From the IMG/VR virus record IMGVR_UViG_3300042517_000534, positions 1 to 39,229 of that record: 39,229 nucleotides of DNA; one strand, given 5' to 3'. The stretch is from a virus. The translations under genes and the position numbers were made by a program. The notes beneath the pieces are model-generated. The model did not search any database, was not told the origin of the DNA, and was given only the letters and a program-made list of their open reading frames with translations. This document shows positions 1-39,229 of this stretch, piece after piece (position 1 is the first letter of the stretch; the number at the start of each line of letters is the position of its first letter).

Positions 1-127
1 GCCGGAGTAAATATCGGCCAGTTGGGCGACGGCGGTTCAAATTCTAACGGGCTGCTCTATCTGAAGGGCGTCCGTCCCGTAGGCTCCACTGTTGCAAACT
101 TACCCGCCGCTGCCGGAAATACTGGAA
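1..127. repeat. Left copy of exact 127-bp terminal repeat
   Basis: Bases 1-127 are identical to the last 127 bases (39103-39229). An exact repeat of this length at contig ends is what an assembler leaves when a circular or circularly permuted molecule is opened, 127 being a common maximum k-mer. The open reading frame of the fibre gene runs across the junction in phase (39,102 is divisible by 3), which supports joining the ends. It is much less likely to be a biological terminal repeat because it lies within a coding region. Confidence 0.93.
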
Positions 128-246
128 TGATGGCAACCGTAACCGACGCCAACGCAACCACCATCGGCACGACCGTAGCCGGGGGCGGGGCGAATACGGT
201 CTTGGTGTGGAGCAACGGCACCAACTGGCGCATCTACGCGAACTAA
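1..246 (+). CDS. Tail fibre protein, 3' part (gene continues from 37804)
   Basis: This is the C-terminal part of the fibre gene that starts at 37804 and is cut by the contig breakpoint. After removing the 127-bp duplicate the gene is 1,545 bp and encodes 514 residues. The end reads as a Gly/Asn/Thr-rich segment finishing in VWSNGTNWRIYAN and stop TAA at 244-246. A W-x-NGTNWR-type ending is common in phage fibre proteins, where the last strand packs the trimeric tip. Read on its own, this piece has no Shine-Dalgarno sequence and should not be annotated as a separate small gene. Confidence 0.85.
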   Translation, partial: AGVNIGQLGDGGSNSNGLLYLKGVRPVGSTVANLPAAAGNTGMMATVTDANATTIGTTVAGGGANTVLVWSNGTNWRIYAN

Positions 247-336
247 ACATTTTCCGCCGCCGCCATGCGCTCGTGCTGGCGCGGCCAACCGGGGTTAGCC
301 GACCTGATACCATGAAAACGAGGTCGCAACGAGGAC

Positions 337-795
337 ATGGACGTGAAACTGACCATCCAGCGCGGGAGCCTTCCCGCATATGAAGTGACCATCCCGGCGG
401 CGACCGTGGCGGTGGCCGACGCTTACAGCGAAAGCATTGGGCTGGCGAATGTCGAGCACCTGATGCTGACCATGCTGTTGGACAACGTGTTGAAGGCCAT
501 CATTCTTCCCCGCGCTGAGTACACGCCCGAAGTCGCGGCGCACATCGCGGAAATGGAGGCCGAGCTGGCGACGAAGAAACGCGAGCTGGAAATGGCGAAG
601 CTTATGCCGCTGCTCCCGACGCTGAGCATTGACGGAGAGCCTACGTCTTTGCCGCGGATTGCGGCGGCAGAGAAGGCCAAGAAGGAAGCGGCGAAGGCTG
701 CGGCGCTAGAGGCCGCGCAGCAGGCGGCGCAAGAGCCTGTGACGGCTCCGACGCCGGAGCCGACGCCGGAGCCTGAACCGGACGCCAATGCCTAA
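337..795 (+). CDS. Coiled-coil protein of unknown function beside the endolysin
   Basis: This gene encodes 152 residues that I do not recognise as a named family. The first half (about 1-65) looks globular. Residues about 65-100 form a charged helix rich in E, K and A (for example EMEAELATKKRELEMAK), a second Ala/Lys helix follows, and the chain ends in a Pro-Glu tail of PTPEP type. A GAGG element lies only 2 nt before the ATG, so the start is not perfect. The end overlaps the endolysin start by 8 bp. Being the first gene of the lysis block and directly after the fibre gene, it may be a late accessory or virion protein; this is inference from position only. Confidence 0.72.
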   Translation: MDVKLTIQRGSLPAYEVTIPAATVAVADAYSESIGLANVEHLMLTMLLDNVLKAIILPRAEYTPEVAAHIAEMEAELATKKRELEMAKLMPLLPTLSIDGEPTSLPRIAAAEKAKKEAAKAAALEAAQQAAQEPVTAPTPEPTPEPEPDANA

Positions 796-1210
796 CCAGC
801 TGACCCGCGACTTCAGCGACGCCGAGTTTGCCTGCAAGCACTGCGGGCGGCTCGGCGTGCAGTTGCGGCTGGTCGAGGCGCTGCAAGGCCTGCGCGATAA
901 GCTCGGCGTGCCGCTGACGATTACCAGCGGGTACAGATGCGCCCAGCATCCAGTCGAGGCCAAGAAGGTCAAACCGGGGTGGCATACGCAAGGGCTGGCG
1001 GCTGACGTTGCTGGACCAGCACCGTTAACGATTTGGCAGGCGCTGGTCGACTTCCCCGAGTTTGCGGGCGTGGGCGTGGCGATCCATCAGGGGTACGTGC
1101 ATTTGGATATTCGGCCCGGTGTGCCACCCGGGGGACGCGTGGTGTGGGCGTATGACCGGAGCGGTAAAGACGTGAAGTGGAGCGGCAAATGGGCCGAACT
1201 GCCGAAGTAG
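788..1210 (+). CDS. Endolysin, M15-type D-Ala-D-Ala peptidase
   Basis: The 140-residue product resembles phage peptidase M15 (Peptidase_M15_3/VanY-like) enzymes, which cut peptide cross-links of peptidoglycan. Visible hallmarks are SGYRC near residues 47-51, the zinc-ligand block WHTQGLAADV with H66 and D73, and GYVHLDIR with the third ligand H105. The N-terminal FACKHCGR (C17, C20) is also typical of the small phage members of the family. Length is normal for the single-domain form, with no separate cell-wall binding domain. It has no signal peptide, so it should depend on the holin encoded at 2194-2613. The ATG sits inside the end of the previous gene (TAA at 793-795), which suggests coupled translation. 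Confidence 0.88.
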   Translation: MPNQLTRDFSDAEFACKHCGRLGVQLRLVEALQGLRDKLGVPLTITSGYRCAQHPVEAKKVKPGWHTQGLAADVAGPAPLTIWQALVDFPEFAGVGVAIHQGYVHLDIRPGVPPGGRVVWAYDRSGKDVKWSGKWAELPK

Positions 1211-1881
1211 TCCGCGAGGCCGTCATTGTCGTGCTGCTGGGCGCGCTTGCGTGGCTGACGGCCGAGACTGTGCTGGCTGTGCGCGACGCGCGGCGGGTCA
1301 TTAACGAAGTGCCGGATGTGGTCGACGCGGCGCTGGCCCGCGAGGCTGAGGCCACCCGCGCTGAGCTATCAGACCAGAGCGCACTTTGGCGGCGGCTGGT
1401 CGCGTCTGAGAGTGGCCGGGCGCGTGCGGCGGCTGTGGCCGAGAGCGCGGCTTGGCGGGTGGCGACTGAGACGCAGTTGGCCGGCGCAAGGCTTGACCTG
1501 CGCGAGGCCATTGACCGACAGGGCGCGGCGGTGCTGGCGACGGTGCGCCCGGCGACAGAAGCGGCCACGGCGGCCCTGGACGAGTACCGGATGGTGCCGC
1601 GCATCATCGGCGCACGGCTGGACCCGTGGACGGATTGCCGGGGCAACGGTGCGTGCTGGCAGGCGCAGACAACGGCGCTGCTGGGGGCGTCGCGGGTGAC
1701 CGCGGGCGAGGCGTCGAAGGCGGCGCGGTCTATCAATGCGGCGGTGCCGTCGATTGTGGCGTCGGTGGATACGACCACGGCAAATGTTGCCCGGCTGACG
1801 AAGCCGGATTCCATGCGGATGCGGATACTTAAACTCGTGGCTCCGATTGCCGGAGGGGCCATATTCGGAGCGATTCGATGA
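1189..1881 (+). CDS. Membrane-anchored coiled-coil protein in lysis cassette
   Basis: The ATG at 1189 has GGAG six bases upstream and gives 230 residues; a GTG at 1177 in the same frame would add four residues but has a poorer site. The protein has an N-terminal membrane segment (about residues 8-28, VIVVLLGALAWLTAETVL), a long Ala/Arg/Glu helical region (about 35-130), a CRGNGACW segment with two cysteines near 150, and a short hydrophobic C-terminus (LVAPIAGGAIFGAI). Position between endolysin and holin and the anchor-plus-coil layout suggest a role in lysis or the envelope, possibly spanin-like, but there is no lipobox and no homology I can name. Confidence 0.72.
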   Translation: MGRTAEVVREAVIVVLLGALAWLTAETVLAVRDARRVINEVPDVVDAALAREAEATRAELSDQSALWRRLVASESGRARAAAVAESAAWRVATETQLAGARLDLREAIDRQGAAVLATVRPATEAATAALDEYRMVPRIIGARLDPWTDCRGNGACWQAQTTALLGASRVTAGEASKAARSINAAVPSIVASVDTTTANVARLTKPDSMRMRILKLVAPIAGGAIFGAIR

Positions 1882-2207
1882 ACTGGTTAATGAAAATTGG
1901 ATCATGGTTTGGCGGTCGTCAAATGCGCGACGCCGTAGCACTGGCCGAGCAGGCGCTGCCGATTGTGCGACTCGTGGCGACGCTGACGCCGACGCGGGCC
2001 GACGACGAGATACTACGAGCCGCGCAGGAGTTGGGCGTGCCGATTGCGAAGCAATGGTTGGCGCTGGAGCCGTCCGAGCGCGGCCGGGCTCTTCTGCAGA
2101 TTGCATCCAGTGCGCTGAAAGCGCGCGTACCCAGCGCGGCTGGTCGTGTCATCGACCTAGCCGTTCAACTCGCCGTCGTGCGGATGCGGGACGATGCGGG
2201 ACGATAG
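1878..2207 (+). CDS. Small protein of the lysis cassette, unknown function
   Basis: The gene encodes 109 residues and starts in an ATGA overlap with the previous stop. The N-terminus (MNWLMKIGSWFGGR) looks like an amphipathic helix; the rest is helical and Ala/Arg rich with two evenly hydrophobic helices (QALPIVRLVATL, VIDLAVQLAVV). No domain is recognised. It lies directly upstream of and overlapping the holin frame, so it is probably co-translated with it. It may be membrane associated; that is inferred from amphipathicity only. Confidence 0.7.
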   Translation: MNWLMKIGSWFGGRQMRDAVALAEQALPIVRLVATLTPTRADDEILRAAQELGVPIAKQWLALEPSERGRALLQIASSALKARVPSAAGRVIDLAVQLAVVRMRDDAGR

Positions 2208-2613
2208 GACGATGATGGAAGCCCCGGCGTCGGTGGCGGCGGTGAAAACGTTTTGGCCGGTGGCTGTGGCCATGGCGTACTGGGGCGCGCTGCCGCCCAC
2301 GGTGCATACGCTCGTGCTACTGGCCGTCGTCGACTACGCCAGCGGCACGATGGTGGCGTGCAGCGGCGGGCAGCTGAATAGTGCCGCCTCATTCCGGGGC
2401 GTCGCAAAAAAGACCATGATGTTTCTGCTCACGGGCGCGTGCGGCGCGATCCAGCCGCACTTTGGTATCGACGCCGACCTGGCCGCTGGGGTGGCCGGGT
2501 TTTTTTGCGCCACGGAATTAATAAGCATCACCGAGAACGCGGGCAAGTTGGGCGTGCCATTGCCGGGCGTGCTGGTGCGGTTCCTGGCACGACTCCGCGA
2601 GCAGATGGACTGA
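2194..2613 (+). CDS. Holin (phage holin family 4 / HOL type)
   Basis: The longest frame gives 139 residues. Hydrophobic segments lie near residues 22-48, 67-85 and 94-112. The motifs VDYASGT and SITENAGKLGVPLPG match the toxin-secretion/phage-lysis holin family (Phage_holin_4), in which D-Y-x-S-G and E-x-x-S-I-x-E-N are conserved. It would make membrane lesions that release the endolysin. Alternative starts exist: ATG 2194, and the tandem ATG 2212/2215, the last of which has AGGA five bases upstream and is probably the main start. A longer form with a charged MRDDRT extension could act as an antiholin, as in dual-start holins, but this is speculative. Confidence 0.85.
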   Translation: MRDDRTMMEAPASVAAVKTFWPVAVAMAYWGALPPTVHTLVLLAVVDYASGTMVACSGGQLNSAASFRGVAKKTMMFLLTGACGAIQPHFGIDADLAAGVAGFFCATELISITENAGKLGVPLPGVLVRFLARLREQMD

Positions 2614-2654
2614 GGTACACTAGAGGCGTACATCCTCCTAGTCTCCTGTTTCCA

Positions 2655-2683
2655 GCCCGCCGTCTCCTCCGGCGGGCTTTTTT
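2655..2683 (+). terminator. Intrinsic terminator of the late/lysis operon
   Basis: GCCCGCC (2655-2661) pairs perfectly with GGCGGGC (2671-2677) around a 9-nt loop and is followed by six T residues (2678-2683). This is a textbook rho-independent terminator and lies 42 bp after the holin stop, marking the end of the structural-lysis transcription unit. Confidence 0.93.
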
Positions 2684-2705
2684 CGTGCTCCATTAAAATT
2701 GCATA

Positions 2706-2726
2706 ATGTAGTCGATTTGACTACAT
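2706..2726. promoter_or_regulatory. Perfect 8-bp dyad, probable operator of the RHH gene
   Basis: ATGTAGTC (2706-2713) and GACTACAT (2719-2726) form a perfect inverted repeat with a 5-bp spacer in an A+T-rich gap 20 bp before the ribbon-helix-helix gene. A CATAAT hexamer (2702-2707) and TTGACT (2717-2722) overlap it, so a protein bound here would cover a promoter. RHH proteins of the Arc/CopG type bind paired short half-sites and often autorepress, so self-regulation is the simplest reading. Confidence 0.65.
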
Positions 2727-2734
2727 CTCTGTGA

Positions 2735-2740
2735 TAGTCT
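2735..2740 (+). promoter_or_regulatory. Candidate leaderless -10 element (TAGTCT) for RHH gene
   Basis: TAGTCT ends six bases before ATG 2747, and no Shine-Dalgarno sequence is present. An overlapping TGTGATAGT resembles an extended -10. Either would place transcription start at or very near the ATG. See the finding on leaderless-type starts. Confidence 0.35.
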
Positions 2741-2746
2741 TTGGTC

Positions 2747-2887
2747 ATGGCAGCACAACAACCAACCAGCGTTCGGCTCACTCCGGCGCAAACCAAGCGC
2801 CTGCAAGCGCTGGCGGTCCGCCGAGGCGTGTCGGTCGGCGTATTGATCCGCCTAGCCGTGCACGACTATCTGGAGTCGCACGCATGA
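2747..2887 (+). CDS. Small ribbon-helix-helix (CopG/Arc-type) DNA-binding protein
   Basis: This 46-residue frame reads as a ribbon-helix-helix domain: a beta strand (PTSVRLTP, residues 6-13), helix one (AQTKRLQALAVRRG) and helix two after the turn at GVSVGVLIRLAVHDYLES. The alternation of V8, R10 and L11 in the strand and the G-V-S turn are typical of CopG-like transcriptional regulators. No ribosome binding site is visible. It leads a three-gene operon, overlapping the next gene in ATGA, and has a perfect dyad 20 bp upstream, which suggests that it represses its own operon. It is the only transcription-factor-like protein I recognise in the genome. Confidence 0.75.
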   Translation: MAAQQPTSVRLTPAQTKRLQALAVRRGVSVGVLIRLAVHDYLESHA

Positions 2888-3069
2888 TCCGCGCCGCGTT
2901 TGCCGCGGTCGGCGCTATTGCCATTTGGGCTGGCGTCGTCATGGCCGATGTGGGGTGGGTGTCGACCCACTTGCCGTTGGCGGATCGTGTCGCCATCGGC
3001 GTGGGCGCGGTCGGCGGGGCGCTGGTTGGGTTAGAGCTGCTGTTAGAAGCGTGGAGGGAAAGGTCATGA
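2884..3069 (+). CDS. Small two-span membrane protein
   Basis: The ATG in the ATGA overlap with the RHH gene gives 61 residues. Two hydrophobic segments are clear: about residues 4-21 (AAFAAVGAIAIWAGVVMA) and about 32-52 (RVAIGVGAVGGALVGLELLL), separated by a short loop. A longer in-frame reading from upstream would run across the RHH gene and its promoter in the wrong frame, so I reject it. Function is unknown; it could be a superinfection-exclusion or holin-like membrane protein, inferred from size and topology only. Confidence 0.65.
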   Translation: MIRAAFAAVGAIAIWAGVVMADVGWVSTHLPLADRVAIGVGAVGGALVGLELLLEAWRERS

Positions 3070-3284
3070 ATTGGGAGAAAGAGCTTGAACGGCGCGCCGA
3101 TTTGGCGCAAGAGGCCGAGCGGGCCGAGGCGCAAGCCGAGCGCGAAGACCGCATCACGGCAGCGACGCTGCGGCGGGTGTTTCTGGAGATCGAGCGCAAG
3201 CGCCACGCGCGGCAGCTTGCGGCGCTGTGGTTTGTGTTGGGCCTGAGCTTGGCGGCGAATGCGCTGCTGTGGTGGGGGCGATAG
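3066..3284 (+). CDS. Small coiled-coil, tail-anchored membrane protein
   Basis: ATG 3066 lies in an ATGA overlap and has a strong GGAGGGAAAGG site upstream, giving 72 residues. The first 50 residues are a highly charged helix (repeated E/R/A, for example RAEAQAERED), followed by a C-terminal hydrophobic segment (AALWFVLGLSLAANALLWW) and GR. The topology is a cytoplasmic coil with a C-terminal anchor. It probably works with the two-span protein encoded just upstream; no homology is recognised. Confidence 0.68.
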   Translation: MNWEKELERRADLAQEAERAEAQAEREDRITAATLRRVFLEIERKRHARQLAALWFVLGLSLAANALLWWGR

Positions 3285-3289
3285 GGTTG

Positions 3290-3463
3290 GGCTCGGCGCG
3301 GCTCGGCAGGGCGAGGCGTGGCGAGGCAAGGCAAGGTTTGGGCAGTACGGGCTCCGGCCCGTTGCGGGCATACGGTGCCTGGAACGGACCGGAGACGGTC
3401 CATGGCAAGGCGAGGCAGGTCATGGCTTGGCAAGGCCGGGCTCGGCAAGGCGGGGCAGGGCAG
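3290..3463. repeat. Two phased arrays of GGCNN pentamers
   Basis: From 3290 the sequence runs in perfect 5-bp phase as GGCTC GGCGC GGCTC GGCAG and on for 10 units to about 3339, and again from 3404 to 3463 for 12 units (GGCAA GGCGA GGCAG, then on). Nearly every unit begins GGC; only the last two bases vary. The 64 bp between the arrays are not phased. The several open frames across this stretch reflect the repeat and lack proper starts. It lies in the leader between the RHH operon and the recombination gene. Confidence 0.85.
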
Positions 3464-3471
3464 GGGCAGTA

Positions 3472-3491
3472 ACCAAGCGCTTGCGCTTGGT
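3472..3491. repeat. Perfect 9-bp inverted repeat
   Basis: ACCAAGCGC (3472-3480) and GCGCTTGGT (3483-3491) are exact reverse complements separated by TT, giving a 20-bp near-continuous palindrome directly after the second pentamer array. It has no T-tract. A dimeric regulator or a structured RNA could use it; there is no direct evidence for either. Confidence 0.7.
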
Positions 3492-3631
3492 GGTCGGCTA
3501 CACCAAAGGAGCGATCCGGAGGCGCGGCGTGGAAACCGTGGACCCGGCCGACCACCTGGCGCAAGCCAGCCGTCCGTTGGACGGTATATCAAGTAAGGAG
3601 AAATTGGTAAAGAAAGCGAACGGTTAACAGC

Positions 3632-3666
3632 GCCCCACGGCATCCCGACACTACCAGCCGTGGGGC
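3632..3666 (+). promoter_or_regulatory. Hairpin in the bet mRNA leader
   Basis: GCCCCACGG (3632-3640) pairs perfectly with CCGTGGGGC (3658-3666) around a 17-nt loop, ending 14 nt before the AGGAG of bet. It is followed by AACCTTTAACT, not by a U-run, so it is a poor terminator and may instead protect the 5' end or affect translation. Confidence 0.6.
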
Positions 3667-3690
3667 AACCTTTAACTCACAGGAGACGAT

Positions 3691-4503
3691 ATGGAACTGA
3701 CATTAAGGGGACAGGCGACGCCCCAAACAGTCGCTACAAAAGAACAGATGGACCTGCTGCGGCAGACCATCGCAGCGGGTACGAACGACGTCGAATTTGC
3801 GTTGTTTTTGGAGCTTTGCCGGGCGAAACGACTGGACCCGTTCGCCAAGCACATTCAGGTGGTGAAGCGATGGGACTTCGACAAACAGGCGATGGGCCTG
3901 ACGTTCCAGACTGGGATCGACGGCTTTAGATTGGTCGCCGAGCGCACCGGGCAGTATCGCGGCCAAGACGGCCCGTACTGGTGCGGTGACGATGCGGTAT
4001 GGGTTGATGTGTGGACGCGGCCGGAGCCGCCCACAGCGGCCAAGGTGGGCGTGTTCCGCGTGGGATTCGAGCGGCCTATTTATGGCGTGGCTCACTACGC
4101 CGAATACGTCCAGGTCAAGAAAGACGGCAAGGCCAACTCGATGTGGGCCAAAATGGCGTGCAATCAATTGGCGAAATGCGCGGAGGCTTTGGCTATTCGC
4201 AAAGCGTTCCCGGAGGATCTGGCCGGCCTGTACGCGCCGGAAGAGATGCGGCAGGCCAGCGAACCCGCGCCGGTCGTTGCGGCGCCTGCTGAGGCCGTTG
4301 TTGTGCAGGCGGAGGTTGTCGAGCGGCCTTGGCGCAGCAAGAAGGAGATGGTGGGCATGTTCGACGAAGTTGCCAAGCGAATTGACCGCGCCGATTATTT
4401 GGCAACGCTGAGCATGTTCGGCGTCCAGGACGCAACGGCCTTTACTGATCCGGGCGTGGCGCATCAGTGCTACACGGCGCTGCTGGAGGTGGCCGGTGCC
4501 TAA
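3691..4503 (+). CDS. Bet/RecT-family single-strand annealing recombinase
   Basis: The 270-residue product matches the phage Bet (RecT-like) annealase family, which coats single-stranded DNA and anneals complementary strands in recombination. Conserved stretches visible are LCRAKRLDPFAKHI (about 47-60), VKRWD, FQTGIDGFRLVAERTG (about 71-86), AKVGVFRVGFERPIYGVAHYAEY and the C-terminal core block KCAEALAIRKAFPEDLAGLY. After about residue 190 the chain becomes an Ala/Val/Pro-rich linker and a variable C-terminal domain. AGGAG lies five bases before the ATG. It starts the long early operon, and the next gene begins inside its last codons. No partner exonuclease is recognised next to it. Confidence 0.93.
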   Translation: MELTLRGQATPQTVATKEQMDLLRQTIAAGTNDVEFALFLELCRAKRLDPFAKHIQVVKRWDFDKQAMGLTFQTGIDGFRLVAERTGQYRGQDGPYWCGDDAVWVDVWTRPEPPTAAKVGVFRVGFERPIYGVAHYAEYVQVKKDGKANSMWAKMACNQLAKCAEALAIRKAFPEDLAGLYAPEEMRQASEPAPVVAAPAEAVVVQAEVVERPWRSKKEMVGMFDEVAKRIDRADYLATLSMFGVQDATAFTDPGVAHQCYTALLEVAGA

Positions 4504-5089
4504 CTTGTATCAGATCGAGTCGGACCTGATGGCGCTGGTTGAAAGCGCCGAGACGGTCACCGAGCTGCAGCGCGAGGCGTATGCGTTGGAGTTGCGGGCG
4601 GCGCTGGCCAACAGCATCGCCAAGCGGCAGCGCGTGGGCGAGTTCTTGGCGCACTGCGAGGCGCAGGAAGAGGCCTGTAGCGCGGAGATCGACCGGCTCA
4701 CGGCGCTACGGCATCGGTACGCCAAGGCCCGCGAGCGCGTGCAGGGCATGGTCGTCTCCATCATCCTTGAGCGCGGCCAGGACGAGCGGGGCAAGTGGCC
4801 GGTACTAGAGGGGCAAACGGTGACGCTGGGCATTGCGTCTACGCCGCCAGCGGTGCGAATCGAGGGGGGCGCGGAGATACCGGCGGCGTTGCAGACCGTG
4901 ACCGTCAAAATGCCAGGCGACAACTGGGACCGCATCGTTGAATCGCTGCCGGATGAAGTGCTGGGCTTTGCCGGTGACGTGTCAGAGACGCGGACTCCGG
5001 ACAAGACGGCAATCAAGGCCGCCCTAAAGGCGGGCGCGGAGATACCGGGCGTCTCGTTGAGCGGCGGTTATAGGATGGTGCGGAAATGA
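4496..5089 (+). CDS. Siphovirus Gp157-like protein
   Basis: GTG 4496 overlaps the bet stop and has GGAGGT upstream; the product is 197 residues. The first 90 residues are a long charged helix (LQREAYALELRAALANSI and on), followed by a small beta region (VTLGIASTPPAVRI) with an IPAAL segment, and the C-terminus DKTAIKAALKAGAEIPGVSL. This layout and especially the last block are hallmarks of the Sipho_Gp157 family (PF05565), found beside recombination genes in many siphoviruses. The family has been linked to phage resistance in Streptococcus thermophilus when expressed in the host; its role in infection is not established. Confidence 0.85.
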   Translation: MPNLYQIESDLMALVESAETVTELQREAYALELRAALANSIAKRQRVGEFLAHCEAQEEACSAEIDRLTALRHRYAKARERVQGMVVSIILERGQDERGKWPVLEGQTVTLGIASTPPAVRIEGGAEIPAALQTVTVKMPGDNWDRIVESLPDEVLGFAGDVSETRTPDKTAIKAALKAGAEIPGVSLSGGYRMVRK

Positions 5090-5349
5090 GCGTCGACTAT
5101 CTGGCGAAGGCACTCGCAGCGGTGCACGACAAAGACATCGTGCTCGACGCCGTCGACGAGCAGGCGGCGAACGCGCTGCTGGCGCAGGCATACACCTGGG
5201 AAATCGCCGGGAATGATCCGGCTATGAGCGGATCGCCGCAAACACAGGCAATGGCGGCGCAAATGAAGATTGTCGCGGCGTCGCTGCGAGCGGCGGCGAA
5301 TGCGCGCCGGGAAGGCATCGAGCGCCGAGCGGCGAAGGGGGACCGATGA
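5086..5349 (+). CDS. Small helical protein of the recombination operon
   Basis: This gene encodes 87 residues, starts in an ATGA overlap with the Gp157-like gene and ends in an ATGA overlap with the resolvase gene. It is mostly helical and Ala rich (HDKDIVLDAVDEQAANALLAQ, then QMKIVAASLRAAANARREG). No catalytic motif or family is recognised. Its tight coupling on both sides suggests that it is needed in step with the recombination proteins. Confidence 0.72.
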   Translation: MSVDYLAKALAAVHDKDIVLDAVDEQAANALLAQAYTWEIAGNDPAMSGSPQTQAMAAQMKIVAASLRAAANARREGIERRAAKGDR

Positions 5350-5867
5350 TCGTTTTGGGGTTAGATTTGTCGCTGACTGGCACGGGCATGTGCGTGGTCC
5401 AAAGCAACGCGGGGGACGGAAAAGGCCTGCTGGCGACGATAAACACTACGGCGAAGACGCGCACGGAGGATCGGCTGATTACGATTCGGCACACGATCGC
5501 GCAGGCATCGAGCGGCGTTGACGCGGCCATCATCGAAGGCTTGTCCTACGGCAGCGTAGGCGGGGCACAGGCCGAGCGGTCGGCACTGCATTGGATGGTG
5601 CGGGTGGACCTGTACCAGCTGGGCGTGCCGTATGTCGTCGTCACGCCGATGTCGCTGAAGAAGTTTGTTTGCGGCACGGCGAAGGCGGAGAAGTCCATGA
5701 TGATCCGCGAGGTCTATCGCCGGTGGAATGTGGTGGCTGCCAACGACAACGAGGCCGACGCGGCGGCGTTGGCGCATCTAGGGCTGGTCTATTACGGCCA
5801 GGCCGAGCACCAGACCGTCGCGCAACAAGAAGTGGTGTTCAAACTAAAAAAGGAGCAAGCGAGATGA
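5346..5867 (+). CDS. RuvC-like Holliday junction resolvase
   Basis: The 173-residue protein has an RNase H-like RuvC fold signature. The N-terminal strand IVLGLDLSLTGTG carries acidic D7; AAIIEGLSYGS carries E64; and the C-terminal helix AANDNEADAAALAHLG carries D134 and D138. These four acids match the RuvC D-E-D-D active site that holds two metal ions to cut four-way junctions. Length is normal for RuvC. It would resolve branched DNA made by Bet-mediated annealing or replication before packaging. The gene overlaps both neighbours by 4 bp. Confidence 0.88.
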   Translation: MIVLGLDLSLTGTGMCVVQSNAGDGKGLLATINTTAKTRTEDRLITIRHTIAQASSGVDAAIIEGLSYGSVGGAQAERSALHWMVRVDLYQLGVPYVVVTPMSLKKFVCGTAKAEKSMMIREVYRRWNVVAANDNEADAAALAHLGLVYYGQAEHQTVAQQEVVFKLKKEQAR

Positions 5868-6067
5868 TCGAATATGTTTTTCCGGGCCTTGCGCTGGTTG
5901 CGCTGGCCGTGGTGGGTTACGCGGGGCTGCTGCTGCGCGAGCATGGCATGGTGCACCTTTGCTTTGTGCTGTCTGCGTGGTTCCGCGCGTTGGGCGAGGC
6001 CGAGGAGCATCGCCAGCGGCGGTTTGCCTACCACCGGCCCGAGCGCGGCGAGGGGGTGGCGCGGTGA
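5864..6067 (+). CDS. Small single-span membrane protein
   Basis: ATG 5864 overlaps the resolvase stop in ATGA and has AGGAG upstream, giving 67 residues. A membrane segment covers about residues 5-25 (VFPGLALVALAVVGYAGLLL), a second weakly hydrophobic stretch follows (MVHLCFVLSAWF), and the C-terminus is charged (RQRRFAYHRPERGEG). Unknown function. A longer upstream in-frame reading would lie over the resolvase gene and is not supported. Confidence 0.65.
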   Translation: MIEYVFPGLALVALAVVGYAGLLLREHGMVHLCFVLSAWFRALGEAEEHRQRRFAYHRPERGEGVAR

Positions 6068-6285
6068 AGGTAACAATTGACAAGGACCGTCCGGTCCCGT
6101 CCCAGCGTGCTCCGAGGGGATATTGGAACGAAGTGGCGGCGGCAATGGAAATAGGTGATAGCGTGCTGATTCCGACTGGGAGTAAGAATTGGCAGACGGC
6201 GCTAGCATCTTCCTTGCGGAGGCTTGGCGCTGGCGTCGCACAGCGGCAGGAAAACGGCGGCATCCGCGTGTGGAGGACCAAATGA
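6064..6285 (+). CDS. Small conserved-type phage protein (IGDS motif)
   Basis: GTG 6064 (GTGA overlap) after a GAGGGGG stretch gives 73 residues. The order is a short beta start (VKVTIDKDRPVP), then EIGDSVLIPTG, a helix (WQTALASSLRRLG) and a final strand (GIRVWRTK). This pattern resembles a widespread family of small phage early proteins with a G-D-S-F/V-x-x-P core and a C-terminal RVWR strand; the family has no known function. It overlaps both neighbours. Confidence 0.7.
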   Translation: MKVTIDKDRPVPSQRAPRGYWNEVAAAMEIGDSVLIPTGSKNWQTALASSLRRLGAGVAQRQENGGIRVWRTK

Positions 6286-6728
6286 CCGTGGACGACTGGC
6301 GGGCGCGGTGTTTGCGCGCGGAGGATCGCGTTGCGGCGCTGGAGGCGCTGGGCAAACGACTGCGCTGGGAGAACATCCAGCTGCGCGACGACGTCGAGCA
6401 GCTGCTGCGGCAGGTGGAGCGGCTGGTGGACCAGTTAAATGAGACAGGAGGGAAGATGGACGAGAATCGAATGGTCGTACCCGGCGCGGATCACCCGGCC
6501 TATCGGCCAGAGCCGGAGCAAGTGCGCCTTGCGATGCCGCTGACGCCGGTCGAGGCCATGGCGCTGGTGGCGAAGTGCGCGACGGTCGCGGATGAGGCAT
6601 GGGATCGGCTGGCGGCGTACTGCCGGTCGCGGGGGTACGTGTTTCCCGACTGGGAGATGGTCGACGCCGAGGCGACGGCGGATGGGGTGACGATTGTGGT
6701 GGAGAGGAGGCGCGGCCGTGACGAATAA
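6282..6728 (+). CDS. Two-module early protein with internal in-frame start
   Basis: The 148-residue frame starts at ATG 6282 with GGAGG upstream. Residues 1-55 are a coiled coil (DRVAALEALGKRLRWENIQL and on), and residues about 59-148 are a separate module beginning MDENRMVVPG. Inside the frame AGGAGGG (6446-6452) lies three bases before ATG 6456, so a 90-residue product could be made alone. The second module (LTPVEAMALVAKCATVADEAW) looks helical with a C-terminal strand. No function is recognised. It looks like two genes joined in frame, or one gene producing two overlapping proteins. Confidence 0.68.
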   Translation: MTVDDWRARCLRAEDRVAALEALGKRLRWENIQLRDDVEQLLRQVERLVDQLNETGGKMDENRMVVPGADHPAYRPEPEQVRLAMPLTPVEAMALVAKCATVADEAWDRLAAYCRSRGYVFPDWEMVDAEATADGVTIVVERRRGRDE

Positions 6729-7038
6729 CCAGCACGCCGCACGGCTGCGGGAGATGGCAGAACGCGAAGACTTGCTAGCCAAGTCCTACGCCGAGACCGC
6801 GCCTGAAGTTTTCGCTGCGTACGAACGACGCTCCGCTGCCCTGCTCGCCGGGGCCGAGGCGCTGGAGGCCGTCGAGGTGGCGAAGGCGGCGCTGGAGACG
6901 ATAAGGGACCGCTGCCGGAGCGCTGGACAGGGCGCGGCATACGGGGAACTCAAGGATATCCGCAAGTACGTCTCGGATGACATGCGGCAATGTGACGACG
7001 TTGCAACCGCCGCCCTGGCGCGGCTGGAGGAGAAATGA
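6718..7038 (+). CDS. Small helical early protein
   Basis: GTG 6718 has AGGAGG seven bases upstream and overlaps the previous gene by 11 bp; the product is 106 residues. It is helical and charged (HAARLREMAEREDLLAKSY, then AYERRSAALLAGAEALEAVE). Such short helical proteins are common in accessory early operons of siphoviruses and I cannot assign a role. It overlaps the next gene by 4 bp. Confidence 0.65.
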   Translation: MTNNQHAARLREMAEREDLLAKSYAETAPEVFAAYERRSAALLAGAEALEAVEVAKAALETIRDRCRSAGQGAAYGELKDIRKYVSDDMRQCDDVATAALARLEEK

Positions 7039-7700
7039 GCAACGAAGAGAAGGTAAGACGACTAGAAAGGCTTGCGGCAGAAAAAACCAGCGCGGCACAG
7101 GATGCCAAATTTGTCTTTGCCGCCGAAGGATTAGTCGCTGAATTTACCGCTGACGCTGACATTCTCCGCGAGGCCGCGCAGTTGATGCGGGAGCAGGAGT
7201 CACTGATGACCGGCCCAGACTGGAAACTCATGTACGAGGCCCAGAAGCGCGACATGGCGGCGATGCGGAAGCGCATCGCCGAACTGGAGGCCGAGCGGGA
7301 CGCGGCCCGTGCCGGGGAGGCTAGGGCCGTGGAGGCGCTGGAAGCTGAGCAGCGGGCCGCGCATTGGCGAAACCTTGCGCGAATCACCGACAAGCACGAG
7401 GATGCGCTGGAAGCCGGTCGGCTGTCTGAGATCGCGCAACGATTGCGGCACGGCATTGTCCTGGTACTGACCAATAACCAACCCGCCCTCGACTGGCTCG
7501 CCCAGCGGGAGCGCGAGGCGGCGGCGCGGGAGCTTGAGGGACTGATGGAAAGCGAGTGGAAGTGGGAGGAGTTCGAGTTGAAAGCAAGCATTTATGCGCG
7601 TTTGGCCGACCTTCGGAATGAACAACCTACCGCATGTTCCGAAGCCGCCCAAGCCGCCGCCGTGGCGTGGGTGGACGAGCAGGAGGGGTGCGATGCCTGA
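7035..7700 (+). CDS. Long coiled-coil early protein
   Basis: The gene encodes 221 residues, almost entirely charged helix: EEKVRRLERLAAEKTS at the start, MAAMRKRIAELEAERDAARAG near the middle, and LAQREREAAARELEGLM later. It starts in an ATGA overlap. The composition recalls Ead/Ea22-like accessory proteins of lambdoid phages, which are modular coil proteins of unknown function, but I see no diagnostic motif. It is not likely to be structural, because it sits in the early operon. Confidence 0.7.
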   Translation: MSNEEKVRRLERLAAEKTSAAQDAKFVFAAEGLVAEFTADADILREAAQLMREQESLMTGPDWKLMYEAQKRDMAAMRKRIAELEAERDAARAGEARAVEALEAEQRAAHWRNLARITDKHEDALEAGRLSEIAQRLRHGIVLVLTNNQPALDWLAQREREAAARELEGLMESEWKWEEFELKASIYARLADLRNEQPTACSEAAQAAAVAWVDEQEGCDA

Positions 7701-7818
7701 CGACCGCCACACCGCCGCCGACCGCGACGATCTGGCGCGGGAGCAGCGCCGGGAGCGTAGAGAACGAGAGGAGTATCTGACCGAAGAAAGGGAGACTTAT
7801 GGAACAACAGAAAGTTGA
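7693..7818 (+). CDS. Very small charged protein (41 residues)
   Basis: ATG 7693 has AGGAGGGG five bases upstream, which is one of the best ribosome binding sites in the window, and the frame overlaps the previous stop by 8 bp and the next start by 20 bp. The product is 41 residues, nearly all charged (DRDDLAREQRRERREREEY). The strong site and packing into the operon argue for translation; a longer version starting at 7594 would lie over the previous gene and has no support. Function unknown. Confidence 0.58.
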   Translation: MPDDRHTAADRDDLAREQRRERREREEYLTEERETYGTTES

Positions 7819-8266
7819 TTTGGACGCGCTGGAAGCGGCGCTGGCGAGGGCTACGCCGGGAGAGTGGACCGTAGAGATGGACGGGCCGGACGATGACGAC
7901 TCGCCATGTGACGTCGTCATCCCGGAGATCAACCGCATTCTGCACAGCACCGAGTGGGCAGACCCGGAAGACTTCGAGCAGGACGTCGCCAACGCCGAGG
8001 CCATCGTTGCCGCCCACAACGCCCTCCCCGCCCTCATCGCCGAGTTGCGGCAACTCCGGGCGCGGATAACGCCGGAGGTGATCGGGGAAAAGCACCGGGA
8101 CGGGAACTGGTGGCTGGTGTGGGGTGGCGACATGGATAAGTGGGTGATTGCGCACCATGACGAATTGATGTGGCAGTGGTATCGCGATTGCGGGCTGAGC
8201 GTCAACCCCACCCACGCCCTGCCGATGCCGCCCGCGCCGGAGCCACCGGCGCCGAGGGGGGAGTAG
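7799..8266 (+). CDS. Ead/Ea22-like accessory protein
   Basis: The 155-residue product begins with a short helix and the motif ATPGEWTVE (about 18-26), followed by an acidic segment and then ANAEAIVAAHNALPALIAELRQL (about 64-86). The A-T-P-G-x-W and N-A-x-x-I-x-x-x-x-N-x-x-P-x-L-I-x-E-L pattern recurs in phage accessory proteins of the Ead/Ea22 group. The C-terminal part (NWWLVWGGDMDKWVIAHHDE) is Trp rich, and the tail is Pro rich. GGGAG lies five bases before the ATG. Role unknown. Confidence 0.68.
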   Translation: MEQQKVDLDALEAALARATPGEWTVEMDGPDDDDSPCDVVIPEINRILHSTEWADPEDFEQDVANAEAIVAAHNALPALIAELRQLRARITPEVIGEKHRDGNWWLVWGGDMDKWVIAHHDELMWQWYRDCGLSVNPTHALPMPPAPEPPAPRGE

Positions 8267-8880
8267 TGAGCGCGAAATCAACGATCTGCCTTAAATGCGG
8301 CGGCGAGCGCGACATGACCTTGGCCCATGCGTGGTGTCGGCCATGCTGGCGCCTTGAGAACCGAGAGCGCCGGCGCATCAAGCGCGGCACGCCGGAATCT
8401 GCCTACCGGCCCGAGCGGTGCGACCCGGCGCCGCGCAAATACCCGATGGGCCAGTGCTCGCACTGCGGGGTCGCGGTCGTCCAGGACGGCAAGTGCGCGC
8501 CGTGCCTAGCTGCCTACCGCCGAGAGTGGGAAGCGAAGCGCCGCGCCAAGAATAAGGCGGCGGCAGGGCCGAAGCTGTGCCGTACCACCGGGTGCGGCCA
8601 GCGGACGAGGACGCCGAGTAGCAAACTGTGCGCGGTGTGCTACGGGCACGCGCAGATTGCCAAGGTGACGAAGGCCACCAAGGCGCGATTGACCAAGGCG
8701 GCGGCGCATAAGCAGATGGCGCGGCCCGCGCCGCCCGCTGGTCGTCGGTGGCCGGAGGTGGCGGTTGTCGAGGCGCGGGACATCGTCATCGGACCGGCGG
8801 CCATCGAGGTCGTCCAGCCGGTGGACATCCGCGGGCATAAGGTGACGCGGGTTCCGGCGGCGGGGGAGTGGGGGCGGTGA
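8266..8880 (+). CDS. Cysteine-rich protein with three zinc-ribbon-like units
   Basis: GTG 8266 overlaps the previous TAG; the product is 204 residues. Cysteine pairs occur as C8/C11 with C24/C27, C64/C67 with C77/C80, and C105/C110 with C122/C125, three four-cysteine sets each fitting a zinc ribbon or knuckle. Basic segments lie between them (RERRRIKRG, EWEAKRRAKNKAA), followed by a Lys/Thr-rich stretch (KVTKATKARLTKAAAHKQ) and a strand-rich C-terminus. The layout suggests nucleic-acid binding, perhaps a transcription or translation modifier. No named family is recognised. It overlaps the methyltransferase start in GTGA. Confidence 0.72.
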   Translation: MSAKSTICLKCGGERDMTLAHAWCRPCWRLENRERRRIKRGTPESAYRPERCDPAPRKYPMGQCSHCGVAVVQDGKCAPCLAAYRREWEAKRRAKNKAAAGPKLCRTTGCGQRTRTPSSKLCAVCYGHAQIAKVTKATKARLTKAAAHKQMARPAPPAGRRWPEVAVVEARDIVIGPAAIEVVQPVDIRGHKVTRVPAAGEWGR

Positions 8881-9944
8881 ACCTTTACAACGAAATCGAC
8901 CCCTACGCCGCCCAGTGGCTCCGCAACCTGATCAATGCCGGGGAAATACCGCCCGGCGACGTGAACGAAACCCCAATCGAGGAACTGAATGCAGACGACC
9001 TTGTTCGATACACCCAATGCCACTTCTTTGCCGGAATCGGAGGCTGGCCGCTTGCCCTACGTCTCGCCGGATGGCCCGACGATGAGCCAGTCTGGACCGG
9101 CAGTTGCCCCTGCCAGCCATTCTCCGTCGCCGGGAAGGGCCTCGGCGAAGACGACCCGCGCCACCTCTGGCCTGCGTTTCGGAAACTCATCGCCAAGTGC
9201 CGCCCTAACGTCATCTTTGGTGAGCAGGTTGCGGGAGCGGCTGGATTGCGATGGCTCTCTGGAGTACAAGCTGACGTGGAGGAAGATTCGTACCGATTGG
9301 GGTTTGCGGAGCTTTGCGCTGCGGGCGTCGGCGCGCCCCATATCCGGCAACGATTGTTCTGGGTGGCCGACAGCCCGGAGCGAGGACGCGGAAAGCAGTG
9401 GGGCGCAAATCAGTCGAGGAGTGGCGGATACTCTAACGGCGGTCGCGAGGCTGGCGGGCTGGGTTTCCACCACGGCAACGGACGGGACGCGCGGGAGCCT
9501 GCCGCCGCGTTCGCACGATACGGGAGTCCCGCTGGATCAGATGGCGGCGCTGGCTGGCTGGGCAACGCCCAACGTGCCAAACGGCGGCCGATCAATCAGC
9601 CACGCAAAAAGGAAGGGCGCGACGGCCTATCACAACGGGAAGAAAGTCCAGATTGGACTGGAGGCGCAGGCACGCATGGCGAACTTGAACGATCAGGCGG
9701 CGCTACTGGTTTCTGGTCCGACTTCGACATCCTCAACTGCCTCGACGGAAAAGCGCGGCGCACTCAATCCGGACTTCAGCCGCTGGCTCATGGGGTATCC
9801 GGTCGAGTGGCTATTCGCCGCGCCGGTCAAGAGCACTGGTACTCGCGGACGGGAACGCTCCGCGGATTCGGTAACGCCATTGTGCCCCAAGTGGCGACGG
9901 AGTTTATTCGGGCTTACATGGAGGTGACCAAGTGCCCACGATAG
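8877..9944 (+). CDS. DNA (cytosine-5) methyltransferase
   Basis: GTG 8877 overlaps the previous stop and follows a GGGGGAG stretch, giving 355 residues. The C5-methyltransferase motifs appear in order: motif I FFAGIGGW (50-57), motif IV SCPCQPFS with catalytic C79, a motif VI equivalent FGEQVA (114-119), motif VIII HIRQRLFWVA (155-164), and motif X GFGNAIVPQVA (331-340). The target-recognition region (about 165-300) is low in complexity and Gly/Arg rich, which is also seen in related phage enzymes. The enzyme probably methylates phage DNA to evade host restriction. Most of the gene is also coding in another frame (8989-9927). Confidence 0.9.
   Translation: MNLYNEIDPYAAQWLRNLINAGEIPPGDVNETPIEELNADDLVRYTQCHFFAGIGGWPLALRLAGWPDDEPVWTGSCPCQPFSVAGKGLGEDDPRHLWPAFRKLIAKCRPNVIFGEQVAGAAGLRWLSGVQADVEEDSYRLGFAELCAAGVGAPHIRQRLFWVADSPERGRGKQWGANQSRSGGYSNGGREAGGLGFHHGNGRDAREPAAAFARYGSPAGSDGGAGWLGNAQRAKRRPINQPRKKEGRDGLSQREESPDWTGGAGTHGELERSGGATGFWSDFDILNCLDGKARRTQSGLQPLAHGVSGRVAIRRAGQEHWYSRTGTLRGFGNAIVPQVATEFIRAYMEVTKCPR
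8989..9927 (+). CDS. Gene nested in the C5 methyltransferase (+1 frame)
   Basis: A 312-codon frame lies wholly inside the methyltransferase gene. ATG 8989 has its own GAGGA five bases upstream. The product is not random in look: DGSLEYKLTW (88-97), SGWPTARSEDAES (124-136), three spaced G-W-x-T/S units (125, 157, 190), HDTGVPLDQMAALAGWATPN, and LNPDFSRWLMGYPVEW (259-274). I know this pattern (repeated GW-x-TP-x-x-x-D and LNP-x-x-SRWLMG-P-x-EW) from phage proteins encoded at the same kind of locus. The DNA of the methyltransferase motif WVADS reads GWPTA here. Function unknown; perhaps target recognition or modulation of the methyltransferase. Confidence 0.72.
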   Translation: MQTTLFDTPNATSLPESEAGRLPYVSPDGPTMSQSGPAVAPASHSPSPGRASAKTTRATSGLRFGNSSPSAALTSSLVSRLRERLDCDGSLEYKLTWRKIRTDWGLRSFALRASARPISGNDCSGWPTARSEDAESSGAQISRGVADTLTAVARLAGWVSTTATDGTRGSLPPRSHDTGVPLDQMAALAGWATPNVPNGGRSISHAKRKGATAYHNGKKVQIGLEAQARMANLNDQAALLVSGPTSTSSTASTEKRGALNPDFSRWLMGYPVEWLFAAPVKSTGTRGRERSADSVTPLCPKWRRSLFGLTWR

Positions 9945-10038
9945 CTTTGCCCGCGCCGAGCAACTGCGCTGCGCGGCGCTCTACCCGGACCCCGGCGCAT
10001 GGCTGGGGTGTCATGATTATTTTGCAGAGGAGTATTTA

Positions 10039-12291
10039 ATGGAGATGGAGAAGATGGAGAAACACAAGGATTTAGGCGAGGATTACGACAAGTATTTGAG
10101 CAGCAAGCAGGTTGTTGCTCCAGTGGCTGGATTTCATGTCGAGGACATTAACCCAGCCATGCACCTACATCAGCCGGTTATAACAAAATGGGCCATTAGG
10201 AAAGGTAGGAGCGCAATCTTTGCAGGGACCGGCATGGGCAAGACCTTTATGGAACTGGAGTGGGCTCGACACGTTTCAGTGAAGGCTGGCAATGTCCTGA
10301 TCCTTGCTCCTCTGGTAGTCGGTGCTCAGACCAAAAAAGAGGCTGACAAGTTCGGGATCGCTGGCGTAGAGCACGTCCATTCGCCGACTGATGCGCCGAT
10401 TCAGGTGACAAACTACGAGAAGTTGCACCGGTTTAACCCGAAAGATTATGCGGGGATCGTGCTGGACGAGTCAAGCATACTCAAGGGTTTTGACGGAAAG
10501 TTCAGAAAGGCAGTGACGGAGTTTTCATCCGTCATTCCCTATCGGCTTTGCGCGTCGGCCACGCCCGCGCCAAACGACTACATGGAACTGGGGAACCATG
10601 CGGAGTACCTAGGCGTCATGACTTGCGCGGAAATGCTTGCGATGTTCTTTACGCACGACGGAGCCGACACATCAAAATGGAGACTGAAGAAGCACGCAGA
10701 GCCTGTTTTCTGGAAGTGGGTATGCTCGTGGGCTGTGGCGATCAGGAAGCCATCGGACCTTGGATTTGACGATGGGCCGTACTCTCTGCCACCGCTTAGC
10801 ATTAACCAAGTCACAGTGCAAAGTGGCGTCGTTCAGGAAGGGCTACTCTTCCAGGTAGAGGCTGATTCTCTGCAAGAGCGCCAGCAGGCAAGAAAGCTGA
10901 CCATAGACCAGCGGGTTGCGGAGTGCGCTAAATACGCGAATGGCAATTCGGATCAGTGGGTCATATGGTGCGGGCGAAACGAAGAAAGCTCCAAGCTGGC
11001 CGCGTCCATTGACGGAGCCATTGAGGTCACTGGATCGCAACCAGAGGAACAAAAGGAAGTCAATCTTCTGAAGTTCGTCAATGGCCATGCTCGGGTTTTG
11101 GTCACGAAGCCGGAGATAGCTGGATTCGGCCTAAATCTTCAGTTTTGCCATAAGGTTGCGTTCGTCGGGCTATCTGATTCTTTCGAGCAGTACTATCAGG
11201 CCGTCCGCAGGTGTTGGCGGTTTGGTCAGAAGAAAGCAGTAGACGTATACGTCATAACGGCAGACATAGAAGGCGCTGTCGTAAGGAATATCCAACGAAA
11301 GGAAAATGACTCAGAACGAATGATGGAGGGAATGGTAATGCACATGGCGGAGGAGATGAAGAAAGAGGTATTTTCGAGCGTCATCCAGAAGACTGAATAC
11401 GCAGAAGCCGAGCAACGCGGGTCATCGTGGACGGCATTGATGGGGGATTGCGTCTCCCATGTTTCAAAAATGCCCGATAACTACATCGGCTACTCTATTT
11501 TCTCTCCGCCGTTTGCATCTTTGTACACCTACAGCAACAGCGACCGCGACATGGGCAACTGCAAAAACTATGAACAGTTCGAGCAGCATTTCAAGTTTCT
11601 CATTCCGCAACTATTCCGCGTTTTGATGCCCGGAAGGGTGCTTTCTTTTCACTGCATGAATCTGCCGTTTTCTAAGGAACGAGACGGCTTCATTGGGATT
11701 CGCGACTTTCGGGGGCAGATGATTCAGTGGTTTCAGGATTGCGGGTTTATCTTTCACTCAGAGGTGTGCATATGGAAAGACCCAGTGACCGCCATGCAGC
11801 GAACTAAGGCGATTGGCCTACTGTACAAACAACTACGCAAAGATTCGGCGATGAGTAGGCAGGGAATACCAGACTATCTGGTTACCATGCGGAAACCGGG
11901 CGTCAACGCTCAGCCGGTGACCAAGACTCACGAGTCGTTCCCTGTTGATTTATGGCAGCGCTACGCTTCTCCGGTGTGGATGGACATTGAGCAGTCGAAG
12001 ACGCTGAATCGAGACGGCGCGAAAGAGGAGAACGACGAGCGGCACATCTGCCCGCTGCAGCTCGACGTCATTGAGCGAGGCGTAAGGCTTTGGTCGAATC
12101 CAGGCGACGTGGTGCTTTCGCCGTTCATGGGCATCGGAAGCGAGGGATACGTTTCAATTAAAGAAGGGAGGAGGTTTGTCGGCGTGGAGCTAAAGCCGAG
12201 CTACTTCGAGTTGGCTTGCCGGAACCTGAAACAGGCCGAGCATGATGGGAAAGCCCAGATTGACATGTTCGCGGAGGCCGCCAATGACTAA
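10039..12291 (+). CDS. SNF2-like helicase fused to a beta-class DNA methyltransferase
   Basis: The 750-residue protein has an N-terminal superfamily 2 ATPase: GTGMGKT (63-69), VLDES (141-145), SATPAPND (173-180) and QAVRRCWRFGQ (387-397, motif VI). The C-terminal part is an amino-methyltransferase: FSPPF (488-492, motif IV), then HICPLQ (669-674) and SPFMGIGSEG (694-703, motif I). Motif IV before I is the beta order of N6-adenine/N4-cytosine enzymes; SPPF is frequent in m4C enzymes. No nuclease domain is visible. GAGGAG lies six bases before the ATG. It is clearly A+T richer than its neighbours (one 60-base line at 11281 has 40% G+C; one at 12661 has 68%), suggesting recent acquisition. A DarB-like anti-restriction role is one possibility. 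Confidence 0.88.
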   Translation: MEMEKMEKHKDLGEDYDKYLSSKQVVAPVAGFHVEDINPAMHLHQPVITKWAIRKGRSAIFAGTGMGKTFMELEWARHVSVKAGNVLILAPLVVGAQTKKEADKFGIAGVEHVHSPTDAPIQVTNYEKLHRFNPKDYAGIVLDESSILKGFDGKFRKAVTEFSSVIPYRLCASATPAPNDYMELGNHAEYLGVMTCAEMLAMFFTHDGADTSKWRLKKHAEPVFWKWVCSWAVAIRKPSDLGFDDGPYSLPPLSINQVTVQSGVVQEGLLFQVEADSLQERQQARKLTIDQRVAECAKYANGNSDQWVIWCGRNEESSKLAASIDGAIEVTGSQPEEQKEVNLLKFVNGHARVLVTKPEIAGFGLNLQFCHKVAFVGLSDSFEQYYQAVRRCWRFGQKKAVDVYVITADIEGAVVRNIQRKENDSERMMEGMVMHMAEEMKKEVFSSVIQKTEYAEAEQRGSSWTALMGDCVSHVSKMPDNYIGYSIFSPPFASLYTYSNSDRDMGNCKNYEQFEQHFKFLIPQLFRVLMPGRVLSFHCMNLPFSKERDGFIGIRDFRGQMIQWFQDCGFIFHSEVCIWKDPVTAMQRTKAIGLLYKQLRKDSAMSRQGIPDYLVTMRKPGVNAQPVTKTHESFPVDLWQRYASPVWMDIEQSKTLNRDGAKEENDERHICPLQLDVIERGVRLWSNPGDVVLSPFMGIGSEGYVSIKEGRRFVGVELKPSYFELACRNLKQAEHDGKAQIDMFAEAAND

Positions 12292-12601
12292 CGAACTCGA
12301 AGATTCAAAGCGCGATTCTGCGCGACTGACCTGGCTGATTGCCGAGGCGCTCGAAGGCCGGCATCACCTGGCGCGGGCTGGCGTCGACCAGCACAGCATT
12401 CGGGCGTTTGTGGATTACCACATGGCGCCGGCCAACGTCGACGCCGAGCGGGCGCGGTGGTGCGAGGAGAATGCGGCGACTGTTGAATGGCGAAACGCAC
12501 GATGGGTGTGCTATTACAAGCGCTCAGACGGGCGAGCATTTACGTGGCACGACGAAGACCGCGACACCGCCATCGACAAAGCGCGGGGGGTGGTGAAATG
12601 A
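12284..12601 (+). CDS. Small early protein, unknown function
   Basis: ATG 12284 overlaps the previous stop and has GGAGG seven bases upstream, giving 105 residues. The N-terminal part is helical (SARLTWLIAEALEGRHH), and the second half is Trp/Tyr rich (VEWRNARWVCYYKRSDGRAFTWHDEDRDTAID), suggesting a small beta fold. G+C returns to the phage norm here. No family is recognised. Confidence 0.65.
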   Translation: MTNELEDSKRDSARLTWLIAEALEGRHHLARAGVDQHSIRAFVDYHMAPANVDAERARWCEENAATVEWRNARWVCYYKRSDGRAFTWHDEDRDTAIDKARGVVK

Positions 12602-12861
12602 GCATCTACATTCGTCGCAAAACAACCGCCCAGGTGCTGGGCGACCGTGCCGAGCACGAGATCACTGAGGACTACCTGCAGCGCCGCATGGCGGAGCAGC
12701 GCGAGGGCATCATGGCGGCCATGGTGCGGGCGCAGGGCTGGCGCATGGACTGGTCGCCGCAGGCGTTGAACCGGCTGCGCGAGCACGTCCGCGAGGTGGA
12801 CTGGCGCGTGGAGGTGCTGCACGAGCTGACGGCAAAACTGGTGCGCTTACAGCGTGGTTGA
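12598..12861 (+). CDS. Small basic helical protein
   Basis: The gene encodes 87 residues starting in an ATGA overlap after a GGGGGGTGG stretch. It is helical with many Arg and Trp residues (EHEITEDYLQRRMAEQREG, MVRAQGWRMDWSPQALNRLREHVREVDWRVE). The regular charge pattern suggests a coiled or nucleic-acid-binding helix. Unknown function. Confidence 0.62.
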   Translation: MSIYIRRKTTAQVLGDRAEHEITEDYLQRRMAEQREGIMAAMVRAQGWRMDWSPQALNRLREHVREVDWRVEVLHELTAKLVRLQRG

Positions 12862-12998
12862 AAGTGCTTGACCTATCCGTTTGGGTCGTAGCAACATTGG
12901 GGTGCGGCTAGCTACCGCCAGCAGTCATGCTGTTTCCCTGTATCCGGGGCGCGTGTTGAGCGTGCTCCGGTTTAACGCAGGGAAGCAAAGGGAAATAC
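12862..12998 (+). promoter_or_regulatory. Gap with a possible promoter before the replication genes
   Basis: TTGACC (12868-12873) resembles a -35 box but the hexamer 17 bases on (GCAACA) is a poor -10. The gap otherwise holds no convincing gene. It is the only break of this size between bet and the primase gene, so a promoter for the replication genes may lie here. Confidence 0.3.
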
Positions 12999-13181
12999 AT
13001 GAAGAGTCAATGGAAAAGGCCCGCTGCGGCCAAAGAGAAACTGTCTCCGCTTGTTGCGGTAGAGCGGTTTGACCGCATGAACCGAGAGGCGGCGCGCATT
13101 GTGCTGTGCGAGCCGGGCAAGTACCCGGTGGGGAGCGCCATGCACACTTGGGCGGCCATGGTGTGGGGTAAGCCGAGATGA
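12999..13181 (+). CDS. Small basic protein (60 residues)
   Basis: ATG 12999 follows AAGGGAAAT with good spacing. The 60-residue product (VAVERFDRMNREAARIVL, then YPVGSAMHTWAAMV) has a short helical core with a Lys-rich N-terminus. It overlaps the next gene by 4 bp (ATGA). The size and the FDRMNREAARIVL segment are reminiscent of small proteins beside phage replication genes, but no function can be assigned. Confidence 0.65.
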   Translation: MKSQWKRPAAAKEKLSPLVAVERFDRMNREAARIVLCEPGKYPVGSAMHTWAAMVWGKPR

Positions 13182-13840
13182 CGAACACTGTAGTGATTGG
13201 CGGCAGGTCGTTTGGAAGCAAGGCGGAGGCCGAGGCGCATATCCGCGAGCTGTTGGCGAGGTGGAAGGGCCAGCCTATAATCAAGGGCGATGACGCGCAG
13301 TTTGTCGAGTCTTTGCTGGCCGGGCATCCCCAACGCGGCGTGATTGCCGACTGCGGGATTAAGCACGTCAGGGTGCAGGAGATAGATAACGGCTACCTGC
13401 GTTTTCTGGCCGTGAGAGTCGATGGGTCAGTGCGCGACTTTTCATGGCGGCACTGCATCTCTCCGAAGTCGCAACGCGCGGCGGTTATGAGCGTGTGCCG
13501 GTCGGTCGTGGATCCGCAAATTGCGGCGTTCCGGGGTGAGTATTGGTCGGTCAGGACAACAGCGCAATGCCCAGTGGCCAATACGCAAATGACTATAGCA
13601 ACATCGGACGTCGACCACGCGCCTCCTAATACGTTTGCCGTATTGGTCGAGAAGTGGCTGGCCGTTGTAAGAAGCGGCTTTGATCTGATCGAGATTGAGC
13701 ACCAGGCCGGCTACGGCCAACGATCGCGTTTCGTCGAGACGTGGCTGGAGCCAGATTGGGCCGAGTATCACGAATGGAACGCCCGGCTGCGAGTGGTTTC
13801 GCGGCTGGCGAACCGCTCCCTACTGCGGAGGAAAAGCTAG
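13178..13840 (+). CDS. DCL/DUF3223 domain protein with HNH-like C-terminus
   Basis: The 220-residue product has an N-terminal DCL (DUF3223) domain: FGSKAEAEAHIRELLARW (12-29), DAQFVESLLAGHPQRG (about 39-54), then strands to DFSWRHCISP (87-96). The C-terminal half has QIAAFRGEYW, CPVANTQM and DVDHAPPNTFAVLVEKWL, which resembles the VDH-x-x-P-x-F-x-x-L signature of HNH-type nucleases fused to DCL domains in phages. Only one cysteine remains in the putative metal knuckle, so catalysis is uncertain. It sits just before the primase-helicase and might act as a replication or recombination nuclease. The start is in an ATGA overlap. Confidence 0.75.
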   Translation: MTNTVVIGGRSFGSKAEAEAHIRELLARWKGQPIIKGDDAQFVESLLAGHPQRGVIADCGIKHVRVQEIDNGYLRFLAVRVDGSVRDFSWRHCISPKSQRAAVMSVCRSVVDPQIAAFRGEYWSVRTTAQCPVANTQMTIATSDVDHAPPNTFAVLVEKWLAVVRSGFDLIEIEHQAGYGQRSRFVETWLEPDWAEYHEWNARLRVVSRLANRSLLRRKS

Positions 13841-15888
13841 TGACGAACACTCTTAGTGAAATCGCGGCGGCGTATGTAGCTGCTGGCTGGCCGGTGCATC
13901 CGCTGCGGGCGAAGGACAAAATACCCGCGACGCAACACGGTTGCCGCGACGCGAGCTTTGATGCGGCGCTGGTGGCTGATTGGTGGCAGAAGTGGCCAGC
14001 GGCCAACATCGGGCTGGCTACGGGTCACGGCTACTTTGTCGTGGACCTTGACGGTGCGGCTGCGGCGGCCTGGGCTGAGGCGAACGAATTACCCTCGACA
14101 CTGACCGCTGCAACGGCGCGGGGGCGGCATTTGTACTACGCACTACCGCCCGGCGTGGCCGTGGCAAACAGCGCGGGCCAGGTGGCCGAGGGCGTAGACA
14201 TCCGCGGCACTGGCGGTTACGTTGTCGCGCCGCCATCGGTGCACCCCAGCGGCCACGTGTACCAGTGGCTCGACGTTGACCAGGAGGCGCCGTCTCGTAT
14301 CTTGCTGGCGGCTGCGCCCGATTGGCTGCTTGCCATGATAGGGACTAGCGAGACGCGGGCGCGGAACCCGAGCGAGCGGTTCGATCTGCCGTCGCGCATT
14401 GCCAAGGGAACGCAGCACCATACGCTGTTCAAATTTGCGTGCAGCTTGCGGGCGCGGGAGACGCCGGAGGCAGACATCCACCGGCAGGTGCTGAAGGCCG
14501 CGCAGGCCTGCGAAGATGTGCCTCCGGATCGCAACGTGCGGAAAATCGTCGATTGGGTACTTGGGCGTTATGCGGCCGGCCGGAGTGGCGGGGCAAAGCC
14601 AGAGGACGCGGCCAGCAAGCTCGAAGACGACGACGAGGAACGCAAGAAGCCGCACCCGAATACAATCGCCAAGCGAATACTGGTCGATCACCGAATCATC
14701 AACTGTGACGGGGTGCTGTACGAGTACGGGCTCACGCACTGGCGGCAAGTCTCGGCCGAGCGGCTGAAGGCGCTGGCTGCCGACTGCGACGGCAAGGATA
14801 CGACCCAGCGGAGGCGGGCCGAGACGGCCGACTATATCCGTTGCTCGACGCATCGCCAGGAGCAGCAGTGGCGACTGCTCCAGCCGTGGGAAGTGGCCGT
14901 TGGCAACGGCGTCATCGACCTGCGGGCCGATAGCTTGGCCATGCGTCCGCACAACGCCGAGGACTACCTCCAGGCGTGCGTCCCGGTGCCGCTGCAGCGG
15001 TCGGCGCAGTGCCCAACGCTTATGCGGTGTCTCGACACGTACTTTGGCGGCGACCATGACGGCGAGGCGAAGAAGCTGGCCCTGCAGGAGTTTTTTGGCT
15101 ACTGCCTAATGTCTCACGCCCGGTATAAGAAGGCGCTGCTGTGCTACGGGGAAAGCAACTGCGGCAAGAGTACAATCCCGTTCCTGCTCCGCGAGCTGGT
15201 GGGCGCGGCCAACATGTGCGCCGTGTCAGTAGAGGATATGGACGACCCGCGCAAGCGTGCGCCGCTGCGGGGCAAGCTGATCAACGCGCTGACGGAGCTA
15301 CCGACGGACGCCATGATCGCCGACGGCGGCTTCAAGACGCTGGTCAGCACCGAGGAGCCGATCCAGTTTGACGAGAAGTACATGCCGAGCATTATGGACG
15401 TGCCCATCGCCAAGCACGTCATCGTTACCAACACCCTGCCGGCCATCAACGACCGATCCAGGGGTACGTTCAACCGGCTGCTGCTGATCCAGTTCAACCA
15501 CGTCATCCCGGAAAGTGAGCAGAACAAAAAAGTGTGGGACGAGCTGCGGAACGAGATCGAGGGCGTGTTGTTGTGGTCCATCGAGGGGGCGCGGCGGCTG
15601 TGGGCGAAGGATGGCCGGTTTACGGCGGCGGGCGCTGTGGAAATGGAGGAGTACCGGAACGAACAGAACCCGGTGCTGGAGTGGATTCAGGAAGCCTGTG
15701 AGCGCGACGAGGACGGGCGCGTGCTGCTGACCGACATGCGGGAGCGGTACTGCCGGTGGGCCGGAAAGGCGGTGTCGCCCAAGTGGTTCGCACAGGGACT
15801 AGTTGGGGCTGGGTATCAGATCACGCCCAACCCGGTGTGGATCGGCACCCGCAAAGGTCGGGCGTGTCTGGGCCTCCGGCTGCTGTAG
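13840..15888 (+). CDS. Primase-polymerase / D5-type replicative helicase
   Basis: GTG 13840 overlaps the previous TAG, with GGAGG nine bases upstream, giving 682 residues. The N-terminus is a Prim-Pol domain (PF09250 type): GWPVHPL, FVVDLDG with D69 and D71, RGRHLYY with H97, and VDIRGTGGYVVAPPSVHPSG (119-138). The C-terminus is a D5/P4-alpha-like superfamily 3 helicase: Walker A GESNCGKST (437-445), FDEKYMPSI, then HVIVTNTLPAINDRSRGTFNRLLLI (sensor and arginine finger region). It should prime and unwind at the origin as one protein. A domain downstream of the ATPase (about 610-682, a winged-helix-like region) may bind origin DNA; GGAAC iterons begin right after its stop. Confidence 0.9.
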   Translation: MTNTLSEIAAAYVAAGWPVHPLRAKDKIPATQHGCRDASFDAALVADWWQKWPAANIGLATGHGYFVVDLDGAAAAAWAEANELPSTLTAATARGRHLYYALPPGVAVANSAGQVAEGVDIRGTGGYVVAPPSVHPSGHVYQWLDVDQEAPSRILLAAAPDWLLAMIGTSETRARNPSERFDLPSRIAKGTQHHTLFKFACSLRARETPEADIHRQVLKAAQACEDVPPDRNVRKIVDWVLGRYAAGRSGGAKPEDAASKLEDDDEERKKPHPNTIAKRILVDHRIINCDGVLYEYGLTHWRQVSAERLKALAADCDGKDTTQRRRAETADYIRCSTHRQEQQWRLLQPWEVAVGNGVIDLRADSLAMRPHNAEDYLQACVPVPLQRSAQCPTLMRCLDTYFGGDHDGEAKKLALQEFFGYCLMSHARYKKALLCYGESNCGKSTIPFLLRELVGAANMCAVSVEDMDDPRKRAPLRGKLINALTELPTDAMIADGGFKTLVSTEEPIQFDEKYMPSIMDVPIAKHVIVTNTLPAINDRSRGTFNRLLLIQFNHVIPESEQNKKVWDELRNEIEGVLLWSIEGARRLWAKDGRFTAAGAVEMEEYRNEQNPVLEWIQEACERDEDGRVLLTDMRERYCRWAGKAVSPKWFAQGLVGAGYQITPNPVWIGTRKGRACLGLRLL

Positions 15889-15893
15889 TCGGC

Positions 15894-16151
15894 GCTTGGA
15901 ACAGATCTTGGAACGCTTGGAACAGATCTTGGAACGGATCTTTTTCCCCATCTGTTCCACGCAACCCACTCATTCTTATATACTTCTTCTTCTTGGAACG
16001 GATGGAACAGGAGAATATAAAGAGTATATCAGTCAGAGGAAGGGAGAGAGGGGAGAGAACGTAGAAAATGAACGCAACAATGGAAACTGCCGTTCCATCC
16101 GTTCCAAGCGTTCCAAGGCTTCCCAACCATCCGGCAATCCCGGATAGTTCC
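15894..16151. repeat. GGAAC iteron cluster, candidate replication origin
   Basis: Eleven GGAAC/GTTCC pentamers lie in 258 bp. On the + strand they start at 15898, 15910, 15919, 15931, 15995 and 16004; inverted copies start at 15954, 16092, 16101, 16110 and 16147. Neighbouring copies are spaced 9 or 12 bp. A unit of TTGGAACAGATCTTGGAAC is tandemly duplicated with period 21 (15894-15936). Between the two groups lies A+T-rich DNA (ATTCTTATATACTTC; AATATAAAGAGTATATC) and a purine tract (16036-16070). Iterons next to a primase-helicase gene are how P4-type alpha proteins find their origin, so this is probably ori. Confidence 0.72.
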
Positions 16152-16204
16152 CTAGTGCGGACATTTGCGCCGCGCCTGGACGGCGGTGACGACGGCGCCG
16201 CACG

Positions 16205-16210
16205 TAAACT
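16205..16210 (+). promoter_or_regulatory. Candidate leaderless -10 element (TAAACT) for HNH gene
   Basis: TAAACT ends five bases before ATG 16216, and no Shine-Dalgarno sequence is present. The same TAAACT precedes the start at 34348 by six bases. Confidence 0.33.
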
Positions 16211-16215
16211 TAATC

Positions 16216-16533
16216 ATGGCCACTCGTCCTCCCCGCTGGTGCCAGCGCTGCCTTGCCGCCCATGGCCCACAATGCCCGGCCCGTCCGCGACCTACCGACC
16301 GACGGCCCGACTCGACCGCCCGCGGATATGACTCGACATGGGAGCTCCTGTCGCGCATGGTCAGGCGCGAGGAGCCCGTGTGCCGCATCTGCCAAGCGGC
16401 GGTGGCTACCGAGGTGGACCACATCGTGCCGCTGCGCGCGGGCGGGGTGCGGCTGGACCGTAGCAACCTGCAGGCCCTGTGCCACCAGTGCCACACGTGG
16501 AAGACCAAGGGCGACCGGCGGCGGTACCCATAA
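16216..16533 (+). CDS. HNH endonuclease of the packaging module
   Basis: ATG 16216 gives 105 residues; an upstream TTG at 16165 in frame is less likely. The N-terminus has cysteines CQRC (9-12) and C20. The HNH core follows: VCRICQ with C56 and C59, EVDHIVPLRAGG with D68 and H69, then RSNLQALCHQCHTWKT with N84, C89, C92 and H93. These are the histidine-asparagine-histidine nuclease positions plus a zinc knuckle. In HK97-like cos phages an HNH protein encoded just before the terminase genes helps the terminase cleave cos, and the gene order here is the same. No Shine-Dalgarno sequence is seen. Confidence 0.9.
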   Translation: MATRPPRWCQRCLAAHGPQCPARPRPTDRRPDSTARGYDSTWELLSRMVRREEPVCRICQAAVATEVDHIVPLRAGGVRLDRSNLQALCHQCHTWKTKGDRRRYP

Positions 16534-16552
16534 ACTTGGCTTATAGCTGGCC

Positions 16553-16752
16553 GACTAGTACCCTGTGGAAATCTGGGCGGCAAAAGGCGAAGCTGAGGCG
16601 AAGAAAAGGGGAGGGGTGGGTCGGATCCTGGCGGTTTTGAGCGCAGCACCGACTTCGGAACCCGGTTACGTTAAATTCTGGGTTTCCCGGTTTCGGTTTC
16701 CACAGGTTTTCGACAGGTTTTCCACAGGTACCCTCAAAAAACCACTAGTACC
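16553..16752. promoter_or_regulatory. cos-like intergenic region with repeats
   Basis: The 278-bp gap between HNH and terS contains three perfectly phased 11-bp repeats TTTCCACAGGT / TTTCGACAGGT / TTTCCACAGGT (16697-16729), degenerate TTTC-GG units just before them, an inverted copy CCTGTGGAAA (16562-16571), and ACTAGTACC twice in direct orientation (16554-16562 and 16744-16752). Terminase small subunits bind repeated sites beside cos, and cos usually lies in this position in HNH-TerS-TerL phages. The cleavage point itself cannot be read. The TTTTCCACA core also resembles a relaxed DnaA box. Confidence 0.55.
16697..16729 (+). repeat. Three tandem 11-bp repeats (TTTCCACAGGT)
   Basis: Units at 16697-16707, 16708-16718 and 16719-16729 are adjacent without gaps; the middle one differs by one base (C to G). 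An 11-bp period places all copies on about the same DNA face, as expected for cooperative protein binding. Confidence 0.88.
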
Positions 16753-16799
16753 GAGTTGGAGCGCTTCGTATAGGCGCATTAAATGCACGCATGGTGGTA

Positions 16800-16805
16800 T
16801 AAGCT
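16800..16805 (+). promoter_or_regulatory. Candidate leaderless -10 element (TAAGCT/TATAAG) for terS
   Basis: TAAGCT ends six bases before ATG 16812; overlapping it, TGGTATAAG (16795-16803) is a good extended -10. Upstream TTGGAG (16756) with TTAAAT 17 bases on (16779) is a second possible promoter. No Shine-Dalgarno sequence precedes terS. Confidence 0.4.
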
Positions 16806-16811
16806 AGAATC

Positions 16812-17198
16812 ATGGGACTACGAGGACCGATACCCAAAAACCCGCCGCCGAAGCCCGGCCCGATCATCCAGGAATCCATCGCCCCGCCGGCCAACCTGTG
16901 CCCCGAAGAGGTCGCCATCTTCCGGCAACTGGTCGAAGACAATCGCGCCGCCGGCGTACCCATGCGCCAGGCCGACGCTGCCATGTACGGTGACCTCGCC
17001 TCAGCGACGTATCGCCGCGAGTCGGCAGCAGACGACCGCGTTTGGCTGGCATTAACCCGTCAGATCGAAGAGTTACGGGGCCAACTGTGCATCGGGCCAC
17101 GAAGCCGCGGCCGCGCCGGGATCCGCGACGTCGAAAAGCCGGTCGCCAAGACGGCGCTGGCAAGGGTGTTGGAACTTGCCAAAGCAAAGCAGCAGTAA
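16812..17198 (+). CDS. Terminase small subunit
   Basis: The 128-residue protein starts MGLRGPIPKNPPPKPG, the basic Gly/Pro-rich N-terminus usual for small subunits of HK97-like (P27-type) terminases, and continues with helical segments (EEVAIFRQLVEDNRAAG, DAAMYGDLASATYRRES) ending in a Lys/Ala helix (ALARVLELAKAKQQ). It should bind the cos/pac site upstream and load the large subunit. Identification rests on the N-terminal motif and on position just before terL, which it overlaps by 23 bp. No ribosome binding site is visible; a leaderless start is possible. Confidence 0.8.
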   Translation: MGLRGPIPKNPPPKPGPIIQESIAPPANLCPEEVAIFRQLVEDNRAAGVPMRQADAAMYGDLASATYRRESAADDRVWLALTRQIEELRGQLCIGPRSRGRAGIRDVEKPVAKTALARVLELAKAKQQ

Positions 17199-18762
17199 CG
17201 GCAACTGGCTGGACCTAAGCGCGGTTCAAATGGCCGAGACGCTTATCGGCGGCCTCACCCTCACCAAAGCCACCCGCTCCGGCGGCCCTGAGCCATTTGA
17301 GCTGCTGCCGCACAGCCGCAAGCTAATTGCCAACCTGCTTGGCTGGAAGCGGCCAGACGGTCGCCGCCTGTATCGGAAGGCCTTTGCGTCGATGGGGCGG
17401 AAGCAAGCCAAAACCCAAACCGTTGCCGCGCTGGTCGTGGCCGAGTTTTTTTTGAGCCAGGAAAAGAAGCAGGAGATCTACATGGCGGCCAAAGACCGCG
17501 ACCAGGCGAGCATCTGTTTCGACGCCGTCGCCGACATGATCCGCGCATCGGAGGACCTGCTTCCGCTGGTGACGATCACCGAGTCGCGCAAGCTGATCCG
17601 GCACAACGAGTCCGGTTCAATCATCCGCGCCCTAAGCAGTGACGGCGCCGGGAAGCACGGCTACAACCCCTCGCTGGTGGTGTTCGACGAACTCCACGCC
17701 TGGGGCATTGCCGAGCAGGAGCTTTACGACGCGCTGACGACCGGAAGCAAAAGCCGTCGCAACCCGCTGTGGGTGACCATCACGACGGCGGGCAGCAATC
17801 AGGAATCTATCTGCTACCGCGAGTACCAATACGCTAGGCGCGTGGCGTCGGGCGAGATCCAGGACGAGAGCTACTTCCCACTGATCTACGAGGTGCCGAT
17901 TGACGCCGACTGGACCGACCAGAGCCTGTGGCCGCTGGCGCTGCCGACGCTCGGCGTGCTGCACGACATCCGCGACTACGAAGAGGAGTTTCGGCAGGCG
18001 CTGGCCCGGCCCGAGAAGCAGAACACGTTTCGGCGGCTCTACCTGAATCAGTGGACCAGCGCCACGACTACATGGATACCGCTGCGCGACTGGGACCAGT
18101 GCATGGACGAGTTCCCGGATCTGGCCGGCGTGCCGTGCTACGGCGGGCTGGACCTGGCGGCGGTGCGCGACCTGACGGCATTTGCGCTGTGCTGGCCATA
18201 TGAGGGCAAAGTCTATTACCGGGCCTGGGCTTACCTGCCGTCGAAGATGCTGGCCGAGAAGACCGCAACCGACGGCGTGCCATACGTCCAGTGGGCGCAG
18301 GGCGGTCACATCGAGACCATGCCGGGTAACACTGTCGATTGGCGCTATGTGGTCGCGCATATCACGAAGCTGTCCGAGCAGTACAACATCCAGGCCATTG
18401 CCTACGACCGCTACGGCGCGCGCGATACGGCGCAGCAGCTGCAGGACGCGGGTATACCCGTGGTGGAGTTCGGCCAGGGCTACGTGTCGATGTCGCCAGC
18501 CGCGAAGCGCTTTGAGCAGCTAGTCCACGAGCGGCAGCTAGTTCACGACGGCTCGCCCGTGCTGCGCTGGAACATCGAATGCTGCGAGATCGCTAGCGAC
18601 CCGGCAGGCAACATCAAACCGGTCCACCCAGACCGCCATCGCGAGACGACCCGCAACGATCTAGTGATTGCGTGCGTCATGGCGACCGGTATTAGCACCA
18701 GTGCGAAGCCGAAGGAGCGTTCGGTGTACGAGGACATGGTGCCGGTCACGTTGGGCTGGTAG
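17176..18762 (+). CDS. Terminase large subunit (HK97 type)
   Basis: The 528-residue protein is the packaging ATPase-nuclease of the Terminase_1 family. The ATPase has the variant Walker A GRKQAKT (74-80), Walker B LVVFDE (167-172) and coupling motif TTAGS (203-207). The nuclease has GLDLAAVRD with D326, YDRYGA with D411, and a C-terminal RNDLVIACVMA block. Length fits the family. I use TTG 17176, which has only a weak GGA upstream and overlaps terS by 23 bp; ATG 17230 is the next option but would trim the N-terminus. The stop lies inside a repeat that continues towards the portal gene. Confidence 0.93.
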   Translation: MPKQSSSNGNWLDLSAVQMAETLIGGLTLTKATRSGGPEPFELLPHSRKLIANLLGWKRPDGRRLYRKAFASMGRKQAKTQTVAALVVAEFFLSQEKKQEIYMAAKDRDQASICFDAVADMIRASEDLLPLVTITESRKLIRHNESGSIIRALSSDGAGKHGYNPSLVVFDELHAWGIAEQELYDALTTGSKSRRNPLWVTITTAGSNQESICYREYQYARRVASGEIQDESYFPLIYEVPIDADWTDQSLWPLALPTLGVLHDIRDYEEEFRQALARPEKQNTFRRLYLNQWTSATTTWIPLRDWDQCMDEFPDLAGVPCYGGLDLAAVRDLTAFALCWPYEGKVYYRAWAYLPSKMLAEKTATDGVPYVQWAQGGHIETMPGNTVDWRYVVAHITKLSEQYNIQAIAYDRYGARDTAQQLQDAGIPVVEFGQGYVSMSPAAKRFEQLVHERQLVHDGSPVLRWNIECCEIASDPAGNIKPVHPDRHRETTRNDLVIACVMATGISTSAKPKERSVYEDMVPVTLGW

Positions 18763-18821
18763 CACGCCAAGCAAAATTCGTGATACCGTGGTAGCACGAT
18801 GCAGTAGGGATTGTGATACCG
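18757..18821. promoter_or_regulatory. Tandem imperfect-palindrome site between terL and portal
   Basis: The 60-bp gap carries a duplicated unit. TGGTAGCACG occurs at 18757-18766 and 18789-18798, and GTGATACCG at 18780-18788 and 18813-18821, so each unit is 10 bp + 13 or 14 bp variable + 9 bp. GTGATACC is the reverse complement of GGTATCAC, one base off GGTAGCAC, so there are four half-sites GGTA(G/T)CAC in alternating orientation. The central pair (18780-18797) forms a near-continuous palindrome. The last half-site touches the portal start codon. It looks like a multi-site operator or a structured RNA leader controlling portal expression. Confidence 0.7.
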
Positions 18822-18822
18822 G

Positions 18823-20022
18823 ATGAACCTTTTCGGCAAGCTCATGGTCAAGCTCGGCGCAACGCCGCCACCAGATAACGACTTCTGGTATCGGCCTGTG
18901 TCTGGAAGCAAGTACTACGTGTCGAGCGAGTCGGCCATGCGTATCACTGCGGTCTGGGCCTGCGTGCGCGTGATTGCCGAGACCATCGGCAGCCTGCCGC
19001 TGGGGATTTACCGGCGTGGCCGAGATGGCCGCGAGTTGGATCGCAACCATCCGCTCTATTATCTGCTGCATGACTCGCCGAATGCGGACATGACGGCGTT
19101 TGAGTTTTGGGAGCTGGCGGCGAAGTGCCTGTGCCTGTCGGGCAACTTTTACGCGCGGATCCAGACCAACCAGCGCGGCGACGTGACGCAGTTGACGCCG
19201 CTGTCGCCGTCGTCGGTGCGCGTGTTCCGCGACCCGGAAACCGGCGTGATGGTCTACCAGTACGGGCAAAGCATGTTCACGGCCTCGGACATTCTGCACA
19301 TTCCAGGCCTGGGCTACGACGGCGAAGATAGCCTGACCGGCTACTCGCCCGTTGGCTACATGGCGCAGGCGTTGGGTATGACGCAAGACGCCGAAGGGTA
19401 CGGCGCCAACTTCTTCCGCAACAACGCCACGCCGCCCGCCTACATGACCGTGCCGCAAGCGTTGAGCAACGAGGCGCGGAAGAATTTGCAGACTTGGCTG
19501 ATGGAGAATTACGGAGGCGTTCGCAACGCCGGAAAGATCGGCGTTCTGGAGCAGGGCGCGGAAATCAGGACTGTCGCCATCAACCACCGGGACATGCAGT
19601 TTCTGGAGTTGCGCCAGTATCAGAAGGCCGACATCTGCTCAATTTTCCGTGTGCCGCCGCACATGATCCAGGATTTGACGCGTTCGACGAATAACAACAT
19701 TGAGCATCAGGGCATCGACTTTGCGACGCACACGATCCGGCCTTGGCTGACCCGCATCGAGAAGCGCATCAACCTGCAGTTGTTTGGGCCGCGAGAGGCG
19801 ACAAATTACTACGCCGAGTTCAACATGGACGCCTTGCTTCGCGGCGACGCGGCCAGCCGCGCCAGCTATTATTCGGCCATGCGAAACATCGGCGCATTGA
19901 ATGCGAACGAGATCCGCAGCAAAGAGAACATGAACCCATACGACGGCGGCGAGCTGTATCTGGTGCAGGGCGCCATGGTGCCAGTCGCGCAGGCCGGGGC
20001 ATTCCAAGGGGGTGCGCAATGA
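18823..20022 (+). CDS. Portal protein (HK97 family)
   Basis: The 399-residue product is an HK97-type portal (PF04860), the dodecameric ring through which DNA enters the head. Visible family blocks are TAVWACVRVIAETIGSLPL (43-61), LLHDSPNADMTAFEFWE (about 81-97), LTGYSPV, ANFFRNNATPPAYM, and the C-terminal FRVPPHMIQDL...NNIEHQGIDF and MNPYDGG. Length is normal. There is no close Shine-Dalgarno sequence (AGGGA is 12 bases away), and the start abuts the repeat site described upstream, so translation may depend on RNA structure. The end overlaps the protease start by 4 bp. Confidence 0.93.
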   Translation: MNLFGKLMVKLGATPPPDNDFWYRPVSGSKYYVSSESAMRITAVWACVRVIAETIGSLPLGIYRRGRDGRELDRNHPLYYLLHDSPNADMTAFEFWELAAKCLCLSGNFYARIQTNQRGDVTQLTPLSPSSVRVFRDPETGVMVYQYGQSMFTASDILHIPGLGYDGEDSLTGYSPVGYMAQALGMTQDAEGYGANFFRNNATPPAYMTVPQALSNEARKNLQTWLMENYGGVRNAGKIGVLEQGAEIRTVAINHRDMQFLELRQYQKADICSIFRVPPHMIQDLTRSTNNNIEHQGIDFATHTIRPWLTRIEKRINLQLFGPREATNYYAEFNMDALLRGDAASRASYYSAMRNIGALNANEIRSKENMNPYDGGELYLVQGAMVPVAQAGAFQGGAQ

Positions 20023-20681
20023 ACATAGAGCAAGCGCAACAGCTACTGCTGCAGGCGCCGCAATCGCTGCTGTCGTCGCTGCGGCCGACCGAGTCGCTAC
20101 AAATGCCGGACGAAGGCGATAAGGTCGAGCTCCCGGGCAAGCGCAAGCGTGACGTGCTGTTTTACTCGGGCGCGAAAGTCGAGCGCGTCGATATGTGGTC
20201 CGGAGACGTGTACGACCTGTCGTTTGCCATGGACGGCGGCGACCTTACGCAGCTGGCTGGTAAGCCAGTCCTCGACGGTCACCAGCAGGAAGAGGTCGAG
20301 TACGTCCTAGGCGTAGTGGAAAGCCCGCGCCGCACGCGCCGCGGCTACGAGGCGACGCTGCGCTTTTCTGACCGGGAAGATGTCGCGCCGGTCTGGCAGG
20401 ATATTGAGGACGGAATCCTGACCAGCGTTTCGATGGGCGTGCAGATCGTGGAGATGACGCAAGCGCCGGACTCGACGGTCAAGCGGCCGCATTTGCTGGC
20501 GACCAAGTGGAAGCCGTTCGAGATCTCCATCGTCCCCATCGGGGCCGACCCCGGAGCCAAGTTTTTGTCGGCCAGCCTTTCGGCGGCCAAACGAATTTCG
20601 TCCGCGCCCAGCGCGGCTGAAAACCACGCCCGGCACGAGCTGGCGCTGCGCGAGCGGCGCTGGCGGGTGTTGGGCAGATAA
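20019..20681 (+). CDS. Prohead maturation protease (HK97 type)
   Basis: ATG 20019 in an ATGA overlap gives 220 residues. The herpesvirus-like serine protease fold of HK97 gp4 is indicated by LDGHQQEEVEYVLGVV with catalytic H88, by the nucleophile region ILTSVSMGVQI with S138, and by KPFEISIVPIGADPGAKF (165-182) with E168. A short N-terminal extension (1-45) precedes the domain. It would cut the capsid scaffold (delta) segment during head maturation. A longer frame from 19743 would cover the portal gene out of frame and is rejected. Confidence 0.9.
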   Translation: MNIEQAQQLLLQAPQSLLSSLRPTESLQMPDEGDKVELPGKRKRDVLFYSGAKVERVDMWSGDVYDLSFAMDGGDLTQLAGKPVLDGHQQEEVEYVLGVVESPRRTRRGYEATLRFSDREDVAPVWQDIEDGILTSVSMGVQIVEMTQAPDSTVKRPHLLATKWKPFEISIVPIGADPGAKFLSASLSAAKRISSAPSAAENHARHELALRERRWRVLGR

Positions 20682-20690
20682 GGAGCACAC

Positions 20691-21995
20691 ATGACGAAAC
20701 GAGAACTACTCTCCTCCGTCTCCGCGCTGGAAACTGAGTACAGCGCGATCCTGGCGGCCTCTGCGGCCGCCGCCGACCCGGTCGCGCATCTCGCCGCCCT
20801 GGACGCCAAAGAGGCCGAACTGAAGTCCGTCCGCGAGCAGTTGGCGGCGGTCGAAGCGCTTGAAGCCCGCGCCAAGCAGAACGTGACGCGCGAACCGGCC
20901 CGCGTGACCAGCGACAACGAAGCGAAGCGGCCGTGGGCCAGCTTCGGCGAGAACCTGCAGGCCATTGCCTTTGCTCAGTCGCCTGCCGGATCGTTCCAGG
21001 GCTTGGGCGGCAAAGTCGACAAGCGCCTGTTTGAGACGCTGACCGCCAGCGGTTCCTCGGCCAGCGTACCGGCCGATGGTGGCTTTGCCATCGCGACGGC
21101 GTTTTCCGACGTCCTGTTGCAGCGGGCCCGCGAAACGGCGCGCATTTTTCCGCTTGTGAACGAGATCCCGATGGGCGAGGGCTCCGACTCGATCGACCTG
21201 CCCTACATCGACGAGACCAGCCGCGCCAATGGCTCGCGCTGGGGCGGCGTGCAGGCTTACTGGACCGGTGAGGCTGACGCGCCGACGGCCACCAAGCCGA
21301 AGCTGTCGCGGCACGAGTTGCGTTTGGAGTCGCTGAAGTGTCTGCATTACGCCACTGAGCGGTTGCTCCGCAACGCACCGGCGATGGGCGCGGTGCTGGA
21401 AAATGCCTTCGCCTCCGAGATTGCCTTTAAGCTGGACGACGCCATTTGGCGCGGCAACGGCGCGGGGATGCCGCTCGGTTTCAGCGTGCAAAACTACGGC
21501 TCTCGGCTTTTGGTCGAGGTGGCCAAGAAGACCGGGCAGGCCGCCGACACCTTCGTGATTGAGAACGCGACCGCCATGTTGTCGCGCATCCTGCGCGATC
21601 CCGGCGATCGCATCGCTTGGTTCTGCAATCCGGACACGATCGGCCAATTCCCGTTGCTCACCGTTGGGCAGCAGCCGGTGTTTCTGCCGAACAACAGCGC
21701 GGTAGGAAGCATGCAGTACGGAACTTTCTTCGGCTTCCCGGTGATTGTCGTCGAGCAAGCCGAAACGCTCGGCGACGCTGGCGACATTGTGCTCGCCAAT
21801 ATGTCGAAGTACGTGATGATTACCCAGGGCGGCCTCCGCGCCGCGCAGTCCATGCATGTGCGGTTCATTTTCGACGAAATGACGTTCAAGTGGTCGTTCG
21901 ACGCGAACGGACAATCGTCCGTCAAGCAACCGATCACCCCGTTCAAAGGCAGCAACACCCTGTCGCCCTTCGTGACGACGGCGGCCCGCGCCTAA
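20691..21995 (+). CDS. Major capsid protein (HK97 fold)
   Basis: AAGGAGCACAC precedes the ATG; the product is 434 residues. Residues 1-65 form a helical Ala/Glu-rich delta-like scaffold segment expected to be removed by the protease. The mature domain follows, with VPADGGFAIATAFSDVLLQRARE (about 123-145), the strand IPMGEGSDSIDLPYID, KPKLSRHELRLESLKC, the P-domain helix and EIAFKLDDAIWRGNG (about 243-257), a GTFFGFPVIVVEQ block, and the final strand-rich region. A 446-codon open frame on the opposite strand is a by-product of G+C-rich codon use. Confidence 0.93.
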   Translation: MTKRELLSSVSALETEYSAILAASAAAADPVAHLAALDAKEAELKSVREQLAAVEALEARAKQNVTREPARVTSDNEAKRPWASFGENLQAIAFAQSPAGSFQGLGGKVDKRLFETLTASGSSASVPADGGFAIATAFSDVLLQRARETARIFPLVNEIPMGEGSDSIDLPYIDETSRANGSRWGGVQAYWTGEADAPTATKPKLSRHELRLESLKCLHYATERLLRNAPAMGAVLENAFASEIAFKLDDAIWRGNGAGMPLGFSVQNYGSRLLVEVAKKTGQAADTFVIENATAMLSRILRDPGDRIAWFCNPDTIGQFPLLTVGQQPVFLPNNSAVGSMQYGTFFGFPVIVVEQAETLGDAGDIVLANMSKYVMITQGGLRAAQSMHVRFIFDEMTFKWSFDANGQSSVKQPITPFKGSNTLSPFVTTAARA

Positions 21996-22009
21996 CCAAT
22001 AACACCGGA

Positions 22010-22031
22010 GCGGGCGGCGTAAGTCGCCCGC
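22010..22031 (+). promoter_or_regulatory. Hairpin after the capsid gene
   Basis: GCGGGCG (22010-22016) pairs with CGCCCGC (22025-22031) around GCGTAAGT in the 52-bp gap after the capsid stop. It has no U-tract, so it is more likely an mRNA 3'-stabilising or attenuating structure than a full terminator, fitting the need for high capsid mRNA levels. Confidence 0.6.
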
Positions 22032-22047
22032 ACTAAGGAGACCCATA

Positions 22048-22524
22048 ATGCCTCGCTATGAACTATTGAACAATTTGCACTTCATCAAGGGACTCGATCC
22101 GGTGGCCGACGCCTTCGCGGGCACGGTTTACTCGGATGTGGTTAGCCTTGAAAATCATGAAAGCGCCATCTTTCTCGTCTACAAGGGCGTCGGCACGACC
22201 GGCACGAGCACCATCACTGTGGAAGCGTGCGACGATTTTGTGCCGACCAACACCAGTGCCGTAGGCTTTTTGAGCAAGTCCATCACCTCGACCGACATTC
22301 AGGGGGCCATGACGGCGCGCACATCGACCGGTTTTACCACGACCGCTGGCAGCAGTCAGATTTACGCAATCCAGGTCAACGTCGAGGAGCTGGTCGCCAG
22401 CGGCTACCCTTGCGTCCGGCTCAAATGCGTCGAGGTTGTCGATTCGCCCGTTCTGGGCGGCATCGCCATCGCTTTGGCCGGCCCGCGCTTTGGCGGCTCT
22501 GCCACCGCAACTGAAATCGCCTAA
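22048..22524 (+). CDS. Structural protein after capsid, possible decoration protein
   Basis: The 158-residue product follows the capsid gene with AGGAGAC before the ATG. It is beta-rich and Thr/Ser/Gly rich: GTVYSDVVSLENHESAIFLVYKG (about 25-47), then TITVEACDDFVPTN, and a final IAIALAGPR. Proteins of this size and layout often follow HK97-type capsid genes and are presumed to be minor head or decoration proteins. I do not recognise a named family, so this role is inferred from position and fold pattern. Confidence 0.72.
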   Translation: MPRYELLNNLHFIKGLDPVADAFAGTVYSDVVSLENHESAIFLVYKGVGTTGTSTITVEACDDFVPTNTSAVGFLSKSITSTDIQGAMTARTSTGFTTTAGSSQIYAIQVNVEELVASGYPCVRLKCVEVVDSPVLGGIAIALAGPRFGGSATATEIA

Positions 22525-22527
22525 CGC

Positions 22528-23118
22528 ATGGACCTACGCCTCCAGCTAGTGACCGGCCCGACCGGGTACCCGCTTGAAGCGGCTGACCTCGAAGCGCACT
22601 CTCGCGCCCTGGGCCAGCCGCTAGAGCAGCTGGAGCCGTACCTATTCGCGGCGACCGACCATATCGAGACGATCACTAACCGCCGCTGTCTGACGCAGAC
22701 CTGGAACTTGTTCCTCGACTGCTTCCCGGGCAGCGGCGTTATCCAGCTTCCCTACTCGCCGCTGGTTTCGGTCGCGCACATCAAGTACACCGACTCGACT
22801 GGCGTACAGCGCACCTTTGCGGCGACCGAGTACGGCGTATCGACGGCGCGGACGCCGGGAGCCATCGTTCTGGAGTATCAGAAGGATTGGCCTACCGACA
22901 CGCTCCGCAACACGGACCCAATCGAAGTGCAGTTTACATGTGGGTACGGTCTGGCAACGCAGGTACCGCACCAGCTGCGCCAGGCGATCCGTATGTTGGC
23001 GGCGCACTTCTACGAACACCGCGAGGCCGTCATCATCGGCACCACGTCCGCGGTTGATGAGCGCGAGTTGCCTTTCGCTGTGTCGGCGTTGATCGCGCCG
23101 TTTCGGGTGTGGCTATGA
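22528..23118 (+). CDS. Head-tail connector (gp6 / phiE125 gp8-like)
   Basis: The gene encodes 196 residues beginning 3 bp after the previous stop without its own Shine-Dalgarno sequence, so translation is likely coupled. The fold pattern is that of head completion adaptors: an N-terminal helix bundle (EAADLEAHSRAL, LEPYLFAATDHIETITNRRCLTQTW), a beta insertion (IQLPYSPLVSVAHIKYTD, VLEYQKDW), VQFTCGYG, and C-terminal helices (VPHQLRQAIRMLAAHFYEHRE). The R-C-x-x-Q-x-W and L-P-x-x-P-L-x-S-V-x-x-I-x-Y-x-D features match the phiE125 gp8 group. It should form the ring below the portal. Confidence 0.85.
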   Translation: MDLRLQLVTGPTGYPLEAADLEAHSRALGQPLEQLEPYLFAATDHIETITNRRCLTQTWNLFLDCFPGSGVIQLPYSPLVSVAHIKYTDSTGVQRTFAATEYGVSTARTPGAIVLEYQKDWPTDTLRNTDPIEVQFTCGYGLATQVPHQLRQAIRMLAAHFYEHREAVIIGTTSAVDERELPFAVSALIAPFRVWL

Positions 23119-23453
23119 AAGCAGGAAGCCTCCGACATCTAATCATCATTCAAGAGCCGACCATCGCAGTGGACTCCAACGGCGACCGCACCGACACATG
23201 GACGGAGTACGCGACGACCTGGGCCAGTATCGAGACCGGCAACGGGCGCGAGTTTTTTGCTGCCCGGCAGGTTATGGCCGACCTTACGCATACCATTCGG
23301 CTACGCTACATCGAAGATCTTAAGCCAGAGATGCGGGTTAAGTACGTTGACCAGAAGACCGGGAAGACGCGGTACTTCAACATCCGCACTATCTTGAACC
23401 CGGACGAGCGCAACGAAATGCTCGTGATGCAGGCGCTGGAGGTGCTGATCTAA
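23115..23453 (+). CDS. Head closure protein (SPP1 gp16-like)
   Basis: ATG 23115 lies in an ATGA overlap; the product is 112 residues. The pattern matches Phage_H_T_join (PF05521): an N-terminal strand with basic residues (GSLRHLIIIQEPT), D-x-x-G-D-R-x-D-T-W, WASIETGNGREFFAARQVMADLTHTIRLRY (about 37-66) and KTRYFNIRTILNPDERNEMLVMQALEV. The family seals the head after packaging and joins head to tail. Length is typical. It ends in TAATG with the next gene. Confidence 0.88.
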   Translation: MKAGSLRHLIIIQEPTIAVDSNGDRTDTWTEYATTWASIETGNGREFFAARQVMADLTHTIRLRYIEDLKPEMRVKYVDQKTGKTRYFNIRTILNPDERNEMLVMQALEVLI

Positions 23454-23989
23454 TGGCAGGGGCGCGCAACATCAAAGTCGAGGGCCTTGACGAACTGACG
23501 CAGCGGTTCAACAAGCTGATGGCCACAGCCGAAGGGCCAGCGCTGCAGGACGCCATTCTGCAGGGTGCGCGAATGCTTGAGGACGAAGTGGAGCGCCGAG
23601 CGCCGATTGCGCCATACGCGACGCATTATCGCGGGCGCATGATTCAGCCGGGCGGCCTGCGTGAGTCGGTCCAGTCGGGCAAGGGGCGCAAGCATAAGAA
23701 TTTCCTTCAGGCATACACCTTCACGCTGAAGGGCAAAGCGCCGCACGCCTACATGGTTGAGTTCGGCACCAGAGCGCATACGATTCAGGGCAAGAAAATG
23801 CGGATCCGCGGCGCGGCGTTTAGCTGGCTCAAGCGGCTTGGCGACCAAGTGCGGACCAAGATCCAGCATCCGGGCGCACGCCCCGCGTTTTTCTTTCGCG
23901 ACTCCATCAAGGCCAAGCGCCTGCAGATCAAGCGGCTCATCGAGGCCCGCGCTAAGGCCGCGTTTGAAGCCATCACGAGGGCCGCATGA
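23453..23989 (+). CDS. HK97 gp10-like tail/neck component
   Basis: The 178-residue protein matches the HK97 gp10 family (PF04883/TIGR01725): N-terminal IKVEGLDELTQRFNKL (7-22), ILQGARMLEDEVERRAP, a basic central part, and APHAYMVEFGTRAHTI (about 95-110). It ends with the block HPGARPAFFFRDSIKAKRL (about 139-157). The H-A-Y-M-V-E-F-G-T and P-G-x-R-P-A-F-F motifs are diagnostic. Members sit at the head-tail interface. An internal segment (residues 112-135, basic and aromatic) is longer than in HK97. TAATG start overlap. Confidence 0.88.
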   Translation: MAGARNIKVEGLDELTQRFNKLMATAEGPALQDAILQGARMLEDEVERRAPIAPYATHYRGRMIQPGGLRESVQSGKGRKHKNFLQAYTFTLKGKAPHAYMVEFGTRAHTIQGKKMRIRGAAFSWLKRLGDQVRTKIQHPGARPAFFFRDSIKAKRLQIKRLIEARAKAAFEAITRAA

Positions 23990-24405
23990 GGCTCTACCAG
24001 GCGCTGTATAAGTACCTGCAGACGCAAGCGCCAGTGACGGCGCTGGTGGGCACGCGGGTGTACGACGCGCACGCCGACCAAGGCCGCGCGACCAAGTACC
24101 CGTGCGTCGTCATTGAAATGATCGACGACCAGCAGTTTCATTCCATCGGCGCGAATCCAACCGCAACGCGCCGGCCGGTGAATTTTTACTGCATGGCGCA
24201 GGGCAATGGCAAGGCGAGCGACGACCTCGCCGACATCGTCTACACCGCCATCATGGGCCAAGAGGCGGCCATCGGCTCAGCCAGCGGCCTCACAGTTCGT
24301 AGTACGCATCTCAACGGGCGCAGAAACGAGTACGAGGACGCGCTCGAAACTGACAAGAAACTTTACGCAACGATCGTGGAGTTCGACATTATTCACGACC
24401 TCTAA
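23986..24405 (+). CDS. Tail completion/terminator protein (DUF3168, gp17-like)
   Basis: The 139-residue protein has an N-terminal helix (RLYQALYKYLQTQAPVTALVG), RVYDAHADQGRATKYPCVVIEMID (about 24-47), a helix with KASDDLADIVYTAIM (about 73-87) and a final strand region (LYATIVEFDII). The V-Y-x-x-x-A-x-Q-x-x-x-x-P-x-V-V-x-x-x-I pattern and the D-x-L-A-x-x-V helix are the DUF3168 family, related to lambda gpU and SPP1 gp17, which cap the tail tube before head joining. Start in ATGA overlap. Confidence 0.85.
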   Translation: MRLYQALYKYLQTQAPVTALVGTRVYDAHADQGRATKYPCVVIEMIDDQQFHSIGANPTATRRPVNFYCMAQGNGKASDDLADIVYTAIMGQEAAIGSASGLTVRSTHLNGRRNEYEDALETDKKLYATIVEFDIIHDL

Positions 24406-24414
24406 GGAGCACTT

Positions 24415-24795
24415 ATGGCAATTCTGGCTGGCAACGCAGGCAGTTTCCGACTGAGCACTAACACCGTGCTTGAGATCGACACGTGGACACTCGACGTGTC
24501 CACCGGGCTCGAAGAAACGCAGTCGTTCGGCGACACGTGGAAGGAGCGGACGGCGACCATCCGTGAGTTTAGCGGCACGGCGAGCGGGCGCTTCGACAAC
24601 GCCGACACGAACGGCCACGTCGCGCTCAACACGGCGTTTTTGGGCGGCACGAGCGTTAGTGCGCGGTTCTACATCAACGGCACGAATTACTACAGCGGCA
24701 CCTGCTTTGTTCAAGGCAGCCTGAATGCTTCCGAGAACGGGCTGGTGACCGCCAGCTACACGTTGACCGGCAGCGGCGCACTGACGTACACCTAA
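24415..24795 (+). CDS. Tail tube protein, short paralogue
   Basis: AGGAG precedes the ATG; the product is 126 residues, all beta-strand-like: SFRLSTNTVLEIDTWTLDVS, LEETQSFGDTWKERT (31-45), REFSGTASGRFDNAD (49-63), then ARFYINGTNYYSG and SYTLTGSGALTY. The tail-tube fold has this strand, loop and strand order. The central block is shared with the next gene (see the finding), so both derive from a duplication. Its position between the tail terminator and the chaperone genes is where the major tail protein is normally encoded. Confidence 0.8.
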   Translation: MAILAGNAGSFRLSTNTVLEIDTWTLDVSTGLEETQSFGDTWKERTATIREFSGTASGRFDNADTNGHVALNTAFLGGTSVSARFYINGTNYYSGTCFVQGSLNASENGLVTASYTLTGSGALTYT

Positions 24796-24809
24796 ACCTA
24801 GGAGGCCAT

Positions 24810-25406
24810 ATGGCAGTTCTCGCAGGCCGCAACGCAGACATCTACCTCGCCACCGGGGCGGGTACCAGCATGACCGGACAGGCGACCACCGCGCTGGGCG
24901 GTGGCGTCTATCAGATCACGCTGGCCGCCCGCCGGGCGATTAACCCCAACGCCTCGCTGACCGTCCTCGACGGCGTGACAACTGTCTCGCCAGCGCTGTA
25001 CCAAGTCGCGTGGGGCAACGGCAAGATTGTTTTTCCGAGCTACACGCCCGCTGGCGCTATTACGATTACCGGCTCGTTCCTGACGCTGTCCAAGGCGGCG
25101 CAGGGCACGGACTGGACACTCGATATCACCCCGACGCTCGAAGAGGTCCAAGTGTTCGGCGACGCTTGGAAGTCGCGGGCCGTGGTGCAGCGTGAGGGTA
25201 CTTGTACCTTTGGCCGGTTCTACGACGACGCGTACTTCGTGACCAACTCCAACAGCTATTACGTTATCGACCTTTACGCCGACTTCTCGAACACCGTCCG
25301 TTGGCGCTTCGGCGCCTCGCAATCGTCAGTGGGAATCAGCGTCGGCGAAAACGAGATCATCCGTGAGAACGTATCTTTCTCGACGATTGGAATCGTAGAC
25401 TATTAG
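24810..25406 (+). CDS. Tail tube protein, long paralogue
   Basis: AGGAGG precedes the ATG; the product is 198 residues. It begins MAVLAGRNADIYLATG, close to the MAILAGNAGSFRLSTN of the previous gene, then has an extra segment of about 70 residues (VYQITLAARRAINPNASLTVLDG and on). It rejoins the paralogue at TDWTLDITPTLEEVQVFGDAWKSR (about 99-122) and TCTFGRFYDDAYF, and ends in strands. It is probably a second tube subunit, or a tube protein with an inserted surface domain. Confidence 0.78.
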   Translation: MAVLAGRNADIYLATGAGTSMTGQATTALGGGVYQITLAARRAINPNASLTVLDGVTTVSPALYQVAWGNGKIVFPSYTPAGAITITGSFLTLSKAAQGTDWTLDITPTLEEVQVFGDAWKSRAVVQREGTCTFGRFYDDAYFVTNSNSYYVIDLYADFSNTVRWRFGASQSSVGISVGENEIIRENVSFSTIGIVDY

Positions 25407-25408
25407 GT

Positions 25409-25741
25409 ATGAAGACTCTTGCCGACCGCATTTTAGCGGTGCAACTCAAAACGGAAGTGATCGACGTGCCTGAATGGGACGCGAAAGTTGGAATTACCGA
25501 GATGGATGCCGGCCAACGCATCCGTTTCGGCGAAGACGCCAAGAAAACCCCGGCGCTGGCCATGGTGCGGGTACTGATCGCATCGGCGTTTGACCCAGAC
25601 ACGGGCAAGCCTGTCTTCGAGCAGGCTCACCAGGACGCGCTGCTGGGTATGTCCGGCAGCGTCATCGACCGCGTCGTAACGGAAATCTGCCGCATTTCCG
25701 GCCTGACCGAGAACGCGGCGACTGAAGCAGCAAAAAACTAA
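25409..25741 (+). CDS. Tail assembly chaperone, unshifted form (gpG-like)
   Basis: This 110-residue protein is a gpG-like chaperone expected to bind the tape measure before tube polymerisation. It is helical and acidic (LADRILAVQLKTEVIDVPEW, GQRIRFGEDAKKTP, VIDRVVTEICRISGL). The last codons GCA AAA AAC TAA hold a slippery site. Identification rests on position between tube and tape measure and on the frameshift into the next frame, which is universal for this gene pair in many siphoviruses. Confidence 0.88.
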   Translation: MKTLADRILAVQLKTEVIDVPEWDAKVGITEMDAGQRIRFGEDAKKTPALAMVRVLIASAFDPDTGKPVFEQAHQDALLGMSGSVIDRVVTEICRISGLTENAATEAAKN

Positions 25742-25920
25742 CCGGCGAGCGCAAGTTTGCGTTTGCGCTCGCCGAGCACCTACACATGACAGTTGGGCAG
25801 TTGCTGGCGACGATGCCATCAAGCGAATTCAGCGAATGGGGAGCGTATCTCGACATGAAGCACCAGGAGCAGGAAAAGGCATCGAGGGAAGCGGCGGCTA
25901 AGGCGCGAGGTCGGCGCTAA
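25409..25920 (+). CDS. Tail assembly chaperone, -1 frameshift form (gpGT-like)
   Basis: A -1 slip at A AAA AAC (25732-25738) makes ribosomes skip the TAA at 25739 and continue from 25738 to TAA 25918-25920, giving 110 + 60 = 170 residues. The added part reads LTGERKFAFALAEHLHMTVG, then QLLATMPSSEFSEWGAYLDM and a charged end. The H-M-T-V-G-Q-L-L-x-x-M-x-S-x-E-F-x-E-W motif is the standard T-domain of gpGT chaperones. The shifted frame ends in TAATG with the tape measure start. Confidence 0.9.
25732..25773 (+). promoter_or_regulatory. Programmed -1 frameshift signal
   Basis: The heptamer A AAA AAC (25732-25738) is in phase for tandem slippage. Five bases later GGCGAGCGCAA (25744-25754) pairs perfectly with TTGCGCTCGCC (25763-25773), an 11-bp G+C-rich hairpin with an 8-nt loop that would pause the ribosome over the heptamer. 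Site, spacing and hairpin together are a textbook signal. Confidence 0.93.
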
Positions 25921-28367
25921 TGCCTGTTCTCAGCAACCTGATTGTCCGCATCGGGGCCAGCACCGACGACTTTGACAAGAAGATCAACGCTTCGCTCGGC
26001 AAGATGAAGCGGTTTGCGTCAGAGGTTAGCCAAGTAGGTCAGTCGCTTTCGATTGGCCTTTCCGCTCCGCTAATTGCCGTCGGCACGGCTGCGCTTAAAG
26101 CGGCATCAGACATGCAGGGGCTGTCGAATGGACTCACGGCTACCATGAAGTCTACCGCCTTGGCAGCGGCGGAAATGGAGCGGCTGAAAGAGGTCGCCAG
26201 GCTTCCAGGAATTGGCCTGGAAGACGCGGTGAAGGGATCAATTCGACTGCAAATTCTCGGCACGAGCGCTGACGAATCCCGTCAAATCATGATGGAGCTT
26301 GGCAATGCGCTGGCGACCGTTGGCGGCGGCCGCGAAGACTTTTCGGAGGTCATTAGGCAGCTGTCTCAGCTCGGCGCAACCGGGAAGGTGACGAAAGAGA
26401 ATCTTGACCCAATCATCGAGCGCATTCCACAGATAGCCGCAATCATCAAGGAAAAGTTTGGCGCAGCGGCGCTCGGCGATCCTGCCAAGACGTTTGAAAA
26501 GCTGGGCATTTCGTCCCAACAATTTATCCGCATTGTTACGGATGAGTTGGCCAAGGGCGAACGGGCGGCCGGCGGCATGAAGAACTCATTTGAGAATCTT
26601 CGCGACGCGGCAAAGCAGACCGCAGCAGCTTTTGGCGAGTCGCTGAAGCCAGCCGCTGAGTTTATCCTGAAAGAGTTCCTGATTCCTGGCGTCGACAAAG
26701 CGAAGTCAATGGCTGACGCGTTCAACACCCTGGACGACGGCACAAAGAAGCTGGCAGTATCAATGGCCGCGCTGGGTGCGGCTATACCTTTGGCGCTGGT
26801 GGTCTTGGGGACGGTCGCAGAGAAGGCGCTTGCAGCCGGGCAAGTTGCACTTAAGGTGTGGTCGGTCCTAGGCAAGATCGGAGCGGCGGCTGGGACAACG
26901 GCGGGCGGATTGGTCGGCCTCGCTGCCGGGTTCCTGGGCATTAGCGCGGCGGTTGGCGGTTTACTTTATCCGCTGCTCGGCACCAAAACGGCAACCGAAA
27001 ACCTCGACAAAGCCGCAAAAGACAGCAAGGCTACGCTGGACGCGCTGTCGAAAACCTATCGAGACAACTTGGTCGCGCAAGGCCAGCTAGACGTTAGTAC
27101 GACGTCGGCCTATGACGGCCTGCTGAACTACACGCGCGGCCTCAAGGGGACACAGAAGGCCGTCGAAGCTATTACGCCACCAGTCAAAGCAGCGAAGCAG
27201 GCAGTTGATGAGCTTGCCAATGCGTACACGCGGCTAGGAATCACGAACACAACAGACGCTATCGGCAGCTTTGCGCTGGCGCGTCGAGCAGTGGAGCAAG
27301 TGCAGGCGGCTTACGGAGCCAAGAAAGCGTCATCCGTAGATCTGCAACGCGCCACCGAAGCGCTGGGCCAAGAATACCTTAAGCTGATCGACGGCCTTGG
27401 CGCGATTCGCCCGAAGGCACTAGAGGTCGCCGATTCGTTTGACTTTGCGCGTGAGCGGGCCATGATGGCCATTGGCGATATTCAGCTTGCGGCGGCATCG
27501 GCGCGCAATTTAGACCTGGGCCAGCTAATCATGACCGGCGAGCCGCGCCGGGACGACAGTGCTCTGGCCGGCGCGGAGCAGGCGCGCTCCGCCAAGCGCA
27601 ATGCCGAGATGATAAAGATTCTGTCGCGCGACGCAGCAGGCGACTGGAAGAAGACACAACAGGCCATCTCCCGGCAGGTCTCCACCATCGTTACGGACCT
27701 GTCGCGCGGCCTGGCCGACATCATCGTAAGCGGCGGCAAGGTGGGGCAGAAATTTGAGGAGTTGGGCAAGCAGATCGCGAAGTCGCTTGTGCGGACGGTG
27801 ATTGAGAACGGCATCAACAAAGTCATCGCCGCTCTTGGCGGGCTAATGGCCAACCTGGGCGGTGTCGGCGGCGCACTCGGCGGCTTGTTAGGCGGCACGG
27901 GGGCGCGCACGGCGACCTCGGCGATACCCGGCGTTCTGGGCGGCGCGGCCAACGCGGCTATGCCCGCGATAACAGCGGCGGCACCAGCAAGTAGTGGACT
28001 GGGCTCTGCCATTGCGGCGGCGAACCCCGTTACGGCGGTCGTGAACGCGGTGGCTGGCGTGGCTACGGCGGTGTCGTCGATCATCTCGAACTTCCAGTTC
28101 GCGGCGATGAACAAGACCTTGGACCTGATTGAAAAAGAGGTTCGCTACTCGCAGATCCACCTCTTGCACCTGCTCGAAAAAAACAACGAATACCTGCCGA
28201 AATTGAAAGACATCTGGGACAGCATGATCCGCATGGAGACGCGGCAGATGGGGCTGGCTGGCGGCGGCGGGGCGGTGACCATCAATATCAGCACGACCGG
28301 CGACACGCGCCAGCTGCTCGACGCATTGACCCGTGAGCTTAAACTGCTCGGAGTGATTCCGCAGTGA
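25920..28367 (+). CDS. Tape measure protein
   Basis: The 815-residue protein sets tail length. The N-terminal part (about 1-240) matches tape_meas_nterm: IVRIGASTDDFDKKINASLG, then LSAPLIAVGTAALKAASDM, LPGIGLEDAVKGSIRLQ, GTSADESRQIMMELGNAL and LDPIIERIPQIAAIIKEKFG. Hydrophobic segments follow (about 280-355, for example AALGAAIPLALVVLGTVAE). The rest is helical with a Gly/Ala-rich part (about 640-720), ending in a strand region. At roughly 0.15 nm per residue, a rule from other phages, the tail would be near 120 nm. Overlaps both neighbours. Confidence 0.93.
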   Translation: MPVLSNLIVRIGASTDDFDKKINASLGKMKRFASEVSQVGQSLSIGLSAPLIAVGTAALKAASDMQGLSNGLTATMKSTALAAAEMERLKEVARLPGIGLEDAVKGSIRLQILGTSADESRQIMMELGNALATVGGGREDFSEVIRQLSQLGATGKVTKENLDPIIERIPQIAAIIKEKFGAAALGDPAKTFEKLGISSQQFIRIVTDELAKGERAAGGMKNSFENLRDAAKQTAAAFGESLKPAAEFILKEFLIPGVDKAKSMADAFNTLDDGTKKLAVSMAALGAAIPLALVVLGTVAEKALAAGQVALKVWSVLGKIGAAAGTTAGGLVGLAAGFLGISAAVGGLLYPLLGTKTATENLDKAAKDSKATLDALSKTYRDNLVAQGQLDVSTTSAYDGLLNYTRGLKGTQKAVEAITPPVKAAKQAVDELANAYTRLGITNTTDAIGSFALARRAVEQVQAAYGAKKASSVDLQRATEALGQEYLKLIDGLGAIRPKALEVADSFDFARERAMMAIGDIQLAAASARNLDLGQLIMTGEPRRDDSALAGAEQARSAKRNAEMIKILSRDAAGDWKKTQQAISRQVSTIVTDLSRGLADIIVSGGKVGQKFEELGKQIAKSLVRTVIENGINKVIAALGGLMANLGGVGGALGGLLGGTGARTATSAIPGVLGGAANAAMPAITAAAPASSGLGSAIAAANPVTAVVNAVAGVATAVSSIISNFQFAAMNKTLDLIEKEVRYSQIHLLHLLEKNNEYLPKLKDIWDSMIRMETRQMGLAGGGGAVTINISTTGDTRQLLDALTRELKLLGVIPQ

Positions 28368-31300
28368 GCATCGACGTTTACATCGGCGGAAGTATCCGCG
28401 AGATTGTTCCGTACACGCTGTCGCTCTCGGCGACATTGGGCAACCGGGCCACGTTTGGCTGTCGAGTCGTGTCGACCAGCGGCGCATATCGGCCGCAACA
28501 GGGCCAGTTGGTCGAAATCTGGACCGGCGGCACGAAGTTGTGGGCGGGCAGCATCGACGAAGTATCAGAGGTGTCGATCACGGAAGCGGGCGCGGCGGCA
28601 GGCGCCTTCTACGAGATATCGGGCATCACCTGGGAGCAGCGGCTCGACCGGCGGCGGTGCTTCAACCCGTCAACGGCGCTTCCGGCGCACTACGACGGCA
28701 GCTTCGTCTACACTGCCGACGCCAGCACGGATACGCTCACCACGGCGTCCGCGCACGGCAGGGTGAATGGTGACAAGGTCCGAGTCAAGGCGCACGCACA
28801 GGGGGCCATTTGCGGCGGATTAAGCGGCACCATAGAGTACTTCGTGGTCAACGCTGGGACGACGACGCTGCAGCTGTCGCTGACCCTTGGCGGCGGGGCG
28901 GTGGACATCACCGACACGGGCACGCTCGACCAAGTGCTCGTGACTGGTCGCGCCGGGATCATTGTCAAAGACCTTATAACGAACTTCGCCAGCAACGAAG
29001 GCATTGGCACCACCAACGTCGATGACGGTGTCGTGGTGGACGTGGTGACGTTTGACGCATCGACCACGGTATCTGAAGCCATCGGGCAGCTTGCCGCGCT
29101 GTGCAGCTTTGTCTGGTGGATCGACGAAGACCGCGAGCTGTACTTCAAGCCGCGGACGTTTGCGACGGCGCCGTTTTCAATATCCACCAGCAGCGCGAAC
29201 TATCGTTCGCTACAGGCCCGGCGCACCCGCGAGGACAAAACGAACGCCACGCTGTCGCGCGTGCCACCTGAACAGGTCGCGGCGCTGGTGGAGCCGTTTA
29301 CGGGCGACGGAACGGCGCGGGCTTTTACGCTCTCGCGGCGACTGGGCCAGATCGTCTCAATTCGTCTCAACGACCAAGACGTAGACTTCGGGCAGTACCT
29401 GAGCGACACCGACAAGGCATGGTATTGGCAGTTCGGGTCAACGCAGATTCGCCAAGACGCTGGTGGCGACGTGCTGACCAGCGCGGACACGCTGACCGTA
29501 TCCTACCGGGCACTCGGCGCTGACACGATCACGGCGGAAGATGCGGGCGACATCAGCGGCACTATCACGCAGGAGGGCGGCGGCAGCGGACGCTACGAGG
29601 CGTTTCTGGAGCGCGACCTGGGGCAGGTGCAAGCGTTAGTCGAAGCGCAACAGGTCATCGCGGCCAAGAAAGACCCGGTGACCGAAATCAGCTACGAGAC
29701 CGACGAGCAGGTAGAGCCGCTCTGCGTGACGTTGCGGCCTGGCCAGATTCAGACGATTGCCAACACGCCGCGCGGCGTTTCGTCGTCGTCGTATCTGATC
29801 CACGATGTCCAAGTGGCCGACGTGGCCGGTTTGTACCTGCGCTTCCGCGTCCGCGCCATTACCGGCACGAGCATTGTTGGCGTCCAGGAGTACTGGCGGG
29901 CGTTGGCCGGCATGGGCAGTTCCGTCTCCACCATCAGCGGCACCAGCGGCGGCAGCAACAGCACGAGCACTCCGACGGCACCGGACAACGTAACGGGCGT
30001 CTCAGCGACGAGCGAGTTTGCCGACGAAACGACTTTGCGGGTCAAGCTGTTTTTCACCGCACCATCGCCACTGGGCGACTTTGTCGGCGTCCACGTTTGG
30101 GAGGAGCCGGTAGACCAGTCGACCGGCGGCGCGGTTCCACTCAACTCGACGGCGACCCTTGGCGGCACGCGCAACCTGGGCGGCACCTTCGCCCCGATTG
30201 ACCGGGGCTACCACCTCACCAGTCCCGCAACGATCTACATCCCGCGCCCGACGCAAGCCGAGACGAAGCGCTTCTATTTGGCGAGCTACAGCGAGACGGC
30301 CGAAGCCGAGCTGGTCCGCGCAGGCAGCACCAACGCAACGCCCAGCGTGACCATCGCCGTGGGCGACACGGTTTACCAGTCCGGCGAAGAGTACGCGCGC
30401 CTGGTGACCGGCGTGAGCGTGACCGTGCAGTACGACGACTCGCAGGTCGCGTCCCCGAAGTACCGGCTGGTGTTCGGCTGGACCGCGCCAGCGTCGCCTC
30501 CGGCGGCTTGGCAGCGCGAGTTTGGCGGCGTGCAGATCGTCTACGAATACGCCGACGGCAACCGAGCGCAAGGCCCGGCACTGGCGGTCAATGAGACAAC
30601 GGCGCGGAGCGACTGGTACGACCTTTATGTTGGGTCGTCGATTATCCGCTGTTGGTTTGTTTCGATGGATGCGAGTGAGAGGCCGCGGCTGAACACCATC
30701 GTGGACGGCCTGACGCCATCAGCCAACGCCACTGTTACGTGGCCGCTGGCTAGCCGGCCAGTGCTGACGCCCTACGCCGACAACGTGACAGGCTTTGCCG
30801 CCAGCAACGCCCGCTACGTGACCAACGGGCAAGGGCAGAAGTCCCTGCTGATCGACCTAGCGTGGGCGCAACCAAGCGGCGCGGCGGCGCTGGCAAGATG
30901 GGGCGGCGTGGTGATCTGGCTGCACCTGCCGAGCAACGAGAAAATTCAAGTAACCGGCGCGGAGACCGGCACCGGCCTGACGGCAGAGTTTTCGGCGTTC
31001 CCGCAAGCGGCGGCGACGTGGCTGTTCTACGCCGTTTCGATCGACAACAACGCCAATGCCAACACGGACGGCCGCAATCCGGCGGTGGGCACGCCGTCGG
31101 CGACCATTGCGGTATCGCCGCCGTCGGCTGGAGCGGCTGGCACGGAATGGACCTCGCACGTGACCGGCGCATCGTTTGCCGCGGCAACGGTGGCCGGGTC
31201 GGACGGCACTACGCTACAGCGCATCACGGCGACGTTTACGGCTCCGGCTGATGTGACCTGGGGCGGCGTCGAACTTCGCGTCTACGACGGCGCAACGCTG

Positions 31301-32644
31301 CTGTCGTCGGTGGCCGCGACGCCGTCGCCCATTTCGCTGAACATCCCGAATCCGGCAGCGGCCACAACGGTTACGGCCAAGCTGGTCAGCTTCGACGTCA
31401 ACAACAGGACCAACAGCGAGGTCGCCGGGACGCCGCAAAACACTTTGAATATCGGCAGCGCCACGGGAACGTTGGACCTGCGGAAGTATCTTCCGGCGTC
31501 GAGTGACCTCTTCACCATCAGCGGCGGAAAGATTATTGTCGCTGCCTCGCAGATAACCGAAACGGCCATTGCCAGCGGCGCTATTAGCACGCCAAAGCTA
31601 CAGGCAAATGCCATCACCTCAAACGAGATCGCCGCAAACGCGGTGATCGCTGGCAAAATTGCGACCAACGCTGTTACGGCGACAACCATCCTCGCCGGAG
31701 CCGTGACCACGGCCAAGCTCGACTCCACCGAAATCAGCGTTGGCGGCGGCGGGTCGAAGCCCGGCAAGTTCGGCGTGTACAACGCGAGCGGCTCACAGAT
31801 CGGGTTTATCGGCGTCGAGTCTGGCAACGAGGGCGGTTGGCTGAAGACGCTCTCGGTGGGCGGCACGAGTTACGCGAACGGCAAGCTGAAAGCCGACAGT
31901 AGTGGCAACGTGACGATTAACGATGCAACGCTGACACTCAACCTCAACGGCATCACGACGGCGATAAGCAATGCGAGCGATTCAATCGGGTCTACGATCG
32001 CTGGCATGCGGATCACGAATAATACGAGTAGCTACTACACAAGCTACCGATCGGACTCGATCGCGTTGACTGACGGAAGTGTTGCCCGAGTTCGAATCGG
32101 CGCCGGCGGCGGAAGCCCCGATCCAGGCGGAACGGTTGCGGTCAACAATACCAGTGGGAGCACGACCATCACGCTGACCGGCGGCAGTGGTATTGTCAGC
32201 GCTTCAAGTTTTTCTATCGGCGCAACACCCGGCACCACTGCCTCCACCAGCGTCCTCACCGGCCTTACGGTAACCAGCGTGAACGCGCTTGGCTCGTTGA
32301 CTGTGACGACCGCGAACATTAACTACTTGGACGCGCCGGCCAGCGTGAACGCGGTTACGGGCGTCAATACTACGCTGGTGTCGGCCGTTACCGGCGTGAC
32401 GACAACCAGCGTCACGTTGCAATACCTGGACCACAGCAGCAACCCGCAAACGCAAAGCGTCATCACGTCGGTAAGCAGTTCGTCGACTAGCGTCGTTTCG
32501 TTTTCGTCGCTGGTTACCACGACGCTCACCCGCAACAGCAGCACCTTGGTAAGCAACGTGTCGGCCAGCGTGAACAGCATCGGCAGCGCGTCGGGCCTGA
32601 CATCAGCCACGCTTGGATTCACCGGCGGCATCCGCACGTCATAA
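28364..32644 (+). CDS. Tail hub / central tip fibre protein
   Basis: The 1,426-residue protein follows the tape measure directly. Residues 1-100 and about 200-440 resemble the hub domains of phage tails (DVYIGGSIREIV; KDLITNFASNEGIG; CSFVWWIDEDRELYFKPR at 248-264). The middle (about 540-1040) has repeated immunoglobulin/FN3-like segments (for example VTGVSVTVQYDDSQVASPKYRLVFGW). Residues about 1063-1110 form Ala/Ile heptad-like repeats (AIASGAIST, AITSNEIAANAVIAG) as in the shaft of lambda J-type proteins. A Ser/Thr/Val-rich tip follows. It probably combines hub and receptor-contact roles. Separate lambda L, K and I genes are absent. Confidence 0.85.
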   Translation: MSIDVYIGGSIREIVPYTLSLSATLGNRATFGCRVVSTSGAYRPQQGQLVEIWTGGTKLWAGSIDEVSEVSITEAGAAAGAFYEISGITWEQRLDRRRCFNPSTALPAHYDGSFVYTADASTDTLTTASAHGRVNGDKVRVKAHAQGAICGGLSGTIEYFVVNAGTTTLQLSLTLGGGAVDITDTGTLDQVLVTGRAGIIVKDLITNFASNEGIGTTNVDDGVVVDVVTFDASTTVSEAIGQLAALCSFVWWIDEDRELYFKPRTFATAPFSISTSSANYRSLQARRTREDKTNATLSRVPPEQVAALVEPFTGDGTARAFTLSRRLGQIVSIRLNDQDVDFGQYLSDTDKAWYWQFGSTQIRQDAGGDVLTSADTLTVSYRALGADTITAEDAGDISGTITQEGGGSGRYEAFLERDLGQVQALVEAQQVIAAKKDPVTEISYETDEQVEPLCVTLRPGQIQTIANTPRGVSSSSYLIHDVQVADVAGLYLRFRVRAITGTSIVGVQEYWRALAGMGSSVSTISGTSGGSNSTSTPTAPDNVTGVSATSEFADETTLRVKLFFTAPSPLGDFVGVHVWEEPVDQSTGGAVPLNSTATLGGTRNLGGTFAPIDRGYHLTSPATIYIPRPTQAETKRFYLASYSETAEAELVRAGSTNATPSVTIAVGDTVYQSGEEYARLVTGVSVTVQYDDSQVASPKYRLVFGWTAPASPPAAWQREFGGVQIVYEYADGNRAQGPALAVNETTARSDWYDLYVGSSIIRCWFVSMDASERPRLNTIVDGLTPSANATVTWPLASRPVLTPYADNVTGFAASNARYVTNGQGQKSLLIDLAWAQPSGAAALARWGGVVIWLHLPSNEKIQVTGAETGTGLTAEFSAFPQAAATWLFYAVSIDNNANANTDGRNPAVGTPSATIAVSPPSAGAAGTEWTSHVTGASFAAATVAGSDGTTLQRITATFTAPADVTWGGVELRVYDGATLLSSVAATPSPISLNIPNPAAATTVTAKLVSFDVNNRTNSEVAGTPQNTLNIGSATGTLDLRKYLPASSDLFTISGGKIIVAASQITETAIASGAISTPKLQANAITSNEIAANAVIAGKIATNAVTATTILAGAVTTAKLDSTEISVGGGGSKPGKFGVYNASGSQIGFIGVESGNEGGWLKTLSVGGTSYANGKLKADSSGNVTINDATLTLNLNGITTAISNASDSIGSTIAGMRITNNTSSYYTSYRSDSIALTDGSVARVRIGAGGGSPDPGGTVAVNNTSGSTTITLTGGSGIVSASSFSIGATPGTTASTSVLTGLTVTSVNALGSLTVTTANINYLDAPASVNAVTGVNTTLVSAVTGVTTTSVTLQYLDHSSNPQTQSVITSVSSSSTSVVSFSSLVTTTLTRNSSTLVSNVSASVNSIGSASGLTSATLGFTGGIRTS

Positions 32645-32645
32645 T
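32640..32645 (+). promoter_or_regulatory. Candidate leaderless -10 element (CATAAT)
   Basis: CATAAT, five of six matches to TATAAT, ends six bases before ATG 32652 and overlaps the stop of the hub gene. No Shine-Dalgarno sequence is present for the downstream gene. Confidence 0.33.
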
Positions 32646-32651
32646 AGCTTT

Positions 32652-32885
32652 ATGGACACCATCCAACTGACCAAACAACAGCAGACCAGATTGCAGCACA
32701 TTGCGAGCGAGATCAACGCCAACCGCGCCAAAATCGCGCCGCTTCAGGACATCGAAAAATCACTTCAAATGACCGTGCAGATGGTCCTGCAGACTATTCT
32801 GGAGTCGCACGACGTGGACCCGGCTGCTTCGTACCAGATGAACGCCGACGCCACGGCGCTGGTGCGCGTCGAGGCGAAGGAATAG
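32652..32885 (+). CDS. Small helical protein in the tail fibre region
   Basis: ATG 32652 gives 77 residues: LTKQQQTRLQHIASEINANR, then IAPLQDIEKSLQMTVQMVLQTILESHDVDP, and a short acidic end. It is a predicted coiled coil and may form a trimer or a linker in the tail tip. No Shine-Dalgarno sequence precedes it. Unlike its neighbours it is not Ser/Gly/Thr rich. Function unknown. Confidence 0.65.
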   Translation: MDTIQLTKQQQTRLQHIASEINANRAKIAPLQDIEKSLQMTVQMVLQTILESHDVDPAASYQMNADATALVRVEAKE

Positions 32886-32886
32886 C

Positions 32887-33972
32887 ATGGCCTGGCTGTC
32901 GCGAGTGAATTTCATTGCGAGCGACACGCTGTCGTTCACCGACGTGAACAATCTCGGGAACGACATTCGCGCCTGGGGCGACAACGTCAACGGGGGCGGC
33001 TACACGCTGTCGAATGTGGTGGTATCGGCGGCTGGCATTACTGCGAGTGGTTCGTTGGGGGTGGGCACATCAACGCCTAGCTGGCAGGCCACCGTCTACG
33101 GCACCGGCCAAAACACAGCCGCGCTTGCCGACGCAGGGTCGAAAAGCGCATCGCTGTTCGTTGGCAGTTCTAACGGCTCCACCGGGGCTGGCGGGTCCGT
33201 CTTGTTTGGAGGCATTGTCGCTAATGGAGTCACCTCGCACTGGGCGATCAAGTCGCTGATCACCTCGACAACGGCCAACGGGACGGGCGACCTAGCCTTT
33301 GTGGCGAGAGCCGCAGCCGGGGATACGAGTCTTACGGAGCGGATGCGAATCACATCCGGCGGAAACGTTGGCATTGGAACTACTACTCCTGGGGGCAGGG
33401 CGACTATAGTATCTGGCGACGCTGCCACGTCATCCAACCAGGTGATTATCAGCGGCGGTCGTACCGTAAGCGACGGCGCCGGTGCGATCCTTTTCACGAA
33501 CTCGTTTTGGAACAGCGGGTTCGGCGCTGCGTTTATCCGTGGTGTTGATTCGGGAGCGTCTGGCGGTCACTTCGAGATTGCTACGCTAAGCGATGGCTCC
33601 GGCTCGTCGGGGACGCCGACGACGAGGGTGAGGGTTACGTCGGCGTCTAACGTGCAGATCGGCGGCACCGCAAACCGCGCCACGACGGCAGGAACGAATC
33701 AGTTGGTGCTTTTCAACGGCACCGCGCCGGTCGGGACACTGACCAACGGGGCATCGTTTTACGTGACCAGCGGCGAGATGCGCGTAATGGATGCGTCCGG
33801 CAACGCAACGCTGCTGTCGCCGCACGACAGCGTAACGAACGAATGGATCTACGACTCGCAGCACACGCCGACCGGCAAGCGGCTGAAGATCAACGTGGAG
33901 AAGCTGCTGCGGTTCGTAAACGACCACTTCGGTCTTGACTGCATCAGCGAGTTTACAGAGGTGGCGCAATGA
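32887..33972 (+). CDS. Tail fibre protein
   Basis: AAGGAAT precedes the ATG; the product is 361 residues. The N-terminus (LSRVNFIASDTLSFTDVNNLGNDIRAWG) has the helix used by phage fibres for attachment. The shaft repeats G-x-G-T-x-T-P units (GVGTSTPS, GIGTTTPGG) and Ser/Gly/Thr-rich strands, typical of beta-helical fibres. The C-terminus (MRVMDASGNATLLSPHD, NEWIYDSQHTPTGKRLKIN, VEKLLRFVNDHFG) is a conserved-type end found in structural proteins. Related in pattern to the fibre starting at 37804. Confidence 0.8.
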   Translation: MAWLSRVNFIASDTLSFTDVNNLGNDIRAWGDNVNGGGYTLSNVVVSAAGITASGSLGVGTSTPSWQATVYGTGQNTAALADAGSKSASLFVGSSNGSTGAGGSVLFGGIVANGVTSHWAIKSLITSTTANGTGDLAFVARAAAGDTSLTERMRITSGGNVGIGTTTPGGRATIVSGDAATSSNQVIISGGRTVSDGAGAILFTNSFWNSGFGAAFIRGVDSGASGGHFEIATLSDGSGSSGTPTTRVRVTSASNVQIGGTANRATTAGTNQLVLFNGTAPVGTLTNGASFYVTSGEMRVMDASGNATLLSPHDSVTNEWIYDSQHTPTGKRLKINVEKLLRFVNDHFGLDCISEFTEVAQ

Positions 33973-34343
33973 AGACCCTGGCCGCGCTACTACTGCTCGC
34001 CGCGCCCGCACTGGCAGACCTGTGCGGCCAGCAGCGCAACACCGCCACTGGCTACGTGCGCGTGACCTGCATCGACTACCCGGCCATGCGGCGGATTACG
34101 GGCATGACGCTGTTTCCGGACAAGAAGGCGCAGCAGATATGGATTGCGTCGAGCGACACGAGCATCACCGGCTATCGCGTGGCCATTCGCTACCGCGAGG
34201 CCGGGCGCGAGATCGAGGCGATTCAATACGTTGATCGCTTGCCGCATCCAGAGAGCGCGGCGTTCTGGTTGCTCGGTGAGGTCGAGGTAGTCGGCGTGAC
34301 GGTGGTCGAACTCAGGGCAAGCCTTGAGAATCGGGTAAACTAA
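33969..34343 (+). CDS. Exported protein with signal peptide in the tail region
   Basis: The 124-residue product starts with a clear Sec signal peptide: MKTLAALLLLAAPALA with probable cleavage before DLCG. There is no lipobox (the residue before Cys is Leu). Mature C19 and C34 could form a disulfide. The remainder has strands (YVRVTCIDYP, GMTLFPDKKAQQIWIASSD, GYRVAIRYREAG, VVGVTVVELRA). An exported protein encoded among fibre genes suggests action in the host envelope, such as superinfection exclusion, but no family is recognised. ATGA overlap with the fibre gene. Confidence 0.75.
   Translation: MKTLAALLLLAAPALADLCGQQRNTATGYVRVTCIDYPAMRRITGMTLFPDKKAQQIWIASSDTSITGYRVAIRYREAGREIEAIQYVDRLPHPESAAFWLLGEVEVVGVTVVELRASLENRVN
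34336..34341 (+). promoter_or_regulatory. Candidate leaderless -10 element (TAAACT)
   Basis: TAAACT ends six bases before ATG 34348 and includes part of the previous stop codon. No Shine-Dalgarno sequence precedes the start. The same hexamer precedes the HNH gene start by five bases. Confidence 0.33.
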
Positions 34344-34347
34344 TCAC

Positions 34348-34632
34348 ATGGTGATTCCGGTCCTCATTAAAGATCCAGCGGCCGAGCTTGATTATGGGTT
34401 CGATTGGGGCACGGATGGCTGGCTGGCAGCGGGCGAGACTGTCACAACGTCCACTTGGAGCGTCGCGGCTGGTCTGACGCAGATCACCAGCGGCATTTCC
34501 GGCGGCAAAATTACGACGGTGTGGCTGTCGGGCGGCACGGCGGGCACCGATTACACGGTCACGAATCGCATCGTGACCGACGGCGGACGGACAGACGAGC
34601 GCAGTCTGACGATCCGCGTCAGACAGCGTTAG
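34348..34632 (+). CDS. Small tail/fibre-associated protein
   Basis: The 94-residue product reads KDPAAELDYGFDWGTDGWLAAG (8-29), then TVTTSTWSVAAGLTQITSG and KITTVWLSGGTAGTDYTVTNRI, ending RTDERSLTIRVRQ. The pattern (K-D-P-x-A-x-L-D-Y-x-x-D-W, S-x-W-x-V-x-x-G-L, V-W-L-S-G-G-x-A-G-x-x-Y-x-V-x-N) is a small beta-sandwich family often encoded in phage tail modules and annotated as a fibre-tail adaptor. I recognise the pattern but not a proven function. No Shine-Dalgarno sequence. Confidence 0.72.
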   Translation: MVIPVLIKDPAAELDYGFDWGTDGWLAAGETVTTSTWSVAAGLTQITSGISGGKITTVWLSGGTAGTDYTVTNRIVTDGGRTDERSLTIRVRQR

Positions 34633-34641
34633 GAGGCATTT

Positions 34642-35232
34642 ATGGAGCAGCAACTTTTTACCCGCGCCGAACTGGCGGCGGTCGTTACTCGGGCAGACGG
34701 ATCAGCGCGAGCAATCGCCCTGGGCGGTCAGAAAAAGCACTGGCAGCGCGAGTGGGAGCGGTGGCGGCAGTGGTTGCCGCATTTATCGCTTGCCGCGTTT
34801 GCGGCGTGGGCGGCGGCGAATCCGGAATTGGCTGGCCAAGACCCTAGCATGCTCTTCGGCTTGGTCACGACTGCGGGGGCCAACTATCTCGCCGCGGACT
34901 TCTTGTCTGCATCGTCGGCCCGCATCAACGCCTTTAACTTTCAGGATTGCGGCACCGGGACGACGGCCATGGCAATCGGTGACACCGCGCTGCAGACGCC
35001 CTCGGGCCTGTCCCGGGTGAGCGGCACACAGAGCACGCCGACGGCGGGGCAGTATCGGACGGTGGCGACTTTCAACTTCACATCGACCCTGGCCATCACC
35101 GAGTGGGGGCTTTTTTCCGCCTCGACATCTGGCACGCTCTGGGACCGCCGCACGTTTTCCGCAATCAACGTTGCGAACGGTGACAGCATCCAGTTCACTT
35201 ATACTCTGACGGTTCCGGCGGGCGGCTCGTAA
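34642..35232 (+). CDS. Tail fibre-associated protein
   Basis: TAGGAGGCATTT precedes the ATG; the product is 196 residues. After a charged helical start (QKKHWQREWERWRQWLPHLS) it has LVTTAGANYLAADFL (74-88), FNFQDCGTGTTAMAIGDTAL, RVSGTQSTPTAGQYRTVATF, and ITEWGLFSASTSGTLWDRR (about 154-172), ending SIQFTYTLTVPAGGS. The block from CGTGTTA to the C-terminus recurs widely in phage tail modules (N-F-H-D-x-G-T-G-T-T-A type). Probably a virion component; its exact place is unknown. Ends in TAATG. Confidence 0.78.
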   Translation: MEQQLFTRAELAAVVTRADGSARAIALGGQKKHWQREWERWRQWLPHLSLAAFAAWAAANPELAGQDPSMLFGLVTTAGANYLAADFLSASSARINAFNFQDCGTGTTAMAIGDTALQTPSGLSRVSGTQSTPTAGQYRTVATFNFTSTLAITEWGLFSASTSGTLWDRRTFSAINVANGDSIQFTYTLTVPAGGS

Positions 35233-35681
35233 TGGCCGACAACGTTCAGATCACCGCTGGTTCCGGCACGTCGATTGCGACCGACGAGGTCGGCGTCCAC
35301 AATTACCAGCGGATGAAGGTGACCGATGGCACGCCGGATAGCGCCATTCATCTTGTGGTTGAGGAGGCGTCTCCTGGGGCCGGTCGCGGGTCGCTGTGGG
35401 CATCGTTGCAGGACATTCAGGCCAGCCTCCGAAATGCGGTCAACGCCATCGTGCGGCCGTTGTGGTTGAACCCGATTACGGGCGCGGCCAGGGTCGAGGT
35501 GCAGTCGGGTACGGTGACGACGGTCTCGACGGTGTCAACGGTGTCAACGGTGACGACGGTGTCAACGTGCACGGCCGTCACGTCGCTGAATCAGCTGGGC
35601 GGCTTTGCCGTCAAGGACGTCCACATCGACCAACTCATGCGTGCCAACTGGGCGCAGAACGTGCGAGGGAGAATCACCTAA
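35232..35681 (+). CDS. Virion-associated protein with VST repeats
   Basis: The 149-residue product has a common tail-module start (ADNVQITAGSGTSIATDEVG), a middle region (QRMKVTDGTPDSAIHLVVEE), and a low-complexity tract TVTTVSTVSTVSTVTTVST (about 94-112) encoded by imperfect 9-bp repeats of the GGTGTCAAC type (35516-35569). It ends LGGFAVKDVHIDQLMRANW. The start motif (I-x-x-G-x-G-x-x-I-A-x-D-x-V-x-G-V-x-x-Q-R-x-K) is familiar from phage structural modules. TAATG overlaps on both sides imply coupled translation. Confidence 0.72.
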   Translation: MADNVQITAGSGTSIATDEVGVHNYQRMKVTDGTPDSAIHLVVEEASPGAGRGSLWASLQDIQASLRNAVNAIVRPLWLNPITGAARVEVQSGTVTTVSTVSTVSTVTTVSTCTAVTSLNQLGGFAVKDVHIDQLMRANWAQNVRGRIT

Positions 35682-37225
35682 TGCCGACCACACTGAATTT
35701 TAAGCGAATTATTGACAAACCAGAATGGCGGCCAATAGCGCCAACGCAGGCGGTTCACGCTACTGGCGGGTCGATGGCGCACGACCTTCGTAACAATACT
35801 GACGGCCATCCGCTGTTGTATTTTTTGCGCTCTGCCACGGCTTTGGACGCCTACAACCCGTACTCCGACGACTGGATGGCGCTCGGATCTCCAGCACTGG
35901 CTGGCGCATTCGGCGCGGGCGCGGGGTGCGTCATGATGCCGTCCCAAGGCCCGCGTGGCACGATTGCGGCGGGCGCGACGACTACTCGCCTGACCCTGAC
36001 GACTGCGCTACCGGCGGCGGTCGGCGTCAACCAGCTGGCTAACCGGGGCGACGAGCGCGGGTTCAAGATCCGCATTATCGGCAACACTGCGGGCGGCAGT
36101 GGCAAGGTGGAGGAGCGTTACATCACTGCCAACACGGCTGGCACCACGCCGACGCTCACGTTAGACTCTGCGCTGACGTTCACGCCGGCCAGTGGCGACG
36201 GCTACGAGATCCTCAGCGGGCGCGTGTTCCTGCTGTCGTCTGGCACGCTGGCGGCGGGCGCATTCAAGCACTACGACGTGGCCACGAATAGCTACAGCGG
36301 CAGCCTCTCGAACACTAACCTCCCGGCTACCATGTCCACCGATTCGAGCTTTATTGGCCTCGACGAGGGCTATGTGCCGTACAACCGGACACCGGGAACC
36401 GGGTACTTCGGGGTGATTACGGCGACCGGCTCGGCAGCAACGTCGATCACCGGCGCGGTGAGCACTCTCGATTTTGCCGTGGTCGCCAACGAGTTCCGCA
36501 ACTTCCAGATTCGCATCGTTGAGGACACGACCACGCCGACCAGCGTAGGCCAGCGGCGCAACATCACCAGCCACACGGCCGGGCCATCGGCGGTGTACAC
36601 GGTGCCGACATGGACGGTCACGCCATCGGCATCGGCTAAGTTTGTGATCGAAAACAACGGCGACCGGATTTTGCTTTGGACGACGGCGACGACTTCGACG
36701 TACACGTATCAGATCGCCGCCAACACCTGGGACACGAGCACCTTCGCGGCGCGGTCGGCGGCGCATGCGGCGGGCAGCGTGGCGGCGCATGCGTTTTCGA
36801 TTGCTCCCGGCTCCGAAAAAAACAGCCGCAACTCGCACATTTTTGTGTTTCGCGGCGGCGCTGTGGCAACGGTTGATTTATTCGACATCGCTGGAGCGAC
36901 AACGGGCAGCTGGAGCGCAGCAATCGCCGTCGGCAATGCGGGGCCGACCTTTACGACCGGCACCTGCGTGGCACATGACCCGTGGACCAACGAGGGCCGC
37001 TACGCCATCATTAACCAGTCCGGCACGCAGCGATTTTTCCGTTTCGACATGAAGAATCGGGTTTTGTTGCCAGCGTTCTACCTTCGGTTTGCTCAGGGAA
37101 CGGCGGTCGCGGGGGCTCGCATGGCGACTACGATTTTTGCCGACGAGCCAACTCGGGTGTCGTTTGTCGTGCAGATCCGCGCGAGCGGCCAGGAGTGTTT
37201 CGAACTTCTCGTGCCGCCGGTTTAG
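35681..37225 (+). CDS. Large virion protein of the tail tip region
   Basis: ATG 35681 in TAATG gives 514 residues. It starts TLNFKRIIDKPEWRPIAPT, then LLYFLRSATALDAYNPYSDDWMAL, after which strands alternate with Gly/Thr-rich loops (GKVEERYITANTAGTTPTLT, DRILLWTTATTSTYTYQIAA, HIFVFRGGAVATVDLFDIAG). The repeated aromatic-strand pattern suggests a beta-propeller or stacked-sheet fold. Proteins of this size and start are common in siphovirus tail modules next to the fibre adaptor proteins. Role unknown. A longer frame from 35396 overlaps the previous gene and is rejected. Confidence 0.78.
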   Translation: MPTTLNFKRIIDKPEWRPIAPTQAVHATGGSMAHDLRNNTDGHPLLYFLRSATALDAYNPYSDDWMALGSPALAGAFGAGAGCVMMPSQGPRGTIAAGATTTRLTLTTALPAAVGVNQLANRGDERGFKIRIIGNTAGGSGKVEERYITANTAGTTPTLTLDSALTFTPASGDGYEILSGRVFLLSSGTLAAGAFKHYDVATNSYSGSLSNTNLPATMSTDSSFIGLDEGYVPYNRTPGTGYFGVITATGSAATSITGAVSTLDFAVVANEFRNFQIRIVEDTTTPTSVGQRRNITSHTAGPSAVYTVPTWTVTPSASAKFVIENNGDRILLWTTATTSTYTYQIAANTWDTSTFAARSAAHAAGSVAAHAFSIAPGSEKNSRNSHIFVFRGGAVATVDLFDIAGATTGSWSAAIAVGNAGPTFTTGTCVAHDPWTNEGRYAIINQSGTQRFFRFDMKNRVLLPAFYLRFAQGTAVAGARMATTIFADEPTRVSFVVQIRASGQECFELLVPPV

Positions 37226-37228
37226 TAT

Positions 37229-37804
37229 ATGAGCCTCCTGCTACTGCTCCAGCCTCCACCGTCCGGCGGCGCGGTGTCGCAATCGTTCGCCGCGTCGATG
37301 GGCACGTGGGCTGGCGGAACGCAGGGGACAGTGGGGAAGCAGGTCGGCGCGTCGATGGCCGCGTTCTCCGCGACCATTGCGCGGGCTCCGGCCAAGGCGC
37401 TGGCCGCGTCAATCGACGCATGGGCTGGCTCGATCACTACCGGCACGCCGCTTATCACTCGGTCTTTCGCCGCGTCGATGGGCACATGGTCGGCGCAAAT
37501 CCTTGCGCCTAAAAATCCAGACCTGGTCGTGATGACCATCGCGCAGGTCTATGGCCCGTGGAGCGGCACCGCGACCGTGTGGGCGGACAAGACGGGCACA
37601 TGGGCGCTGGCAACGGGCACATGGGCAGATGAGGCGTTGACTTGGGCGCAGGCCCTGCAAGCGTGGGGCGTGTCCTACGCCGGCACGCCGCGCCGGTTGT
37701 TTGAGGTCGGGCCAGAAATCCGTGTCGTGAGCATCGACTACGACGACCGCATCGTACCTATTGACGCCGAGAGGCGCATTCTGAAAGTTCGGAGGGAGTC
37801 CTAA
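37229..37804 (+). CDS. Repeat-containing fibre adaptor-like protein
   Basis: The 191-residue product begins 3 bp after the previous stop without a Shine-Dalgarno sequence. Four degenerate units repeat: SFAASMGTWAGG, QVGASMAAFSAT, ALAASIDAWAGS and SFAASMGTWSAQ (about residues 19-90). Then comes a Trp-rich segment (GTATVWADKTGTWALATGTW, then ADEALTWAQALQAWG). The C-terminus has paired strands (GPEIRVVSIDYDDRIVPIDAERRILKVRRE), a pattern used in small phage tail proteins that stack short R-x-x-x-V strands. Probably a spacer or adaptor for the fibre gene that starts in its TAATG. Confidence 0.68.
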   Translation: MSLLLLLQPPPSGGAVSQSFAASMGTWAGGTQGTVGKQVGASMAAFSATIARAPAKALAASIDAWAGSITTGTPLITRSFAASMGTWSAQILAPKNPDLVVMTIAQVYGPWSGTATVWADKTGTWALATGTWADEALTWAQALQAWGVSYAGTPRRLFEVGPEIRVVSIDYDDRIVPIDAERRILKVRRES

Positions 37805-39229
37805 TGGCTACTATTACTACGATTCTGGCAAGCGATATCATCGCCTCGTCGCGCGTCACCTTGAACACCAACTTTGCCAACCTGAACACCGACAAGGTTG
37901 ACATTAACAGCACCTACGCGGACCCGGCGTGGATCACGTCGCTGGCTGGCTCAAAAATCACCGGCAGCATCGGCGGCAACGCGGCGACCGCCACGGCGCT
38001 GGCAACGGCGCGGACCATTGCGGGCGTATCCTTTGACGGCACGGCCAACATCGCCATCCCGAGCAGCGGTCTGTCGGACTCGGCGGACATCGTGCGCGGC
38101 GCGTCCTCCGTCGTTTCCGGTCAGGTCCTCTACGGGACTGCGGCGGGGGTGGCGGGGAGTGAGGCGAACCTGTTCTGGGATGCGGCGAATGATCGGCTGG
38201 GGGTGGGGACGAATACGCCTTCGTCGAAAGTAAGCGCTGTTGTCGATGCAACTACGGAAAGTGGCTTTAGGGTTAACTACACAGGCCGGACGAGTAATTT
38301 AAACATTCAGGCAGACGGCGCGGACAACCTTTATGCTCGCGTAAGCGGTGGAAGGCTGTATCTAGGCACGGTGACCGCTGGCAACGATTTTTTTCTACTT
38401 GCTGGTTCTGTGACATCGCGGGCTGTTTTGAACGGCTCCACCGGCAACCTCCTCATCGGCACCACCACCGACGACGGGACGAATCGGTTGCAGGTGGCGG
38501 GGAGTGGGACTTTTCACAATCTGACGATTAACAACGCAACCAACGACGTGCTTTTTAATGTTGGCGATCCGGTTGGCGACTCGACAAACAGCCAAAACGG
38601 ATTTAAGGTACAGCCTTTTACTGACGGCAATGTTTACCTTGACCTTAAAACATTTAGTTCGGGTCGCTCAGTTTTCAGGACTGGCGGCGGTGCGGAAAGT
38701 GGAGCAGCTCGCAATTGGCTTACGCTGTTTTCTGCTACCGGAAACGCAGTGTTTACTTCTGGCACCGCCACCGACAACAACTTCCGCCTCGACATTGCCT
38801 CCTCCGGCTCCTCCGGCACCCTCCGCGCCTACGACCAAACCCCCACTACCGGAGTAACTCAGGTCATCGTCCGCGCCGGGGCGGGGCAGAGCAGCACGAA
38901 TTTGCAGACGTGGCAGGATTCGTCTGGGTCCACTGCTATATTTGCATCAATCTCCTCTGGCGCTAGTTCTTTTTTCGTTCGAGGAGCGAATGCAACCCGC
39001 TCGGCTTATTTTGGCGATTCGGGCGTGGTTGCAGGGTCTGCTGGTCGTTTCACTTGGTCTAGTAATACACCGGATAATGCCGCCGACCTCTCCCTCTCCC
39101 GTGCCGGAGTAAATATCGGCCAGTTGGGCGACGGCGGTTCAAATTCTAACGGGCTGCTCTATCTGAAGGGCGTCCGTCCCGTAGGCTCCACTGTTGCAAA
39201 CTTACCCGCCGCTGCCGGAAATACTGGAA
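37804..39229 (+). CDS. Tail fibre protein, 5' part (continues at 1-246)
   Basis: ATG 37804 follows GGAGGGAGTCCTA. The frame stays open to the contig end and continues in phase at the window start, giving 514 residues in all. The N-terminal part (ATITTILASDIIASSRVTLN, then TNFANLNTDKV) is the usual fibre attachment segment. Next come SLAGSKITGSIGGNAATATA and the G-V-G-T-N-T-P-S unit also seen in the 32887 fibre. The shaft is Gly/Ser/Thr rich with repeated strands. It is probably the receptor-binding side fibre. Its break at the contig ends is an assembly effect, not a truncation. Confidence 0.85.
   Translation, partial: MATITTILASDIIASSRVTLNTNFANLNTDKVDINSTYADPAWITSLAGSKITGSIGGNAATATALATARTIAGVSFDGTANIAIPSSGLSDSADIVRGASSVVSGQVLYGTAAGVAGSEANLFWDAANDRLGVGTNTPSSKVSAVVDATTESGFRVNYTGRTSNLNIQADGADNLYARVSGGRLYLGTVTAGNDFFLLAGSVTSRAVLNGSTGNLLIGTTTDDGTNRLQVAGSGTFHNLTINNATNDVLFNVGDPVGDSTNSQNGFKVQPFTDGNVYLDLKTFSSGRSVFRTGGGAESGAARNWLTLFSATGNAVFTSGTATDNNFRLDIASSGSSGTLRAYDQTPTTGVTQVIVRAGAGQSSTNLQTWQDSSGSTAIFASISSGASSFFVRGANATRSAYFGDSGVVAGSAGRFTWSSNTPDNAADLSLSRAGVNIGQLGDGGSNSNGLLYLKGVRPVGSTVANLPAAAGNTG
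39103..39229. repeat. Right copy of exact 127-bp terminal repeat
   Basis: Identical to bases 1-127. Removing one copy gives a 39,102-bp circle. Confidence 0.93.

Follow-up and report, generated by a model that had tools for sequence, protein, structure and literature searches.

A gene nested in the +1 frame of phage C5-cytosine methyltransferase genes, probably encoding the second subunit of a split enzyme

The C5-cytosine DNA methyltransferase gene of this phage (alpha) encloses a second gene (beta) that is read in the +1 frame of the same strand. Beta is a real gene under selection and is always co-encoded with alpha, and we consider it likely (probability about 0.84) that the two genes together specify a single, split C5-cytosine DNA methyltransferase, an active heterodimer in which beta supplies motif IX and probably DNA recognition. 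To our knowledge, cellular and phage genomes rarely contain same-strand overlaps of about 300 codons in which both frames show selection.

Geometry and distribution of the overlapping genes

The window, a 39,229-nt stretch of viral DNA, is a fragment of a tailed-phage genome with terminase, portal, capsid and tape-measure genes. The features of the overlap, all on the plus strand, are as follows.

8868–9944, plus strand: alpha, putative catalytic subunit of a C5-cytosine DNA methyltransferase (358 aa; GTG at 8868, TAG at 9942–9944)
8889–8918, plus strand: motif II-like NEIDPYAAQW of alpha, ahead of motif I; conserved in an 80-sequence alignment
8979–8983, plus strand: GAGGA, Shine-Dalgarno-like, 5 nt before the beta ATG at 8989
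8989–9927, plus strand: beta, nested +1-frame gene (312 aa, ATG start), proposed second subunit
9024–9047, plus strand: motif I (FFAGIGGW) of alpha; conserved in the alignment, aligns weakly to M.HhaI motif I
9108–9125, plus strand: motif IV (PCQPFS, with the catalytic Cys) of alpha; P81, C82 and Q83 invariant in 80 sequences, aligned with M.HhaI
9193–9333, plus strand: beta 69–115, predicted helix and beta-hairpin (AF2: H69–88, E93–101, E107–115), start of the strongly constrained core
9345–9374, plus strand: motif VIII (RQRLFWVADS) of alpha; the same DNA forms the start of the first GWPTA unit of beta
9361–9570, plus strand: tandem G-W-x-T-P/S units of beta (starting at 9361, 9457 and 9556); the alpha model shows a low-confidence linker over the same stretch
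9763–9810, plus strand: motif-IX-like block of beta, LNPDFSRWLMGYPVEW (beta 259–274), with ungapped resemblance to M.HhaI and Dcm
9858–9896, plus strand: motif X of alpha, LRGFGNAIVPQVA; G335, N336 and I338 invariant

As originally predicted, the 312-codon frame at 8989–9927 falls wholly within the alpha frame, GAGGA stands five bases upstream of its ATG, and three G-W-x-T/S units occur at beta 125–128 (GWPT), 157–160 (GWVS) and 190–193 (GWAT). One stretch of DNA (9361–9375) indeed has two readings, GWPTA in beta and WVADS in alpha. Alpha could start at GTG 8877 instead of GTG 8868, which leaves the overlap unaffected; the stop codon of the upstream frame, a 207-aa Cys-rich ORF without a PHROG match (8257–8880), overlaps this possible start (GTGA). 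Directly 3′ of the pair lies a gene for a 750-aa protein (10039–12291) in which a SNF2/ResIII-like helicase part is fused to an N6/N4 DNA methylase domain at the C-terminus (PF01555, PF00271).

The overlap extends far beyond this phage. When viral loci were fetched with alpha alone, all 80 carried an overlapping beta homologue; beta was in frame +1 in every alpha/beta pair of phage or viral loci (149 of 149, these 80 included) and in 80 of 80 bacterial loci, although these counts include redundant contigs and the loci are thus not fully independent. Beta without alpha was not seen in about 390 pairs or loci, and the sole alpha match without its own beta was the 5′ fragment of an alpha split by an in-frame TAG (L070). 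A beta-frame ATG precedes the beta core in 79 of 80 homologues, with a Shine-Dalgarno-like tetramer just upstream of it in 64 of the 80; a minority of subfamily A loci, the group with the alpha motif order of the window, lack a start codon at the exact position that aligns with the beta start. The odd cases (L016, L070, L056 and L270) have a stop in one frame or are partial or fused contigs. In L070 (1992–3035) the TAG interrupts alpha and beta is intact; in L016 (1956–3014) an in-frame stop interrupts beta and alpha is intact. These broken copies could be sequencing errors or losses of function. Three loci (L026, L065 and L123) hold two alpha/beta pairs each.

In five loci of the first set, alpha showed the canonical order of motifs, and a search with one locus (L061) brought together 161 loci of this second subfamily (B). 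All 161 encode alpha and a homologous beta, in frame +1 except on contig L270, where the deviant reading came from a joined ORF. That ORF (1647–3497) contains the alpha start, the beta frame and the alpha C-terminus, and may reflect misassembly or a genuine fusion. In 145 subfamily B loci (for example L383, L376 and L299), the start codon of beta lies exactly 4 nt from that of alpha, typically as ATGAATGAGTTGG (ATGAATG) behind one shared Shine-Dalgarno-like site, so that almost the whole subfamily B gene is double-coding. The two subfamilies are homologous in both their beta cores (hhalign probability 99.4%, E 6e-22) and their alpha cores (hhalign E 6e-21), scores that are not fully independent since the two proteins share DNA. 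The simplest reading of these sequence similarities is that the overlap is older than the split between the subfamilies.

Selection on both reading frames

Stop codons are strongly avoided in the beta frame. In 5000 synonymous resamplings of the window alpha with the phage's own codon usage, the +1 frame between the beta start and the alpha end contained a mean of 5.7 stops and a minimum of 1, where the observed sequence has 1, the beta terminator. Across 80 non-redundant alpha genes, with expectations from within-gene synonymous shuffling, 290 stops would be expected in the +1 frame of the overlap and 16 are present; avoidance is absent from the +2 frame (888 observed, 800 expected), and the 36 codons preceding the beta start contain 148 +1 stops in 2880 codons. 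Subfamily B has 17 +1 stops against 615 expected. Single-chain Dcm-type genes, used as a control, have 9–24 stops in the equivalent frame, and together with the shuffling and resampling this rules out an open frame due to chance.

Third-base identity at fourfold-degenerate codons of alpha (expected 0.26) traces the extent of beta. It is 0.31 before beta, 0.35–0.38 over beta 1–68, 0.67 over beta 69–115, 0.52 over the linker and highest, 0.84, over the motif-IX-like block, and it returns to 0.26 past the conserved end of beta. Constraint therefore begins and ends with beta, and its strongly constrained part is approximately residues 69–305. Within the motif-IX-like block, amino acid conservation is higher in beta than in alpha (0.71 versus 0.64; 0.68 versus 0.54 in subfamily B). 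An artefact of composition is likewise ruled out, because the +2 frame is not depleted of stops and the boundaries of constraint fall near the beta start and stop.

The two tests proposed with the original prediction were thus run: +1 stops in homologues number 16 against 290 expected, and the excess of third-position conservation exists and is confined to the overlap. Together with the presence of beta in every relative examined, these results uphold the claim of a long, real overlapping gene pair. The claim that both frames are constrained needs a narrower form, as it holds for the beta core (about 69–305) but only weakly for the first ~60 residues, which have no predicted structure.

Division of methyltransferase motifs between the two proteins

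Alpha has the hallmarks of a C5-cytosine methyltransferase in PCQPFS, RQR and GNAIVP, and C82, R160, R162, G335 and N336 are invariant in 80 sequences. It matches phrog_363 (E 8.3e-79), yet its match to Pfam PF00145 (E 3.2e-14) covers only positions 66–160 of the 324-position profile (motifs IV–VIII), whereas canonical enzymes match the same model over 1–320. In subfamily A the order of motifs is rearranged to II-III-I-IV, with YNEIDPYAAQW...GDV before FFAGIGGW (window 8889–9047), and alpha 1–46 aligns with motif II of subfamily B alphas (hhalign E 0.0014); the other alpha subfamilies, B included, keep the canonical order. The motif VI position reads GEQV in subfamily A (E119 invariant, Gln for Asn) and ENS or ENV in other subfamilies.

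The AF2 model of alpha has a confident catalytic domain resembling the folds of M.HhaI, M.HaeIII and DNMT (Foldseek E about 1e-7), followed by a low-confidence or disordered linker over about 170–285 (pLDDT mostly 31–53 over 180–280) and then motif X. Neither a target-recognition domain (TRD) nor motif IX was visible in alpha by Pfam, AF2 or a motif IX profile, which gave no consistent match. The original prediction had taken a low-complexity TRD in alpha to be the price of double coding. The low-complexity region is there, but it is not simply a degraded TRD, since alpha shows none in the disordered stretch and the Pfam match ends at 160 of 324. Target recognition has probably moved from alpha to beta.

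Beta matches phrog_1008 (E 1.6e-19), but no family in Pfam, NCBIfam or PADLOC and no solved structure in sequence and structure searches of the PDB. Modelled alone by AF2 it is of low confidence (pLDDT 61), and residues 1–68 have no predicted structure; its weakly constrained, low-complexity N-terminal ~60 residues overlie motifs I and IV of alpha. GWxTP units usually number 2–4 per beta, about 36 aa apart, and the DNA of the repeat reads L/V-A/G-D/N-A in alpha, a sequence compatible with a flexible linker. The burden of double coding appears to be shared: beta is loose at its N-terminus where alpha is structured, and alpha is mostly linker where beta carries its repeats, so that only beta 69–115 and the motif-IX-like block are demanding in both frames.

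The block LNPDFSRWLMGYPVEW aligns ungapped with RKLHPRECARVMGYPDSY of M.HhaI and RRLTPRECARLMGFE of Dcm. Since beta gave no significant hhalign match to E. coli Dcm alone, a profile was built from nine canonical motifs IX, and for 74 of 85 beta proteins the best-scoring window fell on the LNP..WLMG block. The score of the window beta alone is reached by 6.7% of unrelated ORFs, and given this score and the non-significant hhalign result, the assignment of the block as a candidate motif IX is well motivated but not proven.

We infer the following division of labor. Alpha would be the catalytic subunit, contributing the AdoMet pocket and catalytic Cys (motifs I–VIII) together with motif X; a disordered linker would take the place of a TRD and motif IX. 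Translation of beta would begin at an internal ATG of its own, in the +1 frame of the alpha mRNA, and beta would supply motif IX, while its GWxTP units and helix-hairpin core probably form the DNA-recognition half; the GWxTP units may contact DNA directly. Together the two chains would form an active heterodimer, whose most likely role is to methylate phage DNA, either to evade host restriction or in phage regulation. The suggestion that the nested product is a methyltransferase partner thus gains support and can be sharpened: as in M.EcoHK31I, the product would be a subunit that contributes motif IX and probably also recognises the target.

Alternatively, beta could be a real overlapping gene whose product works apart from the enzyme, as a regulator or DNA-binding protein that happened to arise on the methyltransferase gene. 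Its failure to match any solved structure or any Pfam, NCBIfam or PADLOC family would fit such an origin, but we regard it as unlikely: every beta in the roughly 390 pairs or loci is accompanied by alpha, the segment missing from alpha is precisely the TRD and motif IX, and beta seems to provide motif IX at least, and M.EcoHK31I provides a biochemical precedent for a shared enzyme. Programmed frameshifting from alpha might also yield one polypeptide with beta as its C-terminal portion, in place of internal initiation. A core that lies downstream in +1 is usual for frameshift fusions, and the minority of subfamily A loci in which the exact position aligned with the beta start holds no start codon could be read the same way; against this, a beta-frame ATG precedes the core in 79 of 80 loci, the subfamily B beta ATG comes 4 nt after the alpha start, and alpha motif X stays in frame 0 through the overlap, which implies that both full products are needed. 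Frameshifting is therefore very improbable.

Barely conceivable is a further account, in which beta is never made as a protein and the +1 frame stays open as a side effect of alpha composition or of some RNA or DNA element in the gene. The GC-rich window and the loosely constrained, low-complexity first 60 residues of beta lean toward it, but +1 stop avoidance survives within-gene synonymous shuffling while +2 shows none, and canonical Dcm genes have 9–24 stops in the same frame. Constraint is moreover bounded by beta, amino acid identity in the motif-IX-like block is higher in beta than in alpha, and start codons are 4 nt apart in 145 subfamily B loci. A split methyltransferase of alpha and beta remains our preferred reading. 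A broader version, which we offer only tentatively and consider rather doubtful, is that catalytic and recognition halves are obligatorily double-coded throughout an ancient phage-wide family in which gain and loss of GWxTP units shift specificity while the other frame serves as a flexible linker. If so, overprinting would be a platform for evolving methylation specificity.

Significance and relation to known two-chain methyltransferases

The overlap is kept in every relative examined, among phages and prophages of many bacterial groups, yet public annotation mostly lists a single one of the two proteins and usually leaves beta out. A tblastn search with beta gave matches in 144 phage records and, among the matches listed, the annotation beneath them was nearly always that of the methyltransferase only. 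Both frames were annotated in one of eight phage records inspected, that of Escherichia phage K1ind2, where ORF28 and ORF29 are recorded as overlapping methyltransferase genes but are assigned no joint function. The window proteins match PHROGs 363 (alpha) and 1008 / 31772 (beta), all labelled "DNA methyltransferase", and these labels do not reveal that 363 and 1008 / 31772 are read from a single locus in two frames. Should beta be an obligate subunit, such phage C5 methyltransferases should be inactive when expressed from alpha alone, and many "DNA cytosine methyltransferase" annotations would describe half an enzyme. The locus is also a clean natural system for studying the co-evolution of two proteins, proposed to bind each other, on the same nucleotides.

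Heterodimeric C5 methyltransferases with a nested second subunit are a kind already known from M.EcoHK31I (YGGCCR). Lee et al. in 1995 reportedly found its small subunit to be encoded inside the large one in another frame. The M.EcoHK31I beta is about 176 aa long, whereas beta here has 312 aa and tandem GWxTP units. M.EcoHK31I, which has been termed naturally split (PMC3439449), consists of a larger polypeptide with motifs I–VIII and X and a smaller one with motif IX (PMC3404938), which is also the motif layout proposed for our pair. By analogy, the same mechanism, with an internal beta start and a beta that completes the enzyme, is most likely used here too. The predicted TRD of M.EcoHK31I, however, was assigned to the larger subunit (PMC3404938), while alpha here seems to have none, and a recognition role for beta may therefore be wrong. 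Furthermore, M.EcoHK31I belongs to a restriction-modification system and alpha/beta is a phage locus; no restriction endonuclease was recognised beside the pair in a non-exhaustive search of the flanks.

M.AquI (CYCGRG) is likewise a C5 methyltransferase of two polypeptides (PMC3404938), but its split is linear (motifs I–VIII and IX–X), whereas here motif X is in alpha and the genes overlap almost completely. Our literature search, with subscription papers outside its coverage, found no general report of this overlap in phages. As far as the literature searched shows, what distinguishes these loci from the known two-chain enzymes is how general the overlap is among phages and prophages, along with the dual start 4 nt apart, the GWxTP repeats and a beta that belongs to no curated family.
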